DNA of 64,000 nt from Branchiostoma floridae (taxonomy: Eukaryota > Chordata > Leptocardii > Amphioxiformes > Branchiostomatidae), in NCBI RefSeq assembly GCF_000003815.2, contig NC_049990.1, positions 6,136,330 through 6,200,329 of the forward strand. Direction: 5' to 3'. Made by a program: the position numbers and the translations under genes. Shown one piece after another: positions 1-64,000 of this stretch. Under the pieces are notes generated by a model, which was given only the letters and a program-made list of their open reading frames with translations, was not told where the DNA came from and did no database searches. Positions within the stretch are counted from its first letter, which is position 1, and each line of letters starts with the position of its first letter.

Positions 1-411
1 TACTAGCCTGGATGCCAGGCTGTTTCTAGGGCCAACAAAGGCTAGCAACTCCCTCCAAAGCAGGGCTGTCTCCAAAACCCGTCCCTCCATCCTGCGACAG
101 AATGTGAAAATGTGTTTTCATATGCTTGAAATGACAGATTTTGCAAGGAAAATCAACAGCACTGGCTCCAAAACAATGACTGAATGAGGGAGACTGGAAA
201 AAATTCAAAGCTGGAGACAGCCCTAGCTCCAAAGCCAATGTTACCCCCAGGAAACTTTACCATAACCCCACTGAGAAAGAACCTGAGCTTTCCTGCATCA
301 TGTGGCCAAACTGTGTGGCTGTGGAAGAGTTTCCGTGGGGGCAAGTTCGTCCTTGACGAGACGATCTGGCATGTGTGAGCCCTAGAAACAGTCTGGCACC
401 CAGGCTACTGT
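1..411. repeat. Foldback (MITE-like) element with about 35-bp inverted ends
   Basis: The left end (TAGCCTGGATGCCAGGCTG, then TTTCTAGGGC) returns in reverse complement at about 378-408 (GCCCTAGAAACAG, then CCCAGGCTA). The outermost TAGCCTGG matches the ends of the shorter elements at 21083 and 22059, so they may be related. The interior has no convincing coding potential. The left flank is cut by the window edge, so a target-site duplication cannot be confirmed. Confidence 0.6.
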
Positions 412-1206
412 CTACCTGCCATCATCCACCGAAACAGCCAATGAGACGTTCTCGCTAAGGAGGTTTCCCAGCAGAAGCAGGGTGCCCCGGGCTACTGCAG
501 GAATTTTAACCATCTTGTCCGCCCTATTATACAACAAACTGGCCGGCCTGAAATATGTGGATAATGAGCGCCCGCCACTACCCTCACATCCTTCAGAAAC
601 AACATTTAGAGTGTGAACCTGCTGCGATGGCCCCTCGGCCTCAGCGGAGGTCGTTGCCATGCCGTTACCATGGCGACATAACTCAGGTTCAACAAGTGGG
701 CATGCCCAGGTAGGACCAGATGCCTTGCCTAGGGCGCGAACTTGTCAGTCCTGAAAGCCAGACAGAATGTCGGTGGCTGGGACAAGGCCTAGGAAAAAAA
801 ATGTTGTGTTTCCTGTTTCCCTACCTACCCTAGAAAAACCTGCCAATCTTAGACCTTTTTTGGGTGGAAAAGTGGAGTCACATAGCTTCCAGTTAGAATT
901 TTTATTCAGCCTGCTTCCTTTTGATCAATTGAAGTAAAAACAATGCTTGTCCTATCTAATGAAGGATAAATGTATTATGCACAAAATTACAGTTTGACAT
1001 TGAAATACAAATGACAACATGCATATGTCATTTTGGCCAGCCTAAAAAAATTACCGGAAAAACAAAAAAAGGTAATTCCTACCTTCCGACCCTAATTTTT
1101 TCAGGACTGAAACAGGAAACACAACATTTTTTCCTAGGCCCAAGCATGTGGAAGGAAGAGACAGTCAGAGTGATTTATAGAGGCCGGTTGAACTCTGACC
1201 TCCTGA
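412..1206. other. Non-coding stretch, nothing recognised
   Basis: Only short open frames without domain-like content occur here. No splice-bounded exon, RNA gene or clear repeat end was identified. Confidence 0.5.
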
Positions 1207-2195
1207 CTATAGGGCTTATTCACGTGACGTCATCACCCCTTGCTCCCGTGCGCCGCCATCTTGGGGTCCATGCGCTACACAGTACAGCGATGTACAGCGT
1301 GGGTCTCCAAGTGTCCGAAGAAAGTGAAGTGGGTTGCACGATATTTGACTATACAAAGAGTCTACAACCTTAAATCTTATTTTCACTACATAAATCGGGT
1401 GGAAATTACCCATTTTCCCATTATCAGTGAGGGAAAGTTTGACCCACTCCGGGTCCCGCGCCTGAGCACGGCGACAGTGACAGTGGAGTATCAGTTGATA
1501 GTGAATTTTGTGGGTGAGCTGTGACGTTGTTGTTCACAGACACTGTGATAACCATTATTAACGTTAAATGTTGTACTTTTGTTTCATAGAAATTCTTCAC
1601 AGAACCTGGGAATATGTTCTTCCTATCATTTCTTGGTGCGGCTCTATTTTGTCCTTCCTGCTTTAGTGGAGTGTAGCGACGGTCCATGTACATGTATTTA
1701 CGTTGTGCCGGAGTAGGTACCCAGTCCACCGTCGTTGAAAGTTATCTGAAAAATCGTTTACTGTCTTGTTCAGATACAAAATTTGTACTACACACATTCG
1801 TTCTGAAAATTCTACCAGTAAGATGAGCTCTACTTATGGCAGAAACCCAAATTTGTTTCCGAGTCGTAGCACTAGTAACGTTACATGACTTCGTTCCCGT
1901 CCCGGCTTTGCTTGTTTGTTACACGAGAAACGCGAAACAAACTTAACTGTTACCCGATGTGTGTAGGCTTTACCAGTGCTAGACCAACATCCCACCACAA
2001 GATAGCACACCCTGATTATGAACCTAAACGTTTTGAAGGGAAAATGTGCGTTGCATAAGAAATATTTTCAATTTTTACGGAGAGTTGCATGGCGAGCCGC
2101 TGTGAGCCGCGCTCAAAGTGGACCCCAAAATGGCCGACATCGCTCGTTGCCATGGCGTCCGGAGGGTGGATCACGTGACTGAATAAGCCCTATAG
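1207..2195. mobile_element. Non-autonomous DNA element with terminal inverted repeats (about 1 kb)
   Basis: The left end reads CTATAGGGCTTATTCACGTG. The right end, reverse-complemented, reads CTATAGGGCTTATTCA and then GTCACGTGA, so the termini are inverted copies with a small indel. No transposase-like frame is present. The interior is richer in CG than its surroundings and carries ATGGCG/CATCTTGG-type motifs. The superfamily is not resolved; TATA or TA flanks would fit a short target duplication but are ambiguous. Confidence 0.7.
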
Positions 2196-2245
2196 ATAGG
2201 ACAGCAGGCCAGATATCACATCTTACTACATTCATTACTATAAGA

Positions 2246-2480
2246 TCTATAACTGGTATCACATGGCCTTGTGGTTAGGGTAGTTAACCCAGAAACTAGA
2301 GGTGCTGGGTTCAAACCCCTGGCAGGTTTCCATGTGGTGTCTCCATGTTGGGAAAGACAGGAATTTTGTCACTTGACTCAGGTGAAAATGAGACACAAAG
2401 CCAGTGGTGTATGTTTAGCCACACCTTAAGGATTCTAAAAGAACCCACCACACCTGTCCATAAATCAATAAAAGTAAGAT
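2246..2480 (+). repeat. tRNA-derived SINE
   Basis: The 5' part resembles a decayed tRNA gene. An A-box-like TGGCCTTGTGGTTAGGG near 2262 is followed by a B-box-like GGTTCAAACCCC near 2309, at normal pol III spacing. The body after it does not fold as a tRNA and ends with an AATAAAAG-like tail near 2467. The head and tail fit a SINE rather than a functional tRNA. Confidence 0.6.
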
Positions 2481-5400
2481 GAGAGTCACCTATTATGTCA
2501 ACCCTTTCACAAATGTAAATTATAATAAATAGATAAAACAGGCATCATACGTCCAACCTTTAAGTACTACCTACCTATAATCAAGGATAAACCACTAAGG
2601 ATTATGGGGGAGGGAAGGTTGAAAAAGGTTGAATAAAAATTTCATCATTTCATGCTTCAGTGAAAAATTGAATTAGTGTAGTTGCTTTGCTAACAATAGC
2701 AATTATTGTTTCCGTTGTGCCATTCTATACCCTTTTGTACGAACTAACTCTTTTACATTTCTAGTAGATTTATATTTTCTATGCCCACCCCCACAAGCTG
2801 CCATGGTTTCTCCCAGAAGATCAGCTCTTTACATATTGTATTTCAGTTTACACTGAACCTACTTATCAGTGGTACCCAGGATTAACCCAATTTATCAGTA
2901 AAATACAACCCTGGAGTCTCGTTAGGTACTGAAATGCACTTAAACATTCTGTCAAAATTTCATGGTTACTCTGAAGGACATTTGATGATATAAAACACAT
3001 TGTACAGAATGTAATGGTTTATCGTTAGAACTCAAAATGTCTTGAAATAAAATCACACACATGAATTCTTCAAAAAACACTGTTATAAGTTTTTCTTCAA
3101 TGGTCCTTCCTCATGGTAATTCTTAGGTAATTCTGACTGGTTCACATTGCAGTGCAGCAGAGCATTTTCCCCATTTTCTGGTATCAGTTGATCAAAACCA
3201 GAATATTTCCAACTCACTTACCTCATTAAAATGTTTCAAGCAAAGTCCTTTGGGGAAAACAATCTAATTACAAACAGTCATTGCTGTTTTTTCTTGCAGA
3301 TAATAATCTCAAACTACAGATGTAATCATGTTTACCCACATTCATAGAATCAAATTACAAAATACAGTTCTACTAGTATTCTCAACACAAACCTATTATT
3401 ATACTTCTGTAGGCTTGACAAGCACATTTCCTTGCCTCTCATGCAAGTTGCTTCAAAGACATTATCATAGACAAGAATTGAATTTTATGGATTTCCTACT
3501 TCATTTTTCTTTCTTTTGAAAAAGATAAAAGTACCATTCTGTTTTAATCAAACCCCAAATGCCCTTAACTTTATTTTTGACTATTGAAAAAAAGATACTG
3601 TCCTCTTCACTTAAAAGTAGCTACTACAGTTTTTTTAATTCATCAATGCATCAAATTGTTGCAAACTCATTGCTTGAAATGTCAAGTAGCCAGGTATGCT
3701 TACTGTCTCTTTGTGTTTCTTCAGGGAAAGGAAACATATTGTTTTAGGACTCCCTTTCTTCTTGACCTTTTCTTCTCCTTCTCCTGACAAATTTAAATAG
3801 GTCAATGACCTGAAGTAGACTGCTGTTGCCATGGTAACTAGACTGCTGTTGCCATGGTAACTAATCTACCATATGGTACGTACAGGCAAGTAGCAGGGAG
3901 CATATATGAATGTGATTGAAAAAGAAGTTTTTAGGTTAGCCTATGTGAAAATAAATATTATGTATTTGCTTCTTTTCCATTATTTTTTTTTGGGGGGGGG
4001 GGGCAAAAATCCTACAACCAAGATGTCACTTTGGAACAAACTTGTCCATATTTTCACAAAAAATCTCTTTTCCATAGATAGTACCATACAAACATTCCTT
4101 TTCCATTCCTTTCAACTTGACATTCAAGTTTCTCTGATGATTTTGCTTGCATGAACAGTCACCCAAGCTGAGTATACAAACCGTTTCAATCTGTGTGCTC
4201 AGGTGTTGGTATCCTATCCCCAGAAACCCTCAGTAGCTGCACAGCAAGGCTGATAATATTACCGCATGACTCCTACTAAAAACCCAAGACTGCTGAGATC
4301 TTCCAGCTGGACTTTTCCCCCCTAAAAGCTATTGAAAATGTACATGAATACGGCAGGATCGAATTACATTCCCATCCAAGATTAGCCATTTGGAAAGAAA
4401 GTAGGTGCCTAAGCTCAAAGCAGATGTTAAAGAAGAAAATTTTGACATTTTTCTGGTTCACTGTTTCTGTTATAAATGACCTTCCTGGCTTGTTTGCTTG
4501 TAACAGACATGTGAGCTACAGTTACACAGAAAAATGTCACAATTTTGCCTACCGACATCTGCTTGGAGAGTGGTGGACCTGTTGCTAGTGAAGGCCAGTA
4601 CATTCCAAACAAGATCGCTATGTCCAAAACACTGCCTTTAAGTGTTTCGAAAACCCCCAAGACACTTCAAAGAAGAGGAAAGTACTCGTGATTCCAACTT
4701 AAGATGCAAGATAGATTGTTCACCTGCCACAAGCGTTTTTGGACAAGGCTGACTGGAATTACGTTGTCTTGTTTACAAGTTACCAACAAAAAATGTCCCA
4801 GTGACTGGCCAGGAATGGACATTTTTATCAAAGAAAATTATATAATTCATTTTTAAAAAACTGAAAAGAACATTTAAGAAGGCGGTCTTTGGGTGTTCAT
4901 AAGAATGTTGAAATGAAAACATTAACCACTTGCTGCAATGATCATCAATGATTTAATTGGTATAGTCTAGCCTTCACTAACAACTTCTTATCAATCATAC
5001 TAGTGTATACTGCATTTTGTGTTTATTTATCAACAGGAACCACCCTGCATAAGACTATATACGAACATGCAGGTACCACCAATTAGCAGAATTCTTCTGA
5101 TAGTAATAGTATAAATGGAAGGCAACAGCTTATGTAAGCAAGCGGTTTCCCATTATATAACTCTTGGGCGCTTAGCTACAGGTGGTACCAATATCAGACT
5201 ATCAAGTCATGCAGGATTCTAATGACATGGCTGCTGTTTGCTGTTACCATGGTAATAATCACCTTGGTAACAATGCCAGGGATATACTTGGGATTTCTAT
5301 GTCTACTTGAGTTGAAGCAAGTTACAACTTACATGAAGAGATGTTAAAGAAGTATCAAATAATGTCTATCTATTAAGTTCTATGATAATGTAAAACATAC

Positions 5401-6345
5401 TTGCCATTAGAGCTTGTATATATTATAGTGAGTTAAATCTTATTTAAGTTTTAAGATAATTTTAAGATCATCTTGTTAAAGTGTCTGGACAAAATTAAGA
5501 TTTCTGAATGAAAAAGTAGCATTTCATATGCTCTTTTGAATTACTAGTACATTTTACCAAGGCTTCTTTAAAGAAATGGAGGTCATTTTCTATCAAAATA
5601 TAGAAGAAGAAACCAAATGCACATAGTACAAGGTTACAGTACTTGCACTGGCTTGAACACAAATGTACAATTTGTAAACTGTTTATTTCTTACCTGTAGG
5701 GTGTATTCAGCTCCATAGATATAGCAAATGTTAACAGTAAGAAGTTTATTTGCAAGTTCGTGCCCGAGGGCTAACTGCAAGTACTAGTACATTTAACAAC
5801 AAAGCCAAATTCATTCATTCATTCATTCATATTTATATTCTATGAAAGCTTTTGGTAAATATTCCTATGAGAATAGAGTATGTACTCTGCTACACTGAAT
5901 GAACTTTAACCAACTTTTTATTGCTCGACAATTGTCAATGGTACAATGTATAGTAACAACTATCATCAGTATCAAACAAACCGCAATGCTAATCTATCCT
6001 ATATTTAGCACTACAAAGATTCTGACAGCATGTATCCGTGACCATTTAGGCGTCAAAGCCCAGCAAATAACAAAAGCACTCCACAAAAGAAACACAAATC
6101 CCCTGTAACAGTTTTATGAAGTGTTTGTTGATTATCAGGGGGGTGTGAAGTGGTCTATTGTCACCAGGAGGGGGTAAGACAAAGGGCCACGGTTGGGGGT
6201 GTTGACCTTGCAGTTACATGCAAAAACAGGAAAGGCCCAGTGCTGTTTTATGTAAACTTCCCCGGCCTGTCTGTCTTTGATACATACAAGCCGCTTGTAC
6301 AGATATTAGGGCATATTATTACAGCATTTTATTTTACACTGTAAA
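2481..6345. other. AT-rich non-coding region
   Basis: No exon could be supported. Visible structure is limited to a direct duplication of the 23 bases around GACTGCTGTTGCCATGG near 3819-3861, a poly-G tract near 3990-4003, and an (ATTC)n run at about 5812-5830. The segment near 4545-4600 contains a fragment resembling the inverted-repeat family at 39265. Confidence 0.5.
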
Positions 6346-6680
6346 TTGTACCATAATGAACGGATTGTGCTTTATGAATATATCAGAAAAGAGTTCCCAT
6401 ATTTTGAACATCTTAATGCAACGGATAAATTTCTATTTTTGATGCGCCTAGACAAACCCTGTATATCAAACATTATATGTTCTTATACCTACACCTGTAC
6501 AAAGAAGCGAGAAGATGTCGACCATCCTGTTAGCTTAGTACCTTCAACTAGTTAAATTGTATCCTGTTGTTTTTTCATATGTTTGTTATTCTGTTATCAG
6601 TCATGTCTGTTATCAGTGACCTGTACCTAGCCCATCGAGGCATGAATGTACAATAAAGGTCTTTCATTCATTCATTATAA
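6346..6680 (+). mobile_element. 3' end of a non-LTR retrotransposon (LINE)
   Basis: An open tail of about 69 codons carries a pattern, DKFLFLMRLDKP then SY then TKKRED, that recurs in the copies at 42030, 45241 and (diverged) 26511. It is followed by a 3' UTR ending AATAAAGGTCTTTCATTC with a short (ATTC)n tail. A 5'-truncated fragment ending in a simple-repeat tail is typical of CR1/L2-like LINEs. The clade is inferred. Confidence 0.6.
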
Positions 6681-8439
6681 TAAATGAAGACCTCTATTGT
6701 ACTTTTATGCTCTCTAACAAGCTAAGTACTGGTCAAGGTGAATAGAATGCAGTTTCTAAGTACAAATTGTATAATGATGTGATACAAAGCTAAAACTATA
6801 AAGTCTACAGTAGTATAAAGGTTTCTTTCTGTTACCTGCCCTGATACAATTTATTCCGAAACTTTGCCTGCAATTTGAAAACTTTTTCTCTGTAACTTTT
6901 AAGACGAGATTTGTGCATAAGCTCAGAGTAATGTTGTGACAAGAAGTATCCAAAATCAGTACTGACAACAATAACAAAGAAATTGACTCCTAATCCTACT
7001 GATTTCGAAATTATAAATACTAGTAGTAACAAACTCCATGCACTCCCCTTTCTTTATAGTAAATGTGATAAAGTAATAAAATTACAAATAGCCAGGCAAA
7101 GAGTCTGAGATTTTGAACCTTAATATCAAGACAGAAAAATCATCTAATATGAAAAAATAATTATACAGGTTTGACAATAATACTTCTCTTTGTATCTTTT
7201 TCCTTTTAAATTGTACAGAGTTCGGACAAAAGTGTCAGAATGCTTTTCTACCAAATCTTTACCTACTACAATGACCCACACGTACCAAATTGCCCCCCCA
7301 GCCACCTATCATACGATGTTTATTACTTTTGTAACTAAACCATCTGGGTCCCACCTACTACATCGACCTTTCCTACACCACTCTGGAACTGAAAGGTCCT
7401 AATAATAAATACCACACAACCTGTGCTCTTCTACTCTACACTCTGACATTTGGGCATGCTTTGATCAAGCTTAAACCAGGTGAACAAAACAAGAAAGTCT
7501 CTGTGATAAGGGAATATTATTCATGTCAACTCTAAAGTGTTGAATTACCATCTAAACATGGCTGAGAAGTAAGATTACGTTTCTTACTTTCACTTCAAAA
7601 AGAAGAATTTCCTTACGACCTCCCCCTAGAAGATCTGAGATGGTAGAGTCTATGAAAATATCATATTTCATATCAATCTAACTTTCTAAGTACTGGGATA
7701 ATATCTAAGAGCAGCATGTAGTACTTTAAACTAGCAAGGAGCTTTATCGCTGATAAAAGCTCCTTGCTCAAAGTACCAAGTGTTGATCATGTTTTTAGTT
7801 TCCATATGCATTTCAGAATAAGAGATTATTTCTCTACCATGCAACCATATTATGTGACATTATCAATGACTTCAAATATTGATATACATATGTACTTAAT
7901 ACTTTCAATGTTTTCGGAAACAACAAGGGGCTATCTTGAAGCGTCTTCCAGGCACTAACAAATGATCTGACAAAACGGAATGTAAACAAAAATAAGTGTG
8001 ATGGAAGGGCGGGTGTGACCACTAGCTCGGGAGGGGGAGTTTTCCGTAAAATTTCATGAAGCTCATACCATACATACACGAGATTCAGTAGCCAACATTT
8101 CATTTTATAAACTATGTTGACATCAAACACAACTGAGTACTATACATCCTTCACTCTGATGAGAAAGCAATAAATAAAAGAAATGTGATGTCTTCAATAC
8201 TCGACAATACAGTAAAAGACAACATATTTTCTGACATCTTTTTCTGTTCTCCAAGAGGATGTAACGATCTAAGGATTTTGATAAGACCCAGGGTTGCACG
8301 CCTGTTTTTGCTACACCTACAGGGAGGTAGCCCCAAGAAAGCCCGCCTCCCTTAGAGAGAATCATAGAAACACAATCAAAGTATTGTATGTATCTTCTCT
8401 ACTGGAAGAGGAGCTAATGAGTAATGTTAGTAGACACAA
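6681..8439. other. AT-rich non-coding region
   Basis: No coding exon or recognisable RNA gene was found. A short palindrome, AGCAAGGAGCTTTATCGC then TGATAAAAGCTCCTTGCT, lies near 7734-7769 and would fold as a stable hairpin of unknown role. Confidence 0.45.
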
Positions 8440-8650
8440 CTAAAGGTAGTCCCAGGCAGTCCCATAGCCCTTATGATGCTGTAGCAACAGTAGGCTGCTA
8501 TTCACTGTATCTAGGGAGGTATTGGGAGGCAGAGCCCATCCCTCTCCTCCCATCACCTCTTACCTCCCCAACCTCAGATACCCCTTTATACACCTGGGTA
8601 GACTTAAAATAGTTGTGTAAAGTGTCTTTCCCATAGGCACAACATAGGTA
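8440..8650 (-). repeat. SINE body (shared domain, no clear tRNA head)
   Basis: The block GGAGGCAGAGCCCATC, ACCTCCCCAACC, ACACCTGGGTAGACTTAA and GTGTAAAGTGTCTTTCCC shares order and spacing with 23130-23340. Its last part matches the body of the tRNA-headed SINE at 47740-47885. The orientation follows that SINE, whose head lies to the right on the minus strand. Confidence 0.55.
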
Positions 8651-8755
8651 GCATAACATTTGTACGGAGGCAACTCAAAAAGGTGTCCGTCAGCTGTTGC
8701 TGCCTCCCTACCATTTTTGTTTCTGTGTATGTTGAAGTTGAAATAAATAAATGAA

Positions 8756-10420
8756 TAGATCGTTTTCACAATGACGTCACAGTCGCGTTCGAACGTTCGA
8801 ACGGCCATGTTGGATGATAAGCGGCTCGATCTCCACACGGCAGTGTGTTGCACGTGGTGGACTCGTACGTGGAAAGAAGCCTTTTTTATTCAGAAACGGA
8901 CTGGATGTTTGTCGTGCTAACTGCGAGTTCCATAAACACAGGATACGGCCTACTCGCCGTTTCTATTCAACAATATTACCTACAGTCCGTCCTCTTTTCA
9001 ATAACTTGATTAAACCACTCTCCTACCAGCCCACCAACAGTAGCCCTGCCGCGGAGTTTGTGCATGCTTTTTTTTTATTTTTTGGGAGAAAGTTGGTTTC
9101 TGGTACAGGGTATGTCATGGACGCATACCATGTTACACGAAAATGTCAGCAAGCTTGTTCTATTTCTTCTTCATAAAACACGGCACATCGCGTCCTGAGC
9201 TGTGAATGATATTTTCACCAGTACTGCCCCCGGTGTTCTGTCGATAATCAAGCAAGGATTAAAAATTGTTTGGCTTGTTCACGAGGAACGAAATTCGAAC
9301 TTTTTTTTACCCACGATTGTGTAGCTGGTAGAACAAAACAAAAATTTCTTCAGTCGCAAACTTTACCTAAGGCAAGACAAAACATATCAATGCGGAACTT
9401 ACACGTGTTAACGGGCACAATACACCCCTCACGCGCATCTCAATCGTTGTGTCAGTTTTACGCTCAGCACGTGTGACGGCACCCTTACACAAAACTTTGA
9501 CAGCCCCTTCCGTATCTCGCACGATTTTAGTATTGAATCGACAAAGTGCGGTGTGTCTTCCAGCGAGCTTTGCACTTGTGGCGAGGGAAGTTTCTACAAG
9601 TCTGGTCGAGTTCTGTCATCTCCATGCCGCGACGGGGACTAAACGCAATTTGGCATCTGACTAAACATGTGCTAAGCATTCTCAGAGTTTGAATTTTCAG
9701 TATTAAATGCAACGTTACGGTCTGTCGCAATAACGTCAGCGCTAGCAGCCCTGATTCGCATGTTTAACGTTAGTTGATCAACTGAATTGTACTTTTGTAA
9801 ACAGACCTTTCTAATACACATGTTGACAAAGCCAAAATACGGAAAAAAGACGCGCGCACGAACTTATCTAATACCACTATCCCGCTGGCCCCCACTATCC
9901 GCTTGCCTCACGGAGTTAGGGTCGGGGAAGCGCTAAATCTTGCCCTTTATTAGGCAAGTGGATATTGAGGGCCAGCTCGTGCACGCATGCGGTGGGGATT
10001 GGTAGCTAGTCCTCTGCACGCCGCCTGTCAGTGAAAGGATATCACCCAGGGAAGCGGGCCTGGTACAGTGAATGATCGCGGTTTTTGTGAGGCCGCTTCA
10101 CCGCGAACTCTAAACCACCGCGAACACTCCATTTCCCGCTATCGCACAAGTAAATCCTCGCGATCGGCACCAGCATTAGATCGTTGAAAAAAGTGCCATT
10201 TTTAAAAGTATGTAGATCAAGACGTATTATTGCAACTTTGTCCTGATATCTAACCTTGGCTACATCACTTAATGATTCACAGAATGGAGACAAAACAGCA
10301 CACTTGAACCCGCAAGTAACTTTGCCGGTGCCGTTCTGTGTTCTAGTCATCCAGGTTATCATCCAACATGGCGCCCACGCGTGATCGAACGGTTTTCGAA
10401 CGTTCTGTGAAAACGATCTA
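8756..10420. mobile_element. Non-autonomous TIR DNA element (about 1.66 kb)
   Basis: The left terminus TAGATCGTTTTCAC and right terminus GTGAAAACGATCTA are perfect inverted copies. Homology continues for about 65 bases on each side, to CCATGTTGGATGATAA at the left and TTATCATCCAACATGG at the right. TA lies at both outer edges, as with TA-targeting elements. Interior frames of up to 120 codons show no transposase features. A piece of the TTCGCGGT foldback family sits inside at about 10061-10165. Confidence 0.75.
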
Positions 10421-10543
10421 TAACAGAACAGTAGAATATCACATGGGCCATGTGATATTCTACCACAACATACCAAGAAAACAATAACTCCAAACATCTG
10501 CTTGGAAATTGACCCTTTTTGACCATCAGGAGCAGAACGTTCT

Positions 10544-10822
10544 CACGAACACTGACCTTGCACTTGTTGCATGGAGCCGTCCTCGGTCGCTATAGTGTAC
10601 ATCTGCCCGGGAGCCACATGGAGATAGAAGACCTGGTGAGGCCCCTCAGCCGATCCATTCATACTAGGGTGCATCATGGGGCCATTCAGAGGTGGGCTGG
10701 CCTCCTTGGGCGTTGTGGCCATCATATAGAAGCCCCGGAAGTGTGGAAAAGCGGGCGGCGGCACCAGGAGGGTCTCCAGTCTTGAAACGTGCGGGTTCCC
10801 TTCAGGTCCTCAACTTTGATCT
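10544..10822 (-). CDS. Probable internal or first coding exon of an unidentified gene
   Basis: On the minus strand this segment has a pyrimidine-rich acceptor (TTTTTTCTCAG) at its 5' edge and a consensus-like donor (CAAG then GTCAGT) at its 3' edge. The frame that is open to the donor contains PPPAFPHFRGFYMMATTP, MNGSAEGPHQVFYLHVAPG and QMYTIATEDGSMQQVQ. It is rich in Pro, Met and Gly, like a disordered N-terminal region of a regulatory protein. Translation could begin at the Met pair near 10720. The frame that enters directly from the acceptor (IKVEDLKG...) meets a stop after 32 codons, so this is either a 5' UTR-plus-start exon or a frameshifted exon. I do not recognise the family. Later exons would lie at lower coordinates, and none was found before the window edge. 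Confidence 0.45.
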
Positions 10823-13800
10823 GAGAAAAAACATATCAAAACAATGTCAAGAAATGTGATGATGATGATGTCAATTTCGAAATGTTCAAAGTAATTGTAG
10901 TTTGCAAGTTTTGCTCCTAAATTCAAACCTACATACAAGTGACTACCTCTTTATAACTTATCAGGACAATCTTGCAATTGTGATCACTTTCTAGTGATAA
11001 ATATAAAATAGAAAAATAATAAATCTTGACATCAAGACACTAGAAAACCTGCTTCCATCATCACTACTGTACTATAGAATTGTTACAACTCCGAACCTAA
11101 TTTTAAACACAGTGAAAACCTCCTTTCTCTTCTGCTAGTTCCTGTGGAAGTGCATGCATCTACATAACAGCAGCACATTCTTAAAGTAAAATAAAAGACT
11201 GGGTCATTCAAAAAGTTCCCAAACACACAGCATATTATCCGCAGTACCACATCCATCCTATTCTAGCTCCAGGTTGTTCCTCAGCTTCCTTACAAAATAC
11301 TCTGGAATCCGTTCATAACAGAGCAACAGTTGGCATACAACTCCTGTCATGGGTACTCCTCGAATGCCTATCTTTCTACCATACATTTTCAACATCTCCT
11401 CACTACAGAGAGACCAAGACCCCCCTCCACACAATTTACCCAATTGGTCGCACGGACTTGCACTTCTACCTTGCCGTTAATTACACTAAAGTAAAATCCT
11501 GGCTAGAGCCCTGATACTATTACTATTAGTACAAGGGAGGTAGAGGCACACCAAAAGCTGCCGTGACCTCTGTAGCTGCCTTGTAGTCTTCTCAAGGCTA
11601 AGCACAAGATTACTGCCTCCTTCAAGAACATGTCTCCCATTACACAGGAAGTACACATCTTAAACACCACCCTTCCCAGTACAACTCACTACATAGCAAC
11701 AAACCAATGGATTACTCCAATAGAGTACTAGTAACCCTTTTGTTAGGGCATACAAAGTCGTTTGCTTGGTTCTACAACATCTTAAACACCAACCTTCCCA
11801 TTACAACTCACTACAGAGCAACAAACCCATGGATAGACTAGAGTAACCCTTCTGTTGCTGTTAGACCAAATTGGCCAAATAGTCATTCAACACATAGCAA
11901 CCTGTCCTCCTCGGCCGACCAACTCCTCTAGTGTGTTGAATGTCTATATGGCCAATTTCTACTATTTTTCCAGCGACCTGGGGAGCCTGGTAGACGCTAG
12001 TTAGACTATACAAAGTCGTTTGCTTGAAAGCAAAAATTCAGCTAATGCCTACAGATCAAGATGAAAATAGACGACTGGTCTGTTTCTATATGTGTCCAGG
12101 GAGTCCTGAAAAACAGGATGAAGCCTGAGCGATGTAACTCTGGTAAAACAAATAAAATGAAAATGAAATGGGAGGAAAAAACTGTACCTATTCTCTATAA
12201 CTGTGTGGAGCAAGGTACAGATTCACAATCTGATTTGCTAGTTCAGCATTTTTAATATTCTTTCTAAATCTGGGAACCAATAGCCTGGGAACCATACCAT
12301 CGAGGCGCTCGGCGGTGTAGGGGTGACCGCCCGTACAGTTGATTGGTACAGGCCGGGGGAGTTCTTACGGGGTTAGATTAATTTAGTCGCGCCCAATCTA
12401 GTAACAAGTAAATGTATAGTTTAGCAAAGAAAATGGTAATTTGGCAATTCCATACTGTTTGGAGCTGGTTGACAAACACCATAAATAACAGTGTGTACAA
12501 CAAGTAGCTATAAAAGTATAAGTACTATAACTTATCCAGTTCTTTCTGCCACCAAAAGTAAGAAGAATCAATGAATTATGAAGAACAAAAAATATAGTAG
12601 AACCTTGTGCATTTGATCCACATTTGATAACCACACTTCCCCAACTCACATCATCAATATAAAAGGATTTTAGTTTAAAACAGTATTGCTAAACTAACCA
12701 GTGGTACGATGTTGGAACCTTCCATACTCACATGATCACGTAATCTGAAAACAAGCAAACAGCGACCACGTGACAAACCATCGAGCAAAGGTCACTCTAA
12801 GGTAACTCATAACATCCTGACACAGATAGACTGGCTGGCTGGGGACCCCTTAGGTTGGGTAAACACCTCTCAGCTCTCATCATCTCTAAGCAGATGTTGG
12901 GTTAAGCTCAGTGTTTTACAATTGTTTCTTTCACGCCTTTCAGATAGTTCAAGCTTTTACCGTTTTGCCACCTACCTAGGACGGTAGATTACTAGATAGA
13001 CAGAAAACATACATAAAATTCAAACTAACTGAGTCAAACCCTATATAACAGGGATTTCCTAAAATAAAAAACAAACCTCTTTGCCTCCCTCCTACGACTT
13101 GTAGTATAAAGTATAAAGACATAGAAAATGGCTCAAGAACACAACAAAAAACACAGCATACATCATATACATTGTAGAGGTGTCATATCTATCGTGATAT
13201 GTGTCATATCTATCATCAGATATGACTGTTAGTGTATCAGTTGAAGTTAGACAAGTGTACAATTCATACATTTTCAGGTCTACTTTTTCTTGAAGCCAAC
13301 ATTCCACATGTTTTGACACCTTTTTTATGTCCACAAAGGGATTTCGATAAACTTTCAGTTTCTTTGTTTTTTCCAGAACAGAAGCCAGGCATGTGCGACA
13401 AGTTGTAATCCCGGAAACAACAAGGTGGCCCTGGGCTGGGGAAACGTGGATGTGACATCCTTCCATCCAAATGCAAATCTTCCCTTAGGGAACTAGCATG
13501 AATCAGCGTTTCCCAAACCAAGGGCACTTAAACACAATAATTGTTTTTTGATAAGGGCATACAAATTCAACTCCTTGGTTGTCAGCCATTTTACAGTAAG
13601 TATCTAGCAAGAGGGAAAACGTGTATCTGACTTCTGAAAATAATTTCATCAGGTTGGTAGAATATAGGATAAGGTGCCTGAAATACATCGAAACAGAAGT
13701 ATTTTAGTGAGTACAATCTGGTTGTGTAAAAGAATCCTCCTATATCGAATCTGACTGTATCACCTCGAGAAAATGGGAGCTGTGCACATAATGTTTCTAC

Positions 13801-16029
13801 TTTCTACTGATTTTCTAGTTAGAATTTTTGTTCATCACACATTGTGAAAGCTCCAAAACTGTTTTAACTTAAAATTTAAGTCAGTTTCCTAAATCCTTGA
13901 ACCAGCAAATTATATTGGTAAGACCTTCTGGCCTTGTAAGAAAATACTGGGAAGATTTATCATCATACAAAATTGATATTATGTTGAGAAATATTTCCAG
14001 TATGGGGAGGACAGCATTATTCACAGCTTGATATAAACACTACAGAAATACAAATCTGATTCAGAGGTCACACTTCCTCCGAGGTTCTGTATCGGCCCCT
14101 ACTTTTGGAACATCTGCCATTTTGGAATATACCAACTTTTCTCCCGACTGCGACAAGAAGACTTTCCCCTCGACCTCGCAGGAAACTCCGGGCCCCAACC
14201 CAGGAAGCTGTCCTAGCATCCTTATTTATGTACACCAAACTTTAAACAAAGTTTTGACGCCCGGCCAATTCTCTGGGTACCGCCAGGGGTTCTATATGAT
14301 CCTCTTTCACGGGAAACTGGGGTGAAGTTTTTGAAGGATAAAGCTTTCCCCTCGTAAAAAATCGGGTGGTTCTACCCTTGTTAATGTGTCAGGTACCGTA
14401 ACAAATAATAGCAAGACATCTCTCTGATATGTACCATGCACACTGTAAGAATGGGGCTAATTGCCAGCGAACACACGGGTCTGCCTAGATACAATTGCAA
14501 CTTGTGGTCGTGAATAGAACGGGGTCACACGACCTTTGACCCCACACCTGATTGGGGGATTGAACAAAACCTGCAGGTATGCCTGGTATGATCTTATGCA
14601 ATGGTACAGTACCGAGGGTTTCCTCCACAGTTTGCTACTGAAGAGGCACAAACTAGAAGTGAGGCACAGTCCCTCTCAGTTGTGTGACCCTCTTTCTTAT
14701 AGATCTGACACACTGTGTGGCTTTCCCTCTATGGTTCACTGAAAGAGACACAGGATTACAAACAGATACAAGGGTGACGGCAAAGACAAAAGAAGGTGGT
14801 CAGACAAGAACATGATACTTCTGGGTGTAACATTAGTTTTCAAGTGGCCCGCCTTTCATTCATACTCCATGCCATGAAAGAAATACCTCCACATACAAAG
14901 GCATGCCCTGGTCCATGTGTCAAACAAAACTATAGACAATGCACAACAACCCAACGTAAACATTTGCCGAGCAAATAAAACCAGACATGCGTCCTTTACA
15001 TCTACCATATAAACTTTCCATACGAATAATCACTTGAGTCTGACAGAAGAGACACACTGTGGTAACTGTTCTTCACTTCACATGTGACATATGACATGTG
15101 AAATTTGAGCGACCCCTCTGGTATGGTCTGACTGTCTAAACAGTTTGGCAGAGGTATTTATCCTGCAATTGAAAACAGCTCTCATTTCCTGTCAATCAAA
15201 ATTTTTTCACCAATCACTTTACAGGTCATCTGATAACCTTGTGCTTTGTCATCCTGATAACAAATTACAAAACTACAAAAAAAGAGTTCTTTTCTCTTCA
15301 CAAAATCTTTCAACCTATGAGTGAATATAGATTGCAAAAGGCACAAACTAAAATACTTGACAATAGCTTATTGAAAATATCAGAGATGCTGGAATATTTG
15401 GAACATACATAATGAATAATGAGTGGGAAGTTTTGAAGTTGCTGGCAGTGTTTACATTCTTTTTGTCAACAGGATTGTGAATAATGTGAAATCATAAATA
15501 TTCACAGCAGGACAATGCAAATAGCAGCTAGAATGTACAAACAGGGACGTGTTTTTCTTTTACAAAAAGCTATTGCTTCCAAAACTTTATACTACATCAT
15601 CATATATGAGTATTTTGATTGATTAGGACACAATATTTTAATTTTCCACCCAAAAAATCCCCAACTACTTAGAAGTTCTTACATGCCACAGCGGATCTTT
15701 CCACAACAGTCTTGCAAATCAAATGCACATTTTCCCACTTACTATCTCTCCATCTTTCTTCTGAGAAGATGACTAGATAAAAAGAAATACATAAGTTGAG
15801 GAGGGCCAATTCTTTTGTGATATGCATTATCATGTAAAAGTATAAGGGATCCATTCACACACTGTAAATCTCATACAAAGGAGAAGGTTTGGCCTCTGGT
15901 GGAATTGTTTGACCACCAGAGCTGGTTACAATTAGGACGAATGTGCCAGAATTCATAGGGAGATCACAACAGTAGAAATCCCAGAGGTATGGAGTATTAG
16001 GGGGAACTGCAACTCCCTCCATTTGGCTT
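10823..16029. other. Non-coding interval, likely first-intron sequence of the minus-strand gene
   Basis: No further exon could be supported. A foldback fragment lies at about 11865-12005 (CCAAATTGGCCAAATAG and its inverted partner GGCCAATTTCTACTATTT, plus GACCTGGGGAGCCTGGTAGA). The segment 14095-14330 is less AT-rich and contains a minus-strand AAAATGGCAGATG context, which could be an alternative start exon. The evidence for that is thin. Confidence 0.4.
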
Positions 16030-16539
16030 TCAACAGTGGTGAACTACTTTAAAGCGGTAGCAACCACTGCGGCGAACAATAAGCCTTTCTTTTCCTACAG
16101 TCTTGACATACACTGTTGTGTGTCTGGGGCTAGGGACTGAACTTCGGTGTCGGCCATCATCCAGTTCAATGTAATTATCTACACATACCAATGCACCCCC
16201 GGGGTACCCATTGGTTGCTTCCAGATAAATATCCTTACAAATATTCCCAAGTATATACAGAATGGTATAAACACTTTCACGCTCGAGAGAGCGGTGCACA
16301 CTCCTTTCATGAGAACAAAATCTGGCCTTCTTTCTCCGCGGTAGATGGGAAATTACAGTCGCACCAGGGTCAAGTATGCAGTGTAAATATACAGGAAAGA
16401 GAGCGGCGCGGCACTGCTTGGGATATAGCGGGAGACACTGATCTCCCCTGGGCTGCCCCGTCCTTCTAAGACTATCTAACGGTCCCCCTAAGATAGCTAA
16501 GACTTCCCTAAACCCGAGGAAACCCCCAGCCCGACGCCC

Positions 16540-16800
16540 CTTGAGTGTTTTCAGGAAACTTCCCCGGCCAGACAATGGGTCAAGTCTGACGGAGGAGACC
16601 CCAGACGTTATCCAACACCCCGCCCCAGCTGCCGCCGGGGTTCCCGGGCCCGGATCCAGGCTGGCCCGGGCGCAACCGGCGGCCCCCAGCCCTACCCAAC
16701 CAAGCCGCCAGCTAGACTTCAACCGGGAGAAAGCGGTCGGAAGCCGGGCTGGGGCTTGGCGGGGAAGGGGCTCGGGGCGGGGACAGACATCTGGCGAACT
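16540..16800. promoter_or_regulatory. GC-rich CpG-island-like block
   Basis: This stretch is far richer in G+C and CpG than the surrounding AT-rich DNA, with runs such as GGGTTCCCGGGCCCGG. It is open in two opposing frames, as expected from low stop frequency in GC-rich sequence. Together with the promoter motifs at 17060-17115 it probably marks the 5' region of a gene. Confidence 0.45.
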
Positions 16801-17035
16801 CCTGGTGAAAATTCTTCAGTCGACTTCATCAGCACCAGTGCCACTCAACTTGAATCCTACCTGTTTTGTTTACCGCCGCCCAAGAATGTCTCCCCCTCGC
16901 GCATCCAACGGACGTCCAGAATCGACAATCAAAACGGAAATCAAGCACAAAACGAACGCATAACAAACTGAGTAAATCTTAGACCTCAAACGTGGCAGAA
17001 ATGTGCTGAAGATCTGGGTTCCATCTGGTGCCTAC

Positions 17036-17115
17036 CTCCAGAGTTTTAAAAGTCCGTCGCCATCTTGACTGCAGTAACTGCACATGCGCGGAGAATGGAC
17101 CAATCAGAGCGCTCG
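17036..17115 (-). promoter_or_regulatory. TATA-less promoter and candidate non-coding first exon (minus strand)
   Basis: Read on the minus strand, the order is an inverted CCAAT box (CTGATTGGTCC), an NRF1-like GCGCATGTGC and a YY1-like CAAGATGGCGAC. A donor CTCTGGAG/GTAGGC follows at 17036/17035. YY1 sites in this orientation commonly sit at or just after transcription starts. The ATG in the YY1 site opens only a five-codon frame (ends TTTTAA), so it would be an upstream ORF. The transcript would run towards the exon at 10544-10822. Confidence 0.45.
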
Positions 17116-17472
17116 GCGCGCCAAGTGTAAGACGTGACGACTGACCCAGACTGGACTGACCATAGGTGATCAGGAGCACTTCGTGGTCTCCGCCTCAAGA
17201 AAGCTCTAGAAATTCTCTTTTCCAGTCTTATTTTCACCATTTCTTCCCGCACCGCTCTAAGTTAAAGAGATGTGGAGGGTCGGATTGTGTTCAGTGCGAG
17301 TGTGATACATACGGAATACCAAGTCTGACTGTTGATAGCCACGTTGCCGTGTTTACGGGGAAGCAAGGGAGTGCGCTTTTCTCGTCAGTCTTCCACTAGT
17401 GACACCTGAGCGAGGAAGGTAGGACGTGCCTCCGAGCTGCTGCTTTCTTCACACGTGCCTGAGGAACAGCCA

Positions 17473-17531
17473 TGTATATATAGCCCGAAGTCTCCGACCG
17501 TGCTTTGGCAGACACTACCAACGGTGAGGGC
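17473..17531 (+). promoter_or_regulatory. Candidate TATA promoter with short first exon
   Basis: TGTATATATAGCCCG at about 17472 is followed about 50 bases later by CACTACCAACG/GTGAGG, a good donor. This would give a plus-strand first exon transcribed away from the minus-strand promoter 370 bases to the left. No downstream coding exon on this strand was recognised, so the assignment is tentative. Confidence 0.3.
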
Positions 17532-17539
17532 GCAGATGT

Positions 17540-20500
17540 CGAACACCCTGGAATTTAAAACCGTACCCGGCTAGCTCACAGGAGCCAACGTAGCGTCAAG
17601 TGATACTCAGACAAAAAGGTTACGCAAGAATCTGGATAAGTTTTGCAAACGGCCAGACGTTTTAGACAGTGACTGAAACGTCTGACGTTTTTCTGTTACT
17701 CTAGCAGTGAGTATCACATTACCGTATGTGGATGTCTAACCTTAATCGACGTCGCAACGTCAACTGAGCTTCCGAAGATCGCCGTGTTAAAATTCTAGCA
17801 ATTTTTGTTTCGTACTAGTGCTGTCATACCGGCCACGCAGTAGAGATTTTGATGTTTGCTATGAGCAGAGCCATTCATCCGGCAATTTCTCTTGCATTTC
17901 ATAGGCCATCCTATACTTCCTTCCCTGAAAAAAAATCAGTGAAGCTAATATCACACCCAGGCTAATGTTGTGGTTATTCTGAAATTAATTTTTGCGCTCT
18001 AACAGGCTTTCTAATAGTACAGGTCAGTGATTTTATACAAAGTGTCGTTACATGTACTCTGTACGCGTAACAGGTAGTTATTACAAGACGATTTATACGT
18101 GGATTGAACTTCTTCTTTGGATCGACAATTAGCTTGGCAATTTACAATGTATCTATCTTTCCTATGGTCGCTTAATTCTTAGTAATGTTTAAGATATTGG
18201 ATACGATAAGCAATGTACGTTTTGGCGCATTCTTCTCCAGCTAATACAACACCGTATAATCTTTGCCCACGCGGCCGGCAGAACGCCAGAACACACCCTG
18301 TCATTCCAGGAATCCTCCGTTTCCCCAACCTATCTTGGAAAAACAGTTCAAACTCTGCGTACACAGTACTAGTACGTAAAGCAAAGTTTGAACCGTAATT
18401 TCCAGCACAGAAATTGTCCTTGTCCGACACATTGATTTCTAGACTGTGTTTAACGCCAGTCTTTGTCAAGGAATGAGAAACACATCGCTTCTTTGACGTC
18501 GTGTTACTATATGCAAATGAACGAGTGACTCGGTCAGCAGTGGATCATAAGAGAAAATGCAGAAAGTTTATGGCGCCCCCCGTCTCTTTAGTTGTGGCTG
18601 TACGGTCCTGATGTAAATGGTGGCAGTCAAAAATTGTTAAATCTGTGTATAAAATTACGATTCAAACTTCAGAATTATAGATGAACTTTAAAGCTATCAC
18701 TTATTTATTTATACATTTACTACCATGTCTATAGTGCTTTGTGCCCTAGCTTTGAAATTAAACTCTAAACACGCTAAATCGGGTATATCAGATGTTGAAT
18801 TGTATGCGTTGTTATATGACCACGCCAAGTAAATGTATTGGTTTTAGTTTTTTGTACGAAAATATCGGAGTAGGGGCGCAAAATAAGAAGGCCGCACATC
18901 TTGAGTTATGCCCATAGGCTTTAGGCTGGAGCCACAGAGTCCAACTACAAAACAATTATCTTTCAAGTTTTGAAACTGCAACAGCTATAGTATGAAGCAA
19001 CGGACATTCTTCAGCCATTTAGACACAAGGTACAAGCATAATGACGGATTGATTAATATCCTGAACGGTGCATAGATCTTTCCAAGAATCTTTCTGTTTA
19101 TTTTGTGAATCAGAAAAATGATGCTGTGAACCATGAAATTAAGCTGGTGTGGCCTTGTATGCGGATGTAGGCGCCGGTGGTGGGCTCACCAGCTCGCGTA
19201 GGGGATTGGCATGTGGGCGTTATCTTCCAGGAATTCATAATGCGTGTTTTGCTGAGTGGTGTTGACAAACACTTTTGACCTCGGGGTGGCTACTCTTTGG
19301 CTGACGGAGCCTTGGAATGGAAATGGGGCCCAAACTTTCCTTGTACTTATACTTATACTATATTTCTTGGTTCTCAATTATAATATCTTGTCAACTGCTA
19401 TATAGCTAGAGCTCTATTTCATCACTTTTAAACTCAAATCTTGGTTTTTCTTTGCACATTGTATCACAAAAAACGCATGTACTATATACACCAGAGTGTA
19501 TGCATATATATATAGCAGAATGGAACAGTAGTGTGCCTTCACTCTGTAACCCTATGTTAATGATTTTAATGATAAAAGAAATAAAATTTGCGCTTTGTGT
19601 GCGATTTTTTTTCTCTGTCAAGATATGTCAGTATTTGGTAAGAACGTTACAATATTTTGTCATGGTTTAATGCCATTGATATTTTGGCCTTGAACTACCC
19701 ATGCTAGATTCATGTGGTACTTTTAAAAAAGTCTCGGTCTCACCCAGAAAGAAGGAATATAACTCAGATTTCGGAGCATACATGTAGCTGCAAACTATCA
19801 ATCCGTCAATGTCCACCATATGTCTACCAAATCACTGTGATAATTTCATTACGAGGGAACCCTTCAAGTTCAATATCAGTAGAAGAGAGAAAAGTACAGA
19901 CGATTTATAACTCTGGCCAGAGCTGTGTGTCGTTCTGGTGTCAATCTTACCTTCAATGATTGACATTCGTGTGGACATGGATACCAGGCTTTATAGTTTA
20001 CGGTTATGCCCGGAAATAATTTGAGTTGTGCCCCTCCTTTTATGGATGAGGTCACGAACTTTCTGAACGCCCCTCGTACATCTCCTGAACCAGTACTTCA
20101 GATACTCTCCAAGCAGAGGTTAGGCTCCGGCTGTTTTTTAGTCGTTTTTATCAGGTTTTGACAATACAAGGTACAACACAAAATAGAAAGCCCGATAAAA
20201 ACGACTAAGAAAACGTTAAAAAAACAAGTTTCACTTGAAAAAGTTTAAAGGCTACCGTGATCTTGTTTAAGAGCTGAGTTTAAAACCTATACAAGTGACC
20301 ACCATTACACCAACCATTGGACCTCCTCTACACAAGGACCACTCTGACCGCTTGTTGGTGGTCCTTGAGATAATTTTCCCCATTGACACACGCCATGAAC
20401 ACCTGTCCACATAGACCAGAATTCATCGGTCCGTTGAGTAGTCTTTTTGGACACTGTTAAGATGGGTTCACACATATATTGGACATCACACATATGTTAG

Positions 20501-20708
20501 ACAATTCATCTCCCACTGCTTACGGAAAAGAAGTCAAACCCATCAAATAGCTTAAGTATAAATAGATTAAGACTAGCGCCGTTATTCCCTTCTGATTTAT
20601 CTATGAGTATCATTTACCTTCTTTGTTAAGTCTTATTATGTATACCACTACTGCTTTGCTTTGTATGCAATTAGCTCTCGGGCATGAATTTGCAATAAAA
20701 ATTATTAT
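17540..20708. other. Non-coding region
   Basis: No supported exon. A short LINE-like 3' tail (TGAATTTGCAATAAAAATT) ends near 20706. A minus-strand open frame of 96 codons at 18179-18469 has no splice support or recognisable motif and was not called. Confidence 0.45.
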
Positions 20709-21000
20709 TATATTCAAGTCCTTTCGAGTTTCGTATGGAGTTCTTAGCCTCTGCCAGGCTCCACAGGTCGCTGCAAAAAGAGTTAAAATTGGACAAATAT
20801 AGACCCATAACATGCCAGAGGAGTTAGCTGTCCGAGAAGTGTGGTTTGCAACCGGCTAATTTCGATGGCATGTTATCTCGCAAGAAGAAGAAGAAAAGTT
20901 ATCTCGCTACATTTGTCCTATTTGTATTATTTTCTCTAGTGACCTGTGGAGCCTGGTAGAGGCTATGACTTCCATACAGACCTCATACGAACTTGAATAT
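20709..21000. repeat. Large palindromic foldback element (copy 1)
   Basis: The left arm (TATTCAAGTC, CTCTGCCAGGCTCCACAGG, AAATTGGACAAATATAG, GAGGAGTTAGCTG) is mirrored by the right arm (CTAATTTCGATGGCATG, ACATTTGTCCTATTTG, GACCTGTGGAGCCTGGTAGA, GAACTTGAATA). A second full copy lies at 25987-26332 and a half copy at 25130-25265. It has no coding content. Confidence 0.65.
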
Positions 21001-21082
21001 ATACGCACGTGTGTGAACCCACCTTTAACTGTACTCCAGTGTCTAATGATAGTCATATGCGGCATTATCCTACAGTAGATCT

Positions 21083-21192
21083 TAGCCTGGTACCCAGCCG
21101 TAATATCGCTCCCGAGTCTCTTCTCTCTTCGTCGTAATTGCGAAGAGGAGAGAAGAGACTCGGGAGCTATATTACGGCTGGGTACCAGGCTA
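21083..21192. mobile_element. 110-bp MITE with 9-bp target-site duplication
   Basis: The ends TAGCCTGGTACCCAGCCGTA and its inverted copy bound a 110-bp hairpin with further inner symmetry (GCTCCCGAGTCTCTTCTCTC). The flanks are AGTAGATCT on the left and AGTAGATTT on the right, a 9-bp duplication with one mismatch. The copy at 22059 has the same length and also a 9-bp duplication. Confidence 0.8.
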
Positions 21193-21417
21193 AGTAGATT
21201 TTACTTACTTAGGACTTGTGGTCCTTTGGGGCGACTCCTTTATCCACACCTCATCTCAAGGACGATCCCTCACCGCTCGACATGGCTCACAGACGAACAG
21301 GCGAACCCGATCCTCGTCTCATTTCCTGGTCCCTGGGTTGGGTCATGGTCACGGCCTTAACCACAGTCGGCTCCAATCAGGAGACAACGCCACTGATAGA
21401 GCACTGTCCCAGGATTA

Positions 21418-21837
21418 AAGGTGGTATCTCACTGCACTTGGGTCAGGCTTCAGCGCTGTTGTGTTATTTTCGCTGATTTTTTTTAAAGATTTAGATACTG
21501 TTAATGCAGAAATGTTCGCGGTGGATTAATTTTCGCGGTGACCACTTCACCGCGAATTTAAAACAACCGCGAACATTTTTCTATTATGGTACTAGTATTA
21601 GACTGCAGTCTATGGTGTTACCGCGAACTTAAATCCACCGCGAAAAGTCCCTTTTCCCGCTACCGCGAAATTAAATCCCCCGCGAAGTATTGCGTAATAT
21701 GTTAAAGTATGACTTAGAAGACAACAAAATATGCAAAACGTAAGAAAATTTGTTCTTCATCTCTGAAATTCGTTGAGTAATCTTTTGAATCCCGCAGTGC
21801 CGCACCGGTGCCCCAAGTGCAGTGAGATACCACTTTT
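21418..21837. mobile_element. Foldback element with nested TTCGCGGT element
   Basis: GGTGGTATCTCACTGCACTT near 21420 is mirrored by AAGTGCAGTGAGATACCAC near 21816. The interior is interrupted at 21496-21700 by a member of the TTCGCGGT foldback family, so the outer element is older. A related end (CCCCAAGTGCAGTGAGAATC) occurs at 47280-47300. Confidence 0.6.
21496..21700. repeat. TTCGCGGT foldback family, copy
   Basis: The element begins TACTGTTAATGCAGAAATG. It contains alternating TTCGCGGT and ACCGCGAA motifs in both orientations around a central ATTAGACTGCAGTCTA-like palindrome. The same architecture occurs at 30234, 39553 and 62751. It has no coding content. Confidence 0.7.
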
Positions 21838-22058
21838 ATGTACATACCTGGGACTTCGAGTCAGCCTGACTGGTGACTTGTCTGTATTTGAGAGTAAAAT
21901 CATCTTTATTCTGTATTCTGTACAAGATGCATTATATACTTAATACACGTTAAAGTCCCATGGCAACCTTTTATCTCGTGATTCGATATCAACCGTGAGA
22001 AGGGCGCAAGGCAGAAAAGAGACTACAATATACTTGTCTCTATAGGGAAGCGCATTGG

Positions 22059-22168
22059 TAGCCTGGTATCCAGCCGTAGTATAGCTCCCGAGTGTTTTAT
22101 TTTGTGTACGAAAAAACAAAGAGGAGAGAATGGGCTCGGGAGCTATACTACGGCAGGATACCAGGCTA
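22059..22168. mobile_element. 110-bp MITE with perfect 9-bp target-site duplication
   Basis: TAGCCTGGTATCCAGCCGTA at the left and its inverted partner (one difference, CGGCAGGATACCAGGCTA) at the right bound 110 bases. GCGCATTGG is repeated exactly at 22050-22058 and 22169-22177. This is a clean insertion. A 9-bp duplication is typical of Mutator-like transposition; that class assignment is inference. Confidence 0.85.
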
Positions 22169-22959
22169 GCGCATTGGACATTTAAGGCGTTTTCTATTAA
22201 ATATGAGTATACGTCATATTGGAAGATATTGCGTTTTACAGACGTAAAAACCATGCGTACTTAATCACATCTAGTTTCTATAGGAAAACAGTCCTGAAGT
22301 ATATTCCCTGATCATGTAGGTGTGTTTCTTGCACAGTAAATAGCATAAGATGCAAAAACTGTGCACGTTCGCAATTCTCAATAGTCAGTGGCGTAGATTG
22401 CGATGCTATTACGTACTTGGCAAGGCGTTCTGAGTCCCATAGTTAAGACTGCTGGATTTAGCGGGACCTTGGCATCGATAACACTACAAGTGTTGCGGAA
22501 ATACACATCGAGGTTTCCTAGGTCACTAAGTACTAGTGATATTACATAGCCTGGGTATTAGCTATTTTAGAAGGAGGTGAGTGAACTCTTTGGACTACTC
22601 AGCTGTATATATTACAAAAGCTGCTTTAAAACGAGCAACGATTTCTCCATGGTGAGTAGGTTTATAAAATGTAACACGAAATTACCCACGGTGAGATTCT
22701 GACCATCTAGAAACGAAATGATCCTTCCATTTACAATGTATTGATTATCATCTCTTACCACGATTACAGATTTTCATCGGCCTACGGAACGGTCCACAGT
22801 TTCAGTCAACTAGATTGATAAGGACCAAGTCAAGTCCAATGCGAAAAAAAGAAGGAAAGAAGGGAAGAATGATTTGTAGTCGAAGTATCATGATCATGAG
22901 GCGCCTTTCTACATCTTGTTCGTTTTCAACTTGTGTCGTACTGTGATGTGAAATCTGTA

Positions 22960-23095
22960 TCAAAGACTTGTGTTAGCCCTTCTTGTTATGTCTTATTCTA
23001 TACACCTATTTTGTACTTTGTGTAACAGTCGCTGCCATACTTTGTGCCATGTACAAATGTCGAGCAATAAAGCTCATGTTAATCTATGTGGCCAA
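22960..23095 (+). mobile_element. LINE 3' tail fragment
   Basis: The segment around TTGTACTTTGTGTAACAG, GTGCCATGTACAAATG and GCAATAAAGCTCATG has the layout of the other LINE tails in this window: a tract mentioning a gcc/gtg cluster, then GCAATAAAG. It has no coding content. Confidence 0.4.
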
Positions 23096-23129
23096 CGCTT
23101 AACAGTTATTGAGATGGGCTGGGGGTAAA

Positions 23130-23345
23130 AAGGTACAGGTAGTCCCATATTTGGGCCATAGCGGGCACTGCGGGGTGTAGGTTTCCTCTGTGTCTAAGGA
23201 CGGTACAGGAAGGCAGAGCCCAATCGTTTCCTTTCACCGCTTTTTACCTCCCCAACCGAAGTCAGGTACCCATTTTCAACCCGGGCGGAAGGAGAAAAGT
23301 CGTGTCAAGTGCCTTTCCCATGAGTACAAGATCAGTAGCTTTGTC
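23130..23345 (-). repeat. SINE body
   Basis: It shares the block order GGAAGGCAGAGCCCAATC, TTTTTACCTCCCCAACC, GTCAGGTACCCATTTT, CCCGGGCGGAAGGAG and GTGCCTTTCCC with the copies at 8440 and 28285. The pol III head is missing or too diverged to see. Confidence 0.55.
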
Positions 23346-24232
23346 AGAGGACCGGCAATGCCATAGATAGACAGAAGGGCCAACAAACGCAACTGGTGTT
23401 GGATGAAGGACACAGTCTGGATTAGAAAATCTACACTAGTGATGCTTACGCTTGGGACGGCACGCCCATCTATGCAGCGACACTTAGCTGCAGTGCACAG
23501 TAGGACCGTTAGGAGTTGCCCTTAGGTCTACGTCACATTGCCAAACCGGGACCGGGTCGGGCAGCTTTCGGGAACGAAAGGTTTGCTATAAAAGACGACG
23601 TAAAGAGAATAGTCGCGGGAATTATTTTTGTCTATTCTTACGTATAACCTTACATTTCTATTTTACGTTTGCTTAAACAGCCAGACCGGGCCCCGGTTAG
23701 GACATGTGGCGTTAGCCTTAGTAGGGTGGCAGGACTTCCGAAAAACATATCTTGGGTGTGCTTAAATTTTTTTCTCCATCTTAGTTTCACCAAGGCCACT
23801 GGCTGACATGTTCCGTCCCAGTTTGTCATTAACGTTTCAGCTGATATCCACACCTAACTATGTAGATTCAACTATATATCAGCTTGAAACTTCATCTGTG
23901 TTGATAGTGATAGACATTTCGAACATGGATTTCTGTAGTAGCAACCGCTGGCACAAACCTGAAAAAAAACTAGACTTTTCCGAATTTTCGACCTTGCAAA
24001 TGACAGATTCGGCTGGAGATGCACACTGTCCAGGCTGCTAAAATCAGGAGAAACCAGACTGATGCACATGGCAGAAGAAAGGCGGATCCTGCGGAAAGAG
24101 CTCTGCAACAGACTTGAGTCAGCTTACAGATGGCAGAGACTGTCATTCTCGTATAGGACTGTTTAGCCACAGTCGACGCTGTAGGGCTGATATCAATTAG
24201 GATTTTACCATGGTCAATATTGACCGAAGGAG

Positions 24233-24235
<3 letters not shown>

Positions 24236-24270
<35 letters not shown>
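24236..24270. repeat. (TA)n microsatellite
   Basis: An uninterrupted AT dinucleotide run of about 34 bases. Confidence 0.95.
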
Positions 24271-24273
<3 letters not shown>

Positions 24274-24363
24274 GAAAGCTCTAACTTCATAACGAACCAA
24301 TTCAACAAACGTAAGTAACGCATCAACAGGTGTATGTAAACACCGAAAGGGATGGTGATGATA

Positions 24364-24580
24364 GTTCACAATTATCCGTGGGGTAACCTAACGTTGTATC
24401 TGTTAGTTTCAAAAACAGGGTCTTCAGGGATATCAAGTCAACGGATGGTGGTTTCAAACTACAATATTTTCAACAATATTGAAGTTTTAAACCATGTATA
24501 TGCAAAATCCGTTGACTTGATATCCCTAAATGCCGGAAACAGTGGATATAGGTCACCCCGCAGATAAAGGTTAACTAGCG
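24364..24580. mobile_element. TA-flanked palindromic element, copy 1
   Basis: This is a member of the family defined precisely at 34913-35081. The left arm contains ATTATCCGTGGGGTAACCTA and a diverged tract. The right arm ends GGTCACCCCGCAGATAAAGG, TTAACTAGCG, then TA. The centre mirrors GGATATCAAGTCAACGGATG with TCCGTTGACTTGATATCCC. Confidence 0.7.
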
Positions 24581-25129
24581 TAACTAGAGGAGGAAGGAAA
24601 ACATTTGACGTTATAAGAGAGCGCAATTACAGCTACAGTGTTTGTTGTTATTCTTTCCGGTACACTTCGATCAACCTAATTAAATTCTTTTGTCACCCAG
24701 TTACATTCTAAACATTTTCTCCATAGAAGGTAACGTGGCTGTTGTATCAAAGCGAAAAATGTCCCTTTTTTCTACCCACATCACGTCTTTGTGACGCAAT
24801 CATGACGCACTTGTGACGCAAACGGGTTTTCCGTACCAAAGGTCTAGCCGTCGGAGGTGATTCTAAGAATATTAACGCCACGTAGGTGGGTGGTGGGTAA
24901 TTGGAACAACGTCTTTTGTGTCGTCATCCTCAGTTTTCTCCACGGTGAATGGGTCCGTGTGAGGATTTGGATGGGATAGATGTACATGTGACTGCTAACC
25001 CACACATTTCCTATATCCTGTTATTCCGGGTCATCCTAGATTAAGAATTAGAGGTAAAAAATTGCTAAAACAGCCTTCCTCAATAACAGAGCATGATGTT
25101 TCTCTCTAGTAGTGGTGCATTTATTCTAG

Positions 25130-25265
25130 CCTCTACCAGGTTCCACAGGTCGCTGGAAAAATAGTAGAAGTTGGCCAAATATGGCAGAAAAAATACCAGA
25201 GGAGTTAGATGGCTGAGGAGTACTCACGGTTTGCGACCTACGGTTTGCCTGGTAGAGGCTACATT
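25130..25265. repeat. Foldback fragment related to 20709 and 25987
   Basis: TAGCCTCTACCAGGTTCCAC, AGGTCGCTGGAAAAATAG and CCAGAGGAGTTAGATGG match the left arm of the elements at 20709 and 25987. The segment closes with GCCTGGTAGAGGCTA, giving a short hairpin version of the element. Confidence 0.6.
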
Positions 25266-25671
25266 TATTCTCCAAACAGGTCTTCTGGTACTCTCCAAGC
25301 AGAGGTTCGGCTTCGGCTGTGTTTTTTTTTTATATAAACTTTTAGTCGTTTTTATCGGATTTTCTATTTTGCACCGTTTTCTTCATCTTTGGCCGGAGTC
25401 GACGAAGAAAACGGCAAAAAACACAAAGGCGGTAGGTCGATTCGCGATTTTTAACCGGGAATATTATGCCGGGAAAGGAATATACACCGGAAAGCTTGTA
25501 CGGGCTAGACGAAATTTCGTCGGTTCCCGGTTAAAAAACGCGAATCGACTCAAAACATTTGTCTTGTAAGTATTCGTGTGTCTTCAACGTTGGCAAGTAC
25601 CCCAAACATTTCATTATAATACTGTGATGATCAATACTACATACAAGTAGCGAGAAGGAACAGAAGACATA

Positions 25672-25767
25672 GGAGAAATGTTCGCGGTGGTTTTGATTTC
25701 GCGGTGAAGCGGGAACCGTGAAAACCGCGAACATAAAACCACCGCGAAAGTTTCTGCATTTACAGTA
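25672..25767. repeat. Short TTCGCGGT foldback (deleted copy)
   Basis: A 96-bp derivative carries GAAATGTTCGCGGTGG, TTCGCGGTGAAGCGGG, then ACCGCGAAAG and the family terminus TGCATTTACAGTA. The middle of the full 213-bp form is absent. Confidence 0.65.
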
Positions 25768-25986
25768 ATCTGGAAGCGAGCCTAATGGCTAGTCAACACT
25801 CCCCCTCCCGGGTAAATTGAGAGGAGTTACGCAAGACTTCTCAGACAAATTGGCCGCCGGTACTGATTTATGATACCAATAGCCTCAGCCAAGTGGTACG
25901 CTCCACTTCTCAAAGGTTTGAACTATGTCTTACTGTGGAGGTACGATGTGACAACTGCTTCATTGGACTTTTTTTTGCGTACACAG

Positions 25987-26332
25987 CATACGGCTGTGAA
26001 GGTGGGTTCACTCCTTGGTTAACTCGAGCGTATATATTCAAGTCCGTATGAGTTCCGTATGGCAGTCGTCGCTTCTACCAGGCTGCACAGTTCGCTAGAA
26101 AGAAATTGAAATTGGACAAATATAGATGCATAATATGCCGGAGGAGTTAGCTGGCCAAGGAGTATAGTTTGCGACCCAGCTAACTCGTCTGGCATGTTAT
26201 TTGTTTATATTTGTCCTAGTTCTACTATTTTCCCAACGACCTGTGGAGCCTGGTAGAGGCTTAGACTTCCATACATACCTCATACGGACTTGAATTTATA
26301 CGGACATGTGAACCCCCTATACATACGGCTGT
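25987..26332. repeat. Large palindromic foldback element (copy 2)
   Basis: CATACGGCTGTGAAGGTGG on the left mirrors a segment ending CATACGGCTG on the right. The inner arms (TTCAAGTCCGTATGAG with CTCATACGGACTTGAA; GGACAAATATAGATG with TATTTGTCC) match the copy at 20709. This copy extends further outward and shows that the earlier copy is truncated. Confidence 0.65.
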
Positions 26333-26404
26333 TGGTGCAAGGCGTTTGTTCTCCAGCGGCTAGCTAGTTCAACACCTCGTTATCTTTGGATGATGAATAA
26401 AAAA

Positions 26405-26495
26405 GGAGCATGTCAGAGGATTCGAACCCAGGACCAATGGGTTTTGTGCCAAACACCCTCAGCCAATACACTACTAATGCCACCACTGTGTCACC
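26405..26495 (-). repeat. tRNA-like SINE head
   Basis: On the minus strand GGCATTAGTAGTGTATTGG (A-box-like) and GGGTTCGAATCCTCTG (B box) lie about 45 bases apart. The predicted stems are imperfect, so this is most likely a SINE head or tRNA relic rather than a working tRNA gene. Confidence 0.4.
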
Positions 26496-26510
26496 AACAT
26501 TCAATATATT

Positions 26511-26568
26511 TCAGTTGTAACGTATGAATGAGCGAGATATCAAACATAACATTCTACCGAATGATATA

Positions 26569-26604
<36 letters not shown>

Positions 26605-26740
26605 CATGTCAACCTACATGTATAAACATCGACTTCCTCTCGCTTCTTGGAAACTGTATAAATGTAGGCAGCTGTATGATCAGTTAGGATCAGTTTATCG
26701 AAAGCTGTAAGGAATATAGATTTCTCTTTACTATTCAAGT
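26511..26740 (-). mobile_element. Diverged LINE reverse-transcriptase tail, inverted
   Basis: The minus-strand frame contains SKKREEVD and AFDKLILTD, related to the TKKRE-type tail of the LINE copies at 6346 and 45241. A (TATG)n run at 26567-26605 lies at the 3' side. Confidence 0.45.
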
Positions 26741-28097
26741 ATCTGAAGTGGGGGAATTGAGTTTAAAATAATGTTTCTTTTTGATATCAATATCACCTCT
26801 ATGGAAAAATGAAAAGAATCATCAAATAAGCAGAACAAGGACAACTACCCATGTAACTATATTTAATTTGTTCAATGGAATATTTGTCATTTGTCAATGA
26901 AAAACTTTAGGTACATTAATTTACCAGTTATCATTTATATTATAACCAACATTGAATTAAAATGTGCAATATATCTTATATAATATAATAACACATACTA
27001 GTAGTATGACCATGATTTTACATCTAAAATTAATCATAAGTTTGTAACCTAAACCTAACTAAATTTTGTTTAAAATATGATATAAATCAGCTTTTAGTCA
27101 TCATATGAAACGTAACAATATCATGTTTCAGAGAATTTACTATTTTGAAACTCTTTCTTATAAATTCCCTGCTACAATAAAAGACCTAGTTTACAAAGAA
27201 TACATGATATGTCAGTTTGATGATTAACATATCCCATCATGAACAATAGCAGGGGCTGTAGATAAAGTTAGTACAAAATATCTACCCTGTGCATCTTTTC
27301 TCTGCAGCCATAAGCCATTCATATCCATAAGCGCAACAAATTATTCATTACCTTAGTTACTTTATCTATAATGCCAGAATCTGTCCAATATATGGCACAT
27401 GTATGGAATGACTATGTAAGCCTTTTGGCACAAAGTTTGTCATGGACCAGGTTAAAAGAAATTCAATCAATTTTTTCTCTTAAAATTAACCAATACACAC
27501 ATTCTCTTAAAATCAACCAATTTAACACATAGAGCACAACTTAAACAACAAACAGAATGTAATTTAAGCAACATTTAGAGTACCATTGACACATGTATCA
27601 AGTTGTGGCTACTTGGAAGACTGACAGACATTCTGTACAATATCACAATCATGTTCCAATAAATTTTTCATTATCCTGTTGTCCATTTCCTACAGATACA
27701 TGTAGGTACCTGACTACATGTATCATACACTATTGTCAGATATTATCTAATACTATATGTATTTGTATCTTGTCTAACTTTCACATAATAACACATGTAG
27801 ACAGAGATCATTAAGTTACTACCTGATTAACGATGTTAATCATTAAAAACCTCATACAAAACATTTATTAGCACTGATCAGTAACATTCATACCAAAGCT
27901 TAAACCTTAATTAGATACTGCATATGGTTTTGGAAACGGTCAGACATTTCAACTACTATTCAGTAGTTTTCGTCAGTGACACTGAAGAGATCTTGTTGGA
28001 GAGGGTTTATATACCCTAACTGTGCACTGATATGTAAAAGAGATCTAGTTGAAGAACAGGTTTATCCTAACTATGAATCAAAATGCAAAAGCAGTGC
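26740..28097. other. AT-rich region, includes the 3' flank and probable 3' UTR of monoamine oxidase
   Basis: No exon was found. On the minus strand the first AATAAA after the monoamine oxidase stop is at 27864-27869, 229 bases downstream of the stop, and is the best poly(A) signal candidate. The remainder is unstructured AT-rich DNA. Confidence 0.5.
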
Positions 28098-28235
28098 TTA
28101 TTTGTTGTACAGGACCCAGCTAGCCCCAACGGCCAACCCCACAATGGCAGTCAGTCCAATGGTGCTCAGTAACCCGGAAATGGATGGAGAATAGGTCTCA
28201 GCAAACGAGTCGACGAACGGAAGTGCTGGTACATC
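28098..28235 (-). CDS. MAO: MAO exon 15 (tail anchor and stop)
   Basis: 138 bp encoding [40 protein letters not shown] and VLYNK, then TAA. The hydrophobic run is the single C-terminal helix that inserts MAO in the mitochondrial outer membrane. Confidence 0.92.
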   Translation of the reverse strand, partial: DVPALPFVDSFAETYSPSISGLLSTIGLTAIVGLAVGASWVLYNK

Positions 28236-31200
28236 CTAAAGGAAGGGGAAAAAATGGTTGATTAATACATTCTTTCATTCATTCTACAAGTCCAGATCGT
28301 ATTGGAAGGTAAAGCCTGCCCTCTCCATCCAATGCTAAGTTTACTCCCTAACCAAAGTCAGGTACCCATTTTTACACCTAGCATCTAGGGATTGAACCAG
28401 TGACCTCTCAATCTTGTGTCACTAGCCTAGCCACAGGGACATTTGAGGCCCCCCTACCTATTGATTGGACCAGGTATCTATTGAATATCATTGATACCTC
28501 ACAGGGTTGGACAAGTCCACTAGCCCGATTGTCAAGGGCAAGTAAAAGTGCAGATTGGACAAGTGCATGTAGCAAGTAACAGTTGTTAATGAGTGATATT
28601 TTGATAGACTGACGATACTTTTCAGTCATGGCATCAGTCATTGGCTACACAGAAAAATAGAGCTAGTAATAAAAGAATTCCATTGCTGGAAGTGACATAC
28701 GTACTTAGAAAAAATTTCGTTTAAATTTGGGCAAAAGATGGTCTGGGCTAGTAAATTTTTATGTACATGCCAGGCAGGACAAGTGAATTTTAGAAAACTT
28801 GTCCAACCCTGCCCCAAATCATGATGTACTGTACCTCAGACTGAGGAGCATCTTGCCAAACTTCGCCTTCCTTGATTTTTCCCATGGCATGAAGGATCTG
28901 AAAAAGACAGATTATATCATTCTTGTACATAAACACCAAGCTGTTTAAGACTGTTTAAGCTGTTTAATTGTACATCTCCTAGAAAGAGCCTTGCCCTCAG
29001 CCATATAACCACAATACGAACTACAACTTGTTATATCTTATTTATATTGTGTCAACCACACTATGCAGCATAAGGTGCGGGAAGGACTTTGACTTTTATA
29101 ACAAATTTTGTATTTCCCCCTCACCTCCCTCGCTGCCCTCTCCCCGGCCTGGACCGCCCCCTCCATGTAGCCTGACCAATGGGTGGCCGTCTCTGTTCCA
29201 GCAAAGAACACTCTGCCGAATGGCTCTCTCACTATCCTGTATACAATAACAAGGAAAGGAAAGTGATCATGATTCAGTTTTGACTCACTGAAGACTTCCA
29301 CTGGTCGTGACAGAGAGGACAGACGCTATGCACAGGTTCATTGTACTAGGAGAAACCCCTTAGCACTTTTCAACAAGCAAAATGTCCTGTCCTAAGGACT
29401 GCAACCCTTTCCGGTTGCGTGCATGTCTGGTGAGCAACACAGTCAGAATCGAACTCATGGCTTCTAGTTCCAGAGGCAGGGCCATTAACCACTTGACTAT
29501 GCGCAAAGAACAACCTGCCAAAAGGCTCTCGCACAATTCCAACAATTCACATTGAAAGGTTATGATATACAAAAATCTAGATCAATCTTATCATCCAAAT
29601 CAAGAATTGTTTTAGTGCAAACATTTTTTTAAATTTGTATTTGTAATTTAATGGGTGTCAGTGACTGAAATGACTTTACTAGATGACACTACACATGTAT
29701 CATAATATAAACACAATGACCTGCCAAACTGTGTGAGCACACCAGGGGGCAGCGCTGTGGTGTAACATCCTCCCGAGTACGGCTCCTCCAGCCAGTTCTT
29801 CTCCACATAACAGGTGGGCTGGAAGTGACAGTCAATAAAAACAAACCTTAGATACACCTACCCTCTTATCCATACTTCCAGTGGGGCTAACTGTCATTTT
29901 AAGGGGGGGGGGGTGCTGGTTTGCGATTTTCAACGGTCTCTTTTGGCGGGAAAGGGACTTTGCTGTTGAATGGAATTTGCCCCGTCTCGAAGCCTTTTGA
30001 GGCGGGGAAAACTCCCTTCCTCTGCAAACTCCCTTTCCCGGCAAAAGAGAACCTAGCCAACGTTGAAAATCATGAACCACCCCCTTAAATAAAAGCCTGC
30101 CTTGCTCAAATTCTACAGCAAGATACACATAAGAAAACAAACAATGTTGATAAATCAGTTCGAGGTTTTGCCAGGAAAGTTAATAATGATCTGAAATTTG
30201 GTGGATAAAAGACTTCTGAATCATCATAATATATACTGTAAATGCATTTAAGTTTGCGGGGATTTAATTTCGCGGTAGCAGGAAAAGGGACTTTTCGCGG
30301 TGGATTTAAGTTCGCGGTAACACCATAGACTGCAATCTAATACCATTATAGAAAAATGTTCACGGTGGTTTCAATTTCGCGGTCACCGTGGTCACCGCGA
30401 ATACCGCGAACATTAATCCACCGCGAACATTTCTGCATTTACAGTACTTTGTATATAATATGTCCCAACATTAGAGTTGTGTACCTTACTTCTGAGCGAG
30501 GCTGGGAACTTCCACTTTGACATATGTTATGTATAACACAACACACTGCACATGCTCACTTCAAACTGTGAACTAGCTTATTATCAAAAACCACCAGCAC
30601 AACGGAACTGAGATGTAATACTTACATGTAGAAGTTCCTTCAGGCCAAATGTTTTGGCATATCCTTTACATATCAGGTTCCTCCTGCAAATAGATTGGCA
30701 ATAAAGTTCATAAAGATCCAGATAATCACCAAGAAGGTTATACAATCTTGCCAGGTGACTTTTTTCAAATGCCTAAAATTACGATGTACAATGTTGAGTT
30801 TCTGTGCTTATTCCTTGTATTTACAGACAGACCAAGCCAGTTAGAATATAGCCTTGTTGCTAATTTGGAATGCATCAGAATTGAAATTCAACTGTTAAAA
30901 ATTGAAATTCAATTGTTCTTTTCCAAGTCATGGCTTCCCCCTCTCCCTTCTTCCTATTGGGCACCACACCAATTTAATTTGTTTGTTCTCGGTGGATGCT
31001 CGGTGTCAAGTTCAAATGGCAATATTTAAAAAAAAACGCAGTTTACAGTTTGCAATAACTAGCCATTTACTTACACTAATACCTAAATACACTGTTTTTG
31101 AAAACAACGGATATAGGTTACCCCGCGGATAAAGGTGAACTATCGTTAGGTTGGCAAGTACGAAAATTGAAAGAACTTACCTTTCATCTTCACTGTAGTT

Positions 31201-34200
31201 TGAGTACCTCCTGGCTTTGTTGGCGGGGACAAATCTAGGTTTCAAGCAGAAACAAAAATTTAACAATTACAGCTGTATTCTGACAATTACATAATGTCTG
31301 TTAATTTTGTTTTCCCTGCAACCACAAATTTGAACAATTCCAGTCATAGCCATCTAAGCAATGTAAAAGTTTATAATACCAGTAGGTAAAATGTTAGATA
31401 AAATGTGACATAAAATAACAATCGTCACAACTAAACACACTTTTTCAATATACATATGGAACTTCTCCTAAAACTTTAATCTATCAATTGGATCTGTATA
31501 AAACTTAAAGTTAACCTTTGAATTTATCATAATACACTAACTACATGTCATGTACAGGTACTGACCCAATGATGGCAGGGTAGGATCCGTCAGGCTTGGT
31601 GTCATCTAGGGTAAACTCTACAGGACAGTCATCGTCTTCAATCACACCCATCCCTGACATACCTGTAGATAGCATTGAAAACATAATCAATTATCCAATG
31701 ACAGTTTAATTTTGTATATGTTAACTGAATCTTTTCTGCAAGACTTGTTGTGACCTGTACTTAGCCCGGTGTGGCAAAAATGTGCAATAAAGGTTTTCAA
31801 TCAATCAATCAATCAACTAATTGGTCCACTCTCTAATGTGTTTCAATAGCCTGACAAGTTGCTTCACAGTTTGCAGAGAATAAAGGAGAATGAAAGATGA
31901 GAGTCAGACCAATGTTAAGACTAGATATTTTGAATAAACCTATGAAAAACATCAACTGCAATCTTTATCTTTTCAAGAATATCAAAACTTAACTGGAGCT
32001 TAATCAGAGTGTTGACTACTTAAGAGCTAATCTCCAAATTACCATAACTAAGGACAAATGCAATGTACAAAAGATAGTAGAAAAAATACGAGAATAAAAT
32101 ATTATTACACAGAAATACCTACCCTTCTCTGTCCAGTAAGCCTTCTCATAGTACATCATGGTTTTGATGACAGAACCCATGGGCATGCGCTGGATCATCT
32201 GGTTCCTGACTGGGGAGAGGGGAGGGCTGAAGGACAGCCTCAGCTGCAGGGGTGGGGGGATGGCCACAATGGAGTACTCTGCCTGGGAAATAAATCACAA
32301 AACACTGTAAATTCTGTTACAAAGATTTATCAAATAGAGAGCAGCTGTTACTAAATAACTCATAATTCACTGGAAGGCATTTCAGCACTTGGGACAGGAT
32401 GTTATGTTTTTATGATGTATCCTCCATTTTGTGCAGCATTTTATACAATCTACTAGACACTAACCAAAATCTAGAAAAAAACACACTAAAAATTCCGATT
32501 TCAGGAAGGCATGGAAGCAAGCATAGACAATGAATCAAAGATCATTCTCGTAACTTTATGAAATATTCAGTTTTTTTGTTGTGAATTTATTGCTTTGTTT
32601 GTTATTGTGAATTTCCTGCATTTTCTGCGTGGTTCTAGCCGGGTATCCAGCCAAAATGATAGCTCCTACTGAAGAGTCTCTTCTGTCCTCTCCGCAAATA
32701 CGGACTTGTAGAGGCTGGATACCAGGCTAGGGTACATGTGGTTCTGTTCATTTCCCTGACAGACCAGCTTTGAATTTGACTCCAGGTCAAGCTAAACTCC
32801 TATACTCCTAGTCTCTGGTTACACAACTTCTGCCTCACATCTTGTCACTGTAAAATATTTACATAACTAAGGACACACATCAGGACAAACAAACACACGG
32901 ACAAAACAAAAACAAGGCCTCTGGATTATTTTCTTGGAGGCAACTAACGAGGATGGTACCCAGGAACAATGTGATCCACTTTCAGTCTGGATCCTGAAAA
33001 AAATTACCTCAAGGATTAGTCTTCAGTAACTATCGTTACCTGAAAACTGTCTCCGCTCAGCGTATCCACGGTGACGCCTGTCTCAGTTTGTGTAACTTGG
33101 AGACGGAGCTGTTCAGCATCACCCTGTTGCCTAGCAACTCGGCCAGCCGCAGACTGACCTGCTGCGTGCCGCCCACCAACTTCCTCTCCTAAAACAGTAA
33201 TCATTGATTTTAATGAAAATTACTACATTTACTTTAAGCTATTTTGGTTCAGATCCTTCTTATTAAGTCCTGGAAAAGAGTCCAGAAATAGTACAACACA
33301 AAAGCATGGATCTGGCAGCAAATAAAAATTAAAGTGATCAAAGGGTATGAGTTCCTTAAGTACTAGAGGACCAGAAATTAATAATAGCAACAAGGAGTTT
33401 AAAGAGCCTTCAGTTGGCAGCATCGAGTAAATGTGGAGTTGAATGGGGTGTACTGGCAGTGCTCTTTGCTAATTTGCGTGCTAATTTCAGAAAGGCTGCT
33501 TCAGATGTATCTGATGAGCAGGCTGGGTTTGCTTTATGCTAAATTTAGGCACCAATTTTAACTTAAAAGTTTAACGTAGCATGCACCGCATGGGTCTGGC
33601 TTGAATTACAACGCTAGATTACCTTTATCCGTTTGGTAACCTATATCCGTTTTTTTCAAGTACAGGGTATTTAAGGATATCAAGTCAACGACGGTGGTTC
33701 TAAACTGCAATGTTTCAAAAATACAGATTGTGTATTGCAATTTGTTGCCACAGTCCGTCGACTTGATATCCCTAAAATCGTGTTTTTAGAAACAACGAAT
33801 ATAGGTTACCCCGCGGATAAAGGTGAAGTAGCGTTAACAGTGCCTGATTATTTTTTATTTGCCTGATTATACTCTGCTAAAAAGTACATGGTACCGGAAA
33901 TGGGCAGAGTCAAAAATAGCAACGCAAATTCCTAATACTAGTTATTGTGTTGTAATTGGGATAAATTACATGTCTGCTAGGGGACTGACCTGCAATGAAT
34001 TAGGAGGGGCTTTGTGAAGTATTATTATCATGGTATATGCATAATACATTACATAAATGTCTGTTGTCTATTTTTCTACCAAAGGCTTCAAGCTTAATGA
34101 CTATCACAAAATTCCAAAATCTTTACATGTTTCAAATTCTAAAATCATCTTTCTATTTGAAATGATCTCCTTAGCAGAGGTTAACACTGCAGTACCACAA

Positions 34201-37200
34201 TATGTAGATAGGGGGCAATGTAGTCCCCATCTCACCTGGCCACCATTATCAACAGAAAATATTCTCTTCACTCCTAAAGAACAAGGTAGAATAAAGTAAG
34301 GTGTTAGGTTAGAAGTGACTCAGTTCAAAGACACCAAGCTATGAATGAGTGACACCAGCTATAAATGATTGACATGTAAGGGCTATTCCATGTAAAAAGT
34401 GGGGATGTAGAGTCATTTTTTTCCTGTCACTGACATTTTTAAAATCATTTTTCTCCGATCTCGCGAATGCAGTAGTTTTCTTTTCTATTTTTGTTTAGTC
34501 AATTCATCCTCCCAAATATTCCTCCCAATGCAATTATTTCACCCTCAATACATGTGGTATGTCATCGAATTTTACATTTTGTAATCTCCTTTGTGTTACA
34601 GCTAGGATCTTCAAATTTTCAACTTAATTCCACCCATTTTAATGGAATAGCCTTTCTTAAGCATAAAGAGTGAAATTGTTAGTTTTGCATAAAACTTTGT
34701 CAAAGCATAGAATCATGATGGACCATTTTTCCCCAGGATCAGCTGAGCTTCACATCTAATATTTTTCACAACCGAACAAGTCTCTCACTTTAAGTGACCA
34801 AGATTATTTACATGTACCTTAAGTACTAGAGGACCAGAAATTAAGCAACAAGGAGGTTAAAGAACCTTGGCAGCGCAGATGTCGAGTAAATGCGGTGTTG
34901 AATGGGGGTGTAATGCTAGCTCACCTTTATCCGTGGAGCAACCTATATCCGTTGTTTTAAAAGCAGGTTGCTTATGGATATTAAGTCGATGGACAATGGT
35001 TTCAAGTTGCAGTGTTTTCAAAATACAGCATTTTGAAAACAACGGATATAGGTTACCCCGCGGATAAAGGTTAACGAGCATTACTGGCAGTGCTCTTTGC
35101 TAATTTCAGAAAAGTTACCTCTACATATCTGATGAGCAGGCTGGGTTTGCTTTATGCTAAATTCGGGCACCAATTAAACAAACCAACAAACCTTCACTTT
35201 TCACTTTTTACTTTCACTTATTCCTTGTAACATGTGGTCATAATGTATAGACTTTGAAACAAAATACATTCAGTATCTGACAACTTTTTCTTCTTTTCTC
35301 ATCAAGCACAGCAAGCATGACCTTGCTTACAACTATCTCCTGACCATGGTGTGAAGAAGGTCGGTTTGTACTGTAAGATTGCTAAGCCCATCTCCTACAC
35401 AGGGACATAAAATGCCAAAACGGCCTGTCTGGATGTACCCTGCTTTCCCAACTGTCACTCTTAGTTCCTGTGGGCGTTGCCACAAACCAGCTATCAGAGA
35501 ATAGCCTTTCAGTTTCAAAAGGGATCTCGCATATACATAAGGGCAAGCTCATTAATATCTATAAGCAGGGCGGTCAGGAACTAAGGATGACGGTTGAGAA
35601 AGCAGAATACATCGAGTTTTGCCATTGGAGGTCCCTGGGTAGAAGGATGATACGGAATTTCAGGTAAAGATTTGTACTGGAAGATTGCTAAGCCCACCTC
35701 CACACTGCCTGATGTACCACAGGAACCAGAGAGCGGAAATCTCGTGGGGCTCCGACGTCACGTTGATGTGCACAAACATGTCCGCAAATCTCCGCACAGA
35801 GCTGGAATTGCAGGCAAAAAACCGGCTTTTATCAAAAACAGATTTCATTTTCTTAAGAAACATCACTTTGCTATTTGTCACCAGAACACTTTTAATGATG
35901 TCTAGCTGTAAACAGAAAGAAAGAAAGACAATTCAGTCATTTTGTGCTGCAAAGACTTTTTAATGTGAATAAACCACAAACCACTATCTATTAAGAAATG
36001 CACTGGACATACATTTATGTTCATTTATATATTGTTTCCTTGGTTTGTTTATCGTTTAGTTTATCTTATTTCTTTGTTATGCTATTGTGTGTATGTTGTT
36101 TGTACAGGGCACACCTGAAAAGCAGTACCCAAAGTACTGAGTGTGTCCACCCTGTATAAAGAAAACAGAAATAAATAAATAAACTGCAAAGTTTTAGATA
36201 ACAATTGGGGTGGGACATTGAGGGTATGGAGTCTTACTCACCATTTAATGCATTGTATACTTAAAGATATAACTACTTCAGTATGTTTTTGTTTGGCTTA
36301 CCTTGTCCATACCAGTTTATCAAACACATCTTTCATGGTTATTCTGTCCCATTCTTTAGCATGCAGAGCCTGCCACGGTGCCTCGACTGGGATCTGGGGA
36401 CATAGGGATAAATTGAGGAGTGAGTGAGAGAGTGAGTGAATAAATGAGTGAATAAATGAGTGAGTGAGTGAGAGAGTGAGTGAATAAATGAGTGAATAAA
36501 TGAGTGAGTGAGTGAGAGAGTGAGTGAATAAATGAGTGAGTGAGTGAGTGAGTGAGTGAGTACGGGAGTGAGTAAATGAGTGAGTGAGTGAGTGAGTGAG
36601 TAGGGGAGTGAGTAAATGAGTGAGTGAGTGAGTGAGTGAGTAGGAGAGTGAGTAAATGAGTGAGTAAGTGAGTGAGTGAATGAGTGAGTGAGTGAGTGAG
36701 TGAGTGAGAGTGCGTGAGTGAGAGTGCGTGAGTAAGAGAGCAAATGAGTGAGTAATTGATTGAATAAATTAATGCTATTAACCCCCTGGTTTAACTTACA
36801 GTGCTGTGCAGACTACAAAATGACTCCCCTCTTTACTGTCTTGCCCACCCTTTTACTGGCAATGACTCACAAGTACACTTAAGAAGACACTGACCTCAGC
36901 CCCCATCCTGTCCATGGTCCTGAACAGATGTTGTAGGTCCAGTAGACATACGGGATTGGTCACTGCAACCTGTTCTGAGTCAACTGTGAACTTCTTACCC
37001 TGAAATTGTTAATAAAACTTGGATTCAGTTGCATGTTGAGCTATTTTGTGCACACATGCAATATGTAATACCTATATTTATAGTGTTTTTTTTTCATTTG
37101 TTGCTTTATTCAACACTATTAATTTCTTGAGAAGGACATGTGCTTGTTCCATCGGCACTTTCACTTGCCCAGGACAATATTGGGCTAGTAGCCTTGTCCA

Positions 37201-40200
37201 ACCCTGGAGGTAATGATAATAATCATCTGGTGTATTTTGCAAGCCAGTAGGTACCCAAATTATGAGTAATGAGGCTGTTTACGTGGTCGAGGCACCTCCT
37301 CGAGCACGGGACCCCCGTTTTACGTCCCTCCCGGAAAACGATTTCGTGAAAAGCTTCGTGAGGCTACAGCAATCCAAACGTCCTTGGTTGGGGGACTCCC
37401 ATCCAAGAACTGTCCAGACCCCACGTTGCTTAACTTCTGAGATCGCGGGATCGGGAGTACCAACGCTCCACGCGGCCGTAGCTTATTGATGTCTCAGAAA
37501 ATCTCACCTTTCTCCAGACAGCGGAGGTGCCCTCTGTGTTGACCTTGTACATCTGTATTCCCAGGTCTTTCACTAGTTTCAGCATGTGGTTCTGGGTGGG
37601 ACCGATGTAGGCTCCACCCACATCAACATACCCAAACCCTGGGCCCTGCAGTTCAACAGGAACCAGACAGAGGGGGTAAGATTAAACAGTTAACCTTAAC
37701 CGTACATCTCCGTACATCAGTCTGTATTCCCAGCTCCTACCAAGGACGTTCTATCAGAAGGCTTCTGAGTGATAGAACGTCCTTGTACCAATGTAGGCTT
37801 CGCCCACATCAACATAACCAAACCCTGGGCCCTGCAGTTCAACAGGAAGCAGACAGAGGGGGTAAGATTACATTAAACATTGTTGTGGGGACTGGGATTA
37901 TATAGCAAGGTGTCTCAGGGTAATCTCCAGAGCTGGCCAAGGAGTACAGCTGGCAAAAGTGAGTCATCACGCCAGTAGCCAAATGCACTCCTAGGCCGGC
38001 TTCACTCCTCTGGCAGCTTTCGATATATGTACTATCTTATGCTACTGTAGGATCTGCTTGGAGATTAGGGTGAGGGTTAAGTTTTAAAATGTGGCATTGA
38101 AAAATACAGATTTCTTTCAACAACCAACAAGGAATTCAAAGACTGTGCAACTTTTTTTTCCAAAGATGAATTACAACAACTCTAGAGTAAGAAAAAGATA
38201 CAAACAACAAACATCAGAGCTAGAAGACCATAATACATACTCCTTTTGGTGGGGAGGCTGACAGAATGCATATAAGGAAAAAGTCACAATTTTCCCCACC
38301 AACCTTTGCTTGGAGAGTACATAATACGTAGCCATACCTTGATAGTGTGGGTGCGTCCGCCAACGCGATCCCGTGCTTCCAACACAATGGCTTCCACACC
38401 ATGCTCGTTCAAGACTTTTGCAGCGCTGAGGCCTTAAGAATGACACATACAATTTATCTTAAATCATCAATCATTAATATCAATGATGTGTGCATATTTG
38501 TGATATAGATCATGAAAGTGAATAAAAGTGGCCACTATGGACAGGTGGCCCCTCTGTAGAGGTGGCCCCTAATACAGGTTTGACTGTAAAAAACTTTCTC
38601 TGCAAGAACATGTTTTGCCACTTCCACGGAAGCAGAGCATCCTCTATAAATCATAATCCACCTCTTGGGAGGGAGTTCCACACTGAGAGCTTCTTTTCTA
38701 GAACTACATCGTTATGAAATATTAGCTTCTACGGGCTTGCTTCCCTGTGGGGTACAATCTGAAACTTTTCAAGGGTTAACAGACATCTTTCTTCTCAATA
38801 CAGTATTATAACCCAAAACGCTTGAGTGGCTCCATGAGCCTTGTTTTGCGGTGAATTCTAAGTAAATAATTTTAAAAAAGCCCACTGTTAACCTTTAATA
38901 CACATCTATCACCCTGCATACAAAATGAATAGTCCCCTTTCTGAAAGCTTTTCCAGGTTTCATCTCACATGACCTGTTTAAGTTTGAATGTAAACAAGAT
39001 TAGAATTCCTAACATGTACATGTGGTCTTTTTGTTAGAACTTTGCTTCTTAGCTTCACACAGATGCTACTTTATTTGAGTTGTTGAGTTTGTAGCATGAT
39101 AAAAATCAAGATGTGGTGGTTTTGAAACAATAGTAACATCACAATAGAAATGTTTGCTGGTGCCTGTGACCATCAGAGCGTTGATATTGTTTACACAATC
39201 TCTCCCTGGCTGGGGTTAATGACCCTCTCTGCACTTTGTCACGCCGCTAGGAGTGCGATTTAGTTAATCTCCAAGCAGATCCTATGGTAGCATAACATAG
39301 TGTGAAAACCTGCCAGAGGAGTGAAGCCTGGGTCGGCTTCACTTCTCTGGCAGCTTTTGGTTCTATCTTATGCTACCATAGGATCTGCTTGGAGATTACG
39401 ATACAGTCAGGCACAAGTGACTATGAAAACTGTAAAAGAATTTTCTAAAGCAATTAATGACAGAATGGCTAGAACTATAGGGGGAGGCTACCAAGGCCAT
39501 GTCTGTATTCTACATCTTGATAGCAGCCCTGAGTACTTTAACGGCCCCTTGGCATTCTGTAAATGCAGAAACTTTCACGTTGGTTTAATGTTCGTGGTTT
39601 TCGCAGTGGCTGTCTCACCGCAAACTTAAAACCACCGCGAATATTTTTCCATGGCAGCTGTAAGAGACCAAAGTGCATGGTGCTACAGCGAATTTAAAAC
39701 CAGCGCGAAAAGTCGTTTTTCCCGCTAACGCTAATTAAATCCCCGCAAACGTAAATGCATTTACAGTAACACACCAGCCAGGTCAGCTGGATAAACAAAC
39801 CTTTGCTCCCAAATTACTGTGACTCAGACACAACAAAAGTATTCATATGACTACTATGTGAGCTGAAGTTTAAACAGAGTGACTTTTGGCATAGAAGCAA
39901 ACGCTAATGTACTATTTTTACTATTGTCGGTCAGTCTAGCACTATAACGTTACAAACTATGATAATGCTATAGGGAGGAGAAGCTTTGAAAAAGAAAATG
40001 AATACATTTTCAATGGAAGATTTTATTACCCCATGTCTTACAAGTAATGTTATAGTGTTCAATCTATGCAAACAACAAGCACGGTAGGGTATCGAAAAAT
40101 TGGTTTTCAGAAGAAAAAAATTTGGAAAATTCAAACCTGAAAAAAGAAAGAGCTTTCATTTGCGATTACGTAACCTACATTTACGTCAACAATTTCTTGA

Positions 40201-40453
40201 CATTCATGAATGAACAGCAAAATCATAACGTTACTGATATTTTTGGTTCTTGACATTTAGGAACGCTTACAAAATGCTGGGCTTTCCACTTTCCTCATGC
40301 CAGCAACCCCACCCCCTCGTATTGCTGCAACAAGAAACCAAAACACTGACCTACTTCCATAAACCATGCAATTTCCTCGAAGAAGAATATTTTCTTACCG
40401 CTCAAACCTGCTCCGACGATCAGAACCTGCGTTTTTGTTCCCCCTGTCGCCAT
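28098..40453 (-). CDS. MAO: Monoamine oxidase, complete gene of 16 coding exons
   Basis: Flavin amine oxidase that deaminates monoamine neurotransmitters and trace amines at the mitochondrial outer membrane. Coding exons in order are 40399-40453, 38338-38432, 37508-37645, 36895-36999, 36302-36393, 35698-35801, 34236-34273, 33040-33188, 32123-32282, 31566-31662, 31181-31234, 30626-30683, 29721-29818, 29125-29236, 28835-28897 and 28098-28235. All have GT-AG borders and matching phases. The product has 518 residues if one missing base in the eighth exon is allowed for. Landmarks are the dinucleotide-binding VGAGLSG (about 13-19), [22 protein letters not shown], the conserved Lys of MGSVIK (299), the 8-alpha-cysteinyl-FAD Cys of SGGCYT (400), the aromatic-cage Tyr 401 and Tyr 438 (WSGYMEGA), and a C-terminal hydrophobic tail anchor. 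Length and exon sizes match the vertebrate MAO-A/B plan. The start has the context GGAAAATGGCG. Confidence 0.95.
28285..28435 (-). repeat. SINE fragment in MAO intron
   Basis: Contains ACTCCCTAACCAAAGTCAGG, TACCCATTTTTACACC and, on the minus strand, a B-box-like GGTTCAATCCC. It matches the bodies at 8440 and 23130. Confidence 0.5.
28835..28897 (-). CDS. MAO: MAO exon 14
   Basis: 63 bp encoding [19 protein letters not shown] and SE, resembling the ILHAMGKI segment of MAO-B. Donor GTACAG. Confidence 0.92.
29125..29236 (-). CDS. MAO: MAO exon 13
   Basis: 112 bp encoding [20 protein letters not shown] and [17 protein letters not shown]. This is the C-terminal FAD-binding motif and second cage Tyr (438). 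Confidence 0.95.
29721..29818 (-). CDS. MAO: MAO exon 12 (covalent-FAD exon)
   Basis: 98 bp encoding [20 protein letters not shown] and [12 protein letters not shown]. Cys 400 in SGGCYT is the flavin attachment residue, and the following Tyr is one side of the aromatic cage. Confidence 0.95.
30234..30446. repeat. TTCGCGGT foldback family, full copy in MAO intron
   Basis: Bounded by TACTGTAAATGCATTTAAG and TGCATTTACAGTA. The interior alternates TTTCGCGGTAGCAGG, TTCGCGGTGGATTTAAG, TTCGCGGTAACACC, then ACCGCGAATACCGCGAAC in inverted sense. Length 213 bp. The copy at 62751 has the same order and nearly the same length. Confidence 0.8.
30626..30683 (-). CDS. MAO: MAO exon 11
   Basis: 58 bp encoding [19 protein letters not shown], aligned with the KKxCELYAKVLGSxEAL helix of vertebrate MAO. 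Confidence 0.9.
31000..31146. repeat. TA-flanked palindromic element, diverged or truncated copy
   Basis: The right arm is intact (GAAAACAACGGATATAGG, TTACCCCGCGGATAAAGG, TGAACTATCGT, then TA). The left arm is not recognisable. It lies in the MAO intron between exons 10 and 11, close to the exon 10 donor. Confidence 0.55.
31181..31234 (-). CDS. MAO: MAO exon 10
   Basis: 54 bp encoding [17 protein letters not shown] with both end codons split. Acceptor CCTAG and donor GTAAGT. Confidence 0.9.
31566..31662 (-). CDS. MAO: MAO exon 9
   Basis: 97 bp encoding [20 protein letters not shown] and [12 protein letters not shown]. Phe 329 in VEFTLDD aligns with the substrate-gating Ile335 of MAO-A and Tyr326 of MAO-B. 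Confidence 0.92.
31735..31816 (+). mobile_element. LINE 3' tail in MAO intron
   Basis: TTGTGACCTGTACTTAGCCC, then GTGCAATAAAGG and an (AATC)n tail. It corresponds to the 3' UTR of the copies at 6346 and 45241. Confidence 0.6.
32123..32282 (-). CDS. MAO: MAO exon 8
   Basis: 160 bp encoding [39 protein letters not shown] and EKAYWTEK. It contains the conserved Lys (residue 299) that contacts flavin N5 through water in MAO structures. Confidence 0.93.
32638..32731. repeat. MITE related to the 110-bp TAGCCTGG family
   Basis: TAGCCGGGTATCCAGCC on the left and GGCTGGATACCAGGCTA on the right, with AGAGTCTCTTCTGTCCTCTC inside. It is shorter and more diverged than the copies at 21083 and 22059; no clean target duplication is visible. 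Confidence 0.55.
33040..33188 (-). CDS. MAO: MAO exon 7, one base short
   Basis: Starts in phase with [20 protein letters not shown] and [10 protein letters not shown], then the family-like continuation ([19 protein letters not shown]) is found only in another frame. The exon is 149 bp where the vertebrate counterpart is 150. A one-base deletion near GTCTCCAAGTTACAC (about 33095-33105) would explain both facts. It may be a sequencing error or a real null allele. Confidence 0.85.
33345..33560. repeat. Intronic segment duplicated at 34812-35175 (empty-site copy)
   Basis: Shares AAGTACTAGAGGACCAGAAA, TGGCAGTGCTCTTTGCTAAT and GATGAGCAGGCTGGGTTTGC with the later copy but lacks the 169-bp palindromic element. 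It reads GGGGTGTACTGGCAGTG across the insertion point. Confidence 0.8.
33609..33834. mobile_element. TA-flanked palindromic element, copy in MAO intron
   Basis: CAACGCTAGATTACCTTTAT at the left and GATAAAGGTGAAGTAGCGT at the right, with TA outside both. The inner arms are GGATATCAAGTCAACGACGG and CCGTCGACTTGATATCCC. 226 bp. Confidence 0.75.
34236..34273 (-). CDS. MAO: MAO exon 6b (38-bp micro-exon)
   Basis: Acceptor TTCTTTAG, then coding for [13 protein letters not shown] with the first codon completed across the splice, then donor GTGAGA. It supplies the conserved RIFS..NGGQ segment that the previous exon lacks. 104 + 38 = 142 bp, the size of the single vertebrate exon, so an extra intron splits it here. 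Confidence 0.9.
34913..35081. mobile_element. TA-flanked palindromic element with paralogous empty site (169 bp)
   Basis: The filled site reads GGTGTA then ATGCTAGCTCACCTTTATCC and ends GATAAAGGTTAACGAGCAT then TACTGGCAG. The empty copy at 33345-33560 reads GGTGTACTGGCAG. This fixes the element ends and a TA target-site duplication. The inverted ends and TA target fit a Tc1/mariner-type MITE; that class is inferred. Confidence 0.85.
35430..35612. repeat. Inverted repeat in MAO intron 6
   Basis: GCTTTCCCAACTGTCACTCT then TAGTTCC at about 35441-35468 is mirrored by GGAACTA, AGGATGACGGTTGAGAAAGC at about 35577-35603. The segment 35360-35400 (TTTGTACTGTAAGATTGCTA) also repeats the sequence next to the exon 6a donor (35669-35700). 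Confidence 0.6.
35698..35801 (-). CDS. MAO: MAO exon 6a
   Basis: 104 bp encoding [20 protein letters not shown] and [14 protein letters not shown]. The donor GTGGGC splits the codon for the second Gly of QCGG. In vertebrate MAO genes this and the next 38 bases form one exon of 142 bp. Confidence 0.9.
36302..36393 (-). CDS. MAO: MAO exon 5
   Basis: 92 bp encoding [19 protein letters not shown] and [11 protein letters not shown] plus two bases of the next codon. The donor GTAAGC is consensus. Confidence 0.92.
36417..36760. repeat. (GAGT)n minisatellite in MAO intron
   Basis: About 340 bases of GTGAGTGAGTGAG with interspersed AATAAATGAGT and AGAGAGTGAGT variants, in partly higher-order repeats. 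The long antisense frame of Ser-Leu-Thr-His repeats is only a by-product. Confidence 0.95.
36895..36999 (-). CDS. MAO: MAO exon 4
   Basis: 105 bp encoding [16 protein letters not shown] and [17 protein letters not shown]. The size equals the corresponding vertebrate exon. Confidence 0.92.
37508..37645 (-). CDS. MAO: MAO exon 3
   Basis: 138 bp encoding [20 protein letters not shown] and onward to TSAVWRK. The acceptor is CTGCAG. A partial copy of this exon's 5' part and acceptor lies upstream in the intron (37788-37870). Confidence 0.93.
37741..37786. repeat. Perfect hairpin between exon 3 and its partial copy
   Basis: CAAGGACGTTCTATCA and its inverted copy TGATAGAACGTCCTTG enclose a 12-base loop. 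It sits between the true exon 3 region and the duplicated piece and may have been involved in the duplication. Confidence 0.7.
37788..37870 (-). pseudogene. Partial duplicate of MAO exon 3 with its acceptor
   Basis: About 83 bases repeat 37602-37685, covering the intron end (CTGCAG) and the first 14 or so codons ([15 protein letters not shown]). One visible residue change is Gly to Glu. The copy lacks a donor and the rest of the exon. It lies upstream of the real exon in transcription order, so it could act as a cryptic acceptor. Confidence 0.8.
37925..38068. repeat. Foldback element with TCTCCAAGCAGATC-type ends (partial)
   Basis: The right end reads ATCTGCTTGGAGATTA and the inner arms share GCCGGCTTCACTCCTCTGGC with the copy at 39265. 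The left end is diverged. Confidence 0.5.
38338..38432 (-). CDS. MAO: MAO exon 2
   Basis: 95 bp encoding [20 protein letters not shown] and [11 protein letters not shown]. This is the adenine-ribose end of the Rossmann fold and the RxGGR segment. The acceptor is CTTAAG and the donor is GTATGG. Confidence 0.93.
39265..39398. repeat. Foldback element with TAATCTCCAAGCAGATCC ends
   Basis: TAATCTCCAAGCAGATCCTA and its inverted copy bound a 134-bp near-perfect hairpin (inner arms CTGCCAGAGGAGTGAAGCC and GGCTTCACTTCTCTGGCAG). Related copies lie at 37925 and 46879. Confidence 0.75.
39553..39768. repeat. TTCGCGGT foldback family, diverged copy in MAO intron 1
   Basis: Starts TTCTGTAAATGCAGAAAC and ends TGCATTTACAGTA. 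Many CG pairs of the motif are changed to CA or TG, which suggests decay by CpG methylation. Confidence 0.65.
40399..40453 (-). CDS. MAO: MAO exon 1 (start codon, FAD-binding loop)
   Basis: Encodes [19 protein letters not shown] up to the first base of the last Gly, then donor GTAAGA. It lacks the 5-10 extra N-terminal residues of human MAO-A. No in-frame upstream Met precedes it before a stop. Confidence 0.92.
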
Positions 40454-40734
40454 TTTCCACCCGTACGAAGGATTTTGGGATGCTTGGAGCAAGGAGGTTG
40501 CTTGGAGAATGTAGAATAGCAGAAGATTGCTGCGACAGGTCCGGCGAACGTGTGATGTTGCCGTCGGCGGTAAGTGTGTGTGGTAAGCTGTGTAGGGTCA
40601 AGGCGGGGCAAAGGTGAAACAGTCGGGACCGTTCGTTTTTGGTACCCAGCTCTCTCCGAAACATTATGATTGCGTTTTCTCAGGAAAAATCGCTAGGTGG
40701 CAGTTTTGAAGCGTATCACATTTCACACGTTCTC

Positions 40735-40860
40735 GATAGAATTGAGCACTTGCGTGGCGCCCTGTCACCGATATTGTGCCCTTGGGAAAGGCACTTAACA
40801 CGACTTTCCTCACTTCACTCAAGTGAAAAATGCAAGTTGAAGTTGGTTGCCTCAGAATAA
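40735..40860 (+). repeat. SINE fragment upstream of MAO
   Basis: ATTGTGCCCTTGGGAAAGGC and ACTTAACACGACTTTCC correspond to the domain GTGAAAGACACTTTACACGA in the SINE at 47740-47885. Confidence 0.45.
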
Positions 40861-40991
40861 GAAGAAAGAAGCACTTGTACTTGCACTACTAAGGTCACAT
40901 GACTTAATTTCATGGATGATTTCCACGCGAGCATTCATTTTCGCTTGTTCCAAAAAAAAAGAAGAAAAAAAGTATGGTTTCTTTAAGAACT

Positions 40992-42035
40992 AGAGTTCGG
41001 CGACCTCATACCTCCATAAAATATTTACAGCTTTTATTGATTTAATGCAAATGACTTACACATTAACATGATTTATGCATAGTGTTGTTCATCATTGACT
41101 AACGTACAGTACACATGTCACAAGTATAAAATTTCCATCATTAATCAGTAAGCGGTTTTGCATTTTTGCATCAATTATGCAAATGGTATTCTCATTTGCA
41201 TATTTGATATCTTCTGATTTTCCACCTATCATAATTTACATTTATTACATTTATTGAAGTCCAGTTAATGAAAACAACGGAATTATATAATGTCCTCATT
41301 TTTTATGCAAATTAAGTCCTACTTTGCATAACATGTATATCATTATAAGCATTATGTTAATTCGTCGACCCTTTCTGCAGTTATCCTCTTTGGAATGTGT
41401 TGACAAAAACGCCCCTGCAGTTCTAACATTAAATGTTAGGGGGCTGAAACTTGCTCCACTTTGTCATGACACTGATAGCTATCTACCACCCAAATTTCAA
41501 GACCATATCATGTCTGGGACAAGCGATACATTGAAAAAACTGCTATGATAGAATATTATCACTAGTTATGCAAATGTACTCCTATTTTAAATAATTTGTA
41601 TCTTATCTTGTACAACATTGTCTAAGGTACCTAAATACCAAAAATCATGAAAATCCGTTGTTCCCGTCTTGAGTTATCGTCTTCAGATTAGTTTCTGACA
41701 AAAATGCCCCTGCTATCCCAAAACTAGCCGCTAGGTGGCCCAAACTTATGTCAGTTATTTCTTAGCACAAGAGCTCTCTAATACTAAAAAATCGTGACCA
41801 TAGCGTGTTCAGAACACGAGATAGCAAAACCAAAATTTGCGCTGCAGTACCAAGGGAAGCCGCTAGGGGACCCAAAATCTAATCATTTCCAGCCTTCATC
41901 ACACCCCACCAACACACTAAGTATGAGACCAATCCACCCAGCCGTTCTTGAGTTATCTTGTTTACACACAAACACACACACAGACAAATAGACAAACGCT
42001 ACTGAAAATATAACCTCCATGACATTTCATGGAGG
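40992..42035. repeat. Interspersed repeat with octamer-like blocks
   Basis: Begins near ACCTCATACCTCCATAAAA and ends ACCTCCATGACATTTCATGG then AGGTAATT, a short terminal hairpin. It contains paired ATTATGCAAAT and ATTTGCATA motifs and the block CCGCTAGGGGACCCAAAATC, shared with the elements at 42784 and 52560. It lies immediately before a LINE tail. Confidence 0.55.
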
Positions 42036-42296
42036 TAATTACATAGAAAGTAGATGCCCTCATTTTAGACACATGAGTAGCACTGACAAGTTTATATTCC
42101 TCATGCGTTTTGACAAACCAACCATAGCTAAACCCATACAGTCCTACATTACCAAGAAGCGAGAAGAAGCCGAACCTCTGAATTAGACAAGATTTGTGAT
42201 ACTTTTTGACTTGTTGTGACATGTACTCAGCACGGTTGGGCAAAACTGTACAATAAGGGTCTTCATTCAATCAAAAGGCTAAAATTGACACCACAG
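42036..42296 (+). mobile_element. LINE 3' end (copy A), cut by gap
   Basis: Encodes HMSSTDKFIFLMRFDKPTIA then TKKREEAEPQ and stop, followed by TGTGACATGTACTCAGCACG and a CAATAAGGG tail. It lacks the codons for IFTI present in the copy at 45241. Ends at the N run. Confidence 0.65.
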
Positions 42297-42677
42297 NNNN
42301 NNNNNNNNNNNNNNNNNNNNNNNNNNNNNNNNNNNNNNNNNNNNNNNNNNNNNNNNNNNNNNNNNNNNNNNNNNNNNNNNNNNNNNNNNNNNNNNNNNNN
42401 NNNNNNNNNNNNNNNNNNNNNNNNNNNNNNNNNNNNNNNNNNNNNNNNNNNNNNNNNNNNNNNNNNNNNNNNNNNNNNNNNNNNNNNNNNNNNNNNNNNN
42501 NNNNNNNNNNNNNNNNNNNNNNNNNNNNNNNNNNNNNNNNNNNNNNNNNNNNNNNNNNNNNNNNNNNNNNNNNNNNNNNNNNNNNNNNNNNNNNNNNNNN
42601 NNNNNNNNNNNNNNNNNNNNNNNNNNNNNNNNNNNNNNNNNNNNNNNNNNNNNNNNNNNNNNNNNNNNNNNNNNNNN
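42297..42677. other. Assembly gap (381 N)
   Basis: Unsequenced bases. The paralogous segment at 45500-45900 suggests what lies inside: continuation of the same mosaic repeat. Confidence 1.
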
Positions 42678-42783
42678 TGCTTTTCATTACTAAGGTGCAG
42701 CTTTGAATGCAAAAAAATAAAGAATTGATACCACCCCTTCCCTAAGGCAGTTCTGCCTCATGTTTACTATAGATGGAATGTTA

Positions 42784-44108
42784 TATAATTACCTAGAGTT
42801 CCACGAACACATACCTTTGCCAAATAAACCAGGTCTGTTATGTAGAATGTGTTACTCATTACATTTTATTTTATATGCCTGGAGTTGGTTCCCATTGCTC
42901 ATACAAATTAGATCCCTATTTACATAATAATATTAAATTGTATCAAGCATCACTTAAGTTATCAGCATACCAAAAATCATGATGATACTTTCATCCTTCT
43001 TGAAACCGGCTCCTGCAGTTCAAGGAAAGAAGTTAGCGGAGCCAAACATACACCTCTTACTCTCTGCCATCTTTTTCAGTTACATATGTGACAAATTTGA
43101 AAGTCCTATCACTGAATGCAGTTGATTTATCAACTTCTGTCATTAATTATGCAAATTAACTGTTAATTTGCATAGCTAGTATCTCATTGTGTAAGTTTTT
43201 ACTTAGGCTATCTACATACCAAAAATCATGACGATCCGTCAACACGTTCATATTTTCCCATTAATTATGCAAATGAGATCATCATCTGCATAATTAATAA
43301 TGTATTGATATTTCTTTCTTTCTCAGCTACAAATGTGACAAGTTTAAAATTCCTATAAAGGAATGCAGTGGATTTACAAACTTTCCTCATTAATTATGCA
43401 AATTAGCTGTCGATTTGCATAATTATAATTCCATCATGTAAGTCTTCCCTTCGGCTATCTACAGACCAAAAATCATGACGATTCGTCAACACGTTCATAT
43501 TTTCTCATCAATTATGCAAATGAGGCCGTCATTTGCATAATTAATATGCATTGATATTTCTCTCTTTCTCATCTATATATGTGACAAGTTTGAAAGTCCT
43601 ATCGTGAAATGCAGTGGAGTTATAAACTTTCCTCATTAATTATGCAAATTAGTTGCTGATTTGCATAATCAGTATTCCATTATGTACATTGTTACCTGGG
43701 CTATCTACATACCAAAAATCATGACGATCCATCAACACGTTCTCCAGTTATTCTCGTCCAAAGTTTGAAAGGAAATCGGTGACTGCAGTTCCAAACAAGC
43801 CGCTAGGGGGTCCAAACTTACGGCACTTACTCTCTGCCCCAAGGGCTATCTACCACTAAAAAATCATAACCACAGCATGTCCAGAACACGAGATATCAAA
43901 AATTGAGGTTCTGCTGCAGTACCTTAGCAAGCCGCTAGGGGGCCCATTATCGAACTTGACCTTCGTTTTCCCGACCCCTACCCACCTACCAAATATAATC
44001 GGGATACATCAAAGGCTTCCTGAGTTATGCTGTTAACAGACACACAGACACACACACAGACAGACTCACAAGCCTAAAACATAACCTTAGCCATTCTGGC
44101 AAAGGTAA
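42784..44108. mobile_element. 1.3-kb inserted repeat with internal tandem units
   Basis: The flanks match a paralog at about 45905-46034 that lacks it. The empty copy reads GATGGAATGTTAATTGTATA, while here GATGGAATGTTA and TTAATTGTATAC are separated by the element. The ends are TATAATTACCT and AGGTAA, and a TTA duplication is compatible. The interior holds about three units of about 235 bp with CATTAATTATGCAAATTAG and AAAATCATGACGATCCGTCA. No coding frame. Confidence 0.7.
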
Positions 44109-44109
44109 T

Positions 44110-44350
44110 TAATTGTATACTCCCAAATAATGTAGGTAAGGCCCATCCTTTGTGATGTCAGGTAGGTCAATGAACCTTCGTCAAATGTTGTCCATATGCG
44201 AACATCTACCAGACTTCAGACTGACAGAAACTAAACGTAGCACATGTATTGGTTATCAAAAGACTAAAAACTGCTTCTCTCAGTCCATTAAAATGAGTAA
44301 AGTGAAATTTCTGATCTAAAATGTAAGGGTAGAATGTTCACAACTTGGCC
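44110..44350. repeat. Mosaic repeat segment, paralogous to 46010-46280 and 46470-46650
   Basis: Shares TATACTCCCAAATAATGTAG, TCCATTAAAATGAGTAAAGT and ACAACTTGGCCGGCAAGTAC with the later copies. The three copies differ by internal deletions. Confidence 0.7.
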
Positions 44351-44861
44351 GGCAAGTACCTCCATTAATAATATGGCTTAAAGTATTAAAAAAACCTGCA
44401 ACTTTGCAACATGAGCTAAAATTGAGTATAAAGGATTATAAAAATGTTGGTGTCTTGTCAGGTGTGCCCAGAAGTTTGCTTTTCATCAAAAGACTGAAAT
44501 TGTTACTCTCAGTACATGACAATTAAGCTTTGTCTTGTTTACATATAAAATATAGACACTCTCTGTCTCTGATGCGGGTTGTCTACACATGTGCCTTGAC
44601 TGGTGCTGCTCGTATTTGCCTGTTGCACAGAGCCACCGTGATTGTCCCAGACGAGCGAAAAAAGAAATTTACATTATCATGGTGTTATAACCATCCATCC
44701 ATAAACAGAGACTAATCACTTACCAGATCATTTTGACAATCGTCCCTTGACAGCATTTTGCAGTTCGAGACAGAGAAAAATAGAAAGCATCACTGGATTG
44801 TCCTTTACCAACAGAGAACAGGATACCCATGCGCTTTGGATACCCAATTACTTGACATATA

Positions 44862-45086
44862 ACACGTTGGTTCACCTTTATTCGCAGGGTAACCTTTCTC
44901 CGTTGTATTTAACACCAGGGTATTTCGGGCTGTCAAGTCGACGGACAGTGGTCTCAAATTTATATCTAAAAAAAATGCAATTTGAAACCTTGCACCTTCC
45001 ATCAACATGATATCCCTAATAGCTAAATATCCTGTTTTTAGGTACAACGGATACAGAATACCACACAAATAAAGGTGAGCAAGCGT
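44862..45086. mobile_element. TA-flanked palindromic element, copy
   Basis: ACACGTTGGTTCACCTTTAT at the left, AATAAAGGTGAGCAAGCGT at the right, TA outside both. The inner arm is TCAAGTCGACGGACAGTGG. 225 bp. Confidence 0.75.
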
Positions 45087-45240
45087 TACATATCGGAATC
45101 GATAAGGTCGAGATTCGGTCATATAAACATACGGCAATTACAGACCAATGAAAAGCAGGAGACGCTGTAGTTGTTAGGTGTGTACAGAAGTTTGCTTCTT
45201 ATGAAGTGCACTTTACTGTTGATTGTGACATGTATGCCAA

Positions 45241-45520
45241 TGATACTATCTAATTACAAAGAAAGTAGATTCCCTCATTTTAGACACATGAGTAGCACTG
45301 ACAAGTTTATATTCCTCATGCGTTTTGACAAACCAACCATAGCTAAACCCATACAGTCCTACATTTTCACCATTACCAAGAAGCGAGAAGAAGCCGAACC
45401 TCAGAATTAGACAAGATTTGTGATACTTTTTGACTTGTTGTGACATGTACTCAGCACGGTTGGGCAAATCTGTACAATAAGGGTCTTCATTCAATCAAAA
45501 GGCTAAAATTGACACCACAG
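45241..45520 (+). mobile_element. LINE 3' end (copy B)
   Basis: Encodes NYKESRFPHFRHMSSTDKF, IFLMRFDKPTIAKPIQSYIF and TITKKREEAEPQN then stop. The 3' UTR is nearly identical to the copy at 42036. This is the most complete tail of this family in the window. Confidence 0.7.
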
Positions 45521-46700
45521 GAATTCCAGCCAGACAAAAGCTTAAAGGTGGCATAATTGCCTAGAGTAAGGTGCCATAATTGCCCCCCCCCCCCCGGCAT
45601 GATTGCGATGGATCTGTTATCTTGGGGCCAAAACAGTCCTCACCATGAGAAAAACAGACGAAGACATTAGCACGGACCATGAAATGACCAAAGCACTTCT
45701 GCCCCAACAATAGATGGCATCTTGGTTAGATACTCCCAACGAGTATCACATCAATCGTTTTGTCAGATAGAACAATGGAAGTCTGTCACATGTTGTCTAT
45801 GCGTGAACATCTGTGAATTCAAGTTGTGTTCCTAGACTTAGAAATATATTTGTAGCTTTGAAACACCCAACAATGCCTTAAGGTGTGTGTGTTGGTAACT
45901 TTGCTTTTCATTTACTTAAGGTGCAGCTTTGGAATGCAAAAAAAATAAAGAAATGATACCAACCCTTCCCTAAGGCAGTTCTGCCTCATGTTTACTATAG
46001 ATGGAATGTTAATTGTATACTCCCAAATAATGTAGGTAAGGCCCATCCTTTGTGGTTATGTAGGTCAATGAACCTTCGTCAAATGTTGTCCATATGAGAA
46101 CATCTGGGCCTTTAAGTTTTGTTTCCAGACTTCAGACTGACAGAAACTAAAAGTAGTACATGTATTGGTTATTAAAAGACTAAAAACTGCTTCTGTCAAT
46201 CCATTAAAATGAGTAAAGTGAAATTTCTGATCCAAAATGTAAGGGTAGAATGTTCACAACTTGGCCGGCAAGTACCTCCATTAATAATATTGTGACATGT
46301 ACTCAGCTCCGTTGGGAAAAACTGTACAATAAAGGTCTTCATTCAATCAAAAAGCTAAAATTGACACCACTGGAATTCCAGCCAGACAAAAGCTTAGGGT
46401 AAGGTGGCATAATTGCCTAGAGTAAGGTGCCATAATTGCCCCCCCCCCCGGCATGATTGCGATGGATCTGTTATACTCCCAAATAATGTAGGTAAGGCCC
46501 ATCCTTTGTGAACATCTGGGCCTTTAAGTTTTGTTTCCAGACTTCAGACTGACAGAAACTAAAAGTAGTACATGTAGTCGTTATCAAAAGACTAAAAACT
46601 GCTTCTCTCAGTCCATCAAAATGAGTAAAGTGAAATTTCTGATCCAAAATGTTAGATCAAAATTATGTATACTATGGACATGCTGACTTACTACTCATTT
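45521..46700. repeat. Mosaic of duplicated repeat segments
   Basis: Two poly-C tracts (about 45583-45597 and 46441-46449) each sit in the same context, GGTGCCATAATTGCC then CGGCATGATTGCGATGG. A further LINE tail (ACTGTACAATAAAGGTC) is at 46285-46375. The region arose by tandem and nested duplication. Confidence 0.65.
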
Positions 46701-46711
46701 ACATAATTGCT

Positions 46712-46837
46712 GGATATAATAGCTTGAAGCTGGCTCTCCCAGTCGCATAGACAGAATAGCCGTGTGAGAGCGAGTCGTGCCCAGACCAACTCTGTCTCTT
46801 TTTGTCCATACGTCCGTAGCCGACAACCACTTCAACA
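46712..46837 (+). promoter_or_regulatory. Possible promoter and non-coding first exon
   Basis: GGATATAATAGC is followed by a less AT-rich stretch ending CTTCAACAAG/GTAAGAG, a strong donor. No downstream exon can be tied to it with confidence; the secreted-protein gene at 49,229 appears to have its own TATA box. Confidence 0.25.
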
Positions 46838-46878
46838 AGGTAAGAGACTGCAAGTCGTGTAAAGTTGCACTAGTAGCT

Positions 46879-47044
46879 TAATCTCCAATCTTCCTGTGGT
46901 TTAGTACCATAAGCTGGGAAAGGAGTTTAGCCGGCAGAGGAGTTTTATTCCATTCGCGGGGGAATAAATCTCCTCTGCCATGCTAAACTCCTTCCCTAGC
47001 TTATGTTACTATCTTAAACCACTGCAAGATCTGCTTGGAGATTA
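46879..47044. repeat. Foldback element with TAATCTCCAA ends
   Basis: TAATCTCCAATCTTCCTGTG and the right end GCAAGATCTGCTTGGAGATT are inverted. The inner hairpin AGCTGGGAAAGGAGTTTAGC is paired with GCTAAACTCCTTCCCTAGCT. Confidence 0.7.
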
Positions 47045-47739
47045 GCCTCTCACTGCCACTTTTCTTCCGTTTTGTATACTTTTACGTATTACGCAATATC
47101 TGAATTATAAAAAATGACGAAAATAACGAAACAGTTCCGCGGTGAACGAACCCCGCAGTGCCGCACCGCACTCTCAAAACAGGTTGCTGGGAAAAATCGT
47201 GACCTTTTCCTTTCTTCCGTTTTTTATCGACCAGTGGGACTTTTCCCACCAACCTCTGCCTGGAGAGTACCGCACCGGTGCCCCAAGTGCAGTGAGAATC
47301 CACCTTTTAGTCAGCGATCCAAATAGAAAGGTTGTGAAGTCCATAAAGCAAACATGTCGGCATGATTATGGGTAGAACATGACTTTCCCTGGATAAGGTC
47401 CCAGTCACATCCATTCTGACATGGTTACTAAGGCGACAACAAATTAAAGTCATTTTGGACAGTTGTAAGTGTATCGTGCACATTTCATATATTTTGTGTT
47501 GGACATGGTTCTCATGAACCCTTGTCAACAGTCGGTTCTTTCAAAGCCTCACGGAAATTCCCACATAATTCCCGCTAATGTGATAGTTGGTGTAGAGAAA
47601 GACATACTAAAGAGTAGCATACTAAAGAGTTTTTGAGATAAAAAATAAAGTTAACAGTTCTTGGTGGGAGACCAATGTGCAGATGTTGGCACAGTGTATT
47701 TCTGGTACACAATTAGACAGATTAGCCCTCAGCCGAAGT
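47045..47739. other. Non-coding, contains element-end fragments
   Basis: CGCAGTGCCGCACCG at 47154 and CCCCAAGTGCAGTGAGAATC at 47281 relate to the foldback at 21418-21837. No exon was recognised. Confidence 0.45.
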
Positions 47740-47885
47740 GGCTCGGTGGGCGTCACTCCACCGTCAGGGAAAGTCGTGTAAAGTGTCTTTCACAAGTGCA
47801 CAACGTCGGGGCATGGTGGGTATCGAACTCGGAACCTTTCGATTCCGAGCCAAACGCTCTACCAGTTGCGACACACTAACGCCAC
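47740..47885 (-). repeat. tRNA-headed SINE
   Basis: On the minus strand GTTAGTGTGTCGCAACTGG, GAGCGTTTGGCTCGGAATCG and CCGAGTTCGATACCCACC form an anticodon-arm-like hairpin and a B box. The body GTGAAAGACACTTTACACGA matches the head-less copies at 8440 and 23130 and so links them to this SINE family. Confidence 0.6.
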
Positions 47886-47972
47886 TCAATATCTCAAGTT
47901 TTTGAGATATCGTGCTTAGAATGCCAATGCCTTCATGTCATGTTTAGAGCGTCAGCGAGTGTTTGAAAAAAA

Positions 47973-48742
47973 GGGACTTCAAAAGGTGAGAAGTGACATC
48001 CAAGTGACTACTTTTAAAATTTATGACATACAGTAGGTGGTCTTATGTTTGTCCGGGATAGCGCAATACATGTAACACTGTTAGAATTTGCACCAAGAAA
48101 CAGAAAGCATGAAAACTATGATGTGCGTCAAGAATGGTGTGACTCATGTGAGAACAAAAATCAAGCGAGCTAGCATTGTGCAAGAATGCAGCATAGCCAC
48201 TTTCTCTGTCAATCAAAAATCTTGTTTGTTCGTTTCAATTGATAGCCCCTGCGGCCAACACAGCCCTGTTGTTAACACAACCCATTAGGATAACACCCCC
48301 ACCCCCTTGCGGCCTAGCGGCTGTTGTACTTTTTTGGTCTCGTACAAAGCAAACATCGTTAACACTAATTTTCTAACTTTAGTTTGATACAACGTCAAGA
48401 ATGCTATGACTGAGAACAAAAATCAAGCGACTTAGTTTTACCCAAGAATGCAGAGACGCATTATCTGCGTACAGCAACGCCTCTTTTTTGTGTCAATCAA
48501 AATCGTTCTTTTGTTCGTTTTAAATGATAGCCCCTCCGGTCAACACAGCCCCTGTTGTATCAGTACCAATCATACCATTCTTGACGCACATCATCATCGT
48601 TTTCATGCTTTCTTGACGCACATCATCATCGTTTTAATGCTTTCTGTTTCTTCGCGCAAACTTGCTATCCAGGACAAACATAAGATCACCTGCAGTATAT
48701 CATAATCCTTAAAAGCAGTCACTTCTCATCTTTTGAAGTCCC
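47973..48742. mobile_element. 770-bp foldback element with long inverted ends
   Basis: GGGACTTCAAAAGGTGAGAA at the left is mirrored by TTCTCATCTTTTGAAGTCCC at the right. Homology runs inward for about 90 bases (GGTCTTATGTTTGTCCGGGA with TCCAGGACAAACATAAGATC). The interior contains two direct repeats (about 48150-48290 and 48420-48560) sharing GAACAAAAATCAAGCGA and TGATAGCCCCT. No transposase. Confidence 0.75.
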
Positions 48743-49228
48743 ATTGTTCACTGTCCATTGAGATGTGTTACGGTGAGTTGAAACGTGCCATTGTCTGCAA
48801 CACGCCCATTTTTGCTGTCCGCGATTAAGGAGATGTGCGCGATTAAGGAGAGCCAAAGAAGTGAAAGGAACACTCTACTTGTATCTTTACTACGACACGC
48901 TTGTGAACAGAAATCAAGCAAACTCACGCTCCTCCACAGCGTCCTCTAATTAAATCCACGCCCGGCGGCATAACTCCCCTCTCGGCAATCTAGAAGGGTA
49001 ATCTAAATACCCTCACAGCGCCACCAAATTAGGTACATTTCTAAGTTCCCTTTGATACAACGTATCACCATTTTGGCAACATTTTACCCCCGAAATAGTA
49101 AACGTGCGTCTTCTTTTAGCCCCATTAACTGTAGAAAATACTAGCTAACTAGGTACAGTCACACGTTGTGTAGAAACGCAGCCACTTACGGTTTGCTTTA
49201 ATAGGTAATTGAGACAAACGCAAAACCA
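48743..49228. other. Non-coding 5' flank of the secreted-protein gene
   Basis: No exon or defined repeat was recognised. A short direct duplication of AAGGAGATGTGCGCGATTAA is present near 48827-48850. Confidence 0.4.
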
Positions 49229-49275
49229 TATAAAAATGACAGCTGTGGATTCCATGTAGTTTTACTTGTTGGTAG
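49229..49275 (+). promoter_or_regulatory. TATA box and 5' UTR exon of the secreted-protein gene
   Basis: TATAAAAA at 49229-49236 places a start site near 49260. A short leader ends at TTGGTAG/GTAAGC (donor at 49275/49276). The next acceptor, CTTTCGTCCACAG at 49890, is one base before the ATG. The intron between them contains a MITE. Confidence 0.55.
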
Positions 49276-49493
49276 GTAAGCCCAACAATCTAAACCTATG
49301 GCTTCTTCGCGGCGCTGGGTACGAGCGTGAAGCAAAGCTGAAGTATGAGCTGAACTACATGTATACTACAAGTTGTAATGTGAAAATTGTGGCAAATATG
49401 GGTTGCGAAATGCAGATACTGAACGGCCGGGTTACTCAAACATCTAGAGATATGTCAGTACATGTATCTGAATATGCTCATGACTTATTAACG

Positions 49494-49816
49494 CTAAGGG
49501 CACAACCCGCCGTACGTGCAAATACGTGCTGTCTACGTGTGAAACGTTGGCAATCTTTTGGGATCCGTATTAAAGTACCGCCTCCGTACGAACCCGTAGG
49601 GAATCCGACGGATATTGGAGCACGCAGACACGCCGTAGAACTTTACGTGCAGGCAAAACTTTGTGTGCCATCGGGCCTTGGATTCGCCCCCGTACGTGCC
49701 AGTACGGGCGACGCGCCTGTCCTGTACAGCCTGAACGTTTTCAGAAATACGTGGCGGACGTGGCCTCCCCAAAAAACGTACGGACAAATTGCACCTACGG
49801 CGGGCTGTGCCCTTAG
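49494..49816. mobile_element. 323-bp MITE in intron 1 of the secreted-protein gene
   Basis: CTAAGGGCACAACCCGCCGT at the left is mirrored by CGGCGGGCTGTGCCCTTAG at the right. The interior is rich in CCGTACG/CGTACGG motifs in both orientations. It accounts for most of a 209-codon open frame that ends at the downstream start codon, which is therefore not a gene. Confidence 0.75.
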
Positions 49817-49891
49817 GCTTACCGGAAACACTAATGAAAGTATTACTTGTCCGGTCCAACCCTTAACCCTCTCTGATCTTTCGTCCACAGA

Positions 49892-51195
49892 ATGAGGGTC
49901 TTTTTGCTGATCGCTGCCTTGTTGCTAGCAACAGCTGTCTTGATGACAGAATCAAGCCGGCGGCGCTCTAGCGGCCGTAGGCGTTCTCGCGGCGGCCGTA
50001 GGCGTTCGTGGTACAGAAGGCGCGGTTATGTAGCCGGAGGTACTTGACGTCTGTCTTTTATTTACATTTTACACCGCTATTGTAGCAGAACACAGCTTTT
50101 CTTGTTGCGTACTTACAAGTACGTTGTTTCATGACAGTTCGTATGACTGGCCGCCCCGCCATCCGTGTATCATCTAGAGAGCCAAGATGACTCATCATCA
50201 ATCAGCAATAATGATGGCAGCTGCAAATATGATTTTGAAATGGCTTACAAACACACACTCGCCATTCATCGACAACAAAGACAAAAGAAGTGACGTTGAT
50301 GACAAACCGAATGGACGGTATTCTGATGTAAAGATAGGCTATAACATACCAAAGACCACAAGCAGCCATTCCCAAAACAAGAGAAAGTCATTTCGTATCT
50401 TGTATCTTACTACATGTGTTCTTTGTATCTGCCTACAGATGGGGACTTCGAGAAGAGGAGGGAGGAGAAGCTCCAAAATGCTCGTGACATGCTGGAGAAC
50501 CTTATGAATGATGTGGAGGAAGGAGCATTCCTGGATATGGGAAAAGGACAAGACCAGGAGATGGAAGGGGCTGATGGTGAGTTCTTCACCTTTAAAGTCG
50601 TCCTTTTTTTGTCTTTTCAATCCATTTCCATTTTGTTCTCATTGGTATTCAACTTATAGCATTTTACTCGTGTTCATTTCACAGGAGACACTTTTGAGAA
50701 GAAAATGGCTACCTACCAGGAGACTGAAGATGAGCTGGATGAGGAGAATGATGCAGTGGAGGAAGATGCCGCCTTGGGTCTGATGGAGGAGGAGCTGGAG
50801 GAACTGCAGGAGGAAGTGGAGGAAGTCATCGGCAACCTTGGTGGTGAGGACTGAGTTCAGTGCAATGCACTGTGTTGATTATTACGTTCTTTCGTTTCAT
50901 CATATGATGCAACAAAAGCACAAAATCACAAGACGAACAAAAGTAGACTACGGGTTCTAACAACTAAAGCTGAATAGACTGGATTAAAAGAGATGATGAG
51001 AAAATGAAACTACACGTACTTGAATGCTGAAATCTAATGACAAAGACTTTATGTTAACCAGGTATAACCCTCTTATTTCAAAGCGCATGGACACAAGTAC
51101 ACATACTTTTGCAATGTTGCAATTCATATTTTAACGATTTGCTAGTTGCAATTCAAAGACTTACTAAACTTCTATTTCTTTCAGGGACCAACTAG
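49892..51195 (+). CDS. Small secreted protein with Arg-rich and acidic halves (four coding exons)
   Basis: Coding exons are 49892-50039, 50439-50576, 50685-50843 and 51185-51195, all with GT-AG borders and phase-1 introns. The product has 151 residues. Residues 1-21 are a clear signal peptide (MRVFLLIAALLLATAVLMTE). Residues 22-46 are extremely basic (SSRRRSSGRRRSRGG, then RRRSWYRRRGY). From about residue 50 the chain is acidic and helical (LQNARDMLENLMNDVEEG; LMEEELEELQEEVEEVIGNL), with coiled-coil-like spacing. There are dibasic sites (RRR; EKRREEK). I do not recognise the family. If the last intron is retained, translation ends two codons later as GGED. Secretion is predicted; function is unknown. 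A charge-neutralised precursor of a cationic peptide is one possibility. Confidence 0.8.
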
Positions 51196-51287
51196 ACCCA
51201 GTTGAAGAGTCCCTGCCTGCAGGAAAAGTCCAACCCTTTTCGAAGAGGATTCCCAGGACGTTAGACTAGTCAATTTAAAGTAGAGGT

Positions 51288-51645
51288 GCCCTTTCGTTCA
51301 TAATGAGGTGTAACATTGGTTATAGACAACAATGGTTAAAATACAGCCTAAATGATCGAGGAGTCTTAGATTTTCACATGGCTATTACTCGATGGTGTTT
51401 CTTAATGACGCTTTATGTCCATCAGGAGTCGATGAAGACCTTGACTTGAATCGTTTCTCTTCTTTGCCTTTTCGTTCATATTGAGGTGTAACATAAATTA
51501 TAGACAACAATGGTAAAAATACAGCCTAAATGACCGAGGAGTCTTAGATTTTCACATGGCTATTTGTCGATGGTGTTTCTTAATGACGCTTTTCGTCCAT
51601 CGCGAGTCGATGAAGACCTTGACTTCAATGAATCTCTTCTCTTCT
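51288..51645. repeat. Tandem duplication (2 x about 177 bp) in the 3' UTR
   Basis: Units start at about 51288 and 51465. They share TTCGTTCATAATGAGGTGTA (TTCGTTCATATTGAGGTGTA in unit 2), GAGGAGTCTTAGATTTTCAC and GAGTCGATGAAGACCTTGAC, with about 90 percent identity by eye. Confidence 0.85.
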
Positions 51646-51702
51646 TAATGATCGATGTTTCGAAACATGTATCCTTAATTTCTGTATGCCTGAAGTGGTG
51701 GG

Positions 51703-51708
51703 GAAAAT
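51703..51708 (+). terminator. Poly(A) signal of the secreted-protein gene
   Basis: The first good AATAAA (GGGAAAATAAAGG) after the tandem 3' UTR duplication, about 510 bases after the stop codon. Confidence 0.5.
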
Positions 51709-52545
51709 AAAGGTATAAGACAAAATAATGGTCTGCTGGGTTGATTTTGATTCAGTTGATAGCTTTGGAAGCTGACAGAGACTATTTCATTTAATGTTCT
51801 CCTTCTCCAAAAAAAATCGTTACAGACGCCAGTAAGTAACGTGCATGTGCATGCGTCTCTTAGTATGCGACCATGTCCAGTACGTCTGCAGTTCAAATTC
51901 CAGCTGATATCGCTCTTATTATCTATTCACCATCGGAAAGAATAACTATCGTATTACGGTCAATAGTATTTATAAATCTTTAGACGCTTCCAAATTTTAA
52001 GAAACACATTGTGATGAAACATTTTGTATCTATCGATTTTTCAGAAGAATCTTTAGATGCTTTGAAAAATAGCTTGAGATGCTTTGAAAGGGTCTGGAAA
52101 AAATTTTGAAACCTTTTTAAAGAATCTTGAGACTTAATACAAATATCACAAGATTCTCATGAAAAAAACAATTAAAGATTGACTCGAAATGTCTAAAGAT
52201 TTACCACAAATTCTCAAGATTTTTCGATTTTCAACGAGGCGTGAAGAGATGTCAATATGATCCGTTGAGTACAAGAAACGTTTTTCACAAAATATCAGCT
52301 ACGTGATTTTAAACTGTAAGAGGCTACAAGCATTTGTCCAAAGTACTCTGCCCAGTCCAATAATAATCTGCTCGCTGTTTTGAGAGTTTTAACAGTCCTT
52401 GTAAGCTCCTCTCGATTGAACCCTTTCTGAGAAGAGAGAGTAGTGGGCCCTCGCATGAACAGTACCTTCCTTTGACTACTGTTCATTATTGCTAAAGACA
52501 GAAGAGCAGGCGGGCATCTTTCAGCTGAAACGACTGTTAACGTTT
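51709..52545. other. Non-coding intergenic sequence
   Basis: Contains loosely repeated AAGAATCTTTAGATGCTTTG-like and AAGATT-rich segments between 52010 and 52230; otherwise nothing recognised. Confidence 0.4.
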
Positions 52546-52559
52546 CTAAACAGCATCTA

Positions 52560-52826
52560 CCCCTCTGACGAGTGATACAAAACTCATGGACAAGACCACA
52601 GCATGTTTAGGACAAAAGATAAAAAAAAAAAAACAGACGTTTTGCTGCAGTACCAAAGTCAGCTGCCAGAAGACCCAAAATCTACATTGACCTTTGTGTC
52701 GACAATACCCACACACCTACCAAATTTCGTCACAATCCCTCCAGAAGTTTACAAGTTATTGCTCTGATTACACACACACACACAGAGAATATGTAGCCAA
52801 AACTTACATTTGTCTTGGAGGTAAAT
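52560..52826. repeat. Fragment of the 40992/42784 repeat family
   Basis: Shares the order GACCACAGCATGTT, GCTGCAGTACC, GACCCAAAATCTACATTGAC, ACACACCTACCAAATTTCGT and an (AC)n run with the ends of the elements at 41790-42035 and 43860-44108. Confidence 0.55.
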
Positions 52827-53360
52827 AAAATATATGGAGAGAAAAATGAAAAAAAAAAAAAACACAACTATCAATATAATCCAGAAGAAGTTGTTGATAA
52901 AACAATTTGAGTTTAAAAGTCAAATTTATCGTTAAGTGTTGCCAACCGTCCCAAATTTTGGCCGTTATTGCTAGCATTGATGAAACCCGCGGCGTTGAAT
53001 TGGTCAATGGAACTTTAGTGGACCACCGTTGTCTACTGTGCAAATCAAACGATTCTCCCGTCCAACCACATACACGTAACGCCGAGCAAACAGCGTGATT
53101 CGCTGAGCCAACAACTACACGTACGCCTCGCTACGTAAGGTTGTCGACCTTTCTTTTACCTCTACTCAGCAAATGATTCTTGCAAACGATAATTTGAGCA
53201 AACAACGCGCGATTTGCCCAACTCACAACCACGATTCACACGTGTGCCGTGAGACCTTGACCAGCTTATACAGTCATCCAATCAGAGGTTGTGTCAGAAG
53301 GAGTATGGACTCGGTGGGTGGAAAGTTACTCAGTCAGAGAACGTAGTTTGACGTTTCGTC

Positions 53361-53448
53361 CTAATAAAAGATCACCACATCGACTGAAGGCGGTTCCTGT
53401 ATAGCTCGGTCTGTGCTCTACAACTACAGGTTGTACGAAGAACACACG
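53361..53448 (+). promoter_or_regulatory. Candidate promoter and 5' UTR exon of the transporter gene
   Basis: CTAATAAAAGATC (TATA-like) is followed by a leader that ends GAAGAACACACG/GTGAGT at 53448, a strong donor. The first coding exon of the transporter has an acceptor (TTGTGTCAACAG) at 56450. The pairing of the two is inference. Confidence 0.4.
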
Positions 53449-56132
53449 GTGAGTCAGTCAGTTTCGCATAAGGTTTTATTTTGCTTCTACATGTTCATGT
53501 GTAGTGGTCAAACATTTTGTTAAACACTAAGGGGTCAGCTTGACCAGTGGAGGGACCAAATAAAAGCGACCACCTGTAGTGTGTAAGATAGTAAACACTA
53601 CTTATAGTATTCTCTAAGCAGAAGTTTCGGCCGGGGTATAGTAGCAGCCACGATATTTTTTTTTTCATTGAGGCAGGCGAAGCAGATCGCGGCCACCCTA
53701 CCCAAACCTATGCTTAGAGATCAGCAATGGTCTTGCCAGACACTAGTCACAACTTTTTGTCATGACCTACTTAAGAGTATTTGAATTTGTACAATCTCAC
53801 AGAAGAGCAAACGTAAGTGCTATTTGAAAAAAAAAGAAAATCAAGCCATCATGCGAGAAGGTGTAATGATATAAAGTGGTCATACCACTGTTAATAGCAA
53901 ATCCTTTACAGTTGTCGTGCAATAAAGTTCTATCTTTCTATCTATCTATCTATCTATCATAGACATGTACGCATGTACGGATATATGAATTGCTAGGATA
54001 TGGGGGAATTAAGCAGGTTGTCTTGTCTTTCGTAGAAACAATAAATTTCATTTTCTTGCGTAAACCACTATAAATTCAATATTTTATGTACCATTAACTT
54101 ACTGGGAGAGGGTGATGAACTGCCGATATTGTTATTTTGTAAGGTACTCTGACTTTGCACCATGGTCCATGAAACTGTTATACAACGATATCAAGGCAAA
54201 CGTTGTAAAAAGCATCATTTAGAAACAGTACTATTGATAAGCATCATAGTACACATATGAGATAAAACTAGTATCCTCACTTTCCAGTCAACGTGAAATC
54301 TTAATAACGAATGTTACAATATATTTCTCGCGTAGTTCGTACAGGGCAAACCTGTTTATCGACGGGGAACCGTGGGTTAATGAAAAATCCGAAAACAAAC
54401 ACTTCCACGGTAGTGCATACCATCTGGGACACATATATCTCTATGTCCTATTTCCTACAGCGTTTAACTTCAGAGCGAATTTCATGGTAATGAGAAAGAC
54501 AGAATCTGATGACAAATTTCTCATGTAGATATTGTTTATTCTTTTAAAAGAATAGAGAGAGAGTACGTGTGCGTACTCGAGTCGGTCTGTTGTTTTCTGC
54601 GCTATGCTCGTTGTCGAACACGCGTACGCTGATGCAATGTTAACTGCCTTACGAAAACAATTCCGACCTTTGGAGCCTGAGACCTTAGCATGGCCGGATG
54701 GGGTTTTCTCGTGTACAAACGTTTAACAACGTCCTGTGTGACAAAAATTAGTTCAAAATTTCTAATAAATGGATTAACGCAATCAAAAATTGGACAATTT
54801 TAGGAGAAATGTATGATAGTATTATTGCGCTATTTCTGAACATCGTAGGTTCACCTTTAGTACCATTCATGTCTCTCAGGATGACGTAATATTCAGACGA
54901 CACGTTGCTTGTGATCACGCTTTCGCTGCGTGATCGAGCCGAACGGGGACCCTTACGCTAACAGCTGTTGAGTAAAGGTTACGATAATAATTAGAAAGTT
55001 TATGTCAACTGCAAGTTAGATGTACTCAAGTGATAAGGCAGAATTATTTTAGCTGATGAAATCACCCTCGTAAAATGTCTTTGTCATCAGAAACGTAAGT
55101 ATGCCAAGGATTTGACTGTTTTATATGATTTGTTATTTCTTCTTAAGAGTCATACAAAATATTCTACGGTTATGAATCATCGAGGTTTTCAGCATTAAAC
55201 ACAACCATCTTAATAGGTACAAAACATGATTTTGTTGTGAATAAAAACTGTATAAATGTCTTTCAGCAAACTTTTTTTCCAAAGAGCTCGGACTTTCGTT
55301 GTACAGTACATAATTTATACGTAATACTAGCGTGCACCCATATGGCTTATGTTCTTCAATTTTTGGCGACAATAAAACTTTAAGATGTACATATGCCCGG
55401 TCCGGTCTTAATTTTTGTGCCATTGTGTGACGGGGTGGACGACGAAAAATAACTTGTTATAATCTGAAATTATGCAAAATAATCTCAAGTAAACGCTACA
55501 CTTGAAGCACTGGGAACGCGGAAATGTCTAATAATATTTCATCGATCAATTGAAGACAAATGTTTGCACAAAAATTGAATATACCAATACACACGGCGTA
55601 CAATGGATCCAAAGATAAATATCACAAATTCAGTCCAATATGTGAACAATTTTCCCCCTTATTTTCCCCACTGGGATTCGTTCTGTTGCCTGTTACCTCC
55701 ACCAAGAAGGTTCTGTTTTCGGAGCCGTTTGTGACGGACTAGCTGCGTGTTTTTATACTATTTGTGTGTGGACAGCATAACACAAGAAGCTGTGAATGGA
55801 TCCGGATTGACATTGTGATATTTAGAATGTGGGTGGGGAAAACGATGGTCAAGTTCGATAATGGGCCTCTTGGCGGCTTTTTACGATATTACAGCGGAAC
55901 TTGCGATTTTATATCTTGTGTTCTAAAATTGATATAATCGTACTTTTTGAATGGTAGATAGCTCTTGATACAGAATGTAAGGATTGGCCCCTATGTGGCT
56001 TTCTTCGGAACTGTAGCGGGCCTTTTATGGTTGGAAATTTTAGAAGAGAATTACTCATCTTTACCTTTCTGACCTTTGTATGCGATAGAATTTATTTGGA
56101 TTTGATTTCATCTAAGATCCACCTGGGATATA
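53449..56132. other. Probable first intron of the transporter gene
   Basis: A hairpin with CTCTAAGCAGAAGTTTCGGC ends lies near 53613-53730 and a (TATC)n run at 53932-53958. A fragment of the 52560-type repeat in inverted sense lies near 55840-56025 (GATAATGGGCCTCTTGGCGG). No coding exon. Confidence 0.4.
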
Positions 56133-56348
56133 ACGCTGGTTCACCTTTATCCGAGGGTGACCTATATCCGTTGTTTGTAAAAAAAAGCGTATTTAGGGAT
56201 ATGAAGTCGATTGACGGTGGTTTCAAATCGGAACATTTAAAAAATATTGCAAATTTGAAACCACTGCCAGCAGACTTAATACTCCTAGATGTGCTGTTTT
56301 TAAAGACAACGGATAAAGGTCACCCCGTGGATAAAGGTGAACTAGCGT
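56133..56348. mobile_element. TA-flanked palindromic element, just upstream of the transporter start
   Basis: ACGCTGGTTCACCTTTATCC at the left, GATAAAGGTGAACTAGCGT at the right, TA outside both. 216 bp. It ends about 100 bases before the acceptor of the first coding exon. Confidence 0.8.
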
Positions 56349-56456
56349 TAATACATTGTACCGTGTACAATTGTCGTGCAATAAAGTTTTTCTTCATACA
56401 CGTGTATAACAAACTGTGGTATCTTAAATTGTGTCAACAGGAATACCACCATCGAC

Positions 56457-56897
56457 ATGGAGAGAAGGAAGGGAAAACCCTCGGACCCAAGAGGCCTCCT
56501 GGCCAACAAACCAACAACGACTGCAAGGGCACAACCCTCCACCATGATGAGTCTATCGTTCTGTGCTATCTTCATAGCTTCCGAAGTTGCCAAGCAATCC
56601 GTAACATATGCCACAAGACATTTCAACAACGGGGTTTACCCCATATCGTCCTCTGCCATCGTGTGCTGTATTGAGCTCGTCAAGTTGATAATGGTTTTGA
56701 TACCGGTTATGTTTACGACTGGTTTTTCCTCGTTTCGGCCTTCCATCGTGTTTGCCGTGCCCTCTGTTATATACTGCGCGAACAACAACTTGTACCTGTT
56801 CGCCCTGAACTACACCACCCCTCCCACTTGGAATGTGCTGATCCAGTCTCGCGTCATCATGACGGCACTGACCTACAGGATCATCTTTGGCAGACAC
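56457..56897 (+). CDS. Transporter exon 1 (start codon, helices 1-4)
   Basis: 147 codons from ATG in the context ATCGACATGG; donor CAC/GTGAGT. A short polar N-terminus (MERRKGKPSDPRGLLANKP) precedes the first helix (SLSFCAIFIASEVAKQSV). Confidence 0.85.
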
Positions 56898-57177
56898 GTG
56901 AGTGATACGTTCTACGGCAGGCTCTAACAAGTTTTGTACAATTCACCTGTCCTATCGGACGAGTACATAAAGATTTTACTTGCCCAAACCAACTTTCCAA
57001 TTGGCCAAAATTCAAATAACATTTTTCTACGTTTTTTTACTTCCAGCAACTGAATTCTTTCATCACTGGCTCTATTTTTCTGCGTTGAGCAAATGCTTGA
57101 TGCCATGACTGTAAAATGTGACAAGTATATCAAAATCTTACTCAGGAAAAATCCTACTTGCCCGATCGGTCAAAACG

Positions 57178-57252
<75 letters not shown>

Positions 57253-60200
57253 TCTCTAATGTAAATGACCAACATAGTTAAACAAGCGTAAAGCGGGGTA
57301 ACCCTCACGACCTGACATAACTGATGATGGGAGGGGGGGGGGGAGCCATGAGTCAAACCAGATGGACCAAACCAGACTTCCAATTCTGCAAGTATCCTAT
57401 TGTACCATTTTCGCCTTATGCCCTACCACTCGGACACAGCGCGGTCACACACCATGACAAACAAACAAACAAACAAACAAACACATAAACTGAAAACAAT
57501 ATTAATACCTTCATTTTCATGGTGGTGATAGCTAGTGGACCTAGTCTGTGTAACACAAACTATCCGGGCTGTAACTTGGGGTTGGCTAGATGTTGGTCGG
57601 GTCGCTGTAATCGTGATTTAATCAGGTATAGATTGGACCGTGCCACTTTTATGGTTAGCAAGTGTCGAGGAAACACAAACCAAGAAAACAAAACAACAAT
57701 TTCTTATATCTGTTTTCAAAACAAAACAACAATTTCTTATATCTGTTTTTTTAATTCTTATTGTTAAGATCTTCCCATGGTCCGTAGCCATGGACTTTAT
57801 TTTTTATTTACAATGTTACAAAGACGTTACAAGAAACACTCCTCAGTGCACACTCTTGACGTTATTGTTCCAACATACTTTCCGTATTTGTATTTTGAAA
57901 TAGTGTGTTTTCCAATCATTATCAGCATGTTTATATTCTGAAATTTGACAACATTATAGAGCTTATAGCCAACAATGACATGATGCAAGTCTAATGATAA
58001 AGATGTACCATAATTTTCTGTTCTCAAAAGATCTCAGTAGTCCGCTGGGTAGCGCTGCTTCTCCTGATGCTGGGCATCGCGCTGGCGCAGTTGGCCGGGT
58101 CCTCCTCGTCCCCAGCGTCCCCAGACATCTACGTGCTCCCCCAGGCTCTCGGGCTCAGCCTCGTTAGTGCCGCCATCTCCACAGCAGCCTCCATCATCAC
58201 AGAGGTAAGAGGATTTGTTTGTTTGTTTGTTTGTTTGCATACACCTCGTCCCCAGCGTCCCCAGACATCTACGTGCTCCCCCAGGCTCTCGGTCTCAGCC
58301 TCGTCAGTGCCGCCATCTCTACAGCAGCCTCCATCATCGCCGCCTTTGACCATGACTTTATTCAGATCCACATCTAGCATACAACGCCAAATAGGAAAGG
58401 GGAACCACTTGCATTTGCTAGCAAGTTATTTTAATAGTGTTTATAAACATGTATACATGTAACACCAATTCACCTTTATCCGCGGGGTAACCTATATCCG
58501 TTGTTCTTAAAACATGGCATTTAGGGATATCAAGTCGACGGACGGTGGTTTCAAATTGCGATATTTTTTTACAATATTTCGGTTTGAAACCGCTGTCCGT
58601 CGACTTGCTATCACTAAACACCTGTCCGAGTTTGAAAACGACGATTATAGGTTACCCCTCGGATAAAGGTGAACTAGCGTTACAGTGTACTTTGGCCCAC
58701 AGTACTTGTGGGTGGTCATCCATGGAACTGCAGGTAAAACAGGGCGGGGAATCATGAGTACTGGCTACCAAATGTTGGTTTGAAGTGTTTATAGAGCACA
58801 ATGTATGTTTGGTCCACAGTACTTGTTCAAGAACGACAAGCGACCGTTCATGGAACAGCAGGTACAGATGTACGCCTTCGGCTTCCTCATCGCGAGCATC
58901 TGGTCCGCCGTCGCTACCAGGGGTGACGTCTTTAAGATTAGCGGGGAATCTCTAAGGTCCGAAATAGTCTTCCTGTTGGTGGCATCCATTCTACTAGGTG
59001 GCGCCGGAGGACTGGCTGTTGCAGGTATGGCACATTACAAGTCTAAGGACCGATCCCAAAACCCCGCCCCCTGTTCGATCATGGTTTTATTTCGAACACG
59101 TACGTCAAAAATAGCCATTTCTGTCCAATGGGGCAGTTTTCGACGGAGGTGTTCGAAATAGTTTTTATCTGTTCGATATGGCGTTCGACAGGATCGGTCC
59201 ATTCTGAAGTGCGCAGTTATGACATGTAATAACCCCTGCATGGTATACATATAGGAAAATATATTAAAGAATGTCTAGACGCTAGAAATCCCTCCAATGA
59301 TTGTAAAAGACCATTTTCATCCCATACTATGCACGCTTGTATTAAGTAGATTAGCCTTATAGAACTGTAGTTATGTATCAGTAGATGCATGCTTTGTACT
59401 TTGTACAATTTTTGCGCAATAGTTTCCATTAACATCCATGGGAAGGTGACCTTGAGGAAGCAATGCAATTTTTTTTTCAAAATGAATTTGCACTGGAAAA
59501 TGTTGATAATCAATCTGTTCCCAATGCATGCATTTTGGACGATTACAATCTAGTTTGCTTTTTAAAATCCAATATATAACCTCGCTCTAAAATCCCCAGC
59601 CACACTGTTGACGAGCTTCGGCAGTATTTTTTGATCGCCAAAAGGTCGGCCGATTATAGAATCGACCAAGGTTTGAATGTACTTTTTACCTGAAAACCCA
59701 TCCCATGAGACGAGACTTGGGGACGAGCGAGCATCGGCCGATCTGTAAAAATCGAGCGATAATCTCAAGAACACCGGGCCGGGCGTATGACAGCCGAAAG
59801 TGTCATTTCAGAGCTCATAGACTCGTCTGCCGATCAGTTTTCCTGCCCATAACGTATTCTGATGCCCTCTTGTCGCTTACAGCGATCATCAAATCGTTGG
59901 ACAACATCGTGAAGATCTACTCGGCCTCCATCTCCATCCTGATGACCGCCATCGTCTGCAGCTTCCTGTTCCCAGAGAAATTCGTCCTCAACACCGCCTT
60001 TGTCTTCGCCGTGCTCCTGATCCTCGTTTCCTCCGTTCTGTACGACAGGCAGGACCTCAGCAACATCCTCCCGTCAAACGTGCGCGTACCCAGATTCTTC
60101 CTCACCAGAAACTTCTTTCTCTTCGTGGCCTTTCTGACGATGCTGGTGCCGATAGGATACTTCATGGCAACGACTTCCTCGTCAACAGCAGACGTTCACA

Positions 60201-61007
60201 AAAGAGGCCTGAACACAATTAAGGGTGATCCTTTGTACGCAATGGAAGGCAAGGCCGCGAACGGAGAATCTGTAAAAATTCATCTTGATGCAGGCAAGAA
60301 CATCCAAGCGGTTCTGTTCGAGAATGAAGGCGTGGCTTTGAAAGACGAGGATGGGAAACTACAAAGACAGTTTGATGCAATAAAGGAAAGGAAACTGAAG
60401 CAAGAGCAAAGCCAAGTAAAGAGGGATAAGCAAGAAGACGCCAGTGACAAGGAGGTGCCAAAACGGTCAAGAAGGAAAGAAGATGTACAGAAAGATGAGG
60501 ATGACAGAAAACAGGATGCGGAGGCGAAACGCAGGCACGGTAATGATAGTGAAAATCCCCGAAGAGCTCATCCAAAACTGGTGAAAGTAGAAGACAGAAT
60601 ACGGGCCCTTGAAAAAGATCGCGCAGAAAAACTAGACAAAATCATGCACGGAGCTCCGGAAAAGAAACAAGTCATGCACAAAATGCACGGTCATGGCCAG
60701 GAGATGAAAGTACACGGAGAAAAAGAGGACAGCGTTGTTCACGGCAAAGACGGACAAAAAGACGAAGAGCTTTATGATAAAGGACTTGAGGAAGACGTCG
60801 AAAATGTAAGAATCAAAAATCGCCGAAAAAGTTTGAGGAAGGACACCCAACAATTCGCAGACACCAGAGATAAGAACAATGTCGAGGATTTGGTGGCAAA
60901 GTCGGGGACGGAGGTACCAAAAGTGGTCCACTTTGTTTGGGACGGTCGCAGAAATTTTCGGTTCCACGACCTACTCAGTGGAAGAGTGCAAAAAGCATCT
61001 TGAACCA
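56457..61007 (+). CDS. Nucleotide-sugar transporter (SLC35A type) fused to a glycosyltransferase-like C-terminus; truncated by gap
   Basis: Coding exons are 56457-56897, 58031-58204, 58820-59024 and 59883 to the gap. Residues about 30-340 form a ten-helix SLC35A-type transporter that would import a nucleotide sugar into the Golgi or ER in exchange for nucleoside monophosphate. Family-like segments are VPSVIYCANNNLYLFALNY, QSRVIMTALTYRIIFGR and AAIIKSLDNIVKIYSASIS. The last exon stays open past the usual end. It adds an eleventh hydrophobic segment (NFFLFVAFLTMLVPIGYF, about 350-366), a highly charged stem of about 250 residues, and VPKVVHFVWDGRRNFRFHD (about 618), which resembles the start of DXD sugar-binding glycosyltransferases. 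The annotated frame stops at 61003, four bases before N; an adjacent frame continues KKHLEP. Substrate specificity cannot be told. Confidence 0.8.
57178..57249. repeat. (AC)n microsatellite in transporter intron 1
   Basis: About 36 CA/AC units, uninterrupted. Confidence 0.97.
58031..58204 (+). CDS. Transporter exon 2
   Basis: 58 codons, phase 0 at both ends: ISVVRWVALLLLMLGIALAQ, a Ser-rich loop, then LPQALGLSLVSAAISTAAS. Acceptor TCTCAAAAG, donor GTAAGA. A 95-bp copy of its 3' part follows in the intron. Confidence 0.85.
58205..58236. repeat. (TTTG)n microsatellite between exon 2 and its copy
   Basis: About six GTTT units directly after the exon 2 donor, separating the exon from its partial duplicate. 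Confidence 0.9.
58244..58338 (+). pseudogene. Partial duplicate of transporter exon 2 in the following intron
   Basis: 95 bases repeat 58104-58198. The only three differences fall at third codon positions and are silent (Gly GGG/GGT, Val GTT/GTC, Ser TCC/TCT). No acceptor precedes it and no donor follows in place, so it is not a complete exon; its frame then runs to a stop at 58375. Confidence 0.85.
58462..58680. mobile_element. TA-flanked palindromic element in transporter intron 2
   Basis: ACACCAATTCACCTTTATCC at the left, GATAAAGGTGAACTAGCGT at the right, TA outside both. The inner arms GGATATCAAGTCGACGGACG and CTGTCCGTCGACTTGCTATC pair. 219 bp. Confidence 0.8.
58820..59024 (+). CDS. Transporter exon 3
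   Basis: 205 bp: YLFKNDKRPFMEQQVQMYAF, GFLIASIWSAVATRGDVFK, and LLVASILLGGAGGLAVA, ending in the first base of the next codon. It carries the luminal loop and helices 7-8. Confidence 0.88.
59883..61007 (+). CDS. Transporter last exon: helices 9-10, extra helix, charged stem, glycosyltransferase start
   Basis: Acceptor CGCTTACAG. 373 codons to a TGA at 61001-61003. The order is helices 9-10 (to about residue 328), a polar linker, an extra hydrophobic segment, the Lys/Glu/Asp/Arg-rich stem with His-Gly repeats (MHGAPEK, MHGHGQEM, VHGEK, VHGKD), then VPKVVHFVWDG. The lack of stops over 1.1 kb supports coding use throughout. Confidence 0.82.
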
Positions 61008-61107
61008 NNNNNNNNNNNNNNNNNNNNNNNNNNNNNNNNNNNNNNNNNNNNNNNNNNNNNNNNNNNNNNNNNNNNNNNNNNNNNNNNNNNNNNNNNNNNN
61101 NNNNNNN
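61008..61107. other. Assembly gap (100 N)
   Basis: A 100-N run is a conventional size for a gap of unknown length. It cuts the glycosyltransferase domain after about 25 residues. Confidence 1.
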
Positions 61108-61409
61108 TCACTTGCATTAAGTTCTAATAGGGGGATCCTAGCAGAAATATACCTCTACTTAGTGCTGAACACCATCCATATTACAGAAATATGCCTGTCC
61201 ATAGTATTGAACACCATCCACAAGGACCACATCAGATGCCTGGCCTTAGTAGTAAATGCCGTTCACCTAACAAAAATACATCTGCCCTTAGTACAGAACA
61301 CCATGCACCTAACAAAGACATATCTGTCCTTAGTACTGAGCACTATTCACCTCACAAAATATGCCTGTCCTTAGTACTGAACACCATCCATAATACAGGG
61401 ATATGCCTG
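61108..61409. repeat. Tandem minisatellite between two gaps
   Basis: Seven or so imperfect units of about 40-45 bases share CCTTAGTACTGAACACCATC and ATATGCCTGTCC. It lies between two 100-N gaps, so its true length is unknown and probably collapsed. Confidence 0.8.
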
Positions 61410-61509
61410 NNNNNNNNNNNNNNNNNNNNNNNNNNNNNNNNNNNNNNNNNNNNNNNNNNNNNNNNNNNNNNNNNNNNNNNNNNNNNNNNNNNNNNNNNNN
61501 NNNNNNNNN
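61410..61509. other. Assembly gap (100 N)
   Basis: Unsequenced bases bordering the minisatellite. Confidence 1.
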
Positions 61510-61606
61510 AGCTCTGGTACCGCATCTATAAGCAGCGACGCCAATATTTCGGCGGTGCAATGTGGAACAGTTTGACTTGACCTAATTCCTCCCTCCCGTT
61601 AGGCAA

Positions 61607-61751
61607 AAATCTATCGGACGACGAGTCTGCGAGCTCTAAATTACGAGGAGGCATGACCCTTCTGCTGACGAAGAAATGGCAGAGTTCCACCTTCCCGTCA
61701 GGGTCATGCCTCCTCATAATTCAGAGCTCGCAGACTCGTCGTCCGATCGAT
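61607..61751. repeat. Foldback element with near-perfect 45-50-bp arms
   Basis: TCTATCGGACGACGAGTCTG, CGAGCTCTAAATTACGAGGA and GGCATGACCCT are mirrored by AGGGTCATGCC, TCCTCATAATTCAGAGCTCG and CAGACTCGTCGTCCGATCGA. The loop is about 45 bases. No coding content. Confidence 0.75.
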
Positions 61752-62393
61752 TCCGCCTAATGTGAGGGGGGTATAAGGAAGGTGTCAAACGTTCTCTGAA
61801 ACTTCGGCAAAAAATACATCTTTTCTGAAAAAGAGTCTCATTACTCAGTGGCGTACCGATCTGTTGAAGCTATTCCCAAATATGTAAGTCGATACTCTTA
61901 GTTGAATCTGATAATATGACAAAATACATTACCAAATTTTCAAGTTTCTTTCACAAATGGGAACTTTAAACCGCAATGAAACACTCACCAAGTACGTCTT
62001 TGACACAGGTGAACATCGTAGTTGGATCGCAAGATCCCTCAGCTCCTGCGGGCAAAATAGGATTTAAGAAGCTTTATCATATAGATATAGCCAGGCGCCG
62101 TCTGACCAATCAGAAGGCCCCGTTTCATGTTGGTTATGAAGCCGTAACACATAGATTCCGGCCAGCCAGGGTGTATCACTCCTTCTGATTGGTCAGAATT
62201 TCCATTGATACCAGTTGATGTCGATTTGCATCGACACCAACTTCGTTCACTTGGTGGTTTTATTCGGTGGTTATAGCAAAGGCCCAGGCATTATGACACC
62301 ATATACACCTCGGGTCGGGTCATAAACCCTTAATTGTTTTCCAAAACACCAAACAATAATAACAGAACGGTCCTAATGGATTTTATATTGTAC
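61752..62393. other. Non-coding, between transporter and channel genes
   Basis: No exon for the C-terminal part of the channel could be recognised here, although it would be expected on the minus strand. An imperfect inverted repeat (GTCTGACCAATCAGAAGG with CCTTCTGATTGGTCAGAA) spans about 62098-62200. Confidence 0.45.
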
Positions 62394-62538
62394 CTGGTAA
62401 GTCGTAAGCTCGACAGCTGCAGTTGCTGACCACGTGTTTGCTTCTGCACTCTAGATAGCAGCCGTTCAGCGTGTAGGTGTCGTAATACTCCAGCTGTAGG
62501 TCCTGGCAGACCCCCCACGGAGGCACGTGGTTCTCGTA
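62394..62538 (-). CDS. DEG/ENaC (ASIC-like) channel, downstream exon
   Basis: Acceptor CCCCTCCCCAG, then YENHVPPWGVCQDLQLEYYD, TYTLNGCYLECRSKHVVSN and CSCRAYDLP, donor GTACAA. The pattern PPWGxC, then Cys-xxx-Cys and CxCR..D.PG, is the start of the cysteine-rich thumb region of degenerin/epithelial sodium channels. It joins in phase to the exon at 63381-63533. Later exons (second transmembrane helix) were not found. Confidence 0.82.
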
Positions 62539-62750
62539 CTGGGGAGGGGAAATGTTGAATAATGTTACAGTCATAATGTACGTAAAATGATGTGATCGTC
62601 TTAGGATCTCCGTGATCAGTTTCATTCATCGATAATTTACATTGTGGAATACAACTCTTACATTTGGGACAGTACTGTAAACATCGCATTAAATACTAGT
62701 GACCATGTATATTTATCAACAAGCTTTCACATTGTATCCTTATTGCCAAA

Positions 62751-62964
62751 TACGTTGTAAATGCATTTAGGTTTGCGGGGATTTAATTTCGCGGTAGCGG
62801 GAAAAAGGACTTTTCACGGTGGTTTTAATTTCGCGGTAACACCATAGTCTGCAATCTAATACCGTAATAGAAAAATGTTCGCGGTGGATTTAAGTTCGCG
62901 GTAAAGTGGCCCCCGCATCCACCGCGAAAAAAAATCTACCGCGAACATTTCTGCATTTACAGTA
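62751..62964. repeat. TTCGCGGT foldback family, copy in channel intron
   Basis: Starts TACGTTGTAAATGCATTTAG and ends TGCATTTACAGTA, 214 bp, same motif order as the copy at 30234. It lies in the intron between the two channel exons. Confidence 0.8.
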
Positions 62965-63196
62965 TGTAATTTACACCTGTTTTTGAAAGACTTGAAACCA
63001 AACTTAAAATATTTCAAAGCTAAAATTGCCAATATGCCAATGATAGATATCCCTTAGATACACCTGTTAATTCAATTACAGATCAATGATCAATGATTGT
63101 TACCCTTCTCTCTTTCACCCAGTTTTGTTATACCTCATGTAAATGTCTTTTTCCATTGTGCTCCAATGATGTACATGTTCGTCTTATTATGTATTA

Positions 63197-63296
63197 NNNN
63201 NNNNNNNNNNNNNNNNNNNNNNNNNNNNNNNNNNNNNNNNNNNNNNNNNNNNNNNNNNNNNNNNNNNNNNNNNNNNNNNNNNNNNNNNNNNNNNNN
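63197..63296. other. Assembly gap (100 N) in channel intron
   Basis: Unsequenced; it falls between the two recognised channel exons. Confidence 1.
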
Positions 63297-63380
63297 GGCG
63301 CCTATCCTGCAGTACAATGCAAACCTGTTTTAAGTACCATTACGAAGGTGGCAGACGGTCAGTTAGGTTTGAGGTCCTAC

Positions 63381-63533
63381 CAATGTCTGCTTGACGGCAA
63401 TGAAAGCGCTGTTGCCCGGCGCGAGGGCAATTCCTTGGGTGTCAATCATGGGAGGTTCCCTCGGATCGTGCACCAGGAGTTTCAGTCCGACTTCAGAATT
63501 CCCACCAACGGAAAAACTTTCGGTGTATTGGTC
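63381..63533 (-). CDS. DEG/ENaC (ASIC-like) channel, upstream exon
   Basis: Acceptor AATTTTACAG, then DQYTESFSVGGNSEVGLKLL, VHDPREPPMIDTQGIALAPG and NSAFIAVKQTL, donor GTAGGA; 153 bp, phase 0 at both ends. GLKLLVHDP..PP....G....PG is a hallmark of the extracellular palm of the family. The first transmembrane helix and N-terminus lie beyond 64000. Ligand or proton sensitivity cannot be inferred. Confidence 0.85.
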
Positions 63534-64000
63534 CTGTAAAATTATGATGACCATCAGTACAATGTAGCAGCCAACAGTCTATCTTATGCTGTGATCAAAA
63601 TTCACGCCGGTGCCCGTCGGAGATATGTAGCCCCGGCCCGGCTCTGAAGCTATAAATTTGTCCCAGTGGACTGACGGATATACCGCGGGGGTACCTAACA
63701 GTGTTGTCACGGGTTGGTCACGGTGTCTTTTTATTACCGGGTATCACCGGGTCCCGGATTGATTTTAATTCCAAATTCAAGAACTAGAATCCGGTGCCCG
63801 GCTGCGCCCAATATAACCGGCTAGTCGCAGAGTGTCCGACGGGGCCATGTAGGGACCACGCCCGAAAGTGCAACAAAACAGCGAATGAACGACCCGCTGG
63901 GGCCCCTACTTCCAATTCAAACTCTTGTTTGTTCTATGGAAAGCAACCGCCAATTTCAACTAGAATTGGATGGATTCCAGGAGTAATGATGAACATGACC
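63534..64000. other. Channel intron or upstream sequence
   Basis: Moderately GC-rich, with scattered CCGGGTA/CCCGG-type inverted motifs (about 63600-63850) that look like a repeat fragment. No exon was recognised. Confidence 0.4.

Follow-up and report, generated by a model that had tools for sequence, protein, structure and literature searches.

A lancelet SLC35A-type transporter gene whose reading frame probably continues into an anchored glycosyltransferase

Results

Gene layout and the transporter

The window analysed is a stretch of 64,000 nucleotides of the forward strand of Branchiostoma floridae contig NC_049990.1, and coordinates given here are window positions unless prefixed C1, C2, C12 or C76, which denote contigs of the same genome. 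The gene under study lies on the plus strand. Exon 1 (56457..56897) encodes the start Met, a cytosolic N-terminus and transporter helices 1-4, and ends in phase 0 at the donor CAC/gtgagt; exon 2 (58031..58204) encodes helices 5-6 (phase 0, donor GAG/gtaaga) and exon 3 (58820..59024) helices 7-8 (phase 1, donor CAG/gtatgg). Exon 4 (59883..61003), which begins behind the acceptor ttacag, holds the end of the transporter, an eleventh hydrophobic helix, a stem and the start of a transferase, all in one frame. The four exons follow the GT-AG rule, and the helix numbers were inferred from hydropathy.

Judged by sequence similarity, exons 1-3 together with the first part of exon 4 encode an SLC35A-type nucleotide-sugar transporter: the spliced product matches PF04142 over profile positions 23-314 of 315 (E 1.6e-30, 106.7 bits against a curated cut-off of 27), and there is a match of 103 bits to a solved CMP-sialic acid transporter 1. 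SLC35A transporters have about ten helices, with both termini cytosolic. The hydropathy of the product is compatible with ten helices, the last two of which (helices 9 and 10, residues 280-327, 59900..60043) are placed by hydropathy and by the PF04142 profile, which runs to position 314 of 315, and are found in exon 4 only. At all six of the other PF04142 loci in the genome the frame stops 2-53 residues past helix 10.

In the present gene the transporter's frame stays open from 59883 to a TGA at 61001-61003, and 59883-61007 is free of N. Measured from stop to stop this frame comprises 447 codons, the longest among the window frames listed (frames running off the window's ends being left out), while in 30 simulated 64 kb windows generated by a first-order Markov model the longest such frame had a mean of 157 and a maximum of 209 codons. 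There is no stop from helix 10 to the start of the enzyme, neither N nor Met from helix 10 to helix 11, and no in-frame ATG from 59942 (helix 9) to 60140 (inside helix 11). None of the seven further long open frames of the window has a Pfam match above cut-off.

Helix 11 and the stem

Helix 10 is followed by a Met-free linker with a basic end (YDRQ...VRVPRFFLTRN, 60044..60112, plus strand) and then by helix 11 (FFLFVAFLTMLVPIGYFMA, residues 351-369, 60113..60169, plus strand), which is recognized by hydropathy and is helical in a low-confidence model. Its best 19 residues, 351-369, have a mean hydropathy of 2.19 versus 2.52 for helix 10; the preceding eleven residues include three Arg, and the following ten contain neither Arg nor Lys. 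Helix 11 is presumed to be the anchor of the transferase. Just two features bear on the side of the membrane, the number of helices and the positive residues ahead of helix 11, and both point towards a luminal catalytic domain. The first-pass annotation of this DNA had described an SLC35A-type transporter continued, in one uninterrupted frame, from helices 9-10 through an added hydrophobic segment and a charged stem into VPKVVHFVWDGRRNFRF, with no Met between helix 10 and the added helix, and each of these features is borne out here.

The stem (60170..60913, plus strand) comprises about 248 residues and is rich in Lys, Glu, Asp, Arg and His. Third-position GC falls near its start (change point at residue 363, range 356-384, log-likelihood gain 22.6), which might be taken for a scar of fusion; this was dropped as evidence because a fast-evolving stem also accounts for the fall, and the first 100 codons of the anchor and stem region in a related gene on C1 likewise have a third-position GC of 0.55 versus an exon average of 0.71. 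A structure model of exon 4 predicted from the single sequence begins with three long helices but, at a mean pLDDT of 53.8, is too poor for inference.

A type II Golgi transferase has a short cytosolic tail with a start Met. The window protein has the anchor-like helix and the stem, and is not classed as a type II protein because no in-frame Met occurs between 59942 and 60140; it may nevertheless work like one. Homology between the C1 gene's anchor (MPRLSLRR...) and VPRFFLTR in exon 4, with an old start Met changed to Val, was considered and is unsupported: this pairing scores better than shuffles, of which 45 in 20,000 equal it, but registers elsewhere along the product do at least as well (11, 10 and 9 against 9).

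The start of the transferase

After the stem, the exon 4 frame carries VPKVVHFVWDGRRNFRF, and the N-terminal end of a transferase domain (VPKVVHFVWDGRRNFRFHDLLS, 60914..60979, plus strand) was located by tblastn and by a family profile. The VPKVVHFVWDGRRNFRFHDLLS region is 64% identical over 22 residues to the third domain of the C1 gene (tblastn, E 1.6e-6), and a profile of four relatives from the same genome detects the enzyme start at E 2.7e-7, the sole value below 0.05 among 2,148 window frames of at least 20 residues. Pfam gave no match for the enzyme start, taken as 23, 33 or 43 residues, or for the whole of exon 4, and the genome's PF04488 matches cover profile positions 45-91 of 93, later than the piece in exon 4; a PHROGs scan of the short enzyme start returned nothing, and a PDB sequence search with it returned chance matches only (six sequences, best E 0.54). 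With the short start unseen by these collections, its identity was settled through the same-genome relatives, which support reading the exon 4 tail as the start of a family of DxD transferases present elsewhere in the genome.

The family-like frame stops at ...HDLLS (60979). Across the last bases before the gap (60980..61007, plus strand) the current frame reads GRVQKAS and a stop, seven codons and a TGA that are unlike the family, and the next frame reads SVEECKKHLEP, which by eye resembles it. The disagreement is confined to the 28 bases adjoining a 100-N assembly gap (61008..61107) that breaks the transferase domain, and it is either a contig-edge error or a real frameshift; base errors are common at contig edges. 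The true 3' end of exon 4 probably lies in or past the gap. The transferase tail of the earlier annotation stands as to its identity, but only about 22 residues of sure enzyme are present in exon 4, and its frame is family-like as far as 60979 but not in the final codons. When the next frame is appended to the enzyme start, 16 of 32 residues are identical to the C1 third domain, against 14 for the first domain, 12 for the second and 12 for one further domain compared. BLOSUM62 scores over these 32 residues are 88, 82 and 68 for the third, second and first domains, and over the first 22 residues 76 for the second and 74 for the third, which makes the typing of the exon 4 start as a third domain a close call.

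Downstream exons and the missing middle

A candidate for the rest of the enzyme lies about 8.3 kb downstream, outside the window and on the same strand as exon 4, in exons 5-8 at C12:6205654-6207773. These have clean splice sites, the DxD motif VYVDWD and a stop codon, with an AATAAA (by eye) some 530 bases past the stop of exon 8, and encode 160 spliced residues that match PF04488 just above its cut-off of 23 (23.9 bits, E 7.2e-5). Identity to the C1 third domain is 68% for exon 5, 75% for exon 6 and 58% for a stretch over exon 7. Over 52 codons of exon 5, identity to C1 is 69, 88 and 40% at codon positions 1, 2 and 3, the pattern of a protein under selection.

By comparison with the C1 gene, about 56 residues between exons 4 and 5 are absent, in assembly gaps. 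No copy of them was found in a genome search, which gave four matches: two inside the C1 gene itself, one to a second C12 piece (E 4.4) and one on C76 (E 3.1). The C76 match was rejected as the missing middle, the family profile there being no better than E 1.7 and a tblastn of the C76 piece alone giving no match up to E 10. The two halves have a minisatellite in common (61108..61409, plus strand, found by genome similarity search): with 40 of 180 candidates evaluated, the strongest match of 61150-61409 to a place other than itself is C12:6205192-6205426, on the same strand and just upstream of exon 5, with 173 bits versus 129 off the locus. The minisatellite family is widespread, with at least 112 matches.

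In the assembly a minus-strand sodium-channel fragment sits between exon 4 and exons 5-8. Its three longest blocks match contig C2 at about 97% identity, and 61510-64000 is probably a misplaced copy of C2:72626-74677. A candidate C-terminal enzyme exon at 61510-61580 was rejected, as it has no Pfam match and its contig aligns with the channel region of C2.

Discussion

A probable fused gene and its rivals

The reading preferred here, with a probability of roughly 0.65 and resting on sequence comparison, is that of one fused gene, in which an SLC35A-type transporter is continued into an anchored glycosyltransferase, so that one protein would probably both import an activated sugar and use it. 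Ten transmembrane helices would come from exons 1-3 and the beginning of exon 4, exon 4 would continue through helix 11 and the long charged stem into the transferase, and exon 4 would be joined to exons 5-8 on C12. The odd number of helices would place the stem and the catalytic domain in the lumen of the Golgi or ER, where the transporter releases nucleotide sugar, and through the tether a single molecule would both supply the donor and use it. The length and probable flexibility of the stem would make this donor enrichment nearby rather than a sealed channel. Such a gene could have originated by the joining of a transporter gene upstream of a transferase gene like the transporter-free gene on C1.

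An unlikely alternative is that two transcription units overlap. A transferase mRNA would have its own first exon, spliced to an acceptor at either 60049 or 60109; the transporter would end through an early poly(A) site or some other 3' end, and exons would be shared with no fusion protein made. The first-pass annotation had named a separate start for the transferase as the outcome that would tell against it, and the acceptor-like sites 60049 (score 5.09) and 60109 (3.56), both in the linker, fall inside the span of scores of the seven acceptors of the gene (-0.54 to 6.71), so that the enzyme could have a first exon of its own. The stem contains an AATAAA at 60379, and the related C1 gene is itself a free-standing transferase with a Met followed by an anchor, MPRLSLRRVVTGVTFLIVVSLGVSLL. 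Against this, ending the transcript at the 60379 signal would leave the transporter without a stop codon, and the frame between the two halves is open and Met-free. Moreover, a single GT in 59900-61000 exceeds a donor score of 1.5 (60806, 3.68, inside the stem), the range for seven donors presumed real being 2.98-7.53, so that removal of the exon 4 tail by splicing is unlikely, and since helices 9-10 occur in exon 4 alone, a normally spliced transporter mRNA enters helix 11.

It is improbable that the gene is a broken or dying fusion, in which a real frameshift near 60978 truncates the protein after the stem and leaves a charged luminal tail with no enzyme. The assembled frame does close with GRVQKAS and TGA, but it does so no more than 28 bases from a contig edge, with a family-like frame available at once, and the downstream exons are intact, with clean splice sites and, in exon 5, the pattern of a selected protein. 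Least probable is an assembly chimaera that joins transporter and transferase sequences of different origin in a falsely continuous exon: the surroundings are badly assembled, with three 100-N gaps within 2.3 kb near exon 4 and the likely misplaced 61510-64000, but exon 4 is N-free, a chance join that kept the frame from helix 10 through anchor and stem to enzyme is itself unlikely, and no second copy of exon 4 was found in the genome search (next-best match E 0.5).

How many transferase domains

Within the proposed fused gene, the number of catalytic domains is a separate question. The C1 gene has three tandem transferase domains, and a model of its second domain (mean pLDDT 58.8) gave Foldseek matches to glycosyltransferases (112 chains at E <=0.001), with TM-scores of at most 0.50 among the 50 of 112 chains listed. 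A segment at C12:6226296-6229165 encodes two such domains; the first lacks about its initial 45 residues, the contig beginning there at a gap, and the coding exon closes with a good donor, while exon 4 breaks off about 32 residues into a transferase domain. This segment would fit between exons 4 and 5, as in the three-domain C1 gene, and a window protein with transporter, helix 11, stem and three tandem transferase domains is a tentative possibility, kept because the contig ends are complementary and no other third-domain end was found among the genome matches listed, which are a lower bound. The start of the enzyme in exon 4 is more like a third than a first domain, which favours a single-domain enzyme. 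If true, the three-domain protein could import the donor and assemble a short glycan in place.

Significance and comparison with known systems

It is not yet settled whether particular transporters feed Golgi transferases, and the evidence comes largely from interaction screens (PMC9368800, PMC6453868). A natural fusion, if true, would match an enzyme to the transporter that supplies it. Lancelets are reported to have gained many new domain pairs, at more than 10 per million years (PMC4284660); a transporter joined to an enzyme would be one more such pair, and the high rate makes a fusion less surprising.

The transporter half resembles SLC35A transporters (PF04142) in its near-full profile match, a hydropathy compatible with ten helices and its relatives with solved structures, but the six other PF04142 loci of the genome end soon past helix 10, whereas the window gene enters an eleventh helix and a stem. 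The enzyme half shares family and domain start with the C1 gene (PF04488, Gly_transf_sug), exons 5 and 6 being 68-75% identical to its third domain; the two differ in that a Met precedes the anchor of the C1 gene, which carries three domains in tandem and no transporter in its frame, while the window gene has no such Met and its enzyme half is preceded by a transporter. The first-pass annotation knew of no described animal protein with the transporter-transferase order, and the papers listed by a search of the open-access literature agree with this. Membrane part and transferase do occur in one chain where a GtrA-type membrane domain is carried by a GT2 polyprenol-phosphate transferase, and in hyaluronan synthases; these belong to other membrane and transferase families and are not known to include an SLC35 carrier. 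The fusion would be the covalent counterpart of complexes between transporters and transferases that are reported from the mammalian Golgi. There, SLC35A2, SLC35A3 or SLC35A4 is complexed with the Golgi transferases UGT8, Mgats, B4GalT1 and B4GalT4, and transporter and enzyme are held together in a way that possibly couples supply and use (PMC9368800, PMC6453868); those complexes are formed by separate, associating polypeptides, whereas the predicted product of the window gene is a single chain.

The transporter frame and its extension

The window corresponds to positions 6136330-6200329 of contig C12. The transporter half of the putative gene is encoded on the plus strand by exons 1 (56457-56897), 2 (58031-58204), 3 (58820-59024) and 4 (59883 onward). 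All four are bordered by GT-AG splice sites and fit together in phase, and the spliced product, as assembled, comprises 646 residues. PF04142, the nucleotide-sugar transporter family, matches residues 48-327 of this product in a Pfam scan (E 1.6e-30), and a search of PDB sequences returns three solved matches to the transporter. One, at 103 bits, is CMP-sialic acid transporter 1, a plant protein; the other two, at 56 bits each, are both constructs of a CMP-sialic acid transporter. Intron 2 contains a partial copy of exon 2 (58244-58338; 95 bases, 97% identical). Elsewhere in the window, a minus-strand repeat at 36298-36812, open in three frames and encoding SLTHSLTH runs, looks like a tandem repeat rather than a gene.

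The first-pass annotation had described one uninterrupted frame leading from transporter helices 9-10 to VPKVVHFVWDGRRNFRFHDLLS, with no Met between helix 10, the last usual SLC35A-type helix, and an added hydrophobic helix; both descriptions hold, since exon 4 contains no N, the frame is open throughout, and in-frame Met is absent between 59942 and 60140. Beyond helix 10 the frame continues without a stop: a short linker, whose last residues are VRVPRFFLTRN, leads into a hydrophobic stretch (helix 11) and a stem of about 248 mostly charged residues, followed by VPKVVHFVWDGRRNFRFHDLLS. From stop to stop the frame spans 447 codons, far more than expected by chance; for the last 28 bases before a 100-N gap, the fit to the transferase family is found in the next frame only. 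A single-sequence model of exon 4 predicts, with low confidence, a few strands within the stem (60242-60346), ahead of its helices.

At six of six other PF04142 loci in the genome (513 Mb in 431 contigs), the frame carrying helix 10 stops 2-53 residues beyond it: 24 residues on C5, 20 on C13, 20 on C15, 53 on C12 (11.29 Mb), 29 on C1 (28.06 Mb) and 2 on C2 (9.94 Mb), where the frames on C15 and C2 were chosen by eye and all lengths are those of the genomic frame to its stop, ahead of which splicing may still occur. Room must be left for a separate transferase transcript spliced into exon 4, which has acceptor-like sites at 60049 and 60109, but the sole GT scoring above 1.5 in 59900-61000 lies inside the stem, so that the transporter could hardly skip helix 11 by splicing.

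Identity of the transferase

Pfam alone gave no match to the exon 4 tail. When the 2,148 frames of the window were scanned with a profile built from the N-terminal ends of four relatives in the same genome, this tail (E 2.7e-7) was the single hit below E 0.05, the next reaching 0.083. Searched against the genome, exon 4 returned itself and four matches with E 0.5-6, one of which (47% identity over 30 residues) lies inside a 764-codon frame on C1 that is likewise matched by PF04488. The C1 frame begins with an anchor and a short stem and goes on through two transferase domains into a third, the remainder of which is supplied by additional exons. The resulting C1 gene (C1:15408323-15411840) combines one anchor with three PF04488-type domains in tandem; its frame includes no transporter, and domain 1 has, by eye, GTD instead of DxD.

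When C12:6190000-6239600 was searched by tblastn with the domains of the C1 gene, the transferase start in exon 4 was recovered together with four exons beyond it, whose borders were set by eye: exon 5 (C12:6205654-6205809), exon 6 (C12:6206604-6206734), exon 7 (C12:6207295-6207384) and exon 8 (C12:6207668-6207773). Spliced, exons 5-8 encode 160 residues that include a DxD motif and are closed by a stop codon, a product narrowly above the PF04488 cut-off. Gauged by the C1 gene, about 56 residues are absent between exons 4 and 5; searching the genome failed to recover them.

The family was located only on C1 and at the C12 places (at least six matches to PF04488 and at least seven to a single-domain query). 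The second C12 piece (C12:6226296-6227642) carries a tandem pair of domains from this family, starts at a gap within its first domain, carries NID instead of DxD in domain 2 (by eye), and its exon ends in a strong donor, CAG|gtaagc; it may be a separate gene lacking its ends or a misplaced part of the putative fusion gene.

The interval between the halves

Exon 4 is followed by the 100-N gap, a minisatellite and 2.5 kb containing a channel exon. Among the 40 of 180 genome candidates scored, the top non-self match of the minisatellite is a same-strand array just before exon 5 (173 bits), the best match off this locus reaching 129 bits; the repeat family is widespread, with at least 112 matches in the genome. 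The channel exon, of the amiloride-sensitive sodium channel type (PF00858, 2.1e-9), lies on the minus strand within 61510-64000, and this stretch shares with C2:72626-74677 six collinear blocks that are 82-98% identical, the three longest (1,358 of 1,658 aligned columns) reaching 97-98%. Alleles of another lancelet are reported to differ by about 4.4% SNPs (PMC4284660), so the stretch is probably a misplaced second-haplotype copy; a recent duplication nested in the intron is the alternative. About one third of the stretch is unaligned to C2, where more copies of the channel exon lie nearby. At about 61615-61750 an inverted repeat, GACGACGAGTCTGCGAGCTC ... GAGCTCGCAGACTCGTCGTC, resembles by eye a small transposable element.

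Functional implications

SLC35 carriers import nucleotide sugars into the Golgi or ER and export nucleotide monophosphates in return; the imported sugars are used by transferases with luminal domains. Eleven helices would place the stem and enzyme on the luminal side, with which the arginines ahead of helix 11 agree, and the fusion protein would then supply donor sugar beside its own enzyme. The first-pass annotation knew of no described animal protein of this order, and no transporter-transferase fusion of this kind was found among the papers listed by searches of open-access literature. Interaction studies describe SLC35A2, A3 and A4 in complex with transferases and suggest coupling (PMC9368800, PMC6453868), an idea for which a covalent transporter-transferase pair would offer a natural test.
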